Source of the DNA: Prochlorococcus sp. AG-409-J16
Lineage (GTDB): Bacteria > Cyanobacteriota > Cyanobacteriia > PCC-6307 > Cyanobiaceae
Length of the DNA stretch: 64,000 nt
Direction: 5' to 3'
NCBI GenBank assembly: GCA_003215655.1
Contig: QCKB01000002.1
Location: 1-64,000, forward strand
Position 1 is the stretch's first letter. Every line of letters begins with the position of its first letter. Shown piece by piece: positions 1 through 64,000 of the stretch. A program made the position numbers and the translations under genes. Below the pieces are notes generated by a model. It saw only the letters and a list, made by a program, of their open reading frames with translations, had not been told where the DNA came from and ran no database searches.

Positions 1-223
1 TGATGCGTAATGGCCTACCCATCATCTCTGCTCCTTGAAGAGCTTCTATTGCAGCTGCTTCTGCAGCCTCATCAACCATCTCAATAAAAGCAAAGCCTCT
101 TTTACGACCTGTGTCGCGTTCGAGTGGGAGAGAACAATTCACAACCTCCCCAAAGGCTGCAAATAGTTCAATGACATCTTCCTGCTCAGCGCGGAAGGGC
201 AAATTACCGACGAAAATACTCAC
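1..223 (-). CDS. RNA-binding protein with one RRM domain, truncated by the window edge
   Basis: The first 74 codons of a cyanobacterial Rbp-type RNA-binding protein are visible; the 3' end lies outside the window. The N-terminus carries RNP2 (IFVGNL, residues 3-8) and RNP1 (KRGFAFIEM, about residues 41-49), the two RNA-contacting strands of an RRM fold. Such small single-RRM proteins bind U-rich RNA and are often cold-induced; that role is family knowledge. The reading frame begins at GTG (221-223), which places the first beta strand immediately at the N-terminus as usual for this family. It lies 119 bp downstream of argH on the same strand, so it may have its own promoter. Confidence 0.88.
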   Translation of the reverse strand, partial: MSIFVGNLPFRAEQEDVIELFAAFGEVVNCSLPLERDTGRKRGFAFIEMVDEAAEAAAIEALQGAEMMGRPLRI

Positions 224-342
224 TTGTCTTTGGATCGTTAAGAAGTGGACCTAATTAGGAAAAAAATGGCCTTTGGTTACTGAGCCTCAATCGGATCAAG
301 AAACCATTGACTAGAACAGAATAAACCCGCGCCAAATTTAAA

Positions 343-1755
343 TCATTTGGATTCAAATCCTAAACGAATTCGCCAATGCTTTAACTGCTGCTCAACTCTT
401 GTAAAGCTAGTACCTCCTTCGCTCATCCGTGAAGCTACTACCATCTTTGGAGCTAATTTTTCATGAAGGTCTTCTTCTATAGAGGATGAAACAGCTTGCC
501 ATTGCTGAAGACTTAAATCTCTTAGCAAAATACCTTTTTCTAGACATTCCTTCACAAGACCCCCAACCAATTGATAAGCCTCTCTAAAAGGAATCCCTTT
601 TTTAACAAGATAATCAGCAACATCAGTTGAATTAGAAAAATCTGATTCAACAGCACCCATCAGACGTTCTTCAGAAAAATGCAATCCTTCCTCAAATAAA
701 ATCGACATGGCTTCTAAAGAGGTTTTTGTAGTTATTACAACATCAAATAAAGCTTCTTTATCTTCTTGAAAATCTTTATTATAAGCCAAAGGCAAACCTT
801 TAATCATGGTTAAAAGACCTTGTAAATGTCCAAACACTCTTCCTGTTTTTCCTCTTACCAATTCAGGAACATCTGGATTTTTCTTTTGCGGCATAAGGCT
901 ACTGCCTGTCGCACAACGATCAGTAAGTTTTACAAATGCAAATTCTTCTGATGACCAAAGAATAACCTCTTCAGCCAATCTACTTAAATGCGCCATCACT
1001 AAAGACGATGCTGATGTAAATTCAATAACAAAATCTCTATCACTTACTGCATCCAAACTATTAGCTGAAATATCAGCAAAGCCTAAAGTTTTCGCTGTGT
1101 AATGTCGATCAATAGGAACTGAAGTGCCAGCAAGTGCTGCGGCACCAAGAGGAGATATATTGACTCGAGCTCTAACTTCTGTAAATCTATTTCGATCTCT
1201 TTGAATCATCTCAATATAAGCAATTAAATGATGCGCAACTGATATCGGTTGAGCTCGCTGTAAATGTGTATAACCAGGCAAAAGCGTATAAAGATGATGT
1301 TCAGCTTTGACAAATAAAGCTTTCTGAAAACGCTCAAGCTCTAAATCCAATTCGTCAATACGACGCCTTAACCACAAACGGAGATCTGTAGCCACTTGAT
1401 CATTACGACTTCTACCTGTATGAAGTTTTTTAGCAACAGGTCCAAGTAAAGAAATTAATCTTCGTTCTACAGCAAAATGTACATCTTCATCTGCAAGGCA
1501 AGGTTTAAATAAACCTTTAGCAGCCTCTGTTCGAATTGTTTCAAGCCCAGCTTCTAATTCTTTAGCTTCCTCAAAACTGATTACACCACATTTTGCAAGC
1601 ATATTGGCATGAGCAACTGAGCCGTCTAAATCTTCCTGCAACAAAGCAATGTCAAAACCTATTGATGCATTAAATCGCTCTATAGCTGGATTTAACCCCT
1701 GATCAAATCGATCGCTCCATGGTTCAGGTAAACCATCTTTTAAATCAACTGACAT
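343..1755 (-). CDS. argH: Argininosuccinate lyase
   Basis: This enzyme splits argininosuccinate into arginine and fumarate, the last step of arginine synthesis, in the cytoplasm. The fumarase/aspartase-superfamily signature [12 protein letters not shown] lies at about residues 284-295 and HTGRSRNDQ at about 112-120; both form the active site of the homotetramer. The length of 470 residues is normal. I chose ATG at 1755 rather than an upstream TTG at 1761. It is the last gene of a minus-strand run with nusB, ftsY and a PP2C phosphatase, 25 bp after the phosphatase stop. The preceding enzyme, argG, is also in this window but about 30 kb away, so the two are not co-transcribed. Confidence 0.97.
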
Positions 1756-1780
1756 TACCAAGAAAACCTGACCTTCATTG

Positions 1781-3178
1781 TCAGGGTAAAGGCGTTTGGA
1801 CTGAAGGAAGCGTTAATTCTTCAGATACCTTCAAAACAACCATAGAAGCATCATCTTCTAGCTGATGCTCAGACCCAACAAATCGATCTAAACGAATCAA
1901 CAATTGATCAAGAATTCCTTGAGCACCTAAACCGGTTCTACAAGATGTCTCAAGATTGCGAATCAATCTAGATTCATCAAAACGATCGCCTGTAATCCCA
2001 GAAGCCTCAGTCACTCCATCAGTGTAATAAAGAAGAACATCACCAGGTTCAAGAAAAATTTCTCCAGCTGCATATTCCGCTTCAGCCTGAAGACCAATCA
2101 ACATTCCTGGTGCATCTAAACGACTCACACATCGCTGCTGAGCTCTCCAAATCAAAGGTGGGTTATGAGCGGCATTTGCATAACGTAGACGATGAGTACG
2201 AGGGTCATAGTCGGAATAAAACAAAGTCACAAATCTGTGTGACTGAGCCAAATCTTCTTGAGCTAATTGATTTAGATCATGAAGGATTCGATCAGGAGGA
2301 AGACCACTTAAAACCTCAGCTCGCAGCATTCCTCTCAGCATGGTCATCAAAAGACCAGCTGGTACTCCTTTTCCCATAACATCTCCAATAACAAGTGCCC
2401 AACGGCCTCGTTCTCTCCTCCGGCCCATTAACTCAGGTCTTGTAGGCATGAAATCGTAATAATCACCACCAACACCAAATGCAGGCCTGCAACGGGCTGC
2501 CAACTCAACCCCTTCAATAACAGGACAACTATCTGGCAAAAGCTGTGCCTGTATTTCAGCACCAATACTTAATTGACGATCAACTCGCTCATGTCTACGA
2601 GCTTGTTGAAGCATTAGATCATTTTCAATTGCTACAGCAGTAATATCCGCAACTAATTGAACATTGCGACGATGAACTTCACTCCAAATAAGAGAGCCTG
2701 AAGGATCAAAAACATAAACTCTTCCTCTTTCTCGTCCTCGAGCAACTAAAGAAGTAGAAAAAATACCAGCTTTTCCAAGATGCCTCTGGACCAATCTATC
2801 CATTGCTAAAAGTTGTTTTTGATCGCTAGCAAAACCAGGCATCATTGCTGATTCAAAAGTAACCAATTGCCTTAACAACTCCTGATATTTATCAATATTG
2901 ACTACTTGAAGTTGATCTCTCCAAATACAACCATCTTCCTGAAAAGGAACCAATAAGCAGCCATCAACTCCAACTAACCTTGAGACAACAACAGGAACCA
3001 ATTCAAGAAAACGATGAAGATTAGTAAAATTTCTCAGAGCAAAAGCCAAAGAGGCCAAAAGATCTTGATTCAATCTTTGCTCACTAGACAAGCTATCTAA
3101 TAACTCGCGCAGAGAAGTCGACGCAGGCTCTGGAAGACCACGAGAAAGAGAATGAAGCCTAGGTGGTTTACTGCCCAT
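1781..3178 (-). CDS. PP2C-type (SpoIIE/RsbU-like) serine/threonine phosphatase
   Basis: A cytosolic regulatory phosphatase of 465 residues. The C-terminal half is a SpoIIE/RsbU-type PP2C domain with the metal-binding signatures [21 protein letters not shown] and [11 protein letters not shown]. The N-terminal part, roughly residues 30-190, looks like a GAF-type sensor, ending in a helical stretch before the catalytic domain. In bacteria such proteins dephosphorylate anti-sigma-factor antagonists in partner-switching pathways; the substrate here cannot be told from sequence and no anti-sigma or STAS partner lies nearby. It sits between ftsY (53 bp upstream) and argH (25 bp downstream), both on the same strand, so it is probably co-transcribed with them. 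No transmembrane segment is evident. Confidence 0.88.
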
Positions 3179-3231
3179 TGCTTAAAAAGAGCAGGATTAA
3201 AAACTTAGCAAGTTTAGAGAATTTTGTTTTA

Positions 3232-4599
3232 TCAACGCGTAGCTAATAATGCCTCAATAAATTCGAAACTATTAAATGGTCGCAAATCCCTAATCCCTTC
3301 ACCCGCTCCAATAAAGCGAATAGGTAATCCAGCTTCCTTAGAGACAGCTAACGCTACTCCTCCTCGAGAGGTTCCATCTAACTTAGTGATTACTACACCA
3401 GTTAATTTGGCCGATTTTGCAAATGCCATTGCCTGCTTCAAGCCATTTTGCCCTTGACTAGCGTCTAAAACTAATAAAGATTCGACTTCTGCTTCTGGTG
3501 CTAAGCGATCAATAATTTTACGAACTTTTTGAAGCTCTTCCATCAAATTATGTTTTGTTTGTAGCCTTCCAGCTGTATCAACTAAAACCAAATCTAGTCC
3601 TTTAGATTTTGCTGCTCCAATAGCATCAAAAACAACAGCCGCTGGGTCAGCATTAATTGATGTGTTTGCTATAACTTGAACACCACTTCTTTCACCCCAA
3701 ACCTGAACTTGCTTAACAGCACCAGCCCTAAATGTGTCTGCAGCAGCTATTAAAGCAGAATAACCACTTCGAATAGCAAGATTTGCTAATTTTCCTAATG
3801 TTGTTGTTTTTCCTACTCCATTTACCCCAACTAAAAGCCAAACATTCAACTTACCTTTTTTAGGACTCAATAATTTAACTCCACTTTTCTGAATTGGAGC
3901 ATCAATCAATTTCAACAACTGTTTTTTTAAAAAATCAATCCCTTCTTTTGAATCAATAACTTCTTCATTTAAACGACGACGAAGAGCATCTAAAACTTCT
4001 TCTGTTGCTTCTACACCTGCATCAGCACGTAATAATAATGATTCTAAAGTATCAAAATCTTCTTGAGTTAAGGGATCATCGCCAAATTTCTCCAATAAGC
4101 CAGTAACAAAGCCTCGACGAGTCTGTTCGAGCCCAGAACGTAATCGGCCCAACCAATCTATTTCTTCAAGGGAAACATCCTCAGAACGAACACCCTGTGC
4201 CGCTAAAACTTCAGCAGACCATGTAAACGCTTCATCAAATTGACCTAAACTAGGCTCTGATTCTTGAATCTCTATAGAATCTGAAATTTCGACATCATTT
4301 GGATTTAATAATTGACTTGAATATTTATCTTGCTCTAAAACAACTAATTCTTCTTTCTGAATATTTTCAGAAAACTTTTTTTCTTCTAATATCTTTTCAG
4401 TTCTCTTCTCGTCTTCCTGTCTCTTTTCTTGTTGCTCCTTAAGTCGCTGAAAAGTCTTACGCGCCCACTCAATTGACTCATCTTCTAAAGAAAGATCTTC
4501 GGAAGATTTTATATTTTCTTGTTCTTTACTAGATAGATCTTCCTCTCGATCTTTTGATTCGGAACTAATTCTTTTACGGTTCAATTCGTCGTAAACCAT
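3232..4599 (-). CDS. ftsY: Signal recognition particle receptor FtsY
   Basis: FtsY is the membrane-associated GTPase that docks ribosome-SRP complexes at the translocon. The last 300 residues form the NG domain: P-loop GVNGVGKTTTLGKLA (from about residue 258), AADTFRAGA, the G3 motif DTAGR, and TKLDGTSRGG near the end. The first 140 residues are a very charged Glu/Lys-rich A-type extension with likely coiled or disordered character, as in many bacterial FtsY proteins. The total is 455 residues. ATG at 4599 is preferred over a TTG at 4620 because it begins two bases after the nusB stop, which fits translational coupling in the nusB-ftsY pair. Confidence 0.96.
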   Translation of the reverse strand: MVYDELNRKRISSESKDREEDLSSKEQENIKSSEDLSLEDESIEWARKTFQRLKEQQEKRQEDEKRTEKILEEKKFSENIQKEELVVLEQDKYSSQLLNPNDVEISDSIEIQESEPSLGQFDEAFTWSAEVLAAQGVRSEDVSLEEIDWLGRLRSGLEQTRRGFVTGLLEKFGDDPLTQEDFDTLESLLLRADAGVEATEEVLDALRRRLNEEVIDSKEGIDFLKKQLLKLIDAPIQKSGVKLLSPKKGKLNVWLLVGVNGVGKTTTLGKLANLAIRSGYSALIAAADTFRAGAVKQVQVWGERSGVQVIANTSINADPAAVVFDAIGAAKSKGLDLVLVDTAGRLQTKHNLMEELQKVRKIIDRLAPEAEVESLLVLDASQGQNGLKQAMAFAKSAKLTGVVITKLDGTSRGGVALAVSKEAGLPIRFIGAGEGIRDLRPFNSFEFIEALLATR

Positions 4600-4601
4600 T
4601 T

Positions 4602-5237
4602 CTATACTGCCAAAGAACAAGCATCTTGAAGCCTTCTTAAAACACCATTAATCATGCGTCTTCCTTTCTCGTCACTATATCTATTCGCCAATTCAACAGC
4701 TTCATTACAAGCAACAGCTGGTGGTGTTCCTAAGTCCGTTAAATCAATAACAGCTAATCGCAAAATATCTCTATCTATTCGAGGAAGCCTTGTTAAACGC
4801 CATCCTTCCATTACTGAATCCAGCCGAGAATCAATTTGATGCCTTGTTTTGATTACTAAAGAAACTCGTTGCAGTGCAGAATGACGAATCTTGTCTTGAT
4901 CGGCCAAAGCTAATAGTCGAGGCAAATCCAAACTGCATGAAAGCCCATTCAATAATTGCTCAGAAGATAAGATGCTTTGGCGTAAATGTTCACGAACACG
5001 GTTAATAGATTTAGTATCAATATCCTCCAACTCACTATCTATTAAATGTTGTTGAGCAATCTCAAGACTTAAAGCACAACTATCTAGTCCTTCTCTCCAA
5101 TACTGCAAAAGGCTATCAAAGGCTTTTTGAAGAAGCACATCTAAAGAAATATTTTCCACAATCTTATTTTGACCATCTGGAATCTGGCCCAAAACTAAAA
5201 GTGCTAATTCACGCGAAAGAGATCTAGATTGCATCAT
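4602..5237 (-). CDS. nusB: Transcription antitermination factor NusB
   Basis: NusB with NusE (S10) binds boxA RNA and promotes antitermination on rRNA operons. The conserved C-terminal half is clear: LPRIDRDILRLAVIDL, the TPPAVACNEAVELANRYSDEKG-type helix and the terminal GRRMINGVLRRLQ. At 211 residues it is longer than the roughly 140 of E. coli NusB because of an extended N-terminal helical region, which is usual in cyanobacteria. It lies between the DUF502 gene (25 bp upstream) and ftsY (two bases downstream). The start at 5237 gives MMQSRSLSRELAL; the second Met would also serve. Confidence 0.93.
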   Translation of the reverse strand: MMQSRSLSRELALLVLGQIPDGQNKIVENISLDVLLQKAFDSLLQYWREGLDSCALSLEIAQQHLIDSELEDIDTKSINRVREHLRQSILSSEQLLNGLSCSLDLPRLLALADQDKIRHSALQRVSLVIKTRHQIDSRLDSVMEGWRLTRLPRIDRDILRLAVIDLTDLGTPPAVACNEAVELANRYSDEKGRRMINGVLRRLQDACSLAV

Positions 5238-5262
5238 CTATAACTAAAAAAAAGAAATAGAT

Positions 5263-6009
5263 TCAAACTTGTGGAGAAGAAGGCGAAGAAACTGGAGTTG
5301 CTCTCAATTGAGTAAACAAACTGGAAAAACTACGATTTGTAGGTTGTTCTTGATCATCTGGATTAACTATGCCAGCCGAAATGATCGTGCGGAATGCATC
5401 TTCAACCGAAATATTTAAATCTCTAACGGATGACTCAGGCACAAGTGTGTACCAACCAGTTGTGGGGTTAGGTGCCGTAGGAATAAAAACACTAAGTAGT
5501 GGCTGTTCCAATTCAGCCTGAAGAGAAGGACCTACAGTGCCAGTTACAAAGCCAACACTAAACAAACCTTCTCTTGGATATTCAACTAAAACGACCCTTC
5601 TAAATCTCTTTGAATTATCCTTCAAAAAAGTTTGAAGTAACTGCTTAAGAGTCTTATAAACAGAACCAGCCAAAGGGATTCGTGAAACGGTTCCTTCACC
5701 AAATTCGAGAAGCCAACGACCAACTATATTTCTGGCCATTAAACCTATCAAAAGAATTCCTAATAATGGAACTGTTAGGCCTAAAGAGAGGTTAATTAGA
5801 TCCTGAAGAAATGGATTTAAAGTAATAAAAGGATTTAGTTGTTTCGGAATAGAGGTCAAAAAGGCCAAAACAAAGCGACTGACAGTCGTCGCCAACCAAA
5901 AGGTAGTAGCCAAAGGAATGACCACTAACAAACCTGCAATAAGATCATTCTTCAGGTCCTGCTGAAGCCTGGAAGCCAAAGAAAGATCAGTTTTGGGATT
6001 GGACTGCAC
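5263..6009 (-). CDS. DUF502 family membrane protein
   Basis: A 248-residue integral membrane protein of the DUF502 family, function unknown. Two hydrophobic segments are visible near residues 23-50 and 65-95, separated by a short loop, followed by a soluble domain with the family pattern of a GTVSRIPLAGSVYKTLKQL stretch and TAPNPTTGWY. The family is widespread in cyanobacteria and proteobacteria and has a plant homologue (LIKE COV). The tail is Ser/Pro-rich. Start choice lies between GTG (6009) and a TTG one codon upstream; GTG is preferred. It heads the minus-strand run with nusB, ftsY, the PP2C gene and argH. Confidence 0.88.
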   Translation of the reverse strand: MQSNPKTDLSLASRLQQDLKNDLIAGLLVVIPLATTFWLATTVSRFVLAFLTSIPKQLNPFITLNPFLQDLINLSLGLTVPLLGILLIGLMARNIVGRWLLEFGEGTVSRIPLAGSVYKTLKQLLQTFLKDNSKRFRRVVLVEYPREGLFSVGFVTGTVGPSLQAELEQPLLSVFIPTAPNPTTGWYTLVPESSVRDLNISVEDAFRTIISAGIVNPDDQEQPTNRSFSSLFTQLRATPVSSPSSPQV

Positions 6010-6575
6010 CAATTGGCGTTAGTTGCCTAAGGACTAATTTATATAACCAACCTAACCATCAAAAGGGCAATCAGAACGCATTAGATAACTGATGTTAGAG
6101 CAAGCAACAAAATTCAAACTGAAAAAGGAATATAGAAAAACCTGAAAACAAAGTCAGATCAACTGCTATAACTAGGTTTTAAGTAAGACAAGAAGACCTT
6201 AAGAAACGTCTAACAAAAGAAATCAGCCAATAAAACAACCGGAATAATTGAGCAAAGCATCTTCATCTCAAAGAAAAAAAGCTAAATTTCACAAAAAAAA
6301 TCAGAAAAAGGAGTATTAAACCTTTATTTCAAATGGATTCAAAGAATTGATTTCTATATTAAAAAAGAAAACTGCAAAAAAATAAAACCAAAATTTTTAA
6401 ATTTAAATAAATACAAAAGAAACAAAGTAAGCACCATCTCTGAAGGGATATAGAAAGAAAACGGTAAGATAATCAGAATTTAATATTCTGAATTTTTGAT
6501 ATTATAAAGGTTTTAGTAGGTTATAGTTAATTCAATTTACAGAATTCAAAGTTAGTCATTTGATCTCTAATAATC
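6010..6575. other. Long AT-rich non-coding gap between divergent DUF502 and queG genes
   Basis: There is no credible ORF in these 566 bases on either strand, and the stretch is very A-rich on the plus strand. It must hold the divergent promoters for the DUF502-argH run and the queG-TPR-gyrA-like run. The only distinct structure I see is a 7-bp inverted repeat (6473-6479 and 6485-6491) followed by a short T run. A small RNA is possible because such long gaps are uncommon in this compact genome, but nothing in the sequence identifies one. Confidence 0.6.
6473..6499 (+). terminator. Terminator-like hairpin or operator upstream of queG
   Basis: TCAGAAT (6473-6479) and ATTCTGA (6485-6491) form a perfect 7-bp inverted repeat with a 5-nt loop, followed by ATTTTTGAT. 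The stem is AT-rich and weak. It could end a short rightward transcript from the gap or act as a binding site before queG about 85 bp downstream. The call is structural only. Confidence 0.3.
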
Positions 6576-7544
6576 GTGAACAGTCAAAATGAACAACATG
6601 AATTGAGTTTAAAACTCAAACAAAAAGCCAAAGATGAAGGCTTTGACCCTGTGGGAATTGCAAAAGTACCTGGAAGTGAACGTATTCAACTCAGAACAGC
6701 TGCTCTTCAACGTTGGCTAAATGAGGGTTATCAGGCAGATATGAATTGGATGGCAGCTCCGAGAAGACAACAAATACATGATATGCTTAAAGGCGTAAAA
6801 AGTATTCTTGCAGTAGGCCTTAATTATTACGTAGATAAAAAACAATTACCAAATGCATTATCAATAGCAAGATATGGATGGGGCGAAGATTACCACAAAA
6901 ATGTTGAAAAACGTTTAACAAAAATAGGCACTTGGCTAGAGGCTGAAAGACCTAATTGTCGATGGAAAGTCTGTGTTGATTCTTCTCCGCTACTTGATAA
7001 AGCTTGGGCCGAAGAAGCAGGTCTTGGATGGATAGGCAAAAATAGCAATCTTATAAATACTAAAAATGGTTCTTGGATAGTTATTGGACATCTTCTTTGT
7101 ACTGAAGAATTAACAGCAGACAAGCCATCTCAATCCCTTTGTGGAAAATGCCAAGATTGCTTAAACGCATGTCCCACAAAAGCAATAACTCAACCTTTCG
7201 TTATTGATTCGCGGCTGTGCATCGCGTACCACACTATTGAGAACCGCAATGCTGACTTACCAAAAAACATACAGGCTTCTATAGGGAATTGGGTTGCAGG
7301 ATGCGATATTTGCCAAGATGTCTGTCCATGGAATCAAAAAACTCTCACTAGTAGTGAAGACCCTGGAATGGCTCCTAAAGAATGGATCTTGAAATTAACT
7401 AAAGAAGAAGCAATGACTTGGAACGATGAAAAATGGAAGGAAAATTTACGTGGTTCAGCATTAAAACGCATAAAGCCATGGATGTGGCGTCGTAATGCAA
7501 GTGCGGTACTTTCTGAAAAGAGAACTACGCTGATTAAAAATTAA
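6576..7544 (+). CDS. queG: Epoxyqueuosine reductase
   Basis: QueG reduces epoxyqueuosine in tRNA to queuosine, the last step of the pathway, using cobalamin and two [4Fe-4S] clusters. The cluster ligands are in CGKCQDCLNACPTKAI and in the GCDICQDVCPWN segment, a bacterial-ferredoxin-like pair. The N-terminal DUF1730-type domain includes DSSPLLDKAWAEEAGLGWIG, with the catalytic-region aspartate. The length of 322 residues is typical; the family's C-terminal HEAT repeat is shortened. The start is GTG at 6576; no good Shine-Dalgarno sequence is seen. queC and queE lie about 50 kb away in this window. It is followed after 10 bp by a TPR gene. Confidence 0.95.
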   Translation: MNSQNEQHELSLKLKQKAKDEGFDPVGIAKVPGSERIQLRTAALQRWLNEGYQADMNWMAAPRRQQIHDMLKGVKSILAVGLNYYVDKKQLPNALSIARYGWGEDYHKNVEKRLTKIGTWLEAERPNCRWKVCVDSSPLLDKAWAEEAGLGWIGKNSNLINTKNGSWIVIGHLLCTEELTADKPSQSLCGKCQDCLNACPTKAITQPFVIDSRLCIAYHTIENRNADLPKNIQASIGNWVAGCDICQDVCPWNQKTLTSSEDPGMAPKEWILKLTKEEAMTWNDEKWKENLRGSALKRIKPWMWRRNASAVLSEKRTTLIKN

Positions 7545-7554
7545 ACACGGATCC

Positions 7555-8442
7555 ATGAGACCGATAAAAGAAAAAATAAAAACAAGTGTTCAATGCTTTA
7601 CTAGTATTTTTCTAGGGATAGCAAGCATTTGTTTCACTAAACCCGCAAATGCTTTAGTTCCTTATATATTCGAGCCCTCTCAAAACGAACTTAAAAAAAC
7701 CAGTTATGAAATTGGTAGAACAGCAGCACAACTTTTGCAATTAGGACAAGCAGAAGAAGCAGCTCGCCTAGCAGCTCTAGCTGTAAGCGTCAAACCAGAT
7801 GATGACAAGCTTTGGTCAATTCTTGCAGAAGCACAATTACGAAATAATTGGCTTAAAAAAGCTAAGTTTTCGCTAGAAAAAGCAAAAGAATTAAACCCCA
7901 AGAATCCACAACTATGGTTTGCTGATGCATCATTAGAATTGCAACAAAAAAATTCAAAAAAAGCAATAGAACTTGCTGAAAAAGGTTTAAAACTTGATCC
8001 TAAGAATCCCATTGCTTTTTTCTATATTGGTAATGCAAGAATAATGCAAAATGACTATTCATTAGCAATAAAAGCTTTTGACAAAGCTTTCAAATTAAAA
8101 CCTTCGTTCTGGGAAGCGAATAACAACAAAGCAATTGTCCTCTTCGAAATGGACAAAACTCAAGAAGCCATCAAAACTTGGAGAGAAGTCCTAAGGATAA
8201 AAATCAATGCCGAACCAATGCTTGCTCTAGCTGCAGGACTGAATAAAAACAAACCAGGCGATGCGGAGGCACTAGAACTTGCTTCAAAAGCACTTGCAAA
8301 GAATCCTAATTATGTTTCTGTAGGTCACCAAAAGGAACAACTATGGGGTATGAAGCTTCGCAAAGCAACTGCACTACTCTTAAATCATCCTGAGCTAGAA
8401 AAAGCAGTTGCCCAAGCAGAAGCAACCTCTCAAAACAACTAA
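7555..8442 (+). CDS. Exported TPR-repeat protein
   Basis: A 295-residue protein with an N-terminal export signal (basic start, hydrophobic core at about residues 12-27, probable cut after the ANA near 34), then tandem tetratricopeptide repeats from about residue 50 to 210. The repeat register is visible as W/L-G-Y-A-like helices, for example in LNPKNPQLWFADASLELQQ and LDPKNPIAFFYIGNARIMQ. TPR domains bind proteins; the partner is unknown. The gene sits 10 bp after queG and 24 bp before the topoisomerase gene, and this trio order is conserved in picocyanobacteria. No functional link between the three products is obvious. Confidence 0.85.
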   Translation: MRPIKEKIKTSVQCFTSIFLGIASICFTKPANALVPYIFEPSQNELKKTSYEIGRTAAQLLQLGQAEEAARLAALAVSVKPDDDKLWSILAEAQLRNNWLKKAKFSLEKAKELNPKNPQLWFADASLELQQKNSKKAIELAEKGLKLDPKNPIAFFYIGNARIMQNDYSLAIKAFDKAFKLKPSFWEANNNKAIVLFEMDKTQEAIKTWREVLRIKINAEPMLALAAGLNKNKPGDAEALELASKALAKNPNYVSVGHQKEQLWGMKLRKATALLLNHPELEKAVAQAEATSQNN

Positions 8443-8466
8443 CTCAAACCCTAATCAGTAAATTGA

Positions 8467-10947
8467 ATGGCCAAGGAGCGCCTGCAACCTATCTCTCTGC
8501 ATCAGGAAATGCAGCGTTCCTATCTCGAGTACGCAATGAGCGTAATCGTGGGTCGTGCTCTACCAGACGTAAGAGATGGACTTAAGCCTGTTCAGAGAAG
8601 AATATTATTTGCAATGCATGAATTAGGTCTTTCACCTGATAGACCTTATAGAAAATGTGCACGTGTAGTAGGAGATGTTTTAGGTAAATATCATCCACAT
8701 GGTGATCAAGCTGTTTACGACGCATTAGTACGACTAGTTCAAACGTTTGCTAGTCGATATCCAGTTTTGGATGGTCATGGAAACTTTGGATCTGTAGATG
8801 ACGATCCACCAGCGGCAATGAGATATACAGAAACTCGATTATCTCCTATTTCATTTCAAGCAATGTTGAGTGAATTAGGAGAAAACACAGTTGACTTTGT
8901 ACAAAATTTTGACGGGTCTCAACAAGAACCAACTGTTCTTCCTTCACAACTACCCTTTCTTTTATTAAATGGTTGCTCAGGAATTGCTGTAGGAATGGCT
9001 ACAAGCATTCCTCCTCACAATCTAGGAGAAATAGTTGACGGCTTAATAACACTTATTCGTAAACCAGATATAGATGATAGTAAATTATTGGAAATAATTC
9101 CTGGTCCAGATTTTCCCACAGGTGGAGAAATTCTTATAGGTACTGGAGTAAAAGAAACTTATTTAAAAGGTAGAGGAAGTATACCTATGAGAGGCGTTGC
9201 ACATATAGAAGAAACAAATCCTGGTAAAGGAAAACACAAAAGAAATGCAATAGTAGTTACCGAACTTCCATATCAAATAAGTAAAGCTGGCTGGATAGAA
9301 AAATTAGCAGACTATGTAAATGAAAGCAAGATAGGAGGTATTTCTGACATAAGAGATGAAAGTGATAGAGAAGGAATGAGAGTTGTTGTTGAATTAAGAA
9401 GAGATGCAGATCCACAGAAAGTTCTTAAAGATTTACATAACAAAACTTCTCTACAAAGTAATTATGGTGCGATTCTTTTAGCTCTAGTAAATGGTCAACC
9501 TCAACAACTATCGTTAAAACAATTATTAAGTGAATTTATAAACTTTAGAGAATTAACAATTATTAGAAGAACAAATTATATACTTGGAAAAACAAAAGAC
9601 AGACTAGAAATTGTCGAGGGTTTAATTAATGCATTAAAAGAACTTCAAAAAGTCATAAACCTTATACAAGAAGCTTCCGATGCTTCAGGAGCTAAAGCTA
9701 AACTTATGGTTCAATTAAATGTAACTGAAAAACAAGCGGATGCTATCTTATCAATGCCACTTAGAAGATTAACAGGCTTAGAACAAGAAAGTCTTCGCAA
9801 AGAATTAGAAGATTTAAAATTGAAGAAAAAAGATCTGGAAATTCTTCTTAAAGATAGAAATATATTACTAAATTCACTAATCAAAGAACTTAAAACACTG
9901 AAAAAAGTTTATGGCAATCCTAGGCGAACGAAGTTAATAGAAGGTGGTGATGAATTGATGGCAGAAAAAGCCGCAAATCAAAGGCCTAATGCTGAACTGC
10001 AACGTAAACAAGCATTAGCAGGACTTCAAAAGGATGGAAGGTTATTAATACAAGAAGATTTACAAGTGAAAATAATTAGTCCTCAATTACTTGGAAGATT
10101 GCATTTAAATGAAGAGAGTGCAATTGGAGATGAAGCTGCTCCTGCGATAATATCTATACCGATTCAGAAAAAACCTAAAATTATTGCAATAACTGATAGT
10201 GGAAAAATTGCCTTAGTAAAATGGGAATTTGCAGGACAAAATCCAGGCTCTATAGAAAAATTCCTACCAACTGTATTAGAAGGAGAAAAAATAATCAAAC
10301 TCATAGAAATTAAAAATAGAAAAGAAGAAAGCCTTGGTCTTCTTAGTAGTGATGGAAGATTTAAAAGACTACCAATAGAAGATGTATTAGAACTATCTGG
10401 GAGGGCGGCTACGATCCTCAAACTAAAAGATGGAGTGATTTTAAAATCAGCAATGATCTGTGAAGAAGATGGAGAAGTTATAATAGTAAGCAATATAGGT
10501 AGATTATTAAAATTAAAAGTCGAAAAAAGCACGCTACCTATTATGGGAAAACTTGCACAAGGACCAATAACAATGAAATTATTTCCTTCTGAAAAAATAA
10601 TAGGTGCGATATCAATTCCAAAAAACAATACAGGTACATTTTTAGTTGGTTCATCTAAAGGATGTATCAAAAGAATTCCAGTTGGATTATTAAAATTAAA
10701 CAGTAGATGTTGCATGGGCCAAATGTCTGGCTTAATAAAGGAATCTAAAAAACAAACTGATGAAATTATTGATATTTCTAGAGGAGATAAATTAGTAGGA
10801 TTAGTTAGTTACAATAATAATTATGGAAGATTGAATCCGGATCTTATTGAAATCAGCAATCTTGACTATTCTAAAAACCAAAGTGTTAAATTAAATGGGA
10901 GTGATAAGTTGAAAAAAATAATAGACTTATTATATGAAGAAGATTAG
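8467..10947 (+). CDS. gyrA: Type IIA topoisomerase subunit A (GyrA/ParC family)
   Basis: The DNA-cutting subunit of gyrase or topoisomerase IV, 826 residues. The N-terminus ([20 protein letters not shown]) and the catalytic tyrosine in [11 protein letters not shown] are canonical, as is the tower/coiled-coil region to about residue 500. The C-terminal part has beta-propeller-like blades (for example [15 protein letters not shown] and [14 protein letters not shown]), but I find no QRRGG(K/R)G GyrA box, the motif needed for DNA wrapping by true gyrase. The protein may therefore act as a ParC-type subunit or a divergent second GyrA. The gene is plus-strand left of the origin, opposite to the dnaN run, and is converging on purF with a 14-bp gap. 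Confidence 0.9.
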
Positions 10948-10961
10948 ACTTGATCAAAATT

Positions 10962-12419
10962 TTAAGATAAACAATTTGATTCTACCCAATCAAGATATTC
11001 AGAATTAACAGAGCCAGTTACATACTCTCCTGTAAAACAACACATATCTAAGTCTTTGACTTCAGAATTCTGAATTATTGCTTTCTTAAGATCATCAACT
11101 TCTTGATATATCATATTATCGATAGATAAAACAGATGCAACCTCTGAATTAGTTCTATTATGAGCTATTAATTCTCTTCTACTAGGCATATTAATACCAT
11201 ATACATGAGGATAACGAACTGGTGGAGCCGCAGAAGTAAAAGTGACTTCATTGGCACCTGCATCTCGTGCCATATGTACAATTTGCTTAGAAGTAGTTCC
11301 TCTAACAACTGAGTCATCAACAATTAAAACATTTTTACCCTTAAATTCTGTTCCCATTGCATTTAACTTCTGACGCACAGATTTCTTTCGTTGAGCTTGA
11401 CCAGGCATGATAAATGTTCTACCAACATATCTATTCTTAAAAAAACCTTCTCTATATTCAATACCCAACTGCCTTGCAACTTGCATGGCTGCTGGTCTAG
11501 AAGAGTCTGGGATAGGCATAACAACATCAATATCTCCACTTGTAATATTATTAGCTATTGTTTTAGCTAAATAATCTCCCATTCTAAGTCTTGCCTCGTA
11601 AACTGAAATACCATTCATAATAGAATCTGGTCTGGCTAAATACACATATTCAAAAGAACAAGGGTACAATCTTGGATTAGAAGCACACTGATGTGAAAAC
11701 AATTCTCCTTCTGTTGTAATAAATATTGCTTCTCCTGGATCAACATCTCTAACTATTTCATAATCACCATTTTCTAAAACTAGAGACTCACTTGCAACCA
11801 TCCATTCCTTCTTACCTTTTGAATTAAGTCTTCGTCCTAAAACTAACGGTCTTATACCAAATGGATCTCTAAAAGCTAATAATCCATGACTCGCTAGCAT
11901 TGCTACTGCAGAATAAGAGCCCTTAACTCGAGAGTGAACTGCTTTAACTGCTGAGAAAATCTGATGAGTGGTAAGTTCACTTCCACTCACTTGGGCTTGT
12001 AATTCTGTAGCTAAAATATTCAATAACATTTCTGTATCACTTGTAGAATTTGTATGCCTTCGATCTTTTTTAAATAACTCTTGCTCTAATTCTCTTGTGT
12101 TAATTAAATTACCATTATGAATCAGGATAATTCCATATGGAGCATTGACATAAAAAGGCTGAGCCTCGTCTTCCCTTTCAGCAGCACCTTGCGTAGCATA
12201 TCTAACATGCCCAACCCCAATATTTCCTGATAAAGTTCGCATATTGCGTGTTCTATATGCTTCTCTAACCTGTCCCTTTGACTTATGTATATGAAAGACA
12301 TTACCTTCCATTGTTGCTATGCCTGTTGAATCCTGACCTCTATGCTGAAGTAGGAGCAAACTATCGTAAATCTGCTGGTTAACCTGCTGTGTTGATACGA
12401 TACCTACTATCCCACACAT
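10962..12419 (-). CDS. purF: Amidophosphoribosyltransferase
   Basis: PurF makes phosphoribosylamine from PRPP and glutamine, the committed step of purine synthesis. The N-terminal Ntn glutaminase begins MCGIVGIVS, with Cys2 as nucleophile and the LQHRGQDSTG loop. The C-terminal PRTase domain carries the PRPP loop VLIVDDSVVRGTTSKQIV. Cysteines in the C-terminal half (for example near CCFTGEY) suggest an Fe-S type enzyme like that of Bacillus. The length of 485 is normal. It follows purL by 43 bp, so dnaN-PRC-purL-purF is likely one transcription unit moving with the replication fork. Confidence 0.97.
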   Translation of the reverse strand: MCGIVGIVSTQQVNQQIYDSLLLLQHRGQDSTGIATMEGNVFHIHKSKGQVREAYRTRNMRTLSGNIGVGHVRYATQGAAEREDEAQPFYVNAPYGIILIHNGNLINTRELEQELFKKDRRHTNSTSDTEMLLNILATELQAQVSGSELTTHQIFSAVKAVHSRVKGSYSAVAMLASHGLLAFRDPFGIRPLVLGRRLNSKGKKEWMVASESLVLENGDYEIVRDVDPGEAIFITTEGELFSHQCASNPRLYPCSFEYVYLARPDSIMNGISVYEARLRMGDYLAKTIANNITSGDIDVVMPIPDSSRPAAMQVARQLGIEYREGFFKNRYVGRTFIMPGQAQRKKSVRQKLNAMGTEFKGKNVLIVDDSVVRGTTSKQIVHMARDAGANEVTFTSAAPPVRYPHVYGINMPSRRELIAHNRTNSEVASVLSIDNMIYQEVDDLKKAIIQNSEVKDLDMCCFTGEYVTGSVNSEYLDWVESNCLS

Positions 12420-12462
12420 AGTGAAGAAATCTCCTACGTAATAGAATCTAGCAAACTTAAGA

Positions 12463-14823
12463 TCACAAAGATTTTACTCTTCTCGGGATTGAAGATTCAT
12501 AACTATCCTTTATTAAAGACAAAGACTCATCTAAAAGAACTTGATTATTATTAGAGATTCTTATTTGAGGTTCCTTAATGACAGAGCCCAAATGAGTAAT
12601 AGTAATAGGTTCTATTAATGATTCACTAATAAAGTTATCCCATTCAATGAATTTTTCGGATGAAACACTAACAATAATTCTGGATCCTCCTTCAGCAAAG
12701 AGAACCTTATCTATGCGTTGATTCTCTACAAACAAATTAATATCTACACCTAGACCAGAGTCAATTGAAGACTCAGAGAGTGCAACAGCTAAACCTCCAT
12801 CACTAATATCATGTGCTGATGATAATAATTTATTTTTAATCAAATTTAATAAAAAAGATTGTAATTTCTTTTCAATATTTAAATCTATTAACGGTGGTCT
12901 GCCGGTCTGTAAACCGTGTATTACTTCTAAATAACTACTTGCTGATAAAGTTAGATATTGATCATCTGATTGAAATTTAGGTGCTATTAAATATATTGAA
13001 TCTCTTTCATTTTTCCAGGATAAAGAACATATTTGTTCCAAATTATCGATTAATCCCACCATACCAATAACTGGTGTTGGATGGATAGGCTGTATCTTGC
13101 CTTCTGAATCTCTAGTTTCATTATATAAGGAAACATTTCCTCCTGTTACCGGTGTAGATAAGACATTGCATGCTTCCGAAATACCTTGACAAGCTGAGGC
13201 CAATTGCCAATAACCTTTATCTGTTTCTGGTGAAGGAAAATTTAAATTATCTGTTACAGCTAATGGTTGAGCTCCAACACAAACTAAGTTTCTAGAGGCT
13301 TCAGCTACTGAAGCAATTGATCCTCTTAACGGGTCAAGTGATACCCATCTATTTTGACAGTCTACAACTGCTGCTATTCCTTTATTAGATTTTGAATAAG
13401 AATAATTATTCTGTGATCTTAATCGAATAACAGCAGCATCTGCTTTTCCAGGAAGAATAACTGTATTGGACTGAATCTGATGATCATATTGACTATATAT
13501 CCAGCGCTTAGATGCAATTGTAGGGTCATCGAGTAATTTAATTAATATTTGATTCCAATTTAAAAATTGATCCTTGTATTGACCTGATAAACATTGAATT
13601 CCAGATTTCTGAATATTAGGCAATAAATTTTCATTCCATTTCCAATGGTCTTCTATATCTTGCGGAGGATCACTTATTAATTTATGTTTATCTATAGGGG
13701 TATCATCAGCTAATGCGCTTGCTGGAAGATCTGCAACAATTTCATTATTTTGTATAACTCTAACTATATTCTCTCTTAAAACTTTTCCGACAACAGAAGC
13801 TTGTAATCCCCATTTTCTAAAACTATCCATTACAGATTCTTCTTTACCAGGCTTGACAACAAATAACATTCTCTCTTGTGATTCAGATAATAAAAACTCA
13901 TATGGTGTCATTCCCTTTTCTCTAGCTGGTACTAAATCAAGATTTAGCTCTATTCCAACACCCCCTTTAGAAGCCATTTCAGAAGTACTACATGTCAAAC
14001 CTGCTGCACCCATATCTTGAGCAGCTACAACATTTCCAATTTTAAAAACATCTAAGCAAGCTTCTATTAAACCCTTCTCTAAAAAAGGATCTCCAACCTG
14101 AACAGCAGGTCGATCATCTAAGGAGCTATTTGTTAATTCAGAACTAGCAAAACTAGCTCCACCCATACCATCTCTTCCAGTAGTACTCCCTACATAGATA
14201 ACTGGATATCCAATACCTTTAGCTCCTGAACAAACAATATCTTTAGTTTCAAGTAAACCTAATGCCATAGCATTTACCAAAGGATTACCTGAGTAGCTTG
14301 AGTCAAAAGAAACTTCACCTCCTACTGTTGGTACACCAACGCAATTTCCATAATGTGAAATACCTGATACCACACCTTCTAAAAGGCCAATATTTTTTTC
14401 ATCTTCTAAAGGTCCAAATCTAAGAGAATTTAAAATAGCTATTGGTCTTGCACCCATAGTAAAGATATCTCTAAGAATGCCACCAACACCAGTAGCAGCT
14501 CCTTGAAAAGGCTCAATAGCAGATGGATGATTATGACTTTCTATTTTAAAAGCTAAATTAAGACCATCTCCAAGATCAACAACACCTGCATTTTCACCTG
14601 GACCAACTAAAATTCTTGGACCTGTAGTTGGGAATGATGTTAATAATTGCTTAGAGTTTCTATAACAACAGTGTTCTGACCACATAACACCAAACATACC
14701 CAATTCAGTGCGATTTGGCTTTCTATCTAGCCGTCTACAAATTTCTTTAAAATCTTCATTAGATAATCCTTCTTTCCTTAAAGCTTTTTGAATATCATAA
14801 TCTAATGAAATTGAGGATTGCAT
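12463..14823 (-). CDS. purL: Phosphoribosylformylglycinamidine synthase subunit PurL
   Basis: PurL is the ATP-dependent amidine-forming subunit of FGAM synthase; it works with separate PurQ and PurS. At 786 residues it is the small form, without the glutaminase domain. AIRS-family features are visible: [19 protein letters not shown], the Gly-rich [14 protein letters not shown]-type loop, and [16 protein letters not shown] in the second half, the two repeated halves of the fold. The start [15 protein letters not shown] matches the usual N-terminal helix. It begins 6 bp after the PRC-barrel gene stop, in the conserved dnaN-PRC-purL-purF order. Confidence 0.97.
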
Positions 14824-14829
14824 AATGAA

Positions 14830-15561
14830 TTAAACCCATGGATCTTCTTCATTGTCGATTCTATCGGACGATGAAGAACGATAATCATCATTAGAATCAA
14901 TCCATCCATCAAAATCATTAAATCTTGAATATTCTTCATTTCGAATTTGATCCCAGGTCTTTTCTTCTAGCCAACCTTCTAATTTATTAGAAGCTTTATC
15001 TGTTATATCAGATAATTGATCTTTTAAAGAACGAGAATGTCTGATTAGCTCTTCACGAATACTAGAACGAACTAAAGGAAGCTCATCTAGCGTTTTTAGA
15101 TTTGTGCAAACTACTCCTGGTTGTTGATCAATAATTTTTTCTATCTGAAGGCTCCATCTACTTGTTCCTGGAAGACGTGGATCGGTTCTAGAAACTAAAT
15201 AATTAAAAATTTTTCCTGTATAAAAATCAAAATAAATATCTACTATTGTGCCAATTTTTAAATCATCTATACTAATTAAAGAAGCATCAATAAGAGTAGG
15301 TAGCCTTTCAAGAGTTGCTTGATCCGAAATTACAGGTTCACCTTTTACAAATATCTCTCCATTAATTATTCTTCGACATTGATTTAAAGACCAAACGGAT
15401 CTTGATAATTTTAAGGAAGAAGGTTTAGTTGCCCAGCCTAATAATCTGTGCACAGGAGGATGCATCCAGGGTATAACACCTTTACCATGATCTAATCCTT
15501 GTTGACACCTGACTCGATGCTTTAAAAGTTCGCTTAAAAGTAATTTAGATGGGAGGTTCAA
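14830..15561 (-). CDS. PRC-barrel domain protein, conserved next to dnaN
   Basis: A 243-residue cytosolic protein of unknown function. Residues about 25-170 look like two PRC-barrel-type beta domains (patterns ILSLDQCRRIINGEIFVKG-like, then IGTIVDIYFDFYTGKIFNYLVSR), a fold found in the RimM C-terminal domain and photosynthetic reaction-centre subunit H. The C-terminal 60 residues are acidic and Ser/Asp-rich, probably disordered. It sits 3 bp after dnaN and 6 bp before purL. The position is conserved in marine picocyanobacteria; the role is not known to me. Confidence 0.75.
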   Translation of the reverse strand: MNLPSKLLLSELLKHRVRCQQGLDHGKGVIPWMHPPVHRLLGWATKPSSLKLSRSVWSLNQCRRIINGEIFVKGEPVISDQATLERLPTLIDASLISIDDLKIGTIVDIYFDFYTGKIFNYLVSRTDPRLPGTSRWSLQIEKIIDQQPGVVCTNLKTLDELPLVRSSIREELIRHSRSLKDQLSDITDKASNKLEGWLEEKTWDQIRNEEYSRFNDFDGWIDSNDDYRSSSSDRIDNEEDPWV

Positions 15562-15564
15562 AAC

Positions 15565-16710
15565 TTAAGTTCTTATCTGTACAGGCATTATTAAATATTT
15601 GAATAATTGACTTTGATCAATTGGTGTAATAATAGCAGGAGTTGTTGGTCCATTTGCTAGTATATTTACTGAATCAGAATTAATGGACTTAAGACCTTCT
15701 ATTAAATAACGTACATTAAAAGCTATTTGAATATTTTCCCCTTCTATATTAGAAGATAGAGTTTCTTTACCAGTTCCAACATCCTGAGCGTCTACTGATA
15801 TATTTATTTTTTCATTATTTTGATCATCTGTTGTTATTTTAATAACATTGTTATGTTGATCAGCTAAAACTGCAACACGTTCTAAAGCTGAAATAAAATC
15901 TTTTCTATTTAAACAAATCTTTCTATTAAAATCTTCTGGTATCAATTGTCCGTAATTTGGATATGTACCTTCTAAAGTCCTGGTTGTTACTATTTGATTC
16001 TCGGATAAAAATATTACTTGTCCTTTATCACAGAAGAGAGTTATAGATTCATTTGATTGGATATTATTTAAAAGTCTCTCTAACTCTCTTAAAGAACGAG
16101 AAGGTAAAGTTACAGAAAAATTATTATCATTTTCTTCATCATCAAAAGGGTTATTTAATTTTAAGATTGCTAATCTGTGACCATCTGTAGCTGCTGCTTC
16201 AAGACATCCTGAATCACAAGAAAGATGGACCCCTGTTAATATTTGTTTTGAATCATCTGAACTACTAGCAAACAATGTTCCTCTTATTGCATTTGCAAAA
16301 ATATTACTTTTAATTTTAATAGATTTATCTGTTTCGACTAAAGGCAACTCTGGAAAATCATCTGCTGACATACCTCTCATCTGATAATTGCCATTTAAAC
16401 TATTAATATCAACACTTTGAGAGTTTTCATCAATATCTAAAGTAATAGAAGAATCAGTAGAAAATTTAGATATAATTTCACCAAAAAGACGTGCAGGAAC
16501 GGTTATTGCACCACTTTTTTCTACAGAAGCTTTAAAAGAAGTTTGAATTCCTAAATTTAAATCAAAACCTGTCAGGCTTAAACGATCTGTTCCTTCGTCT
16601 GCTGTCATAAGCACATTTGCTAGTACAGGATGAGTCGGTCGTGCAGAAACGGCTCTAGTTACTAGCTGCAGAGCATTATTAAGTTCGATTTGAGAACAGA
16701 CCAGTTTCAT
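15565..16710 (-). CDS. dnaN: DNA polymerase III beta sliding clamp
   Basis: The beta clamp encircles DNA and tethers the replicative polymerase. The 381-residue product begins MKLVCSQIELNNALQLVTRA, and the three-domain pattern is clear, with FPELPLVE after the first domain, LTGVHLSCDSGCLEAAATDGHRLA in the second and IDQSQLFKYLIMPVQIRT at the end (the conserved M-P-x-R/Q tail). An upstream in-frame start at 16728 would add six residues not matching the family, so ATG 16710 is chosen. It lies directly beside the putative origin, as in other picocyanobacteria where dnaN is numbered gene 1. Confidence 0.97.
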   Translation of the reverse strand: MKLVCSQIELNNALQLVTRAVSARPTHPVLANVLMTADEGTDRLSLTGFDLNLGIQTSFKASVEKSGAITVPARLFGEIISKFSTDSSITLDIDENSQSVDINSLNGNYQMRGMSADDFPELPLVETDKSIKIKSNIFANAIRGTLFASSSDDSKQILTGVHLSCDSGCLEAAATDGHRLAILKLNNPFDDEENDNNFSVTLPSRSLRELERLLNNIQSNESITLFCDKGQVIFLSENQIVTTRTLEGTYPNYGQLIPEDFNRKICLNRKDFISALERVAVLADQHNNVIKITTDDQNNEKINISVDAQDVGTGKETLSSNIEGENIQIAFNVRYLIEGLKSINSDSVNILANGPTTPAIITPIDQSQLFKYLIMPVQIRT

Positions 16711-17080
16711 TTTTAAAACCCAAAACAAATAAAATTTGAATTAAACCTATTTTTCACAACCTTCCAAAGAATGCAACCATTTTTCTTCTTTTGTATTTTA
16801 TTCAATATTTTCTACTATTCAAATAATTAATTTAAATAAAATAGTAGTAGTAGGACCTGAGGAAACAGTGGAAAACTATTAAAACCTTGTCATAGCCTCA
16901 TTTTTTTATTCATATGACTGTGGAAAAATTTTTCTTTTTGGGGAGTTAGATTACGTTTTAGAGTACTTTTGTTTTTTTTTCTTCTTTTTCAATAGTTTTA
17001 AGATTGTATTTTGGGAGAATCCACAGAAAAATCCACGGGTTTTCAACAGACGTTTGTGACAGGTATTTGATTGGTTCTTT
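16711..17080. other. Putative chromosomal replication origin region (oriC)
   Basis: The 370-bp gap between dnaN and the 3' end of thrC is AT-rich and holds a cluster of DnaA-box-like 9-mers. On the minus strand TTTTCCACA is exact at 16919-16927 and has one mismatch at 16867-16875. On the plus strand TTTTTCACA lies at 16750-16758 and TTTTCAACA at 17040-17048. Two further CCAC cores lie near 17021 and 17032. An AT-only segment around 16818-16842, inside an 8-bp inverted repeat, could be the unwinding element. Gene order (dnaN adjacent) and the strand-composition switch agree. dnaA itself is not here, as is normal for this group. Confidence 0.75.
16812..16847. repeat. 8-bp inverted repeat with an AT-only loop in the origin region
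   Basis: CTACTATT (16812-16819) and AATAGTAG (16840-16847) are perfect inverted repeats around 20 bases, almost all A or T, and the right arm continues as a TAG trinucleotide run to about 16853. It could be the duplex-unwinding element of the origin or part of the dnaN promoter. Confidence 0.4.
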
Positions 17081-18187
17081 TTATAACCCTAAGATTTTTG
17101 ATATTTCTTTCATATCAGGATTGATTCCTGTATAAAACGATGCGTCATTATTTTTTATTGCACAATCAGGATCTTTGAGTCCATTACCAGTAAGAACACA
17201 AACAATAGTTGAATTTTCAGGAATATTATTTGAATATTTTAGAAGACCTGCAACAGAAGCGGCACTAGCTGGTTCACAAAATATTCCTTCTTCTTTTCCT
17301 AATCTTTTATATGCGGATATTATTTCATCATCAGTTACATAATCAAATGTACCATTACTTTCGGCCTTGGCTTTATAAGCTTTTTCTTTATTTACAGGAT
17401 TACCAATTCTTATCGCTGTAGCAATAGTTTTTGGTTCATCTATTATTTGATTATAAACTAAAGGCGCAGATCCTTTAGCTTGATAGCCCATTAATTTTGG
17501 TAGTTTTGTTGATTTTTTTGCTTCAAAGTATTCTTTAAAGCCCAACCAATATGCTGAAATATTTCCAGCATTACCCATAGGAATACAAAGCCAATCTGGT
17601 GCATTTCCAAGTTCATCAATAATTTCAAAGGCTGCTGTCTTTTGCCCTTGTAATCTATATGGGTTAACAGAATTAACTAAAGTCAATGGAAATTCTTTTG
17701 ACATTTTTTGAACCAATTCTAATGCTTTATCAAAGTTACCTTTAATAGCAATAATTTCAGCTCCATATACTAATGCTTGCGCTAATTTACCTTGAGCTAC
17801 ATATCCATCTGGGATAAGAACAAATGCTCTCATATCGCCTCTACGTGCATAGGCAGCAGCTGAGGCTGATGTATTACCAGTACTAGCACATATTACAGCC
17901 TTACAACCATCTTCTTTGGCTTTACTAATTGCCATAGTCATTCCTCTATCTTTAAATGATCCTGTAGGGTTTAAACCATCATATTTTGCATATATTTTTA
18001 CACCTTTACCTATAGATTTTGATATTGACAATAATTCAATTAATGGTGTAGCTCCTTCCTTTAAAGTTATTATCGGAGTTTGAGAAGTTACAGGCAGCCA
18101 TTTCTTATAAGCTTCGATTAATCCTGGCCAGCCATTTTTACTTTCAGAGCCAGTGAATTTCCCAACAATGTTTTTTATAAAAGTCAT
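17081..18187 (-). CDS. thrC: Threonine synthase
   Basis: ThrC converts O-phosphohomoserine to threonine with pyridoxal phosphate. The PLP lysine is in [10 protein letters not shown] (about residue 77), followed by [14 protein letters not shown] and, later, the PLP-phosphate loop [14 protein letters not shown]; the [14 protein letters not shown] and [14 protein letters not shown] stretches are also typical. The length of 368 is that of the short bacterial class. It is the third gene of a minus-strand run after the ABC1 kinase and DUF1400 genes, 14 bp from the latter. On this side of the origin minus-strand genes run against the fork. Confidence 0.96.
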
Positions 18188-18201
18188 TTGTATTCAATTG
18201 T

Positions 18202-18798
18202 TCATTTTATTTTATTAGGTTCTACCTTTTTGAGAGCTTCTAATGGTGATTTAGAGAAAAAGTTCACAACTTCACTAATTGATTCTACTTTATCTATTAC
18301 GCTCATTAAAGCAGGAGTATTAATTGCCATTGTTTGATTTGGGTATGCTTTTATAAAATTCAACATGGTTAAGTTACCTTCCCCTAAATATACACCTTTT
18401 ATTATTGCAGATCTAATTGCTGGAACAGCTACAGAACTCTTAGTAACTCTAATTGGATGGATAATTTTAGCTATTCTAGCTAGAAGAACTTCGCCAATTC
18501 TACTATTTAATAATCTACTAGTTAGTACAATAGGTAATTCATGTTCTTCGTTTAGGAAATCCGCAACTTCTTTTTCTCCTTGGTTTGAAATTTTTATTAT
18601 TTCATATAAAACGCCATCAGCTCTTTTTGTCTTTGCTAACTTTTCAAAATCTTCATAGTTAATTGATCTACTAAATGAACCATTTATTAGAGTTACAATT
18701 TCTGCAGCTTTGGCATTCGTTGTATTACTCATTAAGATTAGTGATATACCTAAAATGATTTTCAATAATAACTTATTTGATTTTTTAATAGATTTCAT
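18202..18798 (-). CDS. Exported DUF1400 family protein
   Basis: A 198-residue protein with a signal peptide (Lys-rich start, hydrophobic core about residues 10-24, probable cut after AKA near 31). The mature part matches the cyanobacterial DUF1400 domain by the opening pattern GSFSRSINYEDFEKLAKT and the helical remainder. In several cyanobacteria DUF1400 precedes an alpha/beta hydrolase domain; here the protein ends after DUF1400, so no catalytic triad is present. It lies 5 bp after the ABC1 kinase gene and 14 bp before thrC. Function unknown. Confidence 0.75.
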   Translation of the reverse strand: MKSIKKSNKLLLKIILGISLILMSNTTNAKAAEIVTLINGSFSRSINYEDFEKLAKTKRADGVLYEIIKISNQGEKEVADFLNEEHELPIVLTSRLLNSRIGEVLLARIAKIIHPIRVTKSSVAVPAIRSAIIKGVYLGEGNLTMLNFIKAYPNQTMAINTPALMSVIDKVESISEVVNFFSKSPLEALKKVEPNKIK

Positions 18799-18803
18799 AT
18801 GAG

Positions 18804-20648
18804 TTATGGACTTACAGTTACTCTAACAAATCGTTGATAATTCCGTTCTGCCAACCCTTTGGCAATTTGAAAACCCATTATTCTTGCATTTTTTTCTTTT
18901 ATTATTTTAGGTATCTTATTTAAGAATATTCCATGCTTGTATCCAGGTATTTTCTGTAAAATTTTTATTGTTTCTTTTATAGGTTCCCTCTTTTCTAATT
19001 CTTTTGTTGTTCCTTTGCTTTTCCTTATTTTTATTTTAGTGCTAATTTTTTTAATTGTATTTATACCTATTAAATCTATTTTATTTATCAAAGCTGAAAC
19101 AACTTTTTTACGGATCAAAAAACCATTATCAGAGAACAGAAATTCACAAACCTGATCAATAATTATATTAAGATCAAGCCCTTGCTCATTTGATGCACTT
19201 GTTACAAGTTCGTCCAACCTAGACCATTGAAATTCACCTCCGTCAAACAACATATCTTTTAAACTCTGTCTTAATTGTGGATCTGGATCTTCCATAAGTC
19301 TTCTCGCAAAGTATGGATATGCTGCACCAAGGATTTTGAAATCTGGTTTTACACTCAATGCAATACCTTCAAGCGTAATTAATGATCTGATAATTAATGC
19401 ATAATAGGGAGGTACTTTAAACGGTAATTTATACATTACTCCTGACATATCATCAGTTACATTTTTAAAATCTAGTTTATCGACACCTTTACTTAATGCT
19501 TGGCTAAATACTTTTTCAAAAGCAGGTCCAATGTTTTTGAGATCTACCTCCTCCGATAGAAATCCAAGCTTTACAAAATCTTTTGATAACCTATCAAAAT
19601 TTTTGTTTACTAGATGAACAACCGCTTCAATAAGACCTGTTCTTGATTCATTTGTGATCTTACTCATCATTCCAAAATCTAAATAACACAACCTTCCATC
19701 CCTTAATGCTAATAAATTCCCTGGATGTGGATCTGCATGAAAGAATCCATGCTCAAGTAATTGTTGCAAACTACAATTAACCCCTATATCGATCATTTTC
19801 TCTCTATCAATTCCTAGAGCTTTGACAGCTTCTATATCTGTTAGCTTCACTCCCTCTATCCATTCCATAGTGAGCACTCTTCTACTGGTTATATTCATAT
19901 AAATTTTGGGTATAGCAATATTTTTATTATGTGAATGAAGATTTTTAAACCTTATTGCATTATCAGCTTCATTTAAGTAATCCATTTCTTCAAATACTCT
20001 TTTACCAAGCTCATCAATTAGTGCAACTAAATCACTTCTAATTAATTTTATATTTCTATTCAACCATTGAGCTATGCTTCTAACAATGTATAGATCCAGT
20101 GTAATTTGCTCTCTTAAACCAGGTCTTTGAATTTTAACAGCAACTTCTTCTCCTGATTTAAGTCTTCCTTTATGGACTTGTCCTAATGAAGCAGCTGATA
20201 TAGGTTCTTCTTCTAAGTATTCAAAAATTTCTTTATGACTTCTATTTAAGTCATCTTTAATACAAGCCATTGCAAGTTTACTATCGAATCCAGGTAATTG
20301 ATCTTGTAATTCTGAAAGTTCATCTAATAATATACCTGGAATGATATCTGGACGTGTAGAAAGTGCTTGCCCGGCTTTTATAAATGCAGGACCTAGTTTC
20401 ACCAATAGCTCTGAAAATTCTTTAGCTCTTTTTCTAGCCTTTTCTTTATCATTTAAAATACCTAATATATAATCTATGCCTACTTTTAATAAATATATAC
20501 CTATAGGTATAAGCGTCTGCCAAAGCCTCTTAAAAAGTCGAATTGGATGACCTTTATATATCTTACTTATTTTGACAGGATCATATTCTAGAAGACCAGA
20601 GGCTTCTATGAAATCACTAAGCTCATTTTCGAAGCCAATTTTGTTCAT
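18804..20648 (-). CDS. ABC1/UbiB (AarF) family atypical kinase
   Basis: A 614-residue atypical kinase. The family motifs are in order: FIKAGQALSTRPD (the KxGQ motif), AASLGQVHKGRLKSGEEVAVKIQRPG (Ala-rich loop and catalytic lysine), HGFFHADPHPGN and LDFGMM. The C-terminal 100 residues are basic and contain a hydrophobic tail. Family members support quinone (ubiquinone, plastoquinone, tocopherol) metabolism; plastoquinone-related work in thylakoids is a likely but unproven role here. It is divergent from recN with 66 bp between starts and heads the DUF1400-thrC run. Cyanobacteria carry several paralogues, so I give no symbol. Confidence 0.92.
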   Translation of the reverse strand: MNKIGFENELSDFIEASGLLEYDPVKISKIYKGHPIRLFKRLWQTLIPIGIYLLKVGIDYILGILNDKEKARKRAKEFSELLVKLGPAFIKAGQALSTRPDIIPGILLDELSELQDQLPGFDSKLAMACIKDDLNRSHKEIFEYLEEEPISAASLGQVHKGRLKSGEEVAVKIQRPGLREQITLDLYIVRSIAQWLNRNIKLIRSDLVALIDELGKRVFEEMDYLNEADNAIRFKNLHSHNKNIAIPKIYMNITSRRVLTMEWIEGVKLTDIEAVKALGIDREKMIDIGVNCSLQQLLEHGFFHADPHPGNLLALRDGRLCYLDFGMMSKITNESRTGLIEAVVHLVNKNFDRLSKDFVKLGFLSEEVDLKNIGPAFEKVFSQALSKGVDKLDFKNVTDDMSGVMYKLPFKVPPYYALIIRSLITLEGIALSVKPDFKILGAAYPYFARRLMEDPDPQLRQSLKDMLFDGGEFQWSRLDELVTSASNEQGLDLNIIIDQVCEFLFSDNGFLIRKKVVSALINKIDLIGINTIKKISTKIKIRKSKGTTKELEKREPIKETIKILQKIPGYKHGIFLNKIPKIIKEKNARIMGFQIAKGLAERNYQRFVRVTVSP

Positions 20649-20714
20649 TGTCAGTACCCCCCTTCTAATTCAAGCTCACAAACGCTACCGTCAACAAGTT
20701 GATGAAGTGATCTC

Positions 20715-22403
20715 GTGCTTACCAATCTAAGTCTTCTCAACATAGCGTTAATAGAAAGCCTCGACTTGGATTTTAAAAGTGGTTTCACAGTGTTTACCGG
20801 GGAGACAGGGGCAGGTAAATCGATTCTTTTTGATGCTTTAGATGCTGCGCTGGGTGGAGGGTCTACTTCTGATATCGCTCGTTTACTCAGGCCTGGTGTT
20901 GAAAAAGGTCATATTGAGGCTACTTTCGATCTCAATCCTGTACTTCAGACCTGGCTTAAAAAGAATAATTTATACTTTGAAGATCAAGAACTGTTCATAC
21001 GTCGCGACTGTGCAAGGAAGCAAGATAGAGTTTTGAGCAGATATAGGGTCAATGGAACAACAGTCAATCGTAAGCAAATACTTTCTTTAAGACCATTATT
21101 GATTGATATTACTGGACAGGGTCAAAAACAAGAAATTGCCAAGCCTACTCAACAATTGTATTGGTTGGATTGTTTTGGCGGGGAGAATTTGAGTAATTTT
21201 TTGCCCATGGTTAAAAAGAAATGGACTAATTGGTTTTATGCTTCTTCCAAATTGAAAAAATATTTAAAAGAGAAAGAAAGGATTCAGAATCAACAAGAAG
21301 AAGATCTTTTGACCTTAGAAGAATTAGAAAATGTACAATTAGATGACTCACTTGAAGATAAAAAACTTATTCAGGAACAAGATAGGCTAGTTAATGGAGT
21401 TAGATTACAAGAAGGATTATCAATATTGTTATCGCGTTTGCAAGATGGTTCTGATGAGATTCCATCTGTCTTAGATCATTTTAATTCTTGTATTTCAGAA
21501 TTAAAGATAATTTCTAAATTAGATAATACATTGATTCCTCAATATGACGCATTTTTAGACTTAGAATGTTCCACTCGAAGCCTCATTCAATTATTAGAGA
21601 ATTATAGCTCAGTACTTGAAAGTGACCCTATAAATCTTGAAGCTATACAAAATAGATTATCAACTCTCAATCGCTTAAAACGTAAGTATAATATGGATTT
21701 AGATCAATTGATCTTATTGCGTGATGAATTGCGATCAAATTTTCAAGGCGAAGAGTTAAATGAAAAATTAAATGATCTTATATCGATAGAATCAAATGCT
21801 AGAAAAGAAAGAGATGATTATAATATTAAATTAACAGAGATGCGAAAGCAGGCGGCTCTTTTGTTAGAGCAGAAATTAATGGAATATTTGCGTCCTTTAG
21901 GCATGTTAAACGTTCGTTTTAAGGTGGATATTATTAATACTACACCTAATCAAACTGGCGTAGATTCCGTCCAATATCTTTTTTCTGCGAACCCTGGCCA
22001 ACCTTTATTGCCTCTTTCTGATGTTGCTTCAGGTGGAGAAATGTCTCGATTCTTGCTAGCCCTTAAAACCATTCTTTCAACTATAGATAATAACAATACT
22101 ATAATTTTTGATGAGATTGATGTAGGCGTTAGCGGTCGTATTAGTCGAGCAATAGCAGACCTTTTAAAATGTTTATCGCAAACAAAACAGGTTTTTTGTA
22201 TTACACATAATCCATTAGTTGCTGCATCTGCAGACCATCATTTCTCTGTCAAAAAGAGCGTTTCAGATGGAATTACATTCTCAAAGGTCTCTTATTTGCT
22301 TGGGAAGCATGCACGACAAGCAGAACTCGCTGAGCTTGCAGGAGGTGATTTTGACAAGGCAAGGATTTATGCAGCTAGCTTGCTGGAACACGATGCTGCA
22401 TAA
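20715..22403 (+). CDS. recN: DNA repair protein RecN
   Basis: RecN is an SMC-like ATPase that acts at double-strand breaks in recombinational repair. The N-terminal half has Walker A in FTGETGAGKSILFDALD (about residue 29-45). A central coiled coil runs from about 155 to 395, and the C-terminal half has the ABC signature VASGGEMSRFLLALK and Walker B in IIFDEIDVGVSGR. The length of 562 matches the family. The start is GTG at 20715. It shares a 66-bp divergent promoter region with the ABC1 kinase gene and is followed 49 bp later by uvrA, another repair gene on the same strand. Confidence 0.97.
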   Translation: MLTNLSLLNIALIESLDLDFKSGFTVFTGETGAGKSILFDALDAALGGGSTSDIARLLRPGVEKGHIEATFDLNPVLQTWLKKNNLYFEDQELFIRRDCARKQDRVLSRYRVNGTTVNRKQILSLRPLLIDITGQGQKQEIAKPTQQLYWLDCFGGENLSNFLPMVKKKWTNWFYASSKLKKYLKEKERIQNQQEEDLLTLEELENVQLDDSLEDKKLIQEQDRLVNGVRLQEGLSILLSRLQDGSDEIPSVLDHFNSCISELKIISKLDNTLIPQYDAFLDLECSTRSLIQLLENYSSVLESDPINLEAIQNRLSTLNRLKRKYNMDLDQLILLRDELRSNFQGEELNEKLNDLISIESNARKERDDYNIKLTEMRKQAALLLEQKLMEYLRPLGMLNVRFKVDIINTTPNQTGVDSVQYLFSANPGQPLLPLSDVASGGEMSRFLLALKTILSTIDNNNTIIFDEIDVGVSGRISRAIADLLKCLSQTKQVFCITHNPLVAASADHHFSVKKSVSDGITFSKVSYLLGKHARQAELAELAGGDFDKARIYAASLLEHDAA

Positions 22404-22452
22404 ACGTTCTTTGCTTTCATAGAATTGTTGGCTGTTTTAACCCGAACTTTGC

Positions 22453-25428
22453 ATGGGGCCACAAGCTGTCAATGAAAATAATCAATCTTTAGGTAGGCCA
22501 GTCAATTTAAGTGGTGGCTCTTCGGACGATGTTATTAAGGTACGAGGCGCTCGTCAGCATAATCTTAAGGATATCGATCTTGTTTTTCCTCGTAATCAGC
22601 TAATTGTTTTTACTGGTGTTAGTGGGAGCGGGAAGAGTTCTTTGGCGTTTGATACGATTTTTGCAGAAGGTCAAAGAAGATATGTTGAGAGCCTTTCTGC
22701 CTATGCAAGGCAATTTTTAGGCCAAATCGATAAACCTGATGTTGATGCCATTGAAGGACTTTCACCTGCGATATCAATAGATCAAAAATCAACCAGCCAT
22801 AATCCACGCTCAACAGTTGGAACAGTTACTGAAATACAAGATTATTTGCGATTACTATTTGGCCGGGCTGGAGAACCTCATTGTCCACAATGTGAGCGTC
22901 CTATTAGACCACAAACCATTGATGAGATGGTTGATCAAATAATGACACTACCTTCGGGTACTAGATATCAATTACTCGCACCTGTAGTTAGAGGTAAAAA
23001 AGGTACACATTCGAAATTAATTAGTGGATTAGCATCTGAAGGATTTGCTAGGGTAAGAGTGAATGGAGAAGTAAGAGATCTTGCAGATAACATTGAACTA
23101 GATAAAAATCATATTCATAGTATTGAAGTTGTTGTAGATCGTTTAATAGCAAGAGATGAAATACAAGAAAGGTTAACAGATTCTTTGCGAACTACATTAG
23201 CCAGAGGAGATGGATTGGCATTAGTTGAAGTTGTACCTAAAAAGAACGAAGATTTACCCAATGGTATAGAAAAGGAAAGATTATATTCAGAAAATTTTGC
23301 ATGTCCAGAGCATGGAGCTGTTATTGAGGAATTGTCTCCAAGATTATTTTCATTTAATAGTCCTTATGGAGCTTGTTCTGATTGCCATGGGCTTGGACAT
23401 CTGAAGAAGTTTACTTTAGAAAGAATAGTTCCAGATCCATCGTTGCCTGTTTATGCCGCAGTGGCTCCATGGAGCGATAAGGATAATAGCTATTATTTTT
23501 CACTTTTGTATTCAGTAGGAGATGCGTATGGCTTTGAAATTAAAACACCTTGGTGTGATTTGACAAATGAACAGCAAAATATTTTACTTAACGGATCAGA
23601 AGAGCCTATTGATTTAAAAGTAGATAGCCGCTATGGAAAATCTAGTGGAGTTAAAAGGCCATTTGAGGGGATAATACCAATTTTAAATAGACAATTAAAA
23701 GATGCTAGTGGAGAAGCAATTAGACAGAAATTAGAAAAGTATTTGGAGTTGTTGCCTTGCTCGAAATGTGATGGTAAACGTTTAAGACCAGAAGCCTTAG
23801 CGGTAAAAGTTGGCCCTTATTCTATAACTGATTTAACTTCTATAAGTGTAGCTGAAACATTGGACCATATAGAAAAGATGATGGGTGTAGGTAAAGCTAA
23901 AAATTTAAATCCATTATTAAATAATCGACAGATTCAAATTGGTGAACTTGTTTTAAAGGAAATTCGCATGCGCCTCACTTTTTTGTTAGATGTTGGACTT
24001 GATTATTTAACGTTAGACAGGCCTGCTATGACTCTTTCTGGTGGTGAAGCACAAAGAATTAGATTGGCTACTCAGATAGGAGCTGGTTTAACAGGCGTTT
24101 TATATGTTTTAGACGAACCTAGCATTGGCTTACATCAAAAGGATAATGACAGGCTTTTAAATACTTTAAAAAGACTTAGAGATTTAGGAAATACTTTAGT
24201 TGTTGTAGAGCATGATGAGGAAACAATCAATGCAGCTGATTATTTAGTGGATATAGGACCAGGTGCTGGTGTTCATGGGGGAGAAATAGTATCTCAAGGA
24301 TCATTAGAGGAACTCTTGTCTAATAAGAAATCATTAACTGGTGCATATTTAAGCGGTAGAAAATCTATCCCAACACCAATGAAACGTAGAAAAGACGGTA
24401 ATCGATCTATTAGATTGATTGGTTGCAATAGAAATAATCTTAAAGATCTTTCTATTGATTTTCCATTAGGTCGTTTGGTATCTGTTACAGGAGTAAGTGG
24501 TAGTGGAAAAAGTACTTTATTAAATGAACTTTTGCATCCGGCATTAAACCATAGTCTTGGATTAAAAGTTCCCTTTCCAAAAGGATTAAAGGAACTAAGA
24601 GGTATAGATGCTATTGATAAGGTTATAGTTATTGATCAATCTCCTATCGGAAGAACTCCTAGATCTAACCCTGCTACATATACAGGAGCCTTTGATCCAA
24701 TTAGGCAAATCTTTGCAGCTGCGATTGAAGCTAAAGCGAGGGGATATCAGGTAGGACAATTTAGTTTCAATGTTAAAGGTGGGAGATGTGAGGCTTGCAA
24801 AGGTCAGGGAGTAAATGTAATAGAGATGAATTTTTTACCTGATGTATATGTTCAGTGTGATGTATGTAAAGGAGCACGTTTCAACCGTGAAACTCTTCAG
24901 GTTAAATACAAAGGTTATACAATTGCAGATGTATTGGAAATGACTGTAGAACAAGCCACTAAGGTTTTTGATGCGATTCCTCAAGCTTCAGATCGTTTAA
25001 GAACCTTGTTAGATGTAGGCTTGGGTTATATAAAACTTGGCCAACCCGCACCCACTCTCTCTGGAGGTGAGGCTCAAAGAGTTAAATTAGCAACAGAGCT
25101 ATCAAGAAGGGCAACAGGTAAAACTCTCTATTTGATTGATGAGCCAACAACAGGATTAAGTTTTTATGATGTTCATAAACTTATGGATGTCATACAAAGA
25201 TTAGTAGATAAGGGCAATTCAGTTATAGTTATAGAGCATAATCTGGATGTCATACGTTCTTCTGATTGGATTATTGATCTTGGTCCTGAGGGTGGTGAAC
25301 GAGGAGGCGAGATTTTAGTTACTGGTACTCCAGAAGAGGTTGCTAAACACCCAACAAGTTACACGGCCAAATATCTTAAAAAGGTACTTTTGAAGCATCC
25401 GCCAGAAATAGAGAGAGAATCTTCTTGA
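22453..25428 (+). CDS. uvrA: Excinuclease ABC subunit A
   Basis: UvrA is the damage-sensing ATPase of nucleotide excision repair. There are two ABC modules: Walker A GVSGSGKSSLAFDTI near residue 56 and GVSGSGKSTLLNE near 680, each paired with an LSGGEAQR signature. Zinc cysteines are seen in HCPQCERPIRP, CSKCDGKRLRPE and CEACKGQGVNVIEMN followed by CDVCKG. The length of 991 is somewhat longer than the E. coli protein (940). It begins with ATG 49 bp after recN; the two could be co-transcribed as a repair pair. UvrB and UvrC are not in the window. Confidence 0.98.
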   Translation: MGPQAVNENNQSLGRPVNLSGGSSDDVIKVRGARQHNLKDIDLVFPRNQLIVFTGVSGSGKSSLAFDTIFAEGQRRYVESLSAYARQFLGQIDKPDVDAIEGLSPAISIDQKSTSHNPRSTVGTVTEIQDYLRLLFGRAGEPHCPQCERPIRPQTIDEMVDQIMTLPSGTRYQLLAPVVRGKKGTHSKLISGLASEGFARVRVNGEVRDLADNIELDKNHIHSIEVVVDRLIARDEIQERLTDSLRTTLARGDGLALVEVVPKKNEDLPNGIEKERLYSENFACPEHGAVIEELSPRLFSFNSPYGACSDCHGLGHLKKFTLERIVPDPSLPVYAAVAPWSDKDNSYYFSLLYSVGDAYGFEIKTPWCDLTNEQQNILLNGSEEPIDLKVDSRYGKSSGVKRPFEGIIPILNRQLKDASGEAIRQKLEKYLELLPCSKCDGKRLRPEALAVKVGPYSITDLTSISVAETLDHIEKMMGVGKAKNLNPLLNNRQIQIGELVLKEIRMRLTFLLDVGLDYLTLDRPAMTLSGGEAQRIRLATQIGAGLTGVLYVLDEPSIGLHQKDNDRLLNTLKRLRDLGNTLVVVEHDEETINAADYLVDIGPGAGVHGGEIVSQGSLEELLSNKKSLTGAYLSGRKSIPTPMKRRKDGNRSIRLIGCNRNNLKDLSIDFPLGRLVSVTGVSGSGKSTLLNELLHPALNHSLGLKVPFPKGLKELRGIDAIDKVIVIDQSPIGRTPRSNPATYTGAFDPIRQIFAAAIEAKARGYQVGQFSFNVKGGRCEACKGQGVNVIEMNFLPDVYVQCDVCKGARFNRETLQVKYKGYTIADVLEMTVEQATKVFDAIPQASDRLRTLLDVGLGYIKLGQPAPTLSGGEAQRVKLATELSRRATGKTLYLIDEPTTGLSFYDVHKLMDVIQRLVDKGNSVIVIEHNLDVIRSSDWIIDLGPEGGERGGEILVTGTPEEVAKHPTSYTAKYLKKVLLKHPPEIERESS

Positions 25429-25698
25429 AGATTCAATTTTCTATCAACAGCTTCAGCTCTTAGTGATAAATACTTATTAGTCGCTTTTTCTTTAATGTTT
25501 TCTTTTTGTTTGGGCTCTTTTTTCTTTGCAATTCGCTATGATTATGAAAAATTTTTTTTAAACTAATTCTTTCAAATGCTTTCTATGGCAAGGCTTTTCT
25601 AGGAATAGGTTTGTTTTTTTTAAATATTATCATTCTTTCTTTAGATTTTTTTGGGCCAAAATCATTTAGTTATCGTCCTCAATAAGGAGACTTACTAG

Positions 25699-27828
25699 AT
25701 GGGCTTAAAGCTTCTACATCTAAATCTCCATGGTCTAGTTCGTTCTAAAGATCTAGAGCTGGGAAGAGACGCTGATACTGGTGGTCAAACTCTTTATGTA
25801 ATTGAATTGGTCAAGGGATTAGCGGCTCGTCCAGAAGTTGAAAAGGTTGAACTAGTTACGCGTTTGATTCAGGACAGAAGAGTTTCTTCTGATTATGCAC
25901 AGCCACGGGAGGATATAGCTCCTGGCGCGAGTTTGATTAGATTGCCGTTCGGCCCAAAGAGGTATTTGCGTAAAGAGTTGCTTTGGCCATATTTGGATGA
26001 TTTGGCTGATCAGCTTGTTAATCAGTTACGTGATGAGACTTCTTTACCTGATTGGATACATGCACATTATGCCGATGCTGGATATGTAGGTGCATTGGTT
26101 TCTAGAAGGTTAGGAGTCCCTCTAGTTTTTACAGGTCACTCTTTGGGACGTGAAAAGCAACGGCGTTTGATTGCTGCAGGTGTAGATCATGAGCAAATAG
26201 AACAGACTTATTCCATAGGTCGTCGAATAGATGCAGAGGAATTTGCACTTGCTCATAGCAATTTAGTAATCACTAGTACTCGTCAAGAAGCTGATCAGCA
26301 ATATGCACGTTATGGAAGATTTATCCCAGATAGGGCTGCTGTTGTCCCTCCAGGAGTTGATTCCACTAGATTCCATTCCCTTTCAACTGATTCAGAAATA
26401 AAACAAGTAGATGATTTATTGTCTTCTTTTTTGAGAAATAGCACTTTACCTCCTTTGTTGGCTATTTCTAGAGCAGTCCGTAGAAAAAATATACCTGCTT
26501 TAGTTGAAGCTTATGGACGATCACCTGTATTGAGACAACGTCATAATTTGGTCTTAATACTTGGCTGCAGAGAAGATCCTCGTCAATTAGATAAGCAACA
26601 GCGTGATGTTTTTCAGCAAGTGTTTGATTTGGTTGATAGATATGATTTATATGGTCAAGTTGCTTATCCTAAGCAACATCGTAGAGATCAAATTCCAGCA
26701 ATATATCGATGGGCTGCTTCAAGACGCGGTTTGTTTGTAAATCCAGCTCTTACTGAACCATTTGGGTTAACTTTACTTGAGGCTGCTGCCTGTGGTTTGC
26801 CTATGGTTAGTACAGATGACGGAGGCCCTCGTGATATTTTGAACCGATGTCAAAATGGTTTATTAGTAGATGTTACTGATCTAGAAGCTCTGCAAGATTC
26901 TTTAGAGCAAGCTTCTTCCGATTCAAATCAGTGGCGGCGTTGGAGAGATAATGGCATTGAGGCGATTAATAGGCATTTCAGTTGGGATGCTCATGTATGT
27001 AATTATTTGGCCTTAATGCAGCAGCAATTGATTTCTATCAAGTCTCGAACTTTTTCTATTGCTAAGCAACCTTCTACTAATAAATTAGGTAAGCGTTTGA
27101 TATTGCTTGATTTAGATAGCAGTTTAGAAATTCCACAAGGTGATACTTTAATTTCTTTGCGAGATGCTCTTAACAAAAAGGATGCTCAATTAAATGGCTT
27201 AGGATTACTTACAGGTCGGTCAATTAAAGCTGCTCGCCAACGCTATTCGGAGTTATTGCTTCCTGAACCGAGAGTTTGGATTGCCAGAGCAGGTACAGAA
27301 ATTTATTATGGCTCAGAAGAAAAGCAAGATCACTTTTGGCAATCATCTATAGCTACTGATTGGTGTAGAAGTTCTGTTGAAAAAGCTTTGGCTGATTTAA
27401 AAGATCATTTAATACTTCAGGATCAAAGCCAGCAAGGAAAATATAAGGTTAGTTATTTATTAAAGGAGCCAGGAGAAGATATATTGCCATTAGTACGTAA
27501 ACGATTACGGCAACATGGACAAGCTGCACGTCCTCATTTGAGATGTCATTGGTATTTAGATGTAATTCCATTGCGTGCTTCTAGAACAGAAGCTATTAGA
27601 TATCTTTCTCTTCGTTGGGGTATGCCTTTAGATCAGCTTTTAGTTGTTGCTAGTCAACAAGGAGATGCTGAATTGGTTAGAGGATTAACACCAGCAGTAA
27701 TCCCTGTTGAGCATGATCCCTGTTTGGAATCATTAAGAACACATCATCGAGCTTTTTTTGCTACTAGATCACAGACAAGTGGTCTTTTAGATGGATTTAA
27801 TCATTATCGCTTTCTATCTAATAGGTAG
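25699..27828 (+). CDS. spsA: Sucrose-phosphate synthase with a degenerate C-terminal phosphatase-like domain
   Basis: This 709-residue protein joins UDP- or ADP-glucose to fructose-6-phosphate, the first step in making sucrose as a compatible solute. Residues 1-455 form a GT4 glycosyltransferase: LELGRDADTGGQTLYVIEL, HAHYADAGYVGALVSRRLGV and the E-x7-E site EPFGLTLLEAAACGLP. Residues about 465-709 resemble the HAD sucrose phosphatase fold, starting LILLDLDSSLE, but the last HAD motif (normally GDSGND) reads SQQGDAE and the conserved lysine segment KGxAL is replaced by SRTEA. So this domain is probably not active, and a separate phosphatase would be needed. A Shine-Dalgarno AAGGAG precedes ATG by about 10 bases. 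The end overlaps purT by 11 bp. Confidence 0.92.
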   Translation: MGLKLLHLNLHGLVRSKDLELGRDADTGGQTLYVIELVKGLAARPEVEKVELVTRLIQDRRVSSDYAQPREDIAPGASLIRLPFGPKRYLRKELLWPYLDDLADQLVNQLRDETSLPDWIHAHYADAGYVGALVSRRLGVPLVFTGHSLGREKQRRLIAAGVDHEQIEQTYSIGRRIDAEEFALAHSNLVITSTRQEADQQYARYGRFIPDRAAVVPPGVDSTRFHSLSTDSEIKQVDDLLSSFLRNSTLPPLLAISRAVRRKNIPALVEAYGRSPVLRQRHNLVLILGCREDPRQLDKQQRDVFQQVFDLVDRYDLYGQVAYPKQHRRDQIPAIYRWAASRRGLFVNPALTEPFGLTLLEAAACGLPMVSTDDGGPRDILNRCQNGLLVDVTDLEALQDSLEQASSDSNQWRRWRDNGIEAINRHFSWDAHVCNYLALMQQQLISIKSRTFSIAKQPSTNKLGKRLILLDLDSSLEIPQGDTLISLRDALNKKDAQLNGLGLLTGRSIKAARQRYSELLLPEPRVWIARAGTEIYYGSEEKQDHFWQSSIATDWCRSSVEKALADLKDHLILQDQSQQGKYKVSYLLKEPGEDILPLVRKRLRQHGQAARPHLRCHWYLDVIPLRASRTEAIRYLSLRWGMPLDQLLVVASQQGDAELVRGLTPAVIPVEHDPCLESLRTHHRAFFATRSQTSGLLDGFNHYRFLSNR

Positions 27829-29005
27829 TAGATAGGGTATCGTTTTTAATAACTTTTACATAGCTTGCTGCTTTATCAGCCTTTGCTATTGCATTGTTTA
27901 TATCATTATCTTTTGCCAGAGCAACCCCCATTCTTCGATTTGGCTTAGAATTAGGTTTTCCAAAGATTAGAATTTCAGTATTAGGCTCAGACAATGCTTC
28001 ATTAATTCCCATGTATTTAACAGAATCTAAATAATCTTCTGATAAAATCACTCTACTTGCTCCAGGACTATTTCTAATAATTGTTGGGATGGGTAAGTTA
28101 AGTACTGCTCTTAAATGTAATTCAAATTCGTTTAGATTTTGGGTGATTATAGTTACCAAGCCTGTATCATGCGGTCTTGGAGATAGTTCTGAGAATATAA
28201 TTTGATCTCCACTTATAAAGAATTCTACTCCAAATATTCCTACGCCCCCTAGTTTGTCTGTAATTAGCTTGGCCATTTTTTGTGCTTCTTGTAATTGAGC
28301 TTTGCTAATTGATGCTGGCTGCCAGCTGCATTGGTAATCACCTTTTGATTGTTTATGTCCTATTGGATCACAAAATAAAGTTTTACCATTTTTTTGTTTG
28401 ACAGTTAGTAATGTAATTTCTAAATCAAATTTTATAAATTCTTCTACAATAACTTTTGGTATAGAACCTCTCGCCCCCTCTATGGCAGAGTACCAAGCTT
28501 CTTCAAGTTCTTTTTGATTGTTCACTAGAGTTTGTCCTTTGCCAGACGAACTCATTAATGGCTTGACTATAACTGGAAAGCCTAGTGGTTCAGCAGCATT
28601 TCTTAGTTCTAAAGGACTAGCTGCATATCCAAATTTAGCTGTTTTTAAACCTAATTCTTTTGTTGCAAGATTTCTAATCTTATCTCTATTCATTGTTATT
28701 TTAGTTGCTTCTGCAGTTGGAATGACAGTTATACCTTCGTTTTCAATATCTTTTAAAATGTTAACTGCCAGTGCTTCTATTTCTGGTATTAATATATCTG
28801 GATGATGTTTGTATATTCTTTCTTTTAAATCTTTCTCGTTATTCATATCAAAAACTTCAGCAATATCAGCAATTTGCATTGCAGGAGCATTTGCGTATCT
28901 ATCACAGGCTATTACTTTACAGCCAAGCCTTTTTGCTGCAATAGTTACTTCTTTGCCTAACTCCCCACTTCCAAGGAGCATTAATGTTTTTGGTAGATCA
29001 GTCAT
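27818..29005 (-). CDS. purT: Formate-dependent phosphoribosylglycinamide formyltransferase
   Basis: PurT makes formyl-GAR from GAR, formate and ATP, the alternative to the folate-dependent PurN. The N-terminal Rossmann-like start LMLLGSGELGKEVTIAAKRLG, the central ATP-grasp domain (VIVKPLMSSSGKGQ) and GVFGVEFF-type metal loop (here VGIFGVEFFISGDQIIFSEL) followed by PRPHDTG are all typical. The length is 395. It is the last gene of a run mraY - 79-residue protein - purT, 27 bp after its neighbour. The stop overlaps the 3' end of the SPS gene on the other strand. Confidence 0.96.
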   Translation of the reverse strand: MTDLPKTLMLLGSGELGKEVTIAAKRLGCKVIACDRYANAPAMQIADIAEVFDMNNEKDLKERIYKHHPDILIPEIEALAVNILKDIENEGITVIPTAEATKITMNRDKIRNLATKELGLKTAKFGYAASPLELRNAAEPLGFPVIVKPLMSSSGKGQTLVNNQKELEEAWYSAIEGARGSIPKVIVEEFIKFDLEITLLTVKQKNGKTLFCDPIGHKQSKGDYQCSWQPASISKAQLQEAQKMAKLITDKLGGVGIFGVEFFISGDQIIFSELSPRPHDTGLVTIITQNLNEFELHLRAVLNLPIPTIIRNSPGASRVILSEDYLDSVKYMGINEALSEPNTEILIFGKPNSKPNRRMGVALAKDNDINNAIAKADKAASYVKVIKNDTLSTTY

Positions 29006-29032
29006 TTTTAATAAAGTCTAATACTTTAATAT

Positions 29033-29272
29033 TTACTCTATAGTTAATTTTAGCTGTTTAAAAGGAGATTCTTCATTGATAAATCCCCAAGCTTCAAAGA
29101 TTGCTTGATCATGATGTGTAATTAACTTTTTCTTTTTCTTTGTTTCTAGTTTGAAGCCTTCTTTTGACATTCTACGCATTAAGCTTGCAGCCTCTTCAAA
29201 ACGAGCTGCCATAGACTCTAAACTTACGCAGTCACTTGTTAGGCCATTTTCCTTCCATGTGAAATAACTCAT
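29033..29272 (-). CDS. Small conserved hypothetical protein between mraY and purT
   Basis: A 79-residue soluble protein without a signal or membrane segment. It contains an MAARFEEAASLMRRMSKEGF helix, a KKKKK basic patch at about residues 45-50 followed by LITHHDQAIFEAWGFINEE, and a short hydrophilic tail. I do not recognise a domain. The start sits 5 bp after the mraY stop and the end 27 bp before purT, so it is very likely part of that operon. The tight spacing and codon pattern support a real gene. Confidence 0.72.
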   Translation of the reverse strand: MSYFTWKENGLTSDCVSLESMAARFEEAASLMRRMSKEGFKLETKKKKKLITHHDQAIFEAWGFINEESPFKQLKLTIE

Positions 29273-29277
29273 AGAGT

Positions 29278-30351
29278 TTAAGAATTTGTTATCAATATTA
29301 TGGTAGATAATATCAAGGAACCTGTTATTAACCAGCAGGTTTGTACAATTGTTTTCTCGTTTATGCCTCCTATTTCGAAGTGGTGATGTAATGGTGCCAT
29401 CCTAAATATACGAATACCTTTTCCATTCATTTCTTTAGTCAGTTTATATCCAACAACTTGAATAATTACAGATAATGATTCTATAAGAAATAAGCCTCCC
29501 ATGATTAGGAGTGCAAAGAGACTGTCTGAGATTAAAGCTATTCCGCTTAAACCAGCACCTATTGCCAACGATCCTGTATCGCCCATAAAAATTTTTGCAG
29601 GAAATCTGTTATATACAAGGAAACCAAGCCACGCCCCTGCCATTGCCATTGAAAACCCTGCTATTGCAGGATCTCCTTCATTCCCTCTAAGCATTAGTTG
29701 TACGGCTATTCCACTAAATATTAGAGTTGCACATCCACTAGCTAATCCATCTAATCCATCTGTAAGATTACTTGCATTGCTTTCAGCAATAATTACGAAA
29801 AGAGATAATGGCCAAATCCAGATTCCCAGGTTAAATGAAAATCCCATAGGTAATGAAATGCTTGAGCTTATGGCGTCAACAGAGTTTGCCCAGTAAAGAA
29901 AAATAATACCAAATAAGCATTGAAGTATAAATTTTGCTTTCACAGACAACCCTTTATTTGTTTTTCTACTAAAGCCTTGTAAGTCATCAAATATTCCTAT
30001 CATCATAAAAGATAATGTTAGACAGCTAATAGCTATTAATTCACTGCGACTTGTTCCATATACACTTACTAGGCATCCAATAATTAATCCTATTGGGACT
30101 GCTAGTAGGCCTCCCATGCTAGGAGTTCCAGCTTTAGTTTTATGGCTTTCTGGGCCTTCTTCTCTGATTATTTGATTTAGTTCTAATGATTTTATTTTTG
30201 GTATACCCCATCTGAGTATTAAAATTGCAATACTACTAGATATTAGTAATGGAATACTAAGAAGACTATTTGGTATTAAATGATCAGTAATAATGCTAAC
30301 TGAAAAAATAACTATCCCTAGTAATAGAACTGGAAGAGAATTTTTATCCAC
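29278..30351 (-). CDS. mraY: Phospho-N-acetylmuramoyl-pentapeptide transferase
   Basis: MraY moves phospho-MurNAc-pentapeptide onto undecaprenyl phosphate to make lipid I, the first membrane step of peptidoglycan synthesis. The polytopic protein has about ten transmembrane segments. Active-site signatures are GIFDDLQGFSRKTNKGLSVK, SNASNLTDGLDGLASG, the FMGDTGSLAIG loop and APLHHHFE near the C-terminus. The length of 357 is normal. Cell-wall neighbours such as mur genes are absent here; it heads the run with a small hypothetical gene and purT. Confidence 0.97.
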   Translation of the reverse strand: MDKNSLPVLLLGIVIFSVSIITDHLIPNSLLSIPLLISSSIAILILRWGIPKIKSLELNQIIREEGPESHKTKAGTPSMGGLLAVPIGLIIGCLVSVYGTSRSELIAISCLTLSFMMIGIFDDLQGFSRKTNKGLSVKAKFILQCLFGIIFLYWANSVDAISSSISLPMGFSFNLGIWIWPLSLFVIIAESNASNLTDGLDGLASGCATLIFSGIAVQLMLRGNEGDPAIAGFSMAMAGAWLGFLVYNRFPAKIFMGDTGSLAIGAGLSGIALISDSLFALLIMGGLFLIESLSVIIQVVGYKLTKEMNGKGIRIFRMAPLHHHFEIGGINEKTIVQTCWLITGSLILSTIILITNS

Positions 30352-30454
30352 TAGCTTTGTTGGACAATTAGTAAAAGTGTAAAGAGATATTCTAGAGAAT
30401 TTTATATATGGCGTTTATTTTAATAGAGATAGAGACTTATATCTCAAAATATTT

Positions 30455-30730
30455 TTATTCTTCCCAGTTTTCTTCAGACTGCTCATCATCTGATTTGTAA
30501 TCTTCTTTTTCACCCATCAAGGCTGATAGCTCTTCTTCTTCAACAGTACTTACTTCTGGAGAAGAAGAATCTTCATCAGCAACTAGCCTCCCGCTTGTTT
30601 CCAGCCAACTAAGTAGGTCTGGTTCCTCTCTTAGAGGGAGTACAGGCGCTGGGTCTGTTCTGCCATATCTAGTTAATGCAGGATTGATCCCATCGAGTGC
30701 GCTCAGGTCAACTTTATTGAGTGCGCTCAT
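30455..30730 (-). CDS. DUF3134 family protein
   Basis: A 91-residue soluble cyanobacterial protein of unknown function. The family core NPALTRYGRTDPAPVLPL is followed by EEPDLLSWLETSGRLV; the remainder is acidic and rich in Ser and Glu, ending in ENWEE. It lies alone between mraY (103 bp away, same strand) and a divergent small membrane protein gene. The start at 30730 gives MSALNKVDLSALDGIN. Confidence 0.82.
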   Translation of the reverse strand: MSALNKVDLSALDGINPALTRYGRTDPAPVLPLREEPDLLSWLETSGRLVADEDSSSPEVSTVEEEELSALMGEKEDYKSDDEQSEENWEE

Positions 30731-30811
30731 TTGTGTGTAATAGTCACCAATGAGTCAACATAGATCATCGCTCTTCATTTTTCATTGTTTTTGACTTCTA
30801 AGGTTATCGTT

Positions 30812-31006
30812 ATGGCTTTTACCTCAGCTGTAGCCCTTGTGCTCAGTTTAGGTTTGAGGTTTTGGGGTTTTGAGCACCCAGACAGCTTTGTCATTAGACC
30901 ACTAGTTGTTTTGACTCTTTTATTTGCACCTTCTGTATTTCTTGCTTTTTGGCTTGTTTTGGAAAGGGTTTGGGGAGTTGATTTTTCTTTATCTTCAGAT
31001 GAATAA
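30812..31006 (+). CDS. Small membrane protein
   Basis: A 64-residue protein with two hydrophobic segments: about residues 3-16 (SAVALVLSLGLRFWG) and about 28-50 (VVLTLLFAPSVFLAFWLVLERV), ending in the acidic tail DFSLSSDE. It probably spans the thylakoid or plasma membrane twice. I do not recognise a family with certainty. ATG at 30812 is preceded by AAGG; an upstream TTG at 30785 would add nine residues. A strong hairpin terminator follows at 31045-31080. Confidence 0.7.
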   Translation: MAFTSAVALVLSLGLRFWGFEHPDSFVIRPLVVLTLLFAPSVFLAFWLVLERVWGVDFSLSSDE

Positions 31007-31044
31007 ATGCTTTGATTCCAATAAGCATTTTTAATTTTAGCTTT

Positions 31045-31080
31045 AAAAAGCCGGGCCCTTGTAGACGAGCCCGGCTTTTT
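31045..31080. terminator. Strong bidirectional intrinsic terminator
   Basis: AAAAAGCCGGGC (31045-31056) and GCCCGGCTTTTT (31069-31080) form a perfect 12-bp inverted repeat with a 12-nt loop, G+C-rich at the loop side and with A and T runs at the base, so it can terminate in both directions. Rightward it would end the small membrane protein transcript; leftward it would stop anything entering from the argG side. Confidence 0.88.
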
Positions 31081-31096
31081 ATTGAATTTGAAGCTG

Positions 31097-31283
31097 CTGA
31101 GAGTGGCGCCTGGGGCCAAGGATTCAGGTGTTTGGCTTAATCTCCTTTGAGGGCACCTAAACGATGCAGAGGAGTTACGACTGGTTTGACTTACCTAAAA
31201 TGTCGCACCAGACGTTTAGCCCACTTTTATTTAAAGAATGTTGGAGCAGGGGCCTGAATCAGCTTGCTTCTATGAATTCTCAG
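31097..31283. ncRNA. Candidate structured RNA (187-nt rod of nested stems), strand uncertain
   Basis: Five sets of complementary segments nest in register. CTGAGA (31097-31102) pairs with TCTCAG (31278-31283). CAAGGATTCAGG (31117-31128) pairs with CCTGAATC plus CTTG (31253-31260 and 31263-31266), with a 2-nt bulge. GGG (31151-31153) pairs with CCC (31220-31222). CTAAACG (31157-31163) pairs with CGTTTAG (31213-31219). CTGGT (31181-31185) pairs with ACCAG (31207-31211). The overall long rod with internal loops and a length near 187 nt resembles 6S RNA in shape, but I cannot assign it. It may equally be part of an argG leader. No computed folding or covariation was done. Confidence 0.45.
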
Positions 31284-31487
31284 GTGGCGTGTCGTCCATA
31301 GACGCCTCCAAGTTCGATGTATTTAGCATGTCTCTACTTTGGACATAGTGCAATCAGTTTTTACACGCATTGCGTTTGCTCAAGGATTAGTCCATAGTAA
31401 GAATGGCGTGCTTTTAAGTGGTTTGAGTTCTTAATTGCTGCCGCTTTATTCATAGGTTGAAGCTATTGGCTTCTCTTCTCAGGTCTT

Positions 31488-31514
31488 TTAGGTTTGAGGG
31501 AAACCTAATTTTTT
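31488..31514 (+). terminator. Terminator-like hairpin in the argG leader (possible attenuator)
   Basis: TTAGGTTT (31488-31495) and AAACCTAA (31501-31508) form a perfect 8-bp stem with a GAGGG loop, followed at once by six T (31509-31514). The hairpin ends only 17 bp before the argG ATG and just before its ribosome-binding site CAGGAG (31518-31523). A terminator in this place implies either control of argG by premature termination or the end of an upstream RNA. The segment 31486-31493 is also exactly complementary to 31193-31200 (ACCTAAAA), a possible competing pairing. Confidence 0.55.
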
Positions 31515-31531
31515 AATCAGGAGTCCATCAG

Positions 31532-32743
31532 ATGGGGCGTGCCAAGAAAGTTGTTCTTGCGTATTCCGGTGGTGTAGATACAAGTGTTTGTATTCCTTAT
31601 CTTGCTAAGGAATGGGGAGTGCAAGAGATAATTACTTTTGCAGCTGATCTTGGTCAAGGTGATGAGCTTGAACCAATTAGGAAGAAGGCTTTACAAGCTG
31701 GAGCGAGTCAGTCTTTGGTTGGCAATTTAGTTGAACCATTTATTAATGAGTTTGCCTTCCCTAGTATTAGAGCGAATGCTCTTTATCAAGGACGATATCC
31801 TTTATCAACTGCTCTAGCGAGACCTTTAATTGCTCGAGAGTTGGTCAAGATTGCGCGTGAAGTAGGGGCAGATGGAGTCGCTCATGGTTGTACTGGAAAA
31901 GGGAATGATCAGATTCGTTTTGATGTTGCGATTGCTTCTCTTGCTCCAGATTTAAAGGTATTGACTCCAGCTCGTGAATGGGGCATGAGTAGAGAGGAAA
32001 CCATTGCATATGGCGAACGTTATGGGATGCCTGCTCCAGTAAGCAAGAAATCTCCCTATTCAATTGATTTAAATTTGTTGGGTCGAAGTATTGAGGCTGG
32101 CTCTCTCGAAGACCCTATGATTCCTCCCCCAGAAGAGGTATTTGCCATGACTTCTTCTATTGAGAATGCTCCCTCAGAGGGTCAGGAGATAGAGATTGCC
32201 TTTGAAGAAGGTAAACCTGTTGCAATTAATGGTAGGTCTTTGGACCCTGTGAAGTTGATTCAAACTGCTAATGAGTTAGCTGGAAAGCATGGGTTTGGTC
32301 GTTTAGACATCATTGAGGATCGAGTTGTTGGTATTAAAAGTCGAGAGATATATGAGACACCTGGTCTTTCATTGTTGATCCTTGCTCATCAGGAATTGGA
32401 GAGTTTGACTTTATCTGCGGATGTTTTACGGACTAAGTTTCAATTAGAGAGGCAGTGGTCAGATTTGGTTTATCAGGGATTTTGGTTTGGCCCTTTGAAA
32501 AATGCTATTGATGGCTTTATAGATCGTACGCAGGTACACGTTAATGGACTTGTCAAATTAAAGTTGCAAAAAGGAAATGCAAAAATTATTGGTCGAAGTT
32601 CTAGCAACAACAGTTTATATATACCTAATATGGCTACTTATGGTAAAGATGATAAGTTTGAACATAAGTCAGCAGAAGGATTTATTTATATTTGGGGCTT
32701 GCCAAATAGGTTATGGGCTTCTATCACTAATAATAAAATTTAA
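31532..32743 (+). CDS. argG: Argininosuccinate synthase
   Basis: ArgG condenses citrulline and aspartate with ATP, the step before ArgH. The N-terminal PP-loop [13 protein letters not shown] is canonical, followed by [12 protein letters not shown] and [17 protein letters not shown], both substrate-binding stretches of the family. The length is 403 residues. ATG 31532 has a good Shine-Dalgarno (CAGGAG). The gene stands alone with an unusually long structured upstream region that ends in a terminator-like hairpin, so its expression may be set in the leader. Confidence 0.98.
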
Positions 32744-32763
32744 TTGATAATCAGATCAATTAA
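32740..32763. terminator. Inverted repeat covering the stop codons of convergent argG and rpsF
   Basis: TTAATTGAT (32740-32748) and ATCAATTAA (32755-32763) form a perfect 9-bp inverted repeat with a 6-nt loop. It contains the TAA stops of both argG and rpsF. It is AT-rich and lacks a clear T-run, so it would be a weak terminator or an mRNA 3'-end stabiliser for both genes. Confidence 0.5.
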
Positions 32764-33185
32764 GTCTCATTTTCCTTGCTTTCTTTTTCTACCTCTTTTT
32801 CTGTCTCTTTTCCTGCCTCTTTTTCCTTATTCACTTCTTCCTCACTAGACTCTTTATTATTGTTTGATGTTGTTCTTGGTGTTGGCAATGGACCTTCTTG
32901 TTTAACAGTTAAGTATCGAATCACATCTTCACTTAGTCGCATTGCTTTTTCTAAAATAGCGACCTGTTGGCCATCTCCTTTATGGCTTAATTGCACATAG
33001 ATGCCTTCCTTATGCTTTGCAATTGGATATGCAAGTCTTCTTTTACCGCGCATTTGACTATCAAGGACTTCAGCACCAGCCTTGGTGACCATATCGCTGT
33101 ACTTTTCTAGATGACTATCTACTTCCTCTTCCGGTATGTCCGGACGCAGGATGTACATGGTTTCGTAGTAAGGCTGTTTAGTCAT
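32760..33185 (-). CDS. rpsF: Small ribosomal subunit protein bS6 with an acidic/basic tail
   Basis: S6 binds 16S rRNA with S18 in the central domain of the 30S subunit. Residues 1-97 are the normal S6 fold: [17 protein letters not shown] at the start, [18 protein letters not shown], and [14 protein letters not shown]. Residues about 98-141 are a low-complexity Glu/Lys/Thr-rich extension ([20 protein letters not shown]), which is probably disordered. The gene is last in a run aroE - Tic20-like - rpsF; 75 bp separate it from the Tic20-like gene. Confidence 0.95.
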
Positions 33186-33260
33186 AAGGATTCCGACAAG
33201 GACTAAGGGCTCAGAAAGAGCGACGGATAAACCACAATATCCTTTGATGGGTAGTTTTGT

Positions 33261-33725
33261 TTAGTACAGCTGTATACGCACTGCTTGGCTAATGCCTGGT
33301 AAGTCAGGTTCTTTCCCTTGGAAACATTCAATTGTGGTAAAAACAATTATTGTTAGAACTCCTACTAAAACTGTGCTTGAAAGAGCTCTAGGTATTAAGT
33401 CTGCACTAAATGGCCCCAATAAAATTTGGAATGCATAGCTGATGACAATTAAGCCTATGTCTAAAAGGAGAGCTTGTAGAGTGTTGAATCGAAGAAAATA
33501 AGGTATTTTTGGATTTCTAGTAACTCCTAGAAAAAGAAGGAAAAAAATTAGCAGGCTTCCAAAAGGAATGCCTCTTTCTAGAAAGAAAATTGGTAATGCA
33601 GGTAGGCTGATCCATTGGAGCCAAGGAAATTCAAGAAATAAATGCCTACCGAAAGGTATTGCATCGCTCCAAGGAAGCATATAGATCAAAATTCCTAGAC
33701 CTCTCTGCCAAAGTGGAATTAGCAT
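33261..33725 (-). CDS. Tic20 family membrane protein
   Basis: A 154-residue protein with four likely transmembrane segments and the Tic20/Ycf60 signature RNPKIPYFLRFNTLQALLLDI at residues about 70-90. Plastid Tic20 is part of the inner-envelope import channel; the cyanobacterial role is unsettled. The N-terminus MLIPLWQRGLGILIYMLPWSDAIPFG is typical of the family. It begins 24 bp after the aroE stop and precedes rpsF on the same strand. Confidence 0.85.
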   Translation of the reverse strand: MLIPLWQRGLGILIYMLPWSDAIPFGRHLFLEFPWLQWISLPALPIFFLERGIPFGSLLIFFLLFLGVTRNPKIPYFLRFNTLQALLLDIGLIVISYAFQILLGPFSADLIPRALSSTVLVGVLTIIVFTTIECFQGKEPDLPGISQAVRIQLY

Positions 33726-33749
33726 TTGACTGTTACAAATTAGTAGACC

Positions 33750-34667
33750 TTAGTTCTTTAATGACTTTTTTAAGGCTTTGTTCATTACGTCGATAGGGAC
33801 TGTATTGGACTTGCTCCATAGTTTTAAAGATGCTGCTCCTTGCTCTAAAAGCATCTCAAGGCCATCAATACATTTAAACCCTTGTTGAGACCCCCACGAA
33901 AGCCAGGAAGTTGGTCTTGGTGAGTAAATTAAATCGTATATAACCGCACTTGGCTTAAGATTACTCCATATGTCTATTCCAAGAGGAATATTATTATCAA
34001 CTATAGTTTTTAAATTAGTATTTTTTACCATTCCTACAGGAGTTGTGTTCACGATTAAATCTGCATTTTTAATGTAATCAATGAGTTTTAACTTCTCTTC
34101 GATTAGAAAAGATTTAATCAAAGGAAGTATTGATTTTTCTTTTGAGAATGAAAATATATTTTTACTATCATTGATGAAATTATTTAATGAGTTTTCTTTC
34201 CTCCCTATTATAGTTATTTCTTCTAGTTTTAATTCTGTTAATCCAGCTAATACTGCTCTAGCACTTCCACCGCATCCAATTATGATGGCATTAAGCCCTT
34301 GCCATTCTTTGTTAATTTTTTTTAGTGGGGATATAAACCCTTCAACGTCTGTATTTGTTCCGGTCCAGCCGCCTTTTTTATTAGGTATTAGTGTATTTAC
34401 TGCTCCGAGACTTTTTGCAATAGGAGTCAGTTCATTGCACAGACTGGTTACATCTTGCTTGTGAGGAATAGTGATATTTAGCCCAATGCAATTAATTGCG
34501 CGAAGTCCTTTTAAAACATAATTGAGCTCATTCGTTTTGCAAGGCATTGCTAAATAGCACCAATCAAGTCCCATTGTTTCGAATGCAGCATTCTGCATTG
34601 CTGGCGAGAGTGAGTGGCTTACAGGATCTCCTAAAAGACCTAGTAATGAAGTTTGTGCGCTGATCAT
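33750..34667 (-). CDS. aroE: Shikimate dehydrogenase
   Basis: AroE reduces 3-dehydroshikimate with NADPH. The substrate-binding N-terminus LLGLLGDPVSHSLSPAMQNA is canonical, with GLNITIPHKQDV carrying the catalytic lysine and the nucleotide loop IIGCGGSARAVLAGL. NTTPVGM and the C-terminal CIDGLEMLLEQGAASLKLW are also present. I chose ATG at 34667 rather than 34721 because residues upstream ([11 protein letters not shown]) do not belong to the fold. It is divergent from dnaK with 125 bp between starts. Confidence 0.95.
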   Translation of the reverse strand: MISAQTSLLGLLGDPVSHSLSPAMQNAAFETMGLDWCYLAMPCKTNELNYVLKGLRAINCIGLNITIPHKQDVTSLCNELTPIAKSLGAVNTLIPNKKGGWTGTNTDVEGFISPLKKINKEWQGLNAIIIGCGGSARAVLAGLTELKLEEITIIGRKENSLNNFINDSKNIFSFSKEKSILPLIKSFLIEEKLKLIDYIKNADLIVNTTPVGMVKNTNLKTIVDNNIPLGIDIWSNLKPSAVIYDLIYSPRPTSWLSWGSQQGFKCIDGLEMLLEQGAASLKLWSKSNTVPIDVMNKALKKSLKN

Positions 34668-34792
34668 TCGCTTATTAAAGTTGTTTTGACCACCCTGTCG
34701 CCTCCTCTGTTCGGGAACCACACCTCGCGTCTAAGCGGTCTCACTGCCGAGGATGCTGTTATTCAAGAAGAACTTTTAGGAGTTGGTCACGA

Positions 34793-36688
34793 ATGGGAAA
34801 GGTTGTTGGCATTGACCTGGGAACCACAAACAGCTGTGTAGCTGTTATGGAAGGAGGTAAGCCCATTGTGATTGCTAATGCAGAAGGATTTAGAACTACG
34901 CCTTCTGTGGTTGCTTATACAAAGAATCAAGATCAGTTGGTTGGACAGATTGCCAAGCGTCAGGCAGTTATGAATCCAGAGAACACTTTTTATTCCGCTA
35001 AGCGTTTTGTGGGTCGCAGAGTTGATGAAGTAAATGAAGAATCTAAGGAAGTTAGTTATGGAGTTGAGAAATCTGGTTCCAAGCTGAAATTAAAATGTCC
35101 TGTTCTAGATAAACAGTTTTCACCTGAAGAGGTTAGTGCCCAGGTACTGAGAAAGCTTTCTGATGATGCTGGTAAATACCTTGGTGAGAACGTATCTCAG
35201 GCAGTGATTACTGTACCTGCTTATTTCAATGATTCTCAACGTCAGGCAACTAAGGATGCAGGGAAAATTGCTGGTTTAGAGGTACTTCGAATCATTAATG
35301 AGCCAACAGCTGCGGCTCTTGCGTATGGATTGGATAAAAAAAGCAATGAGCGAATTTTAGTTTTTGATCTTGGTGGTGGAACATTTGATGTTTCTGTTTT
35401 AGAAGTTGGTGATGGAGTTTTTGAGGTTCTTTCTACCTCCGGCGATACCCATCTAGGCGGAGATGATTTTGACAAAGTAATTGTTGATCATTTAGCTGAA
35501 ACCTTTAAGTCCAATGAAGGGATTGACCTTCGTCAAGACAAACAAGCTTTACAGCGGCTTACAGAAGCCGCAGAGAAGGCAAAGATTGAGCTTTCTAGTG
35601 CTACTCAGAGTGAAATCAACCTTCCTTTTATTACTGCGACCTCTGAAGGCCCGAAGCATGTAGATCTAACTCTGACTCGAGCCAAGTTTGAGGAATTAGC
35701 TTCAAAACTCATTGATAGGTGCCAAATCCCTGTAGAGCAAGCATTGAAAGACGCGAAGCTTTCATCTGGGGAATTAGATGAAATCGTAATGGTGGGTGGT
35801 TCCACACGAATGCCTGCTGTGCAGGAGTTGGTCAAGAGGGTTACAGGTAAAGATCCAAATCAAACTGTTAACCCTGATGAAGTTGTTGCTGTAGGAGCAG
35901 CTATTCAAGGCGGTGTTCTTGCTGGTGAGGTTAAGGACATTCTTTTGCTTGATGTCACTCCTCTTTCATTGGGCGTCGAGACATTAGGTGGAGTTATGAC
36001 AAAGATGATTCCTCGTAATACAACAGTTCCAACTAAAAAGTCTGAGACTTATTCAACAGCAGTTGATGGACAGACGAATGTCGAGATCCATGTTCTTCAG
36101 GGTGAACGTGAGATGGCCTCAGATAATAAAAGTTTGGGAACATTTCGCTTAGATGGCATTCCTCCTGCTCCTAGAGGTGTGCCTCAGATTGAAGTTACTT
36201 TTGATATAGATGCAAATGGCATTTTGAGTGTTACTGCAAAAGATAAAGGTAGTGGCAAGGAGCAGAGTATTTCTATTACAGGAGCATCCACACTTTCTGA
36301 TAAGGAGGTTGAGAAAATGGTTGAGGATGCAGAAGCTAATGCTTCTGTTGATAAAGAAAAGCGTGAGAGAATTGATGTTAAGAATCAGGCTGAAACGCTT
36401 GTTTATCAAGCAGAAAAGCAGCTTTCGGAGCTTGGTGACAAGGTTGATTCAGATGCAAAACAAAAAGTTGAAGATAAGCGAGTAAAACTTAAAGAAGCAA
36501 CTGAAAAAGATGACTTTGATCAAATGAAGTCTTTGTTAGAGGAGCTTCAGCAGGAATTGTATTCTTTGGGAGCGTCTGTTTATCAGCAAGCTGGAGCTCC
36601 TAACCCTGCAGATCCCTCGACCTCAGGCACTGAAACTTCTAGCTCTGGGGATGATGTTATTGATGCTGAATTCACAGAATCTAAATAG
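34793..36688 (+). CDS. dnaK: Molecular chaperone DnaK (Hsp70)
   Basis: Hsp70 binds exposed hydrophobic peptides in an ATP-dependent cycle with DnaJ and GrpE. The signatures are in order: [17 protein letters not shown] at the start, [29 protein letters not shown]-type phosphate loop (here [16 protein letters not shown]), [14 protein letters not shown], then the [14 protein letters not shown] linker and substrate-binding domain. The tail is [12 protein letters not shown]. The length of 631 is normal. AGGAG precedes the ATG. The cyanobacteria have several dnaK genes, and this one is without dnaJ next to it. A 17-bp perfect inverted repeat lies just after the stop. Confidence 0.97.
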
Positions 36689-36701
36689 TTCATATTTATT
36701 T

Positions 36702-36740
36702 GGTTATTAATATGATTTTTTAGAAATCATATTAATAACC
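36702..36740. terminator. 17-bp perfect inverted repeat between dnaK and the ThiO-like gene
   Basis: GGTTATTAATATGATTT (36702-36718) is exactly complementary to AAATCATATTAATAACC (36724-36740) with a 5-nt loop. It lies 13 bp after the dnaK stop and includes the stop and last codons of the convergent ThiO-like gene, so that gene's C-terminus is fixed within a palindrome. It probably serves as a shared terminator or 3'-end stabiliser, although it has no G+C-rich core or long T-run. Confidence 0.65.
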
Positions 36741-37795
36741 CATTCCGCTGTGGCTGGCGCTAGTAATATTCCATTTCTGTAATGGCCTGTAGCTAGTATT
36801 AGTCCGGGCTCAAGTTTTTCTAATATTGGAGCAGGTTTATTTATAGGTCGACTTCTAAGCCCATACCATTTTTTTACTACAGTTGCTTCTTGAATCCAAG
36901 TCGGAGCAAAACCTTCCATTCTTATCATTTCATCAATGAATTGACTCTTAGGTTGATTCCCGGGTTCTATAGTTGCACCTATTAAAATACGATTTTTATT
37001 TTTGGGTATAAGGTTTGTTCCGTGATTGACTAAAACAGCAGGAAAATTTTTCAAATCAATATAATTTTGGTTTACTTCGAGTTCTATTGCTTGTCCTGCA
37101 ACTGGAGATAGTTCTATTTTATAGCCTAGTGGTTCAAGTAATTCTTTAGAACTATTTGCAGCACAAATTACAATAATGTCTCTTTCATATTTTTTTCCAT
37201 CTTTTGTATGAATAAGCCATTGTTTAACTGAATTTATTGATTTGCGTTCTATGGAGGTGACTTTTTCTTGTATTGTTATAACTTTATTATCCTTTAAAGC
37301 ATCTTTAAGAGCATTTAATAATATGTTTGGATCTATACGTCCATCATGATAGGAGATTAAGCCACCATAGTTAGGCTTTATAATATTAAAATTATTTTCC
37401 TTAATTGATAAGCTGTTAAGTTCTTGTAGCCCGAGATGAGATTTCTTTTTGATTAATTTATTCATAAATTCTGCTTCTTTTTCTGAGGAGGCTAATTGAA
37501 CTAGTGGGGTATTGAGATGGAGGGGGTTGTTTTCTGATTTCAGTTCTTTTATCCATTGCGGCCATAAGTCCATACTTTCTTTTCTTAATCGCCAGCTTCT
37601 GCCATTAAATCTTCTAAATACATATCCCATTAATACTCCTAAAGAAGCTCTAGAACCGTTTAGAGCTTTTTGCGAGTTCTTCTGATGATCGAAAAGTGGG
37701 TCAAACAGCATTACCTCTTCATCATCTTTGGCGAGGCGCCAGGCAGTGCTTCTTCCGATAACACCGCCACCTATCACTGCGATTGTTTGGTTCAG
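36707..37795 (-). CDS. thiO: ThiO-like FAD-dependent amino-acid oxidase
   Basis: A DAO-family flavoprotein of 362 residues, best matched to glycine oxidase ThiO, which supplies dehydroglycine for the thiazole of thiamine. The Rossmann start reads TIAVIGGGVIGRSTAWRLA and the C-terminal FAD loop reads LILATGHYRNGILLAPATAEWV, a strong ThiO hallmark. The only standard start is GTG at 37777, which would cut off the first beta strand. A CTG at 37793-37795 has AGGA seven bases upstream and restores it, so I place the start there. The end lies in a 17-bp palindrome shared with dnaK. A different D-amino-acid oxidase activity is possible. Confidence 0.8.
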   Translation of the reverse strand: MNQTIAVIGGGVIGRSTAWRLAKDDEEVMLFDPLFDHQKNSQKALNGSRASLGVLMGYVFRRFNGRSWRLRKESMDLWPQWIKELKSENNPLHLNTPLVQLASSEKEAEFMNKLIKKKSHLGLQELNSLSIKENNFNIIKPNYGGLISYHDGRIDPNILLNALKDALKDNKVITIQEKVTSIERKSINSVKQWLIHTKDGKKYERDIIVICAANSSKELLEPLGYKIELSPVAGQAIELEVNQNYIDLKNFPAVLVNHGTNLIPKNKNRILIGATIEPGNQPKSQFIDEMIRMEGFAPTWIQEATVVKKWYGLRSRPINKPAPILEKLEPGLILATGHYRNGILLAPATAEWVINMISKKSY

Positions 37796-37907
37796 GTTTA
37801 GTTCCTATTTGAATGAAGGTCTTTATTTCCTATTACCAGGATGGTTATTTCTTGCAAAATTTCCATAACAAGGTTTCAAAGTGATTAGATTTTTCTTTTG
37901 ACTTTGT

Positions 37908-38762
37908 GTGAGAACGACAAACGTAATCCTCCAGTTGATTTGCCCTGATAGGCCTGGCCTTGTGAGTGAGTTGGCTGGCTGGGTAGCTGTTAATGGGGGC
38001 AATATTCAACATGCAGACCATCACACAGATATTGGGATGGGTCTTTTCCTGAGCAGAATAGAATGGTGCCTTGATGGGTTTGGATTGACTCGCCAATCAA
38101 TTGTTTTGGAGGTACAAGCTTTAGGAGATCGCTTAGAAGGCAAAGCTGAGGTCCATTTTTCTGATGAATTGACGAATGTTGCCATCTTTGTAAGTAAACA
38201 AAGTCATTGCTTGTTGGATTTGCTTTGGAGAGTAAGGAGTGGGGAGTTGCCTATGAATGTTCCTCTTGTTATTTCTAACCATCTAGATTTAGCGACTCTT
38301 TGTGAGGAGTTTGGGGTTCATTTTGAATATATTCCAGTTGAGAATGGTGATAAATTAACTTCTGAATCTTCTATCCTTAAATTATTAACAGAGCACCAAG
38401 TAAAGCTGGCTGTTCTCGCAAAATATATGCAAATATTGAGTAGTGATTTTTTAAAGAATTTCCCTTCCGTTATTAATATCCACCACTCATTTTTACCTGC
38501 GTTTAAAGGAGCTCAGCCATATCACCGAGCATGGGAAAGAGGTGTGAAATTAATAGGAGCTACTGCTCATTATGTTACTGAGGATCTTGATGATGGGCCT
38601 ATTATTGACCAGACTATCGCTAATGTTAGTCATCGTGATGAGGTTGATGATTTGATTAGAAAAGGGCGAGATACAGAACGATTAGCTCTTGCAAGGGCAT
38701 TAAGGCTGCATTTACGTAGACAAGTGATGGTTTATTGCGGAAGAACAGCTATTTTTGCATGA
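37908..38762 (+). CDS. purU: Formyltetrahydrofolate deformylase
   Basis: PurU hydrolyses 10-formyl-THF to THF and formate. The N-terminal ACT domain (LQLICPDRPGLVSELAGWVAVNGGNI) is followed by a formyltransferase-fold domain with SNHLDL, the catalytic region INIHHSFLPAFKGAQPYHRAWERGVK, and GATAHYVTEDLDDGPII. The length of 284 is normal. The start is GTG at 37908. The formate could feed PurT, encoded about 9 kb away. Its stop overlaps the start of the next gene as ATGA, so the two are translationally coupled. Confidence 0.95.
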   Translation: MRTTNVILQLICPDRPGLVSELAGWVAVNGGNIQHADHHTDIGMGLFLSRIEWCLDGFGLTRQSIVLEVQALGDRLEGKAEVHFSDELTNVAIFVSKQSHCLLDLLWRVRSGELPMNVPLVISNHLDLATLCEEFGVHFEYIPVENGDKLTSESSILKLLTEHQVKLAVLAKYMQILSSDFLKNFPSVINIHHSFLPAFKGAQPYHRAWERGVKLIGATAHYVTEDLDDGPIIDQTIANVSHRDEVDDLIRKGRDTERLALARALRLHLRRQVMVYCGRTAIFA

Positions 38763-40087
38763 ACTTATCTAGTTTGATGAAACGATTAATGCCTAATTCT
38801 GTTTCATCTTTAGGTTGGTTTCTTTTCCAGGCAGGGTTGTTCTTTTTGCCTTCTAGTGCATTTTTGTCAGGTTTATTTCTATTACCTGCATTGATCATAG
38901 GAAGCTTGAAACGACTAATCCCTTTTTGGCGGGATCCATGGAACTGGCCGTTGATCTTGGCATCTTTTTGGATGATTAAGGGTGCTTTTACTGCTTATTC
39001 TGGATGGTTGGCTTGGGCTGGTTTGGCGAATTGGATACCTTTGTTTTGGTGCTTTTGGGGTTTCCAACCATATCTTTTGGAATCTGCTTCAAGAAGACGC
39101 AGTGCTTGTTTGTTGCTCTCTGGAACAGTACCTGTTCTGCTAACAGGCTTTGGTCAGCTTTGGTTCGGGTGGGAAGGTCCTTGGCAATTGTTTGGTGGTT
39201 TGATTGTGTGGTTTATTTCACCAGGAGGTGAACCTATAGGTCGACTGTCTGGTTTATTTGATTACGCAAATATCGCTGGCGCTTGGTTGGCATTAGTTTG
39301 GCCTTTTTGCTTAGCAACCCTTCTTCAATCTTCACTGACTCGTCTTGCTAGAGGATGGGTTTTGCTCTTGGGTATTGCGATGGTTGCTGCATTGGTCTTA
39401 ACGGATTCGCGCAATGCTTGGGGTGGACTTATATTGGCAATTCCTTTTGTTTTTGGTCCAGTTAGTTGGGTTTGGTTGCTACCACTTTTGAGTTTGCTTT
39501 TATTACCAATAGTTTTAGCTGTTGTTCCAGGAGTGCCTATAGATATTCAGGAATTGGCTCGTAAATTTGTTCCTGAAAGTATTTGGTCGCGCTTGAATGA
39601 TATGCAATATATCGATCAAAGAGCACTGGCTTCAACTCGTTTAAGTCAATGGAAAGTTGCAATAAAGCTCGTATTAGAGCGTCCTTGGTTTGGGTGGGGT
39701 GCGGCAGCTTTTTCTATTTTGTATCCTTTGCGTACAGGACAATGGCACGGACATGCGCATAATTTTCCTTTAGAAATTGCGGTCAGTCATGGGTTTTTTG
39801 TTGCAGTATTGCTTGTTGGGACAGTTCTTGCTCTTTTGATTGCTTCATTGCGGAATGGTGTTCTTGATGCATCAGTCTCTTTAAATAAATCAGGGAATTT
39901 GAGTATTTTCGATAGAGCTTGGTGGACATCCACTTTTATTTTGCTTGTGCTTCATGCGACTGATATGCCATTTTTTGATAGCCGCTTAAATATTGCTGGT
40001 TGGATTCTTTTGGCTGGTTTACGTTGCATTATTTTGCCTCGGGACTCTTTTCATCAAAGATTTTCATCGCATCTAAATGATGTTTGA
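38759..40087 (+). CDS. O-antigen-ligase/polymerase-like (Wzy_C, IctB-related) membrane protein
   Basis: A 442-residue integral membrane protein with about ten hydrophobic segments. The Wzy_C-type features are GRLSGLFDYANIAGAWLALVWP and LTDSRNAWGGLILA in the middle, then a large loop with ERPWFGWGAAAFSILYPL and the GHAHNFPLEIAVSHG histidine stretch. Families with this fold join polysaccharide units; some cyanobacterial members are named IctB after a proposed link to inorganic carbon. The true substrate is unknown. ATG 38759 overlaps the purU stop as ATGA. The 3' end overlaps the convergent radical SAM gene by 59 bp. Confidence 0.82.
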   Translation: MNLSSLMKRLMPNSVSSLGWFLFQAGLFFLPSSAFLSGLFLLPALIIGSLKRLIPFWRDPWNWPLILASFWMIKGAFTAYSGWLAWAGLANWIPLFWCFWGFQPYLLESASRRRSACLLLSGTVPVLLTGFGQLWFGWEGPWQLFGGLIVWFISPGGEPIGRLSGLFDYANIAGAWLALVWPFCLATLLQSSLTRLARGWVLLLGIAMVAALVLTDSRNAWGGLILAIPFVFGPVSWVWLLPLLSLLLLPIVLAVVPGVPIDIQELARKFVPESIWSRLNDMQYIDQRALASTRLSQWKVAIKLVLERPWFGWGAAAFSILYPLRTGQWHGHAHNFPLEIAVSHGFFVAVLLVGTVLALLIASLRNGVLDASVSLNKSGNLSIFDRAWWTSTFILLVLHATDMPFFDSRLNIAGWILLAGLRCIILPRDSFHQRFSSHLNDV

Positions 40088-41684
40088 TTAATAGATCTTC
40101 CTTTATTGGACCTTCTAAATGAGTCCAAGGTAAAACACTAGATGGTTGCCAGAAATCATTAACTATTTCATTCCAACTCGGTGGAGGAGGAAGATTTAAA
40201 TAAGCGTATGCTTCTGAATTTTGATAATTTTCTCGAGCTTGTTTGTAAGCTGTTTTCCACCCCCCTAAGCTTTGTTGAGACCCTCTAACGGAGGCGATTA
40301 CAGGAGCTAGCCTACGATCACTTCGTGATAATAATGCTTGTATTACGCTCCAGCTAAAGCTTTCTGCTCTAATGGAAATACCATTTCTTTCTAGTTCTTT
40401 TTTGAAAAGTTTAATTCTTCTTTTTGCTTCTGGCCGGATACCATGCCATTGGAAGGGTGTATGTGCTTTTGGCACAAATGTGCTTATACCAAGTGTGAAC
40501 CTTAGCTGGGGAAGTGTTTTTTTAAGTAAGAGAGCTAACTTTATAGTTGCTTCTATGTCTGAATTTTCTTCGGATGGTAGGCCAACCATCCCATAAAGTT
40601 TGATACCTTTTAAACCTCCTTCATATGCGTAATGTGCAGCGGCTAAAATTTGTTCTTCAGACAGTTTTTTATTAATTACCTTTCGAATTCGATCACTTCC
40701 ACTTTCGATTGCCATAGTTATAGATTTACTTCCTCTTTTGGCAAGGATTTTTGTAAGTTTTGATGTCACTGTTGCTGCTCGCACTGAGCTTACGCTTAGT
40801 CGTATCCCCTCGAAGCAATCTTCATTTAGCCAATTCATAAGCTCCATGAATTCTGGGTGTTGAGTTACTGAGGCTCCTAATAAACCGAGTCGATTAGTAG
40901 CCGTTAAACCTTTCTCTACAGCTGGAAAAAGACTTTCTAAAGATGGAGCTCTAAATGGAAGTGTCAAATAACTTGCCAAACAGAATCGGCAAAGCTCTGG
41001 ACAGCTGCGGACTACTTCCACCATATGAATATTTGGCCATGCAGCCTCTGGAGTGATGACAGTTGAATGGCTTAGTTTGTTTCCTTCCCAGGTTTGTTTT
41101 GCTATTGATTTGGGTATATCGGGATCTATTGGTATTACACCAATAAGCTTGTCATCAGAGGAATATTTGGGTGTATAAAGTGCCGGTATATAGATACCAG
41201 GAATTTTTGCGAGAGTTTTTAATAGATTGCTTCTGGGTGACCCCCATGATGCTTGAAGTCCATCTATGAAAGAAGGTAATAGCTCTTCTCCATCGCCCAT
41301 TAAGACCACATCAAAAAAAGGAGCTAATGGTTCAGGATTAGCTGTTAAAACTGGACCCCCTCCGAAGACAATAGGGTCAGATGCTTTTCTCTCTTTGCTC
41401 CAAATAGGTATACCTTGTTGCTCTAATAGATCTAGAAGGACAGGACCATCGAGTTCCCAGCTAAGTGATAAACCAAATAGATCACATCTTTTGTGTGGCT
41501 TATCACCTTGATCTGTAAATAGTCGACGTACATCTACATCATCTCTTTGTGCAAGTGTTGCCCAAACTATTTGATATCCAAGACTTGTAATTCCTACGGT
41601 ATAGGTATTTGGAAAAGCTAATATTGTTTTTAGAGCTCCTTTGATGGGAGTCTTTGGAGTGAATAGAAGGGTTTCTTGTTTCAG
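40029..41684 (-). CDS. B12-binding-domain radical SAM protein
   Basis: A radical SAM enzyme of 551 residues, substrate unknown. The Fe-S motif is in RSCPELCRFCLASY (CX3CX2C). The N-terminal region contains TVGITSLGYQIVWA and IVFGGGPVLTANPEPLAPFFDVVLMGDGEELLP, a B12-binding-like domain as in other members of the family. No ATG, GTG or TTG lies in the first 125 codons of the open frame; the only near-cognate start is CTG 41682-41684, which overlaps the ClC stop in the form CTGA, imitating the common ATGA coupling. The frame upstream of that is closed by TAA. The next usable GTG at 41309 would delete the N-terminal domain. It is third in the acnB-ClC-radical SAM run. Confidence 0.82.
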   Translation of the reverse strand: MKQETLLFTPKTPIKGALKTILAFPNTYTVGITSLGYQIVWATLAQRDDVDVRRLFTDQGDKPHKRCDLFGLSLSWELDGPVLLDLLEQQGIPIWSKERKASDPIVFGGGPVLTANPEPLAPFFDVVLMGDGEELLPSFIDGLQASWGSPRSNLLKTLAKIPGIYIPALYTPKYSSDDKLIGVIPIDPDIPKSIAKQTWEGNKLSHSTVITPEAAWPNIHMVEVVRSCPELCRFCLASYLTLPFRAPSLESLFPAVEKGLTATNRLGLLGASVTQHPEFMELMNWLNEDCFEGIRLSVSSVRAATVTSKLTKILAKRGSKSITMAIESGSDRIRKVINKKLSEEQILAAAHYAYEGGLKGIKLYGMVGLPSEENSDIEATIKLALLLKKTLPQLRFTLGISTFVPKAHTPFQWHGIRPEAKRRIKLFKKELERNGISIRAESFSWSVIQALLSRSDRRLAPVIASVRGSQQSLGGWKTAYKQARENYQNSEAYAYLNLPPPPSWNEIVNDFWQPSSVLPWTHLEGPIKEDLLIKHHLDAMKIFDEKSPEAK

Positions 41685-43066
41685 TGCTTAGTACCTAAAT
41701 GAAAGTCATTTGTGTTCTCTAGAGATAATTGGCGAATATAAATTGAGCTTTCATGAAACAAACGAGCGATAAGAAAACTAGTTAAACTGGTTATTAAAAT
41801 TGGTTTAAGTATTAGAAGATCTTTTGTTAGAGCGAAAGCAAGAAACATTGCAGTTATTGGTGTACGAGCGCAAGCAGCGACAAAGCCACCCATTCCTGCA
41901 AAGATAAAGCTGTCTGGAACATGTCCTGTAAAAGCTTCTACCCAGCCTCCACACGCTAGACCTATTGATCCACCAAGAGTAAGCATTGGGTAAAACAAGC
42001 CTCCTGGAGCACCAGATGCTGCAGCAAGTCCAGTAGTGATAAACAGTACTAAAAAGGTTGTTAATGCCATAGATATATTTGCGTCTCCTACTGCAATTAC
42101 ATCCTGTAGTCGATCAAAATGGTGAAATTTTTCAGGTAGACATGCATAGGTTCCACCTAAAATTATTCCGCTGCCAACCATGCGTATTACAAGCCTTTGA
42201 CCGAGTAATTCGTTGCTCTTTTTCTGTAGAGAGATTACATAACGGCAATAAAGTTCAGCCAATATTCCAATGATGACTCCTAGAAAGATTAAATAGCCAA
42301 GATCTATTGGTAGAAAGCTCACTACAGGGTTATAGGTCTTTTCCACTTGGAAGCCTAATGTTTTGTCAAATCCTCCTGCTGTTGCATCTAAACCTAAACT
42401 TTGGAAAACATCTGCCCAGGTATCTGCCCAGAAAGTAGTAACAACAACAAGCAAAAGAACAACAGGTCTAGCTGAATTCAGAAGTTCTTCAATTGCGTAG
42501 ATAAAGCCACCAATTGGTGCACTAAATACAGCGGCTATTCCTGCTCCACCACCCGCGGCAACAATCACACGTCTAAAAGCCACAGGTGCTTTGAGCCAAA
42601 TAGCCATTCGCCATGCAATTGAACCTCCCATTTGCACAGATGGTCCTTCAGGCCCTAGAGGAAACCCGCTGCCTAGAGCAATTATTGCTGCAAAGAGTTT
42701 TACTATTCCAACTCTTAAACCCATTGGGATATTGCGATGTCGTAAGTAACCAATGATTTGACTGACTCCTGATCCCCTTGCTGCGGGTGCAAGCTTAGAA
42801 ATCATTAAAGCTGAGATCAGGCCTCCGAATCCTCCGAGGCTAGGTAAAAGAATCCAAGCAGGTATTTCTTTTAGAAGCTTGAATTTCCAACTCTCAACTA
42901 TACCTACACCGGACTTTAATAAGACACCTGTTATTGCAGCTGCAAAGCCAGTAAATATCAATGCTATTACTACACTTAGCCATTTTCTTTGTAATAGTTT
43001 TCGAATACTTTGACTTGTTACTTTGGCTTGTTCTTCGGTGAGATTGCTTTTTTGATTTAATTCCAT
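41681..43066 (-). CDS. ClC family chloride channel or H+/Cl- antiporter
   Basis: A 461-residue membrane protein with the ClC duplicated helical fold. The selectivity-filter motifs are ARGSGVSQI (GSGxP-like), PLGPEGPSVQMGGSIA with the gating glutamate in GPEGP, and the later SGAPGGLFYPMLTLG. The AIEELL segment supplies a second acidic residue at about the proton-transfer position, which favours exchange over channel action, though this cannot be settled here. The gene lies 12 bp after acnB and its stop overlaps the radical SAM start. The N-terminus is soluble and hydrophilic. Confidence 0.92.
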   Translation of the reverse strand: MELNQKSNLTEEQAKVTSQSIRKLLQRKWLSVVIALIFTGFAAAITGVLLKSGVGIVESWKFKLLKEIPAWILLPSLGGFGGLISALMISKLAPAARGSGVSQIIGYLRHRNIPMGLRVGIVKLFAAIIALGSGFPLGPEGPSVQMGGSIAWRMAIWLKAPVAFRRVIVAAGGGAGIAAVFSAPIGGFIYAIEELLNSARPVVLLLVVVTTFWADTWADVFQSLGLDATAGGFDKTLGFQVEKTYNPVVSFLPIDLGYLIFLGVIIGILAELYCRYVISLQKKSNELLGQRLVIRMVGSGIILGGTYACLPEKFHHFDRLQDVIAVGDANISMALTTFLVLFITTGLAAASGAPGGLFYPMLTLGGSIGLACGGWVEAFTGHVPDSFIFAGMGGFVAACARTPITAMFLAFALTKDLLILKPILITSLTSFLIARLFHESSIYIRQLSLENTNDFHLGTKH

Positions 43067-43078
43067 TTTAGCTTCTCG

Positions 43079-45673
43079 TTAATTAAAAATAGTTTTTTTA
43101 GAAGGTTGATCAATTACTCTTCCTTGATTTTCAAAGTCTTTGATTTGATCAAAATTTAGATATTTATATAATTGTTTTGATAAAGGATCGATTTTTTCTT
43201 TAGCTATAGAAAGGTATTCTTCTGTTGTTGGTATTCGTCCTAAAAGCGCACAAACAGCAGCAAGTTCAGCGCTCCCTAAGTAAACTTGTGCTCCTTTTCC
43301 AAGTCTATTGTTGAAGTTACGAGTGCTAGTAGAAAATACTGTTGTATTGTCTTCCACTCGTGCTTGATTGCCCATACATAAAGAACAGCCTGGCATTTCC
43401 ATTCTGCTTCCTGCTTGTTCGAAAATTTCATAATACCCTTCTTCTTTGAGGACAGCCTCATCCATTCTTGTTGGAGGACAAACCCAAAGCCTTGCTTTAT
43501 TTTGGCCACTATTTTCAAGTATTTTTGCGGCTGCTCTGTAATGGCCAATATTAGTCATACATGAACCAATAAATACTTCATCTACAGAGTCTCCAGAAAC
43601 TTCGCTTAGGAGCTTGACATTGTCTGGATCATTTGGGCACGCAACTATTGGTTCAGTTATATTTGCAAGATCTATTTCTAGTATCTCGCTATAAACTGCA
43701 TCAGAATCTGCGCTTATTAATGAAGGTTTTTCTAACCATTTTTCCATTGCTTTGATTCTCCTTTCAAGAGTTCGATAATCTTGATATCCTCGTGCAATCA
43801 TATTCTTAAGTAAGACAATATTACTTTGTAAATATTCTCCGACTGTTTTTTCTGAGAGTTTAATTGAACAGCCAGCACATGATCTTTCAGCGCTTGCATC
43901 TGTCAGTTCAAATGCTTGTTCTAACTTTAAGTCTGGTAAACCTTCTATTTCCATAATTCTTCCATTAAAAACATTGATTTTATTTGCTTTTTCTACTGTC
44001 AACATTTTTTCTTGGATTGCCATCCATGGGATGGCATTTACTACATCTCTGAGTGTTATGCCTGGTTGTAGTTTGCCTTTGAAGCGAACTAAGACTGATT
44101 CAGGCATATCCAAAGGCATTGCGCCAATTGCAGCAGCAAATGCCACGAGACCTGAACCTCCAGGGAAAGAAATACCTAACGGAAATCGAGTATGACTATC
44201 ACCACCAGTCCCCACTGTGTCAGGCAATAGCATTCGATTGAGCCAGCTATGAATAATGCCATCTCCTGGACGAAGCGCTATTCCTCCTCGCTCCTCGAAG
44301 AAATCAGGTAACTCTTTTTGAGTTTTTAAGTCGACAGGTTTTGGGTAAGCGGCTGTATGGCAAAAGCTTTGCATTACTAAATCTGCTGAAAATCCTAGGC
44401 ATGCAAGCTCTTTCATTTCATCACGAGTCATAGGACCTGTTGTGTCTTGGCTCCCAACTGTTGTCATTAATGGCTCGCAGTTTGTTCCAGGTCTAATTCC
44501 TTCGAGTCCGCATGCTCGACCAACAATTTTTTGTGCTTGGCTATAACCTTTTTTCTGATTAGTGGAGCTGCTTGGGCGTATGAATAGTTTTGAAGGAGGT
44601 AGACTTAGCTCTGCTCTGATTTTGTCCGTTAGGGCTCTACCTATCATTAATGGAATTCTTCCTCCAGCTTGGATTTCATCTAGGATTGTTATAGGTTTTA
44701 GTTCGAACTTAGAGAGGATTTCATTCGTATTTGTTTCTTTATTTAGTTTTTCAATAATGCCTAAATATGGTTTTATTGTAATTACATCTCCAGTTTGTAA
44801 TCTACTTACATCACATTCGATAGGAAGCGTTCCTGAGTCTTCTGCTGTATTGAAGAATATTGGGGCAATTTTTCCTCCTATAATAATACCTCCAGCCCTT
44901 TTATTAGGTATGTAAGGTATATCTTCTCCAATATGCCAAAGAACAGAATTAATAGCTGATTTACGCGAACTACCAGTTCCTACTACATCACCAACAAAAG
45001 CAATTGGATATCCTTTTCTTTTTAGAGAAGTTATTTGTTTGATACCTTCGGGATCTTTTGTTTCTAGCATTGCTAGAGCATGTAGTGGTATATCTGGTCT
45101 TGTAGTTGCATGAGTGGCAGGTGATAAATCGTCAGTATTTGTTTCACCACTGACCTTGAAAACAGTAACTGTTATTTCTTTTTCTAGCGTCTTTTTCGAT
45201 GTAAACCATGTTCCTTGCGCCCAGTTATTAATTACTTTTTCTGCAAAGATATTTGTTTTTGCGAGATCTATAACTTCATTAACTGCGTCATAAATAAGTA
45301 GTATTTTGCTTAGCCCTTCTGCGGCTATGTTGGCAAGTGTTTTATCCTTATTTTTTAGTAACTCTATTAGAGCTGCAACATTATAACCTCCAACCATTGT
45401 CCCTAGCAATTCTGTCGCGTTTATGTTTGAAATTACGGGGCTATAAGTTTGGCCTTGTGCTATAGAACTTAACCATGTTGCTTTTATGTAAGCAGCCTCA
45501 TCAACGCCTGGTGGGACACGTTCAGTGATTAGGTGTAAGAGTTCATTTTCTTTTCCAATAGGTGGGTTTTCTAGTAATTGGGTAAGTGAACTTGTTTGTT
45601 CTGCGTTGAGAGGAAGGGCCGGAATTCCATTAGCCTCTCGCTCAGCAGCAGACTGGTAATAGGAACTCAGCAT
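43079..45673 (-). CDS. acnB: Aconitate hydratase B
   Basis: AcnB interconverts citrate and isocitrate, needed for 2-oxoglutarate and nitrogen assimilation in cyanobacteria. The 864-residue length matches E. coli AcnB. An N-terminal HEAT-like domain is followed by the swivel domain (about residues 170-300), then the [4Fe-4S] domain with cluster cysteines in FIGSCMTNIGHYRAA and MPGCSLCMGNQARV. SHTRFPLGISFPGGSGLVAFAAA and the RPGDGIIHSWLNRMLLPDTVG region are typical. ATG 45673 has AAGGAG about 8 bases upstream; the longer reading from 45760 has no family match. First gene of the acnB-ClC-radical SAM run. Confidence 0.97.
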   Translation of the reverse strand: MLSSYYQSAAEREANGIPALPLNAEQTSSLTQLLENPPIGKENELLHLITERVPPGVDEAAYIKATWLSSIAQGQTYSPVISNINATELLGTMVGGYNVAALIELLKNKDKTLANIAAEGLSKILLIYDAVNEVIDLAKTNIFAEKVINNWAQGTWFTSKKTLEKEITVTVFKVSGETNTDDLSPATHATTRPDIPLHALAMLETKDPEGIKQITSLKRKGYPIAFVGDVVGTGSSRKSAINSVLWHIGEDIPYIPNKRAGGIIIGGKIAPIFFNTAEDSGTLPIECDVSRLQTGDVITIKPYLGIIEKLNKETNTNEILSKFELKPITILDEIQAGGRIPLMIGRALTDKIRAELSLPPSKLFIRPSSSTNQKKGYSQAQKIVGRACGLEGIRPGTNCEPLMTTVGSQDTTGPMTRDEMKELACLGFSADLVMQSFCHTAAYPKPVDLKTQKELPDFFEERGGIALRPGDGIIHSWLNRMLLPDTVGTGGDSHTRFPLGISFPGGSGLVAFAAAIGAMPLDMPESVLVRFKGKLQPGITLRDVVNAIPWMAIQEKMLTVEKANKINVFNGRIMEIEGLPDLKLEQAFELTDASAERSCAGCSIKLSEKTVGEYLQSNIVLLKNMIARGYQDYRTLERRIKAMEKWLEKPSLISADSDAVYSEILEIDLANITEPIVACPNDPDNVKLLSEVSGDSVDEVFIGSCMTNIGHYRAAAKILENSGQNKARLWVCPPTRMDEAVLKEEGYYEIFEQAGSRMEMPGCSLCMGNQARVEDNTTVFSTSTRNFNNRLGKGAQVYLGSAELAAVCALLGRIPTTEEYLSIAKEKIDPLSKQLYKYLNFDQIKDFENQGRVIDQPSKKTIFN

Positions 45674-45819
45674 GTTTGGAACTCCTTGATAGCAGTTGTG
45701 CATATTCCATTCTTCTGTCTCAAGACCACCTCTTGGGCCATGATCCATGCTGGAATGCACTTCATTAATGCTTGCATCTCTCAGGGGCTTTAGCCTTAAT
45801 CGTGATCAATTCTTTTGAA

Positions 45820-46872
45820 ATGACCACCACTTCAGATTTACACGTGGTGGATACGCGGCCTTTAGTTCCGCCTATCGTCCTTCATAAAGAGCTGCCTATA
45901 GATCAGGAAGCTTTACAAACGGTACAACATGCTCGGAGAGGGATTAAAGCAATTCTTTCGGGTGATGATCATCGACGGTTAGTAATTGTTGGCCCTTGTT
46001 CAGTGCATGATGTTGATGCTGCAAAGGAATATGCCAACCAGTTAGCTCCTTTACGAAAGCGCTTTGCAGAGCAACTAGAAGTCGTTATGAGGGTTTATTT
46101 TGAAAAACCTAGGACTACCGTTGGTTGGAAAGGATTAATCAATGATCCTCACCTTGATGGTTCATATGACATTAATACTGGTTTAAAACGTTCTCGTTCT
46201 TTGTTGTTGGATCTTGCTCGGGAGGGGATGCCAGCGGCAACGGAATTATTAGATCCTGTTGTCCCTCAATACATTGCTGACTTGATTAGCTGGACAGCGA
46301 TTGGAGCGAGAACTACTGAAAGCCAAACCCATCGTGAAATGGCTTCAGGGCTCTCAATGCCTATTGGCTATAAAAACGGTACAGATGGCACTGCCAACAT
46401 TGCTATTAATGCAATGCAGGCTGCTTCTAGGCCGCATCATTTTTTAGGTATAAATCGCCAAGGTCATGCAGCAATAGTTAGTACGACTGGTAATCCTGAC
46501 GGTCATTTAGTTTTGCGTGGTGGTAAATGTGGCAGTAATTATCATTTAGAAGCTGTACAAAAAGTTGCGTCTGATCTTTCTCAATCTGGATTATGCAATC
46601 GGTTGATGGTTGATTGTAGTCATGGAAATTCCAACAAGGATTTTAGACGTCAGGCTGATGTGCTGCATTCAGTGGCTACTCAGATAAAGGAAGGATCAAA
46701 TCATGTAATGGGTGTGATGATTGAAAGTCATCTTTTAGAGGGTAATCAAAAATTGCCAGAAGATTTATCAGCATTGACTTATGGGCAAAGTATTACTGAT
46801 GCCTGTATTGATATTGCTACTACAGAAACCTTATTAGAAGAATTAGCGATGGCGGTTTCTTTTAGTTCTTAA
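45820..46872 (+). CDS. aroG: 3-deoxy-7-phosphoheptulonate (DAHP) synthase, class I
   Basis: This enzyme joins phosphoenolpyruvate and erythrose-4-phosphate, opening the shikimate route. The 350-residue product is of the E. coli AroF/G/H type: VIVGPCSVHDVDAAKEYA-like PEP site (here LVIVGPCSVHD), YFEKPRTTVGWKGLINDPHLDGS, GYKNGTDG and DCSHGNSNKD. ATG at 45820 is chosen; residues upstream do not fit the family. AroG, AroF and AroH cannot be told apart by this reading, so the symbol denotes the family. It is divergent from acnB (146 bp between starts). Confidence 0.93.
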   Translation: MTTTSDLHVVDTRPLVPPIVLHKELPIDQEALQTVQHARRGIKAILSGDDHRRLVIVGPCSVHDVDAAKEYANQLAPLRKRFAEQLEVVMRVYFEKPRTTVGWKGLINDPHLDGSYDINTGLKRSRSLLLDLAREGMPAATELLDPVVPQYIADLISWTAIGARTTESQTHREMASGLSMPIGYKNGTDGTANIAINAMQAASRPHHFLGINRQGHAAIVSTTGNPDGHLVLRGGKCGSNYHLEAVQKVASDLSQSGLCNRLMVDCSHGNSNKDFRRQADVLHSVATQIKEGSNHVMGVMIESHLLEGNQKLPEDLSALTYGQSITDACIDIATTETLLEELAMAVSFSS

Positions 46873-46889
46873 ATAAACGACTATTTAGA

Positions 46890-47543
46890 TTATATACTTA
46901 TCATCCATGACCAGCTAAATGCTACGGTTAATGGGACAGTTATATTGTCGATACCTAAAGGACTTAATTGTTCAAGGCTTACCGAAAGTATTGTTATAGC
47001 AATAATTTTAATTGGATAAATATTATCTCCAATTAAGAAACTAAGTAATGTAAGTATACATAAACTTATTATAGCCATTGTCAATGTACCTGCTATGGAT
47101 TTGCGTTGTCCCCAGATTTTCCAACTTTTTGAGTTGATATTTTGGCCAATTAACCCTGCCATACCATCTCCAAAAGCCATTATTAAAACTGCAGCAATAA
47201 CTGCCTCAGGAGATTTTGTCCAAAAAAGAATCATTAGCAAAGATATTGTTAATCCATATGCAATAGTTCCGTAGCTATTACGCTTTATATCTTCTATGCC
47301 TGGAATTATATTGAATTTCTTATTTATAATTAGAGCAAAAGTTACCGCTAGAGAAGTCGAAATTGCGAGATTCGCAGAGATGTTTAGAAGCCATGCGAGA
47401 GGAATTAGCGGTCCTATTCCTATATGGATTATTTTACGACCTAATTCTTTTTGATTAGGCCAACGCACTCTAGAAATTCCAGCACTTAATATGACTAATG
47501 CTATCCAGCCGGTAATAACTACTATTGAGTAGACGTAGCCCAA
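46890..47543 (-). CDS. Phytol/dolichol-kinase-like CTP-dependent membrane kinase
   Basis: A 217-residue polytopic membrane protein of the phosphatidate cytidylyltransferase/polyprenol kinase superfamily, most like plant VTE5 phytol kinase. The signatures are GRKIIHIGIGPLIPLAW and GDGMAGLIGQ followed by RKSIAGTLTM. VTE5-type enzymes recycle phytol from chlorophyll for tocopherol and chlorophyll synthesis; that use here is inferred. The only standard start near the N-terminus is TTG at 47543, 3 bp after the sigma factor stop and in the same frame; the next Met is far inside, so TTG is chosen. Confidence 0.78.
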   Translation of the reverse strand: MGYVYSIVVITGWIALVILSAGISRVRWPNQKELGRKIIHIGIGPLIPLAWLLNISANLAISTSLAVTFALIINKKFNIIPGIEDIKRNSYGTIAYGLTISLLMILFWTKSPEAVIAAVLIMAFGDGMAGLIGQNINSKSWKIWGQRKSIAGTLTMAIISLCILTLLSFLIGDNIYPIKIIAITILSVSLEQLSPLGIDNITVPLTVAFSWSWMISI

Positions 47544-47546
47544 GTT

Positions 47547-48572
47547 TTAGGCTGCTTGTTGATGATCTGTCATGACTCGAAGTTTCAGTATCGCTTTTGC
47601 TTCTAGTTGACGTACTCGCTCTCTGGAGACATTTATTTGCCGCCCTATTTCTGCGAGAGTGAGAGGCTCTTCACCATCAAGACCAAAACGTAACCTTAGA
47701 ATTTTTTGTTCTCTTTCATTGAGTTGAGATAGCCATCCTCCTAGGTGCTCCTTTTGGATACTTCTATCCATGCCTTCCATGGGCTCTTCACAGTTGTGAT
47801 CGGGTATTAATTCACCTAGTGTGCTCCTATCTTCTTCGCCTCTAGCATGTGCATCTAGAGATGCACATGGTGCACTTTGTGCAATCAGCTCTTCCAGGTC
47901 TCTTGGCTCGAGACCCATTGCATGCGCTAGTTCTAATCGGTTTGGTTGTCGACCAAATCTATGAGAAAGCTCGCGAGAGATTCTTCTCATTTTGGAAAGC
48001 TTTTCACTTATATGAATAGGTAATCGAATAGTACGTGCACTATTGTCTATTGCTCTTGTCATTCCTTGGCGAATCCACCAATAAGCATAGGTAGAGAATT
48101 TGTAGCCCATTGCAGGGTCAAATTTATCTACAGCTCGCTCTAATCCAATCGCTCCTTCTTGTACTAAATCAAGAAGTTCTAGTCCTTGATTCTGGTATTT
48201 CTTGGCAACACTAACTACTAGTCGAAGATTTGCGGCCATCATTCGATCTCGAGCGCGTTTACCCATTCGAATTTTGTGGCGTTGTCTAGCAGTACGTTCT
48301 GTTTCGGGTAGAACAAGTAGTTCTTTCATGCCCTGTACATGGTGAGCAAGTTCAATTTCCTCTGCAGCAGTTAGTAAGGGAACTCGTCCAATGCTGCTTA
48401 GATAGAAACCAATTGCATCAGTTCCTAGCCGACCACCTTGTTTATTCTGGCTACGAGAGCTTTGAGTGCTGTTATTGGCTTTATCTGTGCGTCGTTTTGC
48501 TTTGGACGCCAACTTGCCTTCTAAAGAGCTTTTGCTAGAAGAACTCTTTGAAGATTCCAGAGGGATCCCCAT
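47547..48572 (-). CDS. RpoD-like group 2 sigma factor
   Basis: A 341-residue sigma-70 factor lacking the long N-terminal 1.1 region, so a group 2 (non-essential, stress- or circadian-type) sigma. Region 2 is LDLVQEGAIGLERAVDKFDPAMGYKFSTYAYWWIRQGMTRAID in parts, with the -10 recognition helix; region 4 carries LTLAEIGRQINVSRERVRQLEAKA, the -35 helix-turn-helix. Residues 1-40 are Ser/Lys-rich. ATG 48572 has a perfect AAGGAGG eight bases upstream, so the GTG at 48575 is not chosen. The phytol-kinase-like gene follows after 3 bp. Confidence 0.93.
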   Translation of the reverse strand: MGIPLESSKSSSSKSSLEGKLASKAKRRTDKANNSTQSSRSQNKQGGRLGTDAIGFYLSSIGRVPLLTAAEEIELAHHVQGMKELLVLPETERTARQRHKIRMGKRARDRMMAANLRLVVSVAKKYQNQGLELLDLVQEGAIGLERAVDKFDPAMGYKFSTYAYWWIRQGMTRAIDNSARTIRLPIHISEKLSKMRRISRELSHRFGRQPNRLELAHAMGLEPRDLEELIAQSAPCASLDAHARGEEDRSTLGELIPDHNCEEPMEGMDRSIQKEHLGGWLSQLNEREQKILRLRFGLDGEEPLTLAEIGRQINVSRERVRQLEAKAILKLRVMTDHQQAA

Positions 48573-48773
48573 CACCCTGGCCTCCTTATAAATACATTTG
48601 GCCGGAATTTAGCACTTTTAAAGCTATCGGACTGCTGTAAATCGAAAATCTTTCAGTAGACCATCTTTTAACAGAATTTCTTTTTGATTGAGGAAGCCTA
48701 TTTTTGTTCAGGTTTCGTATAGGAATTTGATTTAGCTAATTTTTAAAATTTATTGCTATATCAGGGTTTTAGG

Positions 48774-50921
48774 CTATGAGCCTATCCGCATGTCTTCTTT
48801 CCAGAGATTTATTAGTTGTTTTTGTGAGGCCCTTTCTTCATTTTCTGGCTTTAATTGAATAAAACTTCCATCACTTTGCATTTCCCAGGCGTTTCGATTG
48901 TCGTTTAGATATAGATCTAGGAGATGATTCAGTTGTTTTTTTAAGCTTTCTGTTTCTATAGGAGTTATTGCTTCAACTCGTCTATCAAGGTTCCTTCTCA
49001 TCCAATCAGCACTACCTATAAAAACTTTTTCATTACCATTATTTGCAAACCAGAAGATTCGTGAGTGTTCTAGGAACCTTCCAACGATGCTAATGACTCT
49101 TATATTCTCGCTAAGCCCTTTTTTGCCTGGATAAAGGCAGCACATGCCTCTGATGATGAGTTCGATTTTGACACCTGCCTTTGATGCTTGGTAAAGCAGC
49201 TCAATTATTGCAGGATCAACTAAGGAATTCATTTTTGCTCGTATATGTCCTAAATGACCATTTTTGACATGTTCTATTTCTTGGCGTATTAGTCCTTCCA
49301 TGCCTTTACGCAAAGTAACTGGTGCGACAAGTAGTGATCGAAATGATTGTTGCTTGGAACAACCAGTTAGAAAATTAAAAAGTTCGATCAAGTCATCGCC
49401 TAGACTTTGTCTGGCAGAGAGTAATCCTAAGTCTGTGTATGTTTTTGATGTTTTTGAATTGTAATTCCCTGTACCTATATGAACGTAGCTTTTCAGTCCT
49501 TTGTCCTCTTTACGAATTACTAAAACTATTTTTGTATGTGTTTTGAGACCTAAGACACCATAAACAACGTGCACCCCTGAGGCTTCTAATTGTCTAGCCC
49601 ACTGGATATTGTTATCTTCGTCAAATCGTGCTTTTAACTCTACAAGAGACATAACTTGTTTCCCATTTTCTGCGGCACGAATTAAAGCATTGATAATGGG
49701 CGAATCTTTAGACGTTCGATAAAGAGTTATTTTGATTGCCATTACAAGCGGGTCATCTGCTGCTTGATTTATGAATTCTTCTATAGATGTTGAGAAGAGG
49801 TCATAAGGATGATGCAGTAATAGATCTTTTTCTCGAAGAACATTGAAAATACTTTTGAACTCTTCTGTTCTGATGGAGCCTTCGTCATATAACCCTTGTT
49901 GGCTTTTGGCAAGAGACGTGGGAGTTATTCCGTAATGTGGCTCATCTTTTAGGTGGGAAATGGGTATTGACAAAAGTTTTATTAGATCATCTAAAGCTAG
50001 TAAACCTTCAACCTCATAAACATCTATTGGTTGGACACCCATTCCTTTCGTCAGCATCTTCACCATTTGTTCTGGCATTGATCTTGAGACTTCTAGGCGC
50101 ACAACCTCTCCACCTAGTCGTCGTTTGCGTAAGCCTTCTTCCAGTGCACTCATTAGGTCATCAGCTTCTATATCTCGCAGTTCAAGATCTGCATCTCTAG
50201 TAACTCTAAAAAAGTAATGTTGTTCTATTTTCATACCTGGAAAGAGTATGTTTAGGTTGAATGCCAATACTTCTTCTATAGGAATTAATGTATGAATTTG
50301 TTTTGGGCTGCGTTCAGATAAATTTTTTGGAATTGGAATAAACCTAGGGATTACTTTTTGAGGTACCTTGACTCTTGCAAACTGTTTTTGACCTGTTGCG
50401 TAATCGCTAATTATTGCTGCCACATTCAAACTTAGATTGCTGATGAAAGGAAATGGATGAGCAGGGTCTACTGCTAAGGGTGTTAGCACTGGGAAAATAG
50501 ATGTCTTGAAATAATCATCAACCCAGTTTCGTTGTTGAACGTTTAATTCCTCATACTTGAGGATGTATATATTTTCTGCATTTAAATTCTTTAAGAAAAT
50601 TTTTGAGTAATGGTCTTGTTGTTGTTTAAGAAGTGGTAAAAGTTGATTTCTGATTTTGGATAATTGTTGTTCAGGAGATAGTCCATCTTGGCTTGGCTTG
50701 GTTACTCCTGCTTCTTTCTGCGCTTTAAGGGACGCAACACGGACCATAAAGAATTCGTCAAGGTTATTACTGAAAATCCCACTAAATCTTGCTTGCTCTA
50801 ATAAAGGAGTTCTTGGGTCTAGTGCTTGGGCTAATACACGCGAATTAAAGGAAATCCAACTGAGTTCTCTATTGATATAAAAGTTTTTTTCCTTGTTTGT
50901 TTGTTTCATGCAATTAATCAC
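48774..50921 (-). CDS. ppk: Polyphosphate kinase 1
   Basis: Ppk1 makes and breaks long-chain polyphosphate with ATP at the membrane face. The N-terminal stretch NRELSWISFNSRVLAQALD is followed by NNLDEFFMVRVASLK. The phosphohistidine is in YVHIGTGNYNSKTSKTYTDLGL and a second conserved site is in SADWMRRNLDRRVE. The length of 715 is normal. Start choice lies between GTG (50921) and ATG (50909) with no clear ribosome-binding site; MKQTNKEKNF from 50909 is equally likely. Neighbours are the sigma-factor gene downstream (201 bp) and an MFS gene upstream. Confidence 0.96.
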   Translation of the reverse strand: MINCMKQTNKEKNFYINRELSWISFNSRVLAQALDPRTPLLEQARFSGIFSNNLDEFFMVRVASLKAQKEAGVTKPSQDGLSPEQQLSKIRNQLLPLLKQQQDHYSKIFLKNLNAENIYILKYEELNVQQRNWVDDYFKTSIFPVLTPLAVDPAHPFPFISNLSLNVAAIISDYATGQKQFARVKVPQKVIPRFIPIPKNLSERSPKQIHTLIPIEEVLAFNLNILFPGMKIEQHYFFRVTRDADLELRDIEADDLMSALEEGLRKRRLGGEVVRLEVSRSMPEQMVKMLTKGMGVQPIDVYEVEGLLALDDLIKLLSIPISHLKDEPHYGITPTSLAKSQQGLYDEGSIRTEEFKSIFNVLREKDLLLHHPYDLFSTSIEEFINQAADDPLVMAIKITLYRTSKDSPIINALIRAAENGKQVMSLVELKARFDEDNNIQWARQLEASGVHVVYGVLGLKTHTKIVLVIRKEDKGLKSYVHIGTGNYNSKTSKTYTDLGLLSARQSLGDDLIELFNFLTGCSKQQSFRSLLVAPVTLRKGMEGLIRQEIEHVKNGHLGHIRAKMNSLVDPAIIELLYQASKAGVKIELIIRGMCCLYPGKKGLSENIRVISIVGRFLEHSRIFWFANNGNEKVFIGSADWMRRNLDRRVEAITPIETESLKKQLNHLLDLYLNDNRNAWEMQSDGSFIQLKPENEERASQKQLINLWKEDMRIGS

Positions 50922-50976
50922 TTTACTTAAGAGTTTCAGAATAGAAAAATTAACCTTGGCAGTGTTTGTGTATTGT

Positions 50977-52254
50977 TTAAATTTCTTGAGGCTCTCTATT
51001 CTTTTTTGAGCTTCTTGTAATCAGGCTGATTACTATTATTAATAGGAAAGTTGTCCCAAAAAAAGGACTACGTTGACCTAGCAGATCATATGAGAATCCT
51101 GCTGCGGTTGCTCCAATGAAAGTTCCTAAACTTTGTAATCCTTGTAAGCTACCCAGTATTGTCCCTTGTCCAGCAGCAGTTAGACGCTTGGATACAAGAG
51201 CTCTTAGACATGGGGTGACAAGGCCAGTACCAAGAGCGAGTACAGCTACTGCGCTAAAAACCATTGGAATAGCAGTTTCTTGTTTGGCTAGCGGTAGCAG
51301 TAAACATCCCGCCATTACAAATCCTATGCCGACCAAAGTTAGACGCCATTCTCCAAATTTATTAACTAGAGGTCCAATAAGTCCCCCTTGAACAACCATC
51401 GCAACCAAACCTACAACTACAAAAGTAAGACTTGATAGCTCTGGAGTCCACGAAAAAGCTTGTTTTAAATAAAGAACAAGAACTGCTGTAAATCCATTAA
51501 AGGCCATAAAGAAAATAAAGAAAGCCAGGCATAATTGTCTTAATAATGGATTCGTGAATACAAGCTTTAATTGACTAAATGGGTTGAGTTCTCTTTTACG
51601 AGGAAGAGCACTTCTTGCAGGTTTCGGGTGTGTTTCAGGAAGTATCCATATGACCAACGCTAGGTTTGCAGTGGCAAATAGAGTTGCAACCCATACAGGA
51701 AGTGTCACGCTATATTTCGCAAGTGTTGTTCCTAGGCCAGGCCCAAGTAAGAACCCAAGGCCAAAAGCTACGCCAATTAATCCAAATGTTTTGGCTCGAT
51801 TTTCCGGTGTTGATATATCAGCAAGTACAGCAGTTGCAGTTGCGGCAGTTCCACCACTTATGCCATCAATAACTCTTGCTAAAAATAGGAGAATTAGAGG
51901 CAGGCTTATTGCCCAAGCAGGTAAAAAATTGTTCCAGTTGATTGTTACGGTAATAGCAAACATGCAAAGCCCTATGACCGAACCTGTAACACAAGTAATT
52001 ATTATTGGTTTGCGTCCAAAACGATCGCTAAGTGCACCTATTAGTGGTGCAACTGCAAATTGTGAAATCGCATATGTCCCTGCTAAAAGCCCAAGAGTAC
52101 TTCCACTAGTACTAAAACGTTCAAGTAGGAATGGCAACAATGGAAAGACGATTGTTTCTCCCAATCGATCGTTTAATAAAGTGATAAACGCACTGAGTAC
52201 TGTTGGAACTCTGGTTCTTTCCAATTGAGGAGGGTTCGTTGTTCTTCCCACCAT
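50977..52254 (-). CDS. Major facilitator superfamily transporter, TetA/multidrug-efflux-like
   Basis: A 425-residue transporter with twelve likely transmembrane segments. Motif A is GALSDRFGRKPIII between helices 2 and 3, and the second half has the related LVNKFGEWRLTL. The protein resembles TetA-type drug/H+ antiporters by length and by GISGGTAATATAVLADIS with a proline-Gly-rich helix (LGFLLGPGLGTTL). The substrate is unknown. It is divergent from the GNAT gene with only 37 bp between starts, so the two may share a promoter region. Confidence 0.9.
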   Translation of the reverse strand: MVGRTTNPPQLERTRVPTVLSAFITLLNDRLGETIVFPLLPFLLERFSTSGSTLGLLAGTYAISQFAVAPLIGALSDRFGRKPIIITCVTGSVIGLCMFAITVTINWNNFLPAWAISLPLILLFLARVIDGISGGTAATATAVLADISTPENRAKTFGLIGVAFGLGFLLGPGLGTTLAKYSVTLPVWVATLFATANLALVIWILPETHPKPARSALPRKRELNPFSQLKLVFTNPLLRQLCLAFFIFFMAFNGFTAVLVLYLKQAFSWTPELSSLTFVVVGLVAMVVQGGLIGPLVNKFGEWRLTLVGIGFVMAGCLLLPLAKQETAIPMVFSAVAVLALGTGLVTPCLRALVSKRLTAAGQGTILGSLQGLQSLGTFIGATAAGFSYDLLGQRSPFFGTTFLLIIVISLITRSSKKNREPQEI

Positions 52255-52291
52255 CTCATAGCGTCTGCTTGAGCTTATTACTTCGGGGACA

Positions 52292-52765
52292 ATGGTTAAT
52301 AGTCATCTTCTGAGGCCAATCAGGCGTTCTGATCACGGTTTAGTCAGAGATATTTATGCTGAGTCAATACAGTCTCAAGGGGAAGCTTTTTATAGTTTGG
52401 AGCAAATTCAGGCTTGGTCGGCATTGGCTTGGTTGCCATCTATCCTTGATTCACCTTTGAATTATGGAACTGGATGGTTGTCGATGGATGGCAATGAAGT
52501 GGCAGCATTTGCTGTTAGATATCCTAGTAATCGATTGGCTCTTGTTTATTGTCGAGGTTGCTTTTCACGTAGAGGTCATGGTACTTCTTTGTTGAATCAA
52601 GTGGAAATTGATGCTCGAGACGATCACCAAAAGTATTTAATTACAGAAGCTAGTTTGTTTGGTTATCAATTGTTTTTAAGTCTTGGTTGGACAGTAGAAA
52701 AACCTGAAAGAATCATGATTGGAGGAGTCAAATTTGATCGCTTTTGTATGAAAAAATTACTTTAA
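52292..52765 (+). CDS. GNAT family N-acetyltransferase
   Basis: A 157-residue acetyltransferase-like protein. The start LRPIRRSDHGLVRDIYAESI is the usual beta1-alpha1, and the acetyl-CoA loop is in CRGCFSRRGHGTSLLNQVE (Q/R-x-x-G-x-G). The C-terminal FGYQLFLSLGWTVEKPERI is the late-strand signature. It starts 37 bp from an opposite MFS gene. The substrate is unknown. The end is 28 bp from the convergent TrpD2-like gene. Confidence 0.85.
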   Translation: MVNSHLLRPIRRSDHGLVRDIYAESIQSQGEAFYSLEQIQAWSALAWLPSILDSPLNYGTGWLSMDGNEVAAFAVRYPSNRLALVYCRGCFSRRGHGTSLLNQVEIDARDDHQKYLITEASLFGYQLFLSLGWTVEKPERIMIGGVKFDRFCMKKLL

Positions 52766-52793
52766 TATATATTAATTTTAATCTTTTTTACGT

Positions 52794-53849
52794 TTAGAAT
52801 TGCATCTCTCTCCATTTAATCAATTTTTGAAGCATGATTTTAGCTTCTCCAGATTCCAGAAAATATTTTGCTTTGTTGATTCCTTCTTGTAGGTCTAGTG
52901 TTGTTTTGGATAGCCATAAGTAAACGCCTGCATTCCAAATAATAGATTTGGTTAAAGGTCCTTTGTTTTCAAGTGCTTCTAAAGCTTGACTATTCCATAT
53001 TTTTAGACTTTCCCATTTAATATCTTTTTTATAGAATCCGTTCTCAGTTGGGTGCAGAATTAATCTCTTATTTGGTTTATTATTTTCACTTACGGCCGCG
53101 ATGCATGCTCTGCTTGTAGGAAGATCATTGCTGCCTTCAAGACCTTTGATTGTGATTAATTCTTTTTCACCTCGAATCTTGGCTGTTTCCCAGGCTTTTT
53201 GTTCTGTTGGTGGATGAACGAATCCACTAATTAGTAGGTGTTCACCTTCATGAGCTGTCCAAAGCAATTCCATAGTTGCTAATGGAGGACGCTTCCCTAT
53301 CTGATCGCGATATTCAATCAGGCTCTCTGCCTCTGGGAAATGATCAGGTTGATGAATGATTGCGAGTCCATGGCTATCAAACCCATCTTGTACTTTTTTT
53401 ATATTCAGATTTTCCATGTTTAACCCAAGACATTTGAAAAGCTCTATAGGTGTAACTCCATATTTAATTGGCATTCGATTTCCACCTTGTAAGATTATTG
53501 GCTGTCCTGCCGATAAAAGGATTAAGGATGTAAGAGGATAGATAGGTGCAGTTCTAGTTCTTCCATCAAACGGCATTCCAAAGCAAATAGGTCTGCGATG
53601 GTTTTGATTTGATTTTAATTTTGGGCCTAGTTCTAGATATGTATCGAGCATCCCTGCGAGTTCTTGTGGCTCAGGGCGTCGAATTCGATGAGCAATCATA
53701 AAGGCCCCAATTTGAGCCGGAGTTGCTTGCCCTGTCAGGATTAGCTTTAGTGCATTTGCAGACTCTTCACGACTTAGAGCACGGCTGGTATTTTGACCAC
53801 TGCCTACTTTGCGTATATAGCTTCTGAATGGTTCATATCTGAGAGTCAC
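52794..53849 (-). CDS. Anthranilate phosphoribosyltransferase-like protein (TrpD2/YbiB group)
   Basis: A 351-residue protein of the glycosyltransferase family 3 fold, with the N-terminal helical domain SREESANALKLILTGQATPAQIGAFMIAHRIRRP and a C-terminal alpha/beta domain. True TrpD carries a GTGGD loop and KHGNR; here the corresponding stretches read FGMPFDGRTR and LQGGNRMPIKYG, so this is probably the TrpD2/YbiB group, whose known member binds nucleic acid rather than making tryptophan. The start is GTG at 53849. It is divergent from cobA (84 bp). Confidence 0.85.
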   Translation of the reverse strand: MTLRYEPFRSYIRKVGSGQNTSRALSREESANALKLILTGQATPAQIGAFMIAHRIRRPEPQELAGMLDTYLELGPKLKSNQNHRRPICFGMPFDGRTRTAPIYPLTSLILLSAGQPIILQGGNRMPIKYGVTPIELFKCLGLNMENLNIKKVQDGFDSHGLAIIHQPDHFPEAESLIEYRDQIGKRPPLATMELLWTAHEGEHLLISGFVHPPTEQKAWETAKIRGEKELITIKGLEGSNDLPTSRACIAAVSENNKPNKRLILHPTENGFYKKDIKWESLKIWNSQALEALENKGPLTKSIIWNAGVYLWLSKTTLDLQEGINKAKYFLESGEAKIMLQKLIKWREMQF

Positions 53850-53933
53850 TTTTTTCCTTTATTAGAGATTGCTGAGTTTTGATCTAATGGACATCTGTTC
53901 TCTTGATTTAATATATCCTTTGAGGCTTGTGCC

Positions 53934-54719
53934 ATGAACAAAGCCCAAAGTGGAACTGTCTATCTTGTGGGAGCTGGTCCTGGTGACCCTGATTTGTTGA
54001 CTGTTAAGGCTGAGCGTTTGTTAAGGCAATGCAATGCATTGGTTTATGACTCTTTAATCCCTGAAGAAATTTTGCAATTGCTTCCGGAATCTTGTGAAAC
54101 TTGTTTGGTAGGAAAACGTATAGGACATCATTCTGTTCCTCAATCTAAAACGAATTCAATTTTGTTAAAAATGGCACAGGTGCATTCTTGTGTTGTCCGC
54201 TTGAAAGGAGGGGATCCTTTTTTATTTGGGCGAGGTGCAGAAGAAGCGGCTTTTTTAACCTCACATGGAATTCCTGTAGTGGTTGTGCCTGGAGTTACAG
54301 CTGGTATTGCTGTTCCGGCTTATCAAGGTATTCCAGTTACTCATCGTTTAGCTGGCTCTTCAGTAACCTTTGTGACTGGTCATGAGGGAATTGATAAACG
54401 CAGACCTGCAGTGAATTGGCAATCTTTAGCCAAAGCTACTGACGGATTGGTTATTTATATGGGAGTTCATAATCTTGAATATATTTCTAGTCAGTTGATT
54501 GCTGGAGGTATGGATGGCAATACACCTTCGGCTGTTATCCAGCAGGGCACAGTGATTGGACAACGATGTCTTAAGGCACCATTGAACCAGATTTTTCAAA
54601 AGGCAAAGGCAGAAGGATATAGTTCCCCATCTATTGTCATTGTCGGATCAATAGTTGATTTTCAGGTTGAAAGTTGTTCACCTTTGCCAGCAAAAGTAAC
54701 TATGCCTATTGTCTTTTGA
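53934..54719 (+). CDS. cobA: Uroporphyrinogen-III C-methyltransferase
   Basis: CobA (SUMT) makes precorrin-2 from uroporphyrinogen III with two SAM, leading to siroheme and cobalamin. The signatures are VYLVGAGPGDPDLLTVKAERLL and VVRLKGGDPFLFGRGAEEA, with VPGVTAGIAVPAYQGIPVTHR following. The length of 261 matches a single-domain SUMT without the CysG oxidase part. The gene stands alone on the plus strand between divergent and convergent neighbours. Confidence 0.96.
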   Translation: MNKAQSGTVYLVGAGPGDPDLLTVKAERLLRQCNALVYDSLIPEEILQLLPESCETCLVGKRIGHHSVPQSKTNSILLKMAQVHSCVVRLKGGDPFLFGRGAEEAAFLTSHGIPVVVVPGVTAGIAVPAYQGIPVTHRLAGSSVTFVTGHEGIDKRRPAVNWQSLAKATDGLVIYMGVHNLEYISSQLIAGGMDGNTPSAVIQQGTVIGQRCLKAPLNQIFQKAKAEGYSSPSIVIVGSIVDFQVESCSPLPAKVTMPIVF

Positions 54720-54777
54720 CTATTTAGTTACTTGCTGTTTTGAGAGAATATATAAATTTTGTAGATTGAATGGTTCT

Positions 54778-55608
54778 TTATTTTAATAAGGAATACCATA
54801 AATATTTTGCTTTTGTATAAATCTCCAGAGAGTGATTATTTAATTTGCTGATCGGTCGACAATTAAGACTATTGATTAGCATCCAGTTATCTCCTGGCTC
54901 AGGCTTCGCGTTAATCCTTGCTTCTTTAATGAGTCCACTCTTGATACCTTGTGCCCTCATTATCCCTGGCAAGCAACCACTCTCCAATCGAGGAGTTAGC
55001 CATTGATTGTTTCTATATATGATCAGATTTGATGTGCTACCACAAGAAATCTCTCCGTTAGTACTGAGTAGTAAAGCTTCATCACGGTTTGATGAATTTG
55101 CTTCATTCTTTGCTTGTATGGCTTGTAGGTAGGTAAATGTTTTGCATTGGCTTAATCGACTTAGATGATTTCTTCGTTCATGTTGACTAATCATTGAAGT
55201 GACTGGAGTGAAGCATGGCTCTTTCTCATTAATTTCTAACCAAAAACGATGGTTATTACTTGTTGATTCTTTTAGGTCAATATTAATTTGACGATTTAAA
55301 TAATCTCCACGCGTCCAGTTTAGACGTAAGACACCATTTGCTTCATTTAACTCAGCTCTTGAAAGCGCTTCTTGAATTAGTGGAAGCAACCATTCTTTAT
55401 CTGGAGGTGTTGCCATGCATAAAAGTGATGCACTTCTCTGCCATCGATTTAGATGCTCTGTGAGGAGCGTAGGCGTGCCTTTGAGTATCAGAATAGTTTC
55501 AAAAATCCCATCACCAAGGTTAAGTCCTCTATCACTTAGTGGAAGCTTTAATTGAGTATTAGAGCCCCATTGTCCATTTAGCCAACTTATTTGCTTCATC
55601 TCGTGCAT
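54778..55608 (-). CDS. pabC: Class IV aminotransferase, probable aminodeoxychorismate lyase
   Basis: A PLP-dependent fold-IV protein of 276 residues beginning MHEMKQISWLNGQWG, which probably releases pyruvate from aminodeoxychorismate to give p-aminobenzoate. The family features are DRGLNLGDGIFETILI near residue 30, ALLLSTNGEISCGSTSNLIIY near 180, and the C-terminal RGL-like segment. It lies immediately after pabB (2 bp between stop and start) which supports PabC rather than a branched-chain aminotransferase. The start may be ATG 55608 or 55599; the longer reading to 55698 is not supported. Confidence 0.82.
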   Translation of the reverse strand: MHEMKQISWLNGQWGSNTQLKLPLSDRGLNLGDGIFETILILKGTPTLLTEHLNRWQRSASLLCMATPPDKEWLLPLIQEALSRAELNEANGVLRLNWTRGDYLNRQINIDLKESTSNNHRFWLEINEKEPCFTPVTSMISQHERRNHLSRLSQCKTFTYLQAIQAKNEANSSNRDEALLLSTNGEISCGSTSNLIIYRNNQWLTPRLESGCLPGIMRAQGIKSGLIKEARINAKPEPGDNWMLINSLNCRPISKLNNHSLEIYTKAKYLWYSLLK

Positions 55609-55610
55609 TC

Positions 55611-56945
55611 TTATGCAAGTGCTTGTAGTAATGGCATGAGTTTCCAGTTCAGTTCTTCTGCCTCTTGCATTGGGTCCGAATCTGCCACAATTCCACAACC
55701 AGCATTTGTAGTTAACTGTTTACCTTTGAGCAGCATTGACCTGATTAGGATATTGCTGTCGAGATGACCATCCCAGTCAATATGTATTAACGAACCACAG
55801 TATGGCCCGCGCGCCATTGGTTCTAATTCACTTAATCTCTGGCATGCTCTTAGTTTCGGTGCGCCACTGATTGAACCTCCAGGCCAGCAAGCCGCCAATA
55901 GATCTACCCATGTTTGATTGTCTTGTAGATGCCCTTTAACTACTGAGGTTAGGTGATGTACCTTTGAATAGGTTTCTAGACCAACTAGTTGTGGGACTGT
56001 TATTGAGCCTGGACGGCATACACGTCCAAGGTCATTGCGTAATAAATCTACGATCATTACATTTTCAGCACGATCTTTAATACTGCTGATTAGTTCTGCT
56101 GCCAGATCTGCATCTTGGTTCGGGTTTATATGCCGTGGTCTTGTTCCTTTTATTGGTCTACTTTCTACCTCTCCTGTGGGGAGGGCTTTGAGAAATCTTT
56201 CGGGTGACGTAGAGATGATTGCTTCGTCAGCTGCGTTACCCGCGCCCATTATTAGTCCTCCAAATGGAGAAGGACAATGAGTTCTTAGTTTTTGGAAAAT
56301 ATCTAAAGCAATTATTCCATCAGGTAGCTTTGTAGAGCAGGAAGTGGTGAGATTGGCTTGAAAAATATCTCCACTAGCAATCCAGGTTTTGATTTTTTCT
56401 ACATTTTTTGAGTACTCTTTTTGGTTGGCGACCCATTTCCATGCACTAATTGGAATCTGGAAATTTGATATGTTATTAGTTGGAGACTGAGGTTGATTCT
56501 CTTTTTTTAAGGAGATTGTTGATAGCCATTTTGTAATTTTATTTATTCGCTTTTCATTAGAACCTTCGAGCCAAAGTTGATGCTCTTGAAGGTCGAATTT
56601 AAATACGGGATCATGACATCCAATCCATAAAGTAGCCATATCATGAGATTTCCATGGGTTGCTTGGTTCTATCCATGCCCCTGCTTCATAACTCAGCCAT
56701 CCAGTCCAATGACCAGGATATAAAGTTTTTAGAGTATCAAAAGGGTTGCTTGAGTTTGGATTTTCAGGTAGCCCATAGCAGTAAATTTGATCAATAGGAT
56801 CGGTTCCGAGAATTATCCATCGTCCTAGATCACTTCCATCTCCATCTAGCCATATAAACCCTGATCGGCCCCATCTATTACATAGGGCATTCGCTAATTG
56901 GCTTGGGTCTTCCCAACTTAATAAACGACGAATAGGAGCTATCAA
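55611..56945 (-). CDS. pabB: Aminodeoxychorismate synthase component I
   Basis: PabB turns chorismate and ammonia into aminodeoxychorismate for folate. The chorismate-binding domain has ESRPIKGTRPRHINPNQDA with the lysine that marks PabB (TrpE has alanine there), LRNDLGRVCRPGSI, HHLTSVVKGHL and the AACWPGGSISGAPKLRACQ stretch. The length is 444. The start is TTG at 56945, 4 bp after the queC stop; the next Met is about 100 residues in, so the rare start is needed. It sits between queC and pabC. Confidence 0.93.
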   Translation of the reverse strand: MIAPIRRLLSWEDPSQLANALCNRWGRSGFIWLDGDGSDLGRWIILGTDPIDQIYCYGLPENPNSSNPFDTLKTLYPGHWTGWLSYEAGAWIEPSNPWKSHDMATLWIGCHDPVFKFDLQEHQLWLEGSNEKRINKITKWLSTISLKKENQPQSPTNNISNFQIPISAWKWVANQKEYSKNVEKIKTWIASGDIFQANLTTSCSTKLPDGIIALDIFQKLRTHCPSPFGGLIMGAGNAADEAIISTSPERFLKALPTGEVESRPIKGTRPRHINPNQDADLAAELISSIKDRAENVMIVDLLRNDLGRVCRPGSITVPQLVGLETYSKVHHLTSVVKGHLQDNQTWVDLLAACWPGGSISGAPKLRACQRLSELEPMARGPYCGSLIHIDWDGHLDSNILIRSMLLKGKQLTTNAGCGIVADSDPMQEAEELNWKLMPLLQALA

Positions 56946-56949
56946 AATT

Positions 56950-57633
56950 TTAATGTCTATAAAGATCTGGTCTACCTACTTGATCTAAGGCTTCATTACG
57001 TATTCGACAACTATCACATACACCACATGGTTCTGGATCGCCCATATAGCAACTCCAAGTATCTTCTATTGGTATTCCAAGTCTTATGGCTTCTTCTACG
57101 ATTTTGATTTTGCTCCAATTTATTAATGGAGCCCAGAGTTTAATACCATTACCTTCTCGCCCAGTTTTATTGGCTAAATTGGCTAAGAGTTGGAATTGTT
57201 TAAGATAGTCAGGACGGCAATCAGGGTATCCAGAGTAGTCCATTGCGTTTACTCCAAGGACTAGCTGATTGGCGGATTTTGCTTCTGCAAGGCTAAGACC
57301 AATAGCAATAAATACAGTATTTCTTCCTGGTACATAGGTATTCGGAATACTGTTATTTGTTACTCCTTTTTTTGGAACGTTTTGCTTTAAATCTGTTAGG
57401 GAGGAGCCTCCCCAACTTCCAAGATCAATATTAATAATGTGATGTTCTTCAATCTTGAGGGATTTAATTAATTTTTTGGCGGCATCTAATTCGCGTTTGT
57501 GCCTTTGTCCATAATTAAAGGATAAGCCTATAATTCTTTGTCCTTGCTCTATAGCTAAAGCTGTTGCAGTTGCAGAATCAAGTCCCCCTGAAATTAAAGC
57601 AATTGTTTTATTAGAGGAATCATTCATGCTCAT
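56950..57633 (-). CDS. queC: 7-cyano-7-deazaguanine synthase
   Basis: QueC converts 7-carboxy-7-deazaguanine to preQ0 with ATP and ammonia, on the queuosine route. The PP-loop is [17 protein letters not shown], followed by [18 protein letters not shown]; the zinc cysteines are in [21 protein letters not shown]. Length 227 from ATG 57633; a TTG one codon upstream and an ATG at 57627 are alternatives. It lies 60 bp after queE and just before pabB. Confidence 0.96.
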
Positions 57634-57693
57634 CAAGAATTGGTAAGTTGTGAATTAAAGCTTTCGGATCTGATCATGTTTTAGATCTCATGG

Positions 57694-58364
57694 TTAATGA
57701 ACCCCGAGCCATTTATGTGTTTGCATGCTTAGTCGCCAATTTGGGTTTTTTAAAACATGCTGGAATGCTAATTCCGCTCCCTCTAAGGAATTCCATCCAG
57801 GCTGAAGGAATAGTAAAGGTTCTTGAGATGTACTCTCTCGATGATTCTTTGATTTTTTTCTAGAGCTTATTGCTTCCTTTGCCATTTCTTCCGCAAAATA
57901 CAAATCTTCTTTTGTGTGAATTATTACTTTCAGCTCTTGGCAAGTTTCTAGAATTTCTAGGTTGGGAGGTGCATGTCGCTTAGGAGAGAGAGTGAGCCAA
58001 TTTGGCGTGCAACTTAATTCATCTACTCCACTAGTTTCTAAATGGATTGGTATTGATTGAATACCAGTTATAGAAGCAGTAGTTTTGATTGCTGTGCATA
58101 GGGGTGTCAGGTTGTGATGTAGTGGCTCTCCCCCAGTTAAAACAATGAAACTTGCACCTTTGCTAGTTGCTTGTGCCGCATATCTGGCCAGTTTGTTTAT
58201 TGATATTTGACTATGGTTATTGGGATTCCAGGATTCTTTTGTATCACACCACTTACAACCTACATTGCAGCTTGCTAGACGTATAAAGAAGGCGCTTCGT
58301 CCAGCATGCGCTCCTTCTCCTTGGATTGAATGAAAGGTTTCCACTACAGGAAGAGTGGATAACA

Positions 58365-58365
<1 letters not shown>
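57694..58365 (-). CDS. queE: 7-carboxy-7-deazaguanine synthase
   Basis: QueE is a radical SAM enzyme that contracts 6-carboxytetrahydropterin to 7-carboxy-7-deazaguanine, the step before QueC. It has ETFHSIQGEGAHAGRSAFFIRLA and the cluster motif CNVGCKWCDTKESW (CX3CX2C), then FIVLTGGEPLHHNL. The length is 223. Its ATG overlaps the pyrG stop as TAATG, so it is coupled with pyrG. The last residues reach KWLGVH, usual for this group. Confidence 0.95.
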
Positions 58366-60284
<1,919 letters not shown>

Positions 60285-62141
60285 TTATTCCGGTTCTTCC
60301 CATGTGCTTTCAACATGAAGTTCTTTTAATTGTTTGGAATTCACTTTTGCAGGTGCTTGGCTCATAGGACATCGCGCTTGCTGGGTTTTTGGGAAGGCAA
60401 TGGTGTCTCGAATGGAGTTCTCACCTGTTAATAACATCACAATTCGATCTAACCCGAATGCTAGACCTCCATGAGGCGGGGCCCCCATTTCGAGTGCATC
60501 GAGTAAGAATCCAAATTGATTATTGGCATCTTCTTCCTTAATACCAATTGTGTTAAGCACTGCTTTTTGTAACTCTGAATTATGAATGCGAAGTGAACCA
60601 CCTCCTAGTTCTAGTCCATTTAGAACAAGGTCATAAGCCTGAGCGCGCGCTTTAGGAAGTTTTTCTTCCCACTCCTCAGGATTGTTTCCTAAGTCAGAAG
60701 TGTTTGGGGCACAGAAGGGATGATGAAGAGCTTCAAGCCGGTTCTCTTCTTTGTTGAATTCAAACATTGGAAAGTCAGTTACCCAAACAAAGTTCCAAAT
60801 AGTATTTTTTGTTTCTTTTGAAATAAGTTGCAGCTCCTTGCCTAGAAATAGGCGTACTCGATCAAGAGCTTTATTGACTATTGCAGTTTCCCCTGCGCCA
60901 AACAGGATGAGATCCCCAGCTTGAGCTTCGGTTTTTTCAAGGAGCTCTTTTTTTTGCTTATCATTTAAATTTTCTTTTATTGCACCTATTGTGTCAATTT
61001 CACCTGATTCACGAACTCGAATAAAAGCTAGTCCTCCTGCTCCTGCACTTTGAGCTTCGCTGAAAATATCCCCACCTGGCTTAATTCTTACGTTGCTTAT
61101 TGTTGAATTACCTCCTTTTACATTCATGCATTTAACGCATCCGCCTGATGAGATAGCACTTGAGAATACTTTGAATCCTATTCCTTTAAGTATTTCGCTT
61201 ACATCTTTTAGTTCCATTCCAAATCGCATATCTGGTCGATCAGTTCCAAAGCGATTCATTGCTTCATGCCAAGATAATCTTGGGAACGGTATTTTAAGAT
61301 CAATTCCTTTGATTGCTTTCCATATTTTTGCAATCAACCTTTCATTTAGTTCAAGAATTTGCTCTTGACAAATAAAGCTCATTTCTAGATCTAACTGTGT
61401 AAATTCAGGTTGTCTATCAGCTCTTAGATCTTCGTCTCTAAAGCATCGTGCAACTTGGTAATACCGTTCAATCCCACCTACCATTAATAATTGCTTGAAA
61501 AGCTGCGGAGATTGTGGCAAAGCAAACCATTCACCGCCACATACTCGTGAAGGCACCAAGTAGTCTCTAGCTCCTTCTGGAGTTGATTTAGTCAGTATTG
61601 GTGTTTCTACTTCTATAAATCCTTCGCTTTCTAAGAAATTTCTTGTAGTTTGCATAGTCTTATGACGAACTCTCAAATTTCTGTTCATCCTTTCTCTTCG
61701 AAGGTCTAGGTAGCGATGACGAAGCCTCAACTCTTCTTTTACAGGTTCTTCATCATGGATTGAAATTGTGAAGGGGAGATTGCGCTTAATAGGGTTGAGT
61801 ATTTTCATTCCTTCAGCAAGAACTTCAATTTCACCAGTACTAATTTTTTTGTTGATTGATTCGTCCGGTCTTTTTTTAACTACACCATTAACTTGGAGAA
61901 CTGTTTCTGTTCTTAGCGTTTCAGCTGTTGTGAAAAGATCGATTCCTTGATCAGGGTCAATTGTTATTTGTACTGTTCCGCTTTGGTCTCTGAGATCAAT
62001 AAAAATTACTCCACCATGATCTCTAGAGCGGTCTACCCAGCCACATAGCTTGACTGTTGCATCGATGTGGCTGGTCCCCAGTTCGCCGCAATTATTACTT
62101 CTCATCAGAAGAGATTTATTTAGTGAATTTGAGGTTGCCAT
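60285..62141 (-). CDS. aspS: Aspartyl-tRNA synthetase
   Basis: AspS charges tRNA-Asp. The OB-fold anticodon-binding domain begins about residue 13 ([35 protein letters not shown]). Class II motif 2 is [22 protein letters not shown], and motif 3 is [23 protein letters not shown] near the end. The bacterial-type insertion (GAD domain) fills about residues 300-430, as expected for 618 residues. The start [15 protein letters not shown] fits. Nothing abuts it on either side within 40 bp: gcvT ends 41 bp upstream on the same strand. Confidence 0.97.
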
Positions 62142-62182
62142 AGGGTGTTTTAGTCAGAGTGGTATTGGGTGAATTTTTTTGA

Positions 62183-63301
62183 CTATGTTTTGCGTTTGTA
62201 AAATGGTTTTTTAACTACTTTTGCTAGATGGTTTTCTCCGCGGATTTGAACTTGTAATGAGTTTCCAACTTTGCTAACTTCTTTTGGGACATATGCAAGG
62301 GCAATAGCTTTTTGAAGTGTTGGAGACCATGAGCCGCTTGTGATACTTCCTATTTTTTGCTCATTAATCATTACTGGATATCCATGTCGAGCAATTGCTC
62401 TTCCTTGAATCTCTAGGCCGATGAGCTGTCGTTTGATTCCTTTTTCAGCGAGTTCTTCTAGGGCTCTTCTTCCAATAAATTGCTTTGGCATTTCTAAATG
62501 CACAAGCCATCCTAGTCCGGCCTCAAATGGACTGGTTGTTGAATCAATGTCTTTTCCGTATAGGTGCATAGAAGCTTCTAGTCTTAAGGTATCTCTTGCC
62601 CCCAATCCACATGGGGTGACACCTGAGTTAATTAGTTTTTGCCAGAGACTAAGACCTTCTTCTTTAGGAAGTAGAAGTTCGAAACCTTCTTCTCCTGTAT
62701 AGCCTGTTTTTGCTATGAAGATAGAGTCAGACAAGTCTTTTCCTTGTGCATTTAATTGAATGGCACGATGGCCAAACTTTGGAATGTCGCTGATTGGTTC
62801 TTGATAAAGGTTTTCTAGAACTCTGTTTGCATCTGGACCTTGTAAAGCCATCAATACACCATCTTTTTTAGCATCTGAGATGCATATATCTTTTCTTTCC
62901 AAGTTTTTTTTGAGCCATTTCATATCAGATTCGAAACAGGCTGCATTAATTACTAAAAGCAGGCTTTCTTTTTCTTCTTCGATTTCTCCTAAGTCATAGA
63001 TGATCAGATCATCAATTATTCCTCCTGCTTCATTAAGCAGAACTGTGTAACAGGCTTCTCCAGCCCCTATTCGATAAAGATCTGTAGGGACTAGGTATTG
63101 AAGAGCATCTTTTGGATTTTTACCGTCAAGTCGTATTACGCCCATATGAGAAATATCGAAAATTCCTACTCGTTCTCGTACGGAATGGTGCTCATTAACT
63201 AGGCCTGAGAATTGAACCGGCATTTCCCAGCCTGCAAATGGAACCATTTTGCCCCCAGCAGCTAAGCAGTTATTGAATAGAGCTGTCCGTTGAAGTGTCA
63301 T
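62183..63301 (-). CDS. gcvT: Glycine cleavage system T protein (aminomethyltransferase)
   Basis: GcvT transfers the methylene carbon of glycine to THF, releasing ammonia, in the glycine cleavage system needed for photorespiratory glycine. The family stretches are LAAGGKMVPFAGWEMPVQF, EHHSVRERVGIFDISHMGVI, TGYTGEEGFELLLP and LGARDTLRLEASMHLYGKDID. The length of 372 is normal. It precedes aspS on the same strand (41 bp). The gcvP and gcvH genes are not in this window. Confidence 0.96.
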   Translation of the reverse strand: MTLQRTALFNNCLAAGGKMVPFAGWEMPVQFSGLVNEHHSVRERVGIFDISHMGVIRLDGKNPKDALQYLVPTDLYRIGAGEACYTVLLNEAGGIIDDLIIYDLGEIEEEKESLLLVINAACFESDMKWLKKNLERKDICISDAKKDGVLMALQGPDANRVLENLYQEPISDIPKFGHRAIQLNAQGKDLSDSIFIAKTGYTGEEGFELLLPKEEGLSLWQKLINSGVTPCGLGARDTLRLEASMHLYGKDIDSTTSPFEAGLGWLVHLEMPKQFIGRRALEELAEKGIKRQLIGLEIQGRAIARHGYPVMINEQKIGSITSGSWSPTLQKAIALAYVPKEVSKVGNSLQVQIRGENHLAKVVKKPFYKRKT

Positions 63302-63431
63302 GAGGGATGCTTGGTTGGGAATTTTGGATTTAGAACAATGAAGATCTGAACTGGTAGGAAATTAGAAGATTTTTACGTCTTAGTAGTCCGATCGAGCAAC
63401 TCTCATTACCCTATGAGTCTTCGGGGCTTGG

Positions 63432-63680
63432 ATGATGTCCACGAAAGAATGCTGCAGGACCTGTCAACATTGCAGTTTTGGTTCAGATCAAATTGGTTCT
63501 CAAGCATGGTGCAGGATGCGGAAGCTTAGTGTTCATGCTGAGTTGACTCCATTTGCTTTTTGTCATCATTGGACGAAGAGAGCACCAACCTTACCGATAC
63601 TTGAGGAAACTATTTTGGAATCTTCTATGGATCGACAGCTTGAATGTAGAGAGCTTATGGATATGGTTCGACAGGATTAG
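63432..63680 (+). CDS. Small cysteine-rich putative metal-binding protein
   Basis: An 82-residue soluble protein. Cysteines cluster as C7-C8-x2-C11-x2-C14, then W-C at 27 and F-C-H-H-W at 44-47, a spacing expected for a zinc or iron-sulphur site. The C-terminal half is acidic and helical (ETILESSMDRQLECRELMDMV) with one more cysteine. I do not recognise the family. It is divergent from gcvT (130 bp) and convergent with the agmatinase-like gene (17 bp). The start may be the first or second Met. Confidence 0.7.
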   Translation: MMSTKECCRTCQHCSFGSDQIGSQAWCRMRKLSVHAELTPFAFCHHWTKRAPTLPILEETILESSMDRQLECRELMDMVRQD

Positions 63681-63697
63681 ATGCTGAGTGATATTAA

Positions 63698-64000
63698 TCA
63701 TTGGCTAAGAAGCATGATCAGGCTTCGAGTTACTTTTGCGGCAAGAATGCTACTAGAGCCCGATTGGTCTAAATGTGGAGCTAATTCCACAACATCAGCA
63801 GCGACTAGGTGATGTTGGCGTAAAACTTCAATAACAGATGCGAAGTCATTCCAAAAGAAACCACCTGGTTCAGGTGTGCCAGTTCCTGGCATAACGCTTG
63901 GGTCGAACCAGTCCAAATCAACAGTTAGGTAGATGGGACAATCTTGATATGGTCTTAATGCTTGTTGTAGTGATTTGGCGGATGAGCCAGGAAAATGCGG
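63698..64000 (-). CDS. speB: Agmatinase/arginase family protein, truncated by the window edge
   Basis: Only the C-terminal 100 residues lie here; the 5' part is beyond the window. The frame remains open to base 64000 and reads YLTVDLDWFDPSVMPGTGTPEPGG, the metal-binding VDxDxxDP signature and following loop of ureohydrolases, and ends in the VAADVVELAPHLD-type helix. Agmatinase gives putrescine and urea from agmatine; arginase, formiminoglutamase or another ureohydrolase cannot be excluded without the N-terminus. Confidence 0.88.
   Translation of the reverse strand, partial: PHFPGSSAKSLQQALRPYQDCPIYLTVDLDWFDPSVMPGTGTPEPGGFFWNDFASVIEVLRQHHLVAADVVELAPHLDQSGSSSILAAKVTRSLIMLLSQ

Follow-up and report, generated by a model that had tools for sequence, protein, structure and literature searches.

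We analyzed a window of 64,000 nucleotides from Prochlorococcus sp. AG-409-J16 (contig QCKB01000002.1, positions 1 to 64,000), focusing on the region that precedes argG, which is encoded on the plus strand (31532-32743). Our analysis indicates that the minus strand of this region almost certainly carries an RNA gene of the Yfr103 type, with its own promoter and terminator, running divergently from argG. The gene would extend from a 5' end at about 31318 to a 3' end near 31045 (~274-279 nt; both ends by inference), and any regulatory link between it and argG would be hypothetical. On the minus strand, an imperfect palindrome (GCAATGCGTGTAAAAACTGATTGC; 31350-31373), a candidate transcription factor site, spans positions -55 to -32 relative to the inferred start. 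It is followed by the position of the -10 element (31325-31330), placed only by alignment to that start, where CATGCT is a weak match to the family tendency xAnnnT. Next come a Shine-Dalgarno (SD) sequence GGAGG (31305-31309) and a tiny ORF encoding MDDTPPENS from ATG to TAG (31270-31299; in RNA sense, GGAGGCGTCT ATG GAC GAC ACG CCA CCT GAG AAT TCA TAG), recognized by frame retention, codon periodicity, and stop codon use. The remainder is a folded domain identified by covariation (31090-31270), closed by helix P1 (31266-31270/31090-31094) and including P1b, P1c (31247-31254/31105-31112), and P5 (31202-31211/31181-31190). A bidirectional intrinsic terminator (31045-31080) ends the RNA on the minus strand, with a hairpin of -22.0 kcal/mol and a T-run, and ends the upstream gene on the plus strand. 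Finally, on the plus strand before argG there is a perfect 8-bp hairpin (31488-31508; -7.7 kcal/mol) followed by TTTTTT, to position 31514, which is real and not conserved.

The orientation of the RNA was deduced from three kinds of evidence. First, when the supported helices are read in the plus sense, A.C mismatches occupy 125 cells and G.U pairs 37, and an A.C mismatch in this sense is a G.U pair on the minus strand. Second, strong terminators were found on the minus-strand side in the window and in 10 of the 15 other copies tested. Third, with the start set 9 nt before GGAGG, the palindrome fell at -55 to -32 in 65 of the 82 copies that had the pattern (179 examined), while the downstream control stretch of the same copies gave a single match. 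Together, mismatch types, minus-strand terminators, and palindrome position indicate that transcription of the RNA proceeds from about 31318 to 31045 and leads away from argG. Folding energy did not distinguish the two strands (z = -1.74 and -2.21).

The fold of this RNA is conserved. When 33 diverse sequences were aligned in RNA sense, pairing was seen in 90.4% of cells and double changes in 15 of 22 pairs. These amount to 53 double-change cells; shuffles gave 15.0 +/- 3.5 such cells, and sliding the partners gave no more than 24. Covariation was also found with the plus-sense version of the alignment. Three motifs, CUGCUCCAAC, AGGUGCCC, and GCCCCAG, do not vary among the 33 sequences, which is not independent evidence, since these sequences were chosen by patterns requiring most of the same motifs. 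A hairpin at 31282-31309, in which the SD would pair with CCNCC, had poor covariation support. It should be noted that raw column covariation is inflated by relatedness, and only P1 and P5 were taken from the raw scan. RNAalifold added little when applied to the full set of diverse sequences, whose loops do not align correctly from one clade to another.

The original prediction had read the same region as a candidate argG leader, possibly with a sensor-plus-terminator switch, or else as a new RNA gene plus attenuator. Much of what it described is present: the ~450 bp between the upstream terminator and the argG start, the nested complementary segments (31090-31099/31260-31270, 31105-31112/31247-31254, and 31181-31190/31202-31211), which are backed by covariation in relatives, and the hairpin with its T6 run, one of only two sites of this type on the plus strand of the window. 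None of 1000 shuffles of 31320-31531 contained even a 7-bp version of this hairpin. The proposed switch fared less well. The exact 8-nt complementarity between 31486-31493 and 31193-31200 exists, but its meaning is unsupported, as similar complementarity arose in 142 of 2000 shuffles (7%); 31193-31200 sits inside a variable loop. In a search of 40 genomes with 31040-31540, conservation ended at 31417 (query position 378) and the only match beyond it was the window itself, so that the last 115 nt before argG, which bear the hairpin, lie outside the conserved block. The element adjoins argG in nine genomes, including that of the window, and by inspection the 150 nt before argG in the eight argG-linked relatives hold no comparable hairpin. 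The distance from the left edge of the element to the argG start is ~880-1080 bp in six of these eight relatives (450 bp here), four have a minus-strand ORF of 74-184 codons between element and argG, and argG is missing from the neighborhood of more than 20 further copies. Strand, conservation limit, unconserved hairpin, intervening ORFs, and copies elsewhere thus leave the argG leader without support, although a weak argG attenuator private to the lineage of the window may exist. The guess of an RNA gene was right as such, but the gene lies on the opposite strand, points away from argG, and belongs to a family already described as Yfr103.

According to PMC5069720, which cites Voigt et al. (2014), no other RNA regarded as non-coding is as abundant in ocean picocyanobacteria as Yfr103. 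Synechococcus CC9605 is reported there to have seven paralogs, 290-328 nt in length, that make up 55.2% of its mdRNA-Seq reads. The same study describes an imperfect palindrome spanning -58 to -29 relative to the start and a distribution in marine Synechococcus and low-light Prochlorococcus (e.g., RCC307, WH7803, and SS120); it presents the RNA as non-coding and terms its function enigmatic (PMC5069720). The center of the palindrome that we found coincides with that of the published element. Exactly seven loci were detected in a 2,510,659-bp genome that we take to be Synechococcus CC9605 (a separate model count at 1e-6 gave eight matches), and copies were present in WH7803, RCC307, and a 1,751,080-bp genome, presumably SS120. 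In copies with a convincing terminator, the start-to-terminator estimates span 279-337 nt, with 279 for the window and 334-337 for two CC9605 copies, compared with the published 290-328. The seven loci, the matching taxa, the size class, and the palindrome centered as published identify the RNA of the window as Yfr103-type with near certainty, as judged against the published description. Both are also multicopy, with a strong conserved fold; in contrast to the RNA as published, which is described as non-coding and listed for a narrower range, the family described here possesses an ORF and extends to freshwater members and to diverged copies in high-light strains. CLID 9, an untested cluster from a 2005 screen whose members come from SS120 (one), MIT9313 (one), and WH8102 (four) and share no conserved position (PMC1242208), may be the same family.

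Other identities were considered and rejected. No Rfam family matched at the copy loci. 6S RNA (Yfr7, RF00013) resembles the element in abundance, size class, and long closing stem, but RF00013 has no match at the element, and the 6S RNA of the genome of the window lies elsewhere (C1:160847-161032, 81 bits); tmRNA and every other Rfam family were likewise without a match. A phage or plasmid element was discarded, as there was no match in phage or plasmid records and a single one among viral contigs. This match lies at 4368-4486 of IMGVR_UViG_3300035003_000005, a contig catalogued as viral that could be host DNA. Finally, a leader of a common downstream gene was discarded, given that copies outside the argG group share no neighbor.

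The search with 31040-31540 found related DNA in 20 of the 40 genomes, all from one family (Cyanobiaceae by content), and three exact motifs are kept in all 35 copies first found by similarity. Among named genomes, a pattern built from these motifs is present in Cyanobium, Vulcanococcus, Synechococcus (WH7803 and RCC307), Prochlorococcus, and Aphanocapsa feldmannii. At least one copy occurs in 188 of 200 near-complete genomes of the family, with 1-10 copies each, and the RNA is absent from the seven genomes tested of one genus. Across 145 genomes of the class, clear matches were confined to family members; one weak match outside (21.7 bits) is probably due to chance. Model R1 was built in the plus sense, i.e., antisense to the RNA, and still detects homologs by sequence. 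With it, a diverged full-length copy was found in high-light Prochlorococcus (MED4 979886-980094; 44-57 bits across strains), whose ORF reads MIDSLPEISE (MIDSLPAISE in MED4). This copy occurs in every high-light Prochlorococcus tested but one, and PMC2518516 does not list it with the ncRNAs of MED4. In low-light strains, helix P5 contains a hairpin loop (ACAAGGATCAATGATTTAGG in RNA sense), which in the high-light copies follows the core. The genome of the window has a second Yfr103 copy (C5:129452-129738) with a degraded helix P1 and an intact ORF, MIDTPPEH, and another genome (G089) has three tandem copies in 450-bp steps (C1:2267978-2269130). One copy is on a contig labelled Rubripirellula (JAAXJB010000045.1), probably through a binning error.

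An SD, a start codon, and a short ORF are present in 179 of 189 distinct copies, mostly as M-x(1-2)-D-T-P-P-E and mostly with 7-14 codons. The start codons are ATG, TTG, and GTG (149, 27, and 3), and the stop codons of distinct ORFs are TGA, TAG, and TAA (108, 22, and 15). To examine the reading frame, an anchor GAY-NNN-CCN was placed in 145 distinct regions without start or stop information. A start codon soon after the SD was in frame with this anchor in 141 regions, compared with 0 and 9 for the alternative frames, and an in-frame stop followed within 11 codons in 137. In 144 of the 145 regions, GAY lies either 6 or 9 nt from the start, whereas its distance from the SD takes all values modulo 3 (89/35/21). 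Third positions of the D-T-P-P codons vary in 13, 50, 27, and 32% of cases, against 0-13% for first and second positions (seven of the eight below 8%). The peptide is not invariant, as variant copies read DGPTE or DSLPE. Based on frame retention, start and stop usage, and third-position variation, the ORF is very probably under coding selection; this conclusion and the assignment to a Yfr103-type RNA on the minus strand are, taken jointly, ones that we hold with good confidence. The published non-coding label of Yfr103, which played no part in finding the family, would not fit an RNA with a 7-14-codon ORF under such selection. The open literature that we searched makes no mention of an ORF, and its presence in Yfr103-type RNA is apparently new to that literature.

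The same ORF was found in other short RNAs. Using a DNA pattern consisting only of SD, start, and D-[T/S]-P-P-E, with its reversed version as a control, we obtained exactly three sites in MED4 (339961-339994, 358713-358746, and 657488-657521), which lie inside Yfr8, Yfr11, and Yfr16, on the strand of each RNA. Matches to the pattern were obtained in 16 of 22 genomes of the family and, at a single site in each case, in 2 of 21 outgroup genomes; the control matched none. All three RNAs are classed as ncRNAs, a class defined by the absence of an ORF, and their 5' ends were verified by RACE (PMC2518516, Table 1). These ends lie 8-9 nt before the same GGAGG, so that each RNA begins, as in the Yfr103 type, with the SD and an ORF of the general form MIDSPPE... 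(MIDSPPEI, MIDSPPENLMRLV, and MIDSPPEKFIRLV). Model R1 gives weak matches at the three 5' ends. The bodies of the three RNAs are unlike Yfr103, and Yfr11 and Yfr16 have visible terminators of their own. Yfr11, and to a lesser extent Yfr16, is down in the light and up with DCMU (PMC2518516). In Synechococcus-type genomes there are also short RNAs that have an SD and a DTPPE or DGPTE ORF and lack the Yfr103 domain. The feature common to the whole set of RNAs is the promoter-SD-ORF part and not the fold.

Most likely, these transcripts serve as mini-mRNAs, or as dual-function RNAs, and encode a micropeptide that is presumably translated. Transcription would start ~9 nt before GGAGG, and the RNA would continue through the 7-14-codon ORF and, in Yfr103, the conserved folded 3' domain to the terminator. 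We see about an even chance that Yfr103 and the three MED4 ncRNAs are mini-mRNAs of a single micropeptide family, M-x(1-2)-D-[T/S]-P-P-E..., of 7-14 residues, and, within that same balanced estimate, that the micropeptide, produced in very large quantities and carried by nearly all Cyanobiaceae, is a regulator with a connection to light or redox state. Since the promoter-SD-ORF part is all that Yfr103, Yfr8, Yfr11, and Yfr16 have in common, the D-[T/S]-P-P-E micropeptide may equally be, at evenly balanced probability, their main shared function. Strong transcription of the mini-mRNAs would then supply the regulator, and the structured 3' domain added in Yfr103 could stabilize the transcript or give it a second function at the RNA level.

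SgrS/SgrT and RNAIII are examples of dual-function RNAs, a kind of RNA also cited in PMC2518516, and combine a short ORF and a conserved RNA structure on one transcript. A selected ORF on a structured RNA is likewise what we found here, although the ORF is much shorter, at 7-14 codons, and several of its carriers lack the RNA domain.

The next most likely reading, which we nevertheless consider unlikely, is a translation sensor, in which ribosome pausing on the PPE codons, EF-P activity, or ribosome supply would determine how the RNA folds, how stable it is, or how active it is, with the peptide as a by-product. Two prolines followed by glutamate are a known slow motif in translation, and both ORF and fold are conserved. 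The ranking of this reading rests on the ORF ending at helix P1: in the window the stop codon abuts P1, and in the 13-14-codon versions GAAGC of P1 is coding, such that the C-terminal codons overlap the helix. However, the DGPTE and DSLPE variants lack the two prolines, which argues against a strict requirement for them, and the ORF is retained in Yfr11 and Yfr16, both of which lack the Yfr103 domain.

A non-coding regulator as published, i.e., a structured trans-acting or protein-binding RNA, is improbable. It would accord with the invariant C-rich motifs (CUGCUCCAAC, AGGUGCCC, and GCCCCAG) and with the very high abundance reported for Yfr103 (PMC5069720), and the ORF-like conservation would then reflect a hairpin sequestering the SD. 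GGAGG can indeed pair with CCNCC in the window, and conservation of CCNCC could be owed in part to this pairing, but frame, start, and stop are left unexplained by it, as are the start-to-GAY distances that differ by 3 nt, the use of alternative start codons, the three types of in-frame stop, and the variation at the third position in the T codon. Lastly, an argG leader with a terminator switch is hardly credible: a hairpin that is rare in shuffles does stand 17 bp before argG, and the element does neighbor argG in nine genomes, but the conserved RNA is transcribed from the opposite strand, its conserved block stops short of a hairpin that has no counterpart in the eight relatives, several of these have an ORF in between, and most copies are far from argG.

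If the mini-mRNA reading holds, the hunt for the role of Yfr103 would shift from RNA targets to the peptide and its translation, and one hypothesis would span Yfr103, Yfr8, Yfr11, and Yfr16. Other abundant "ncRNAs" may also conceal tiny ORFs.
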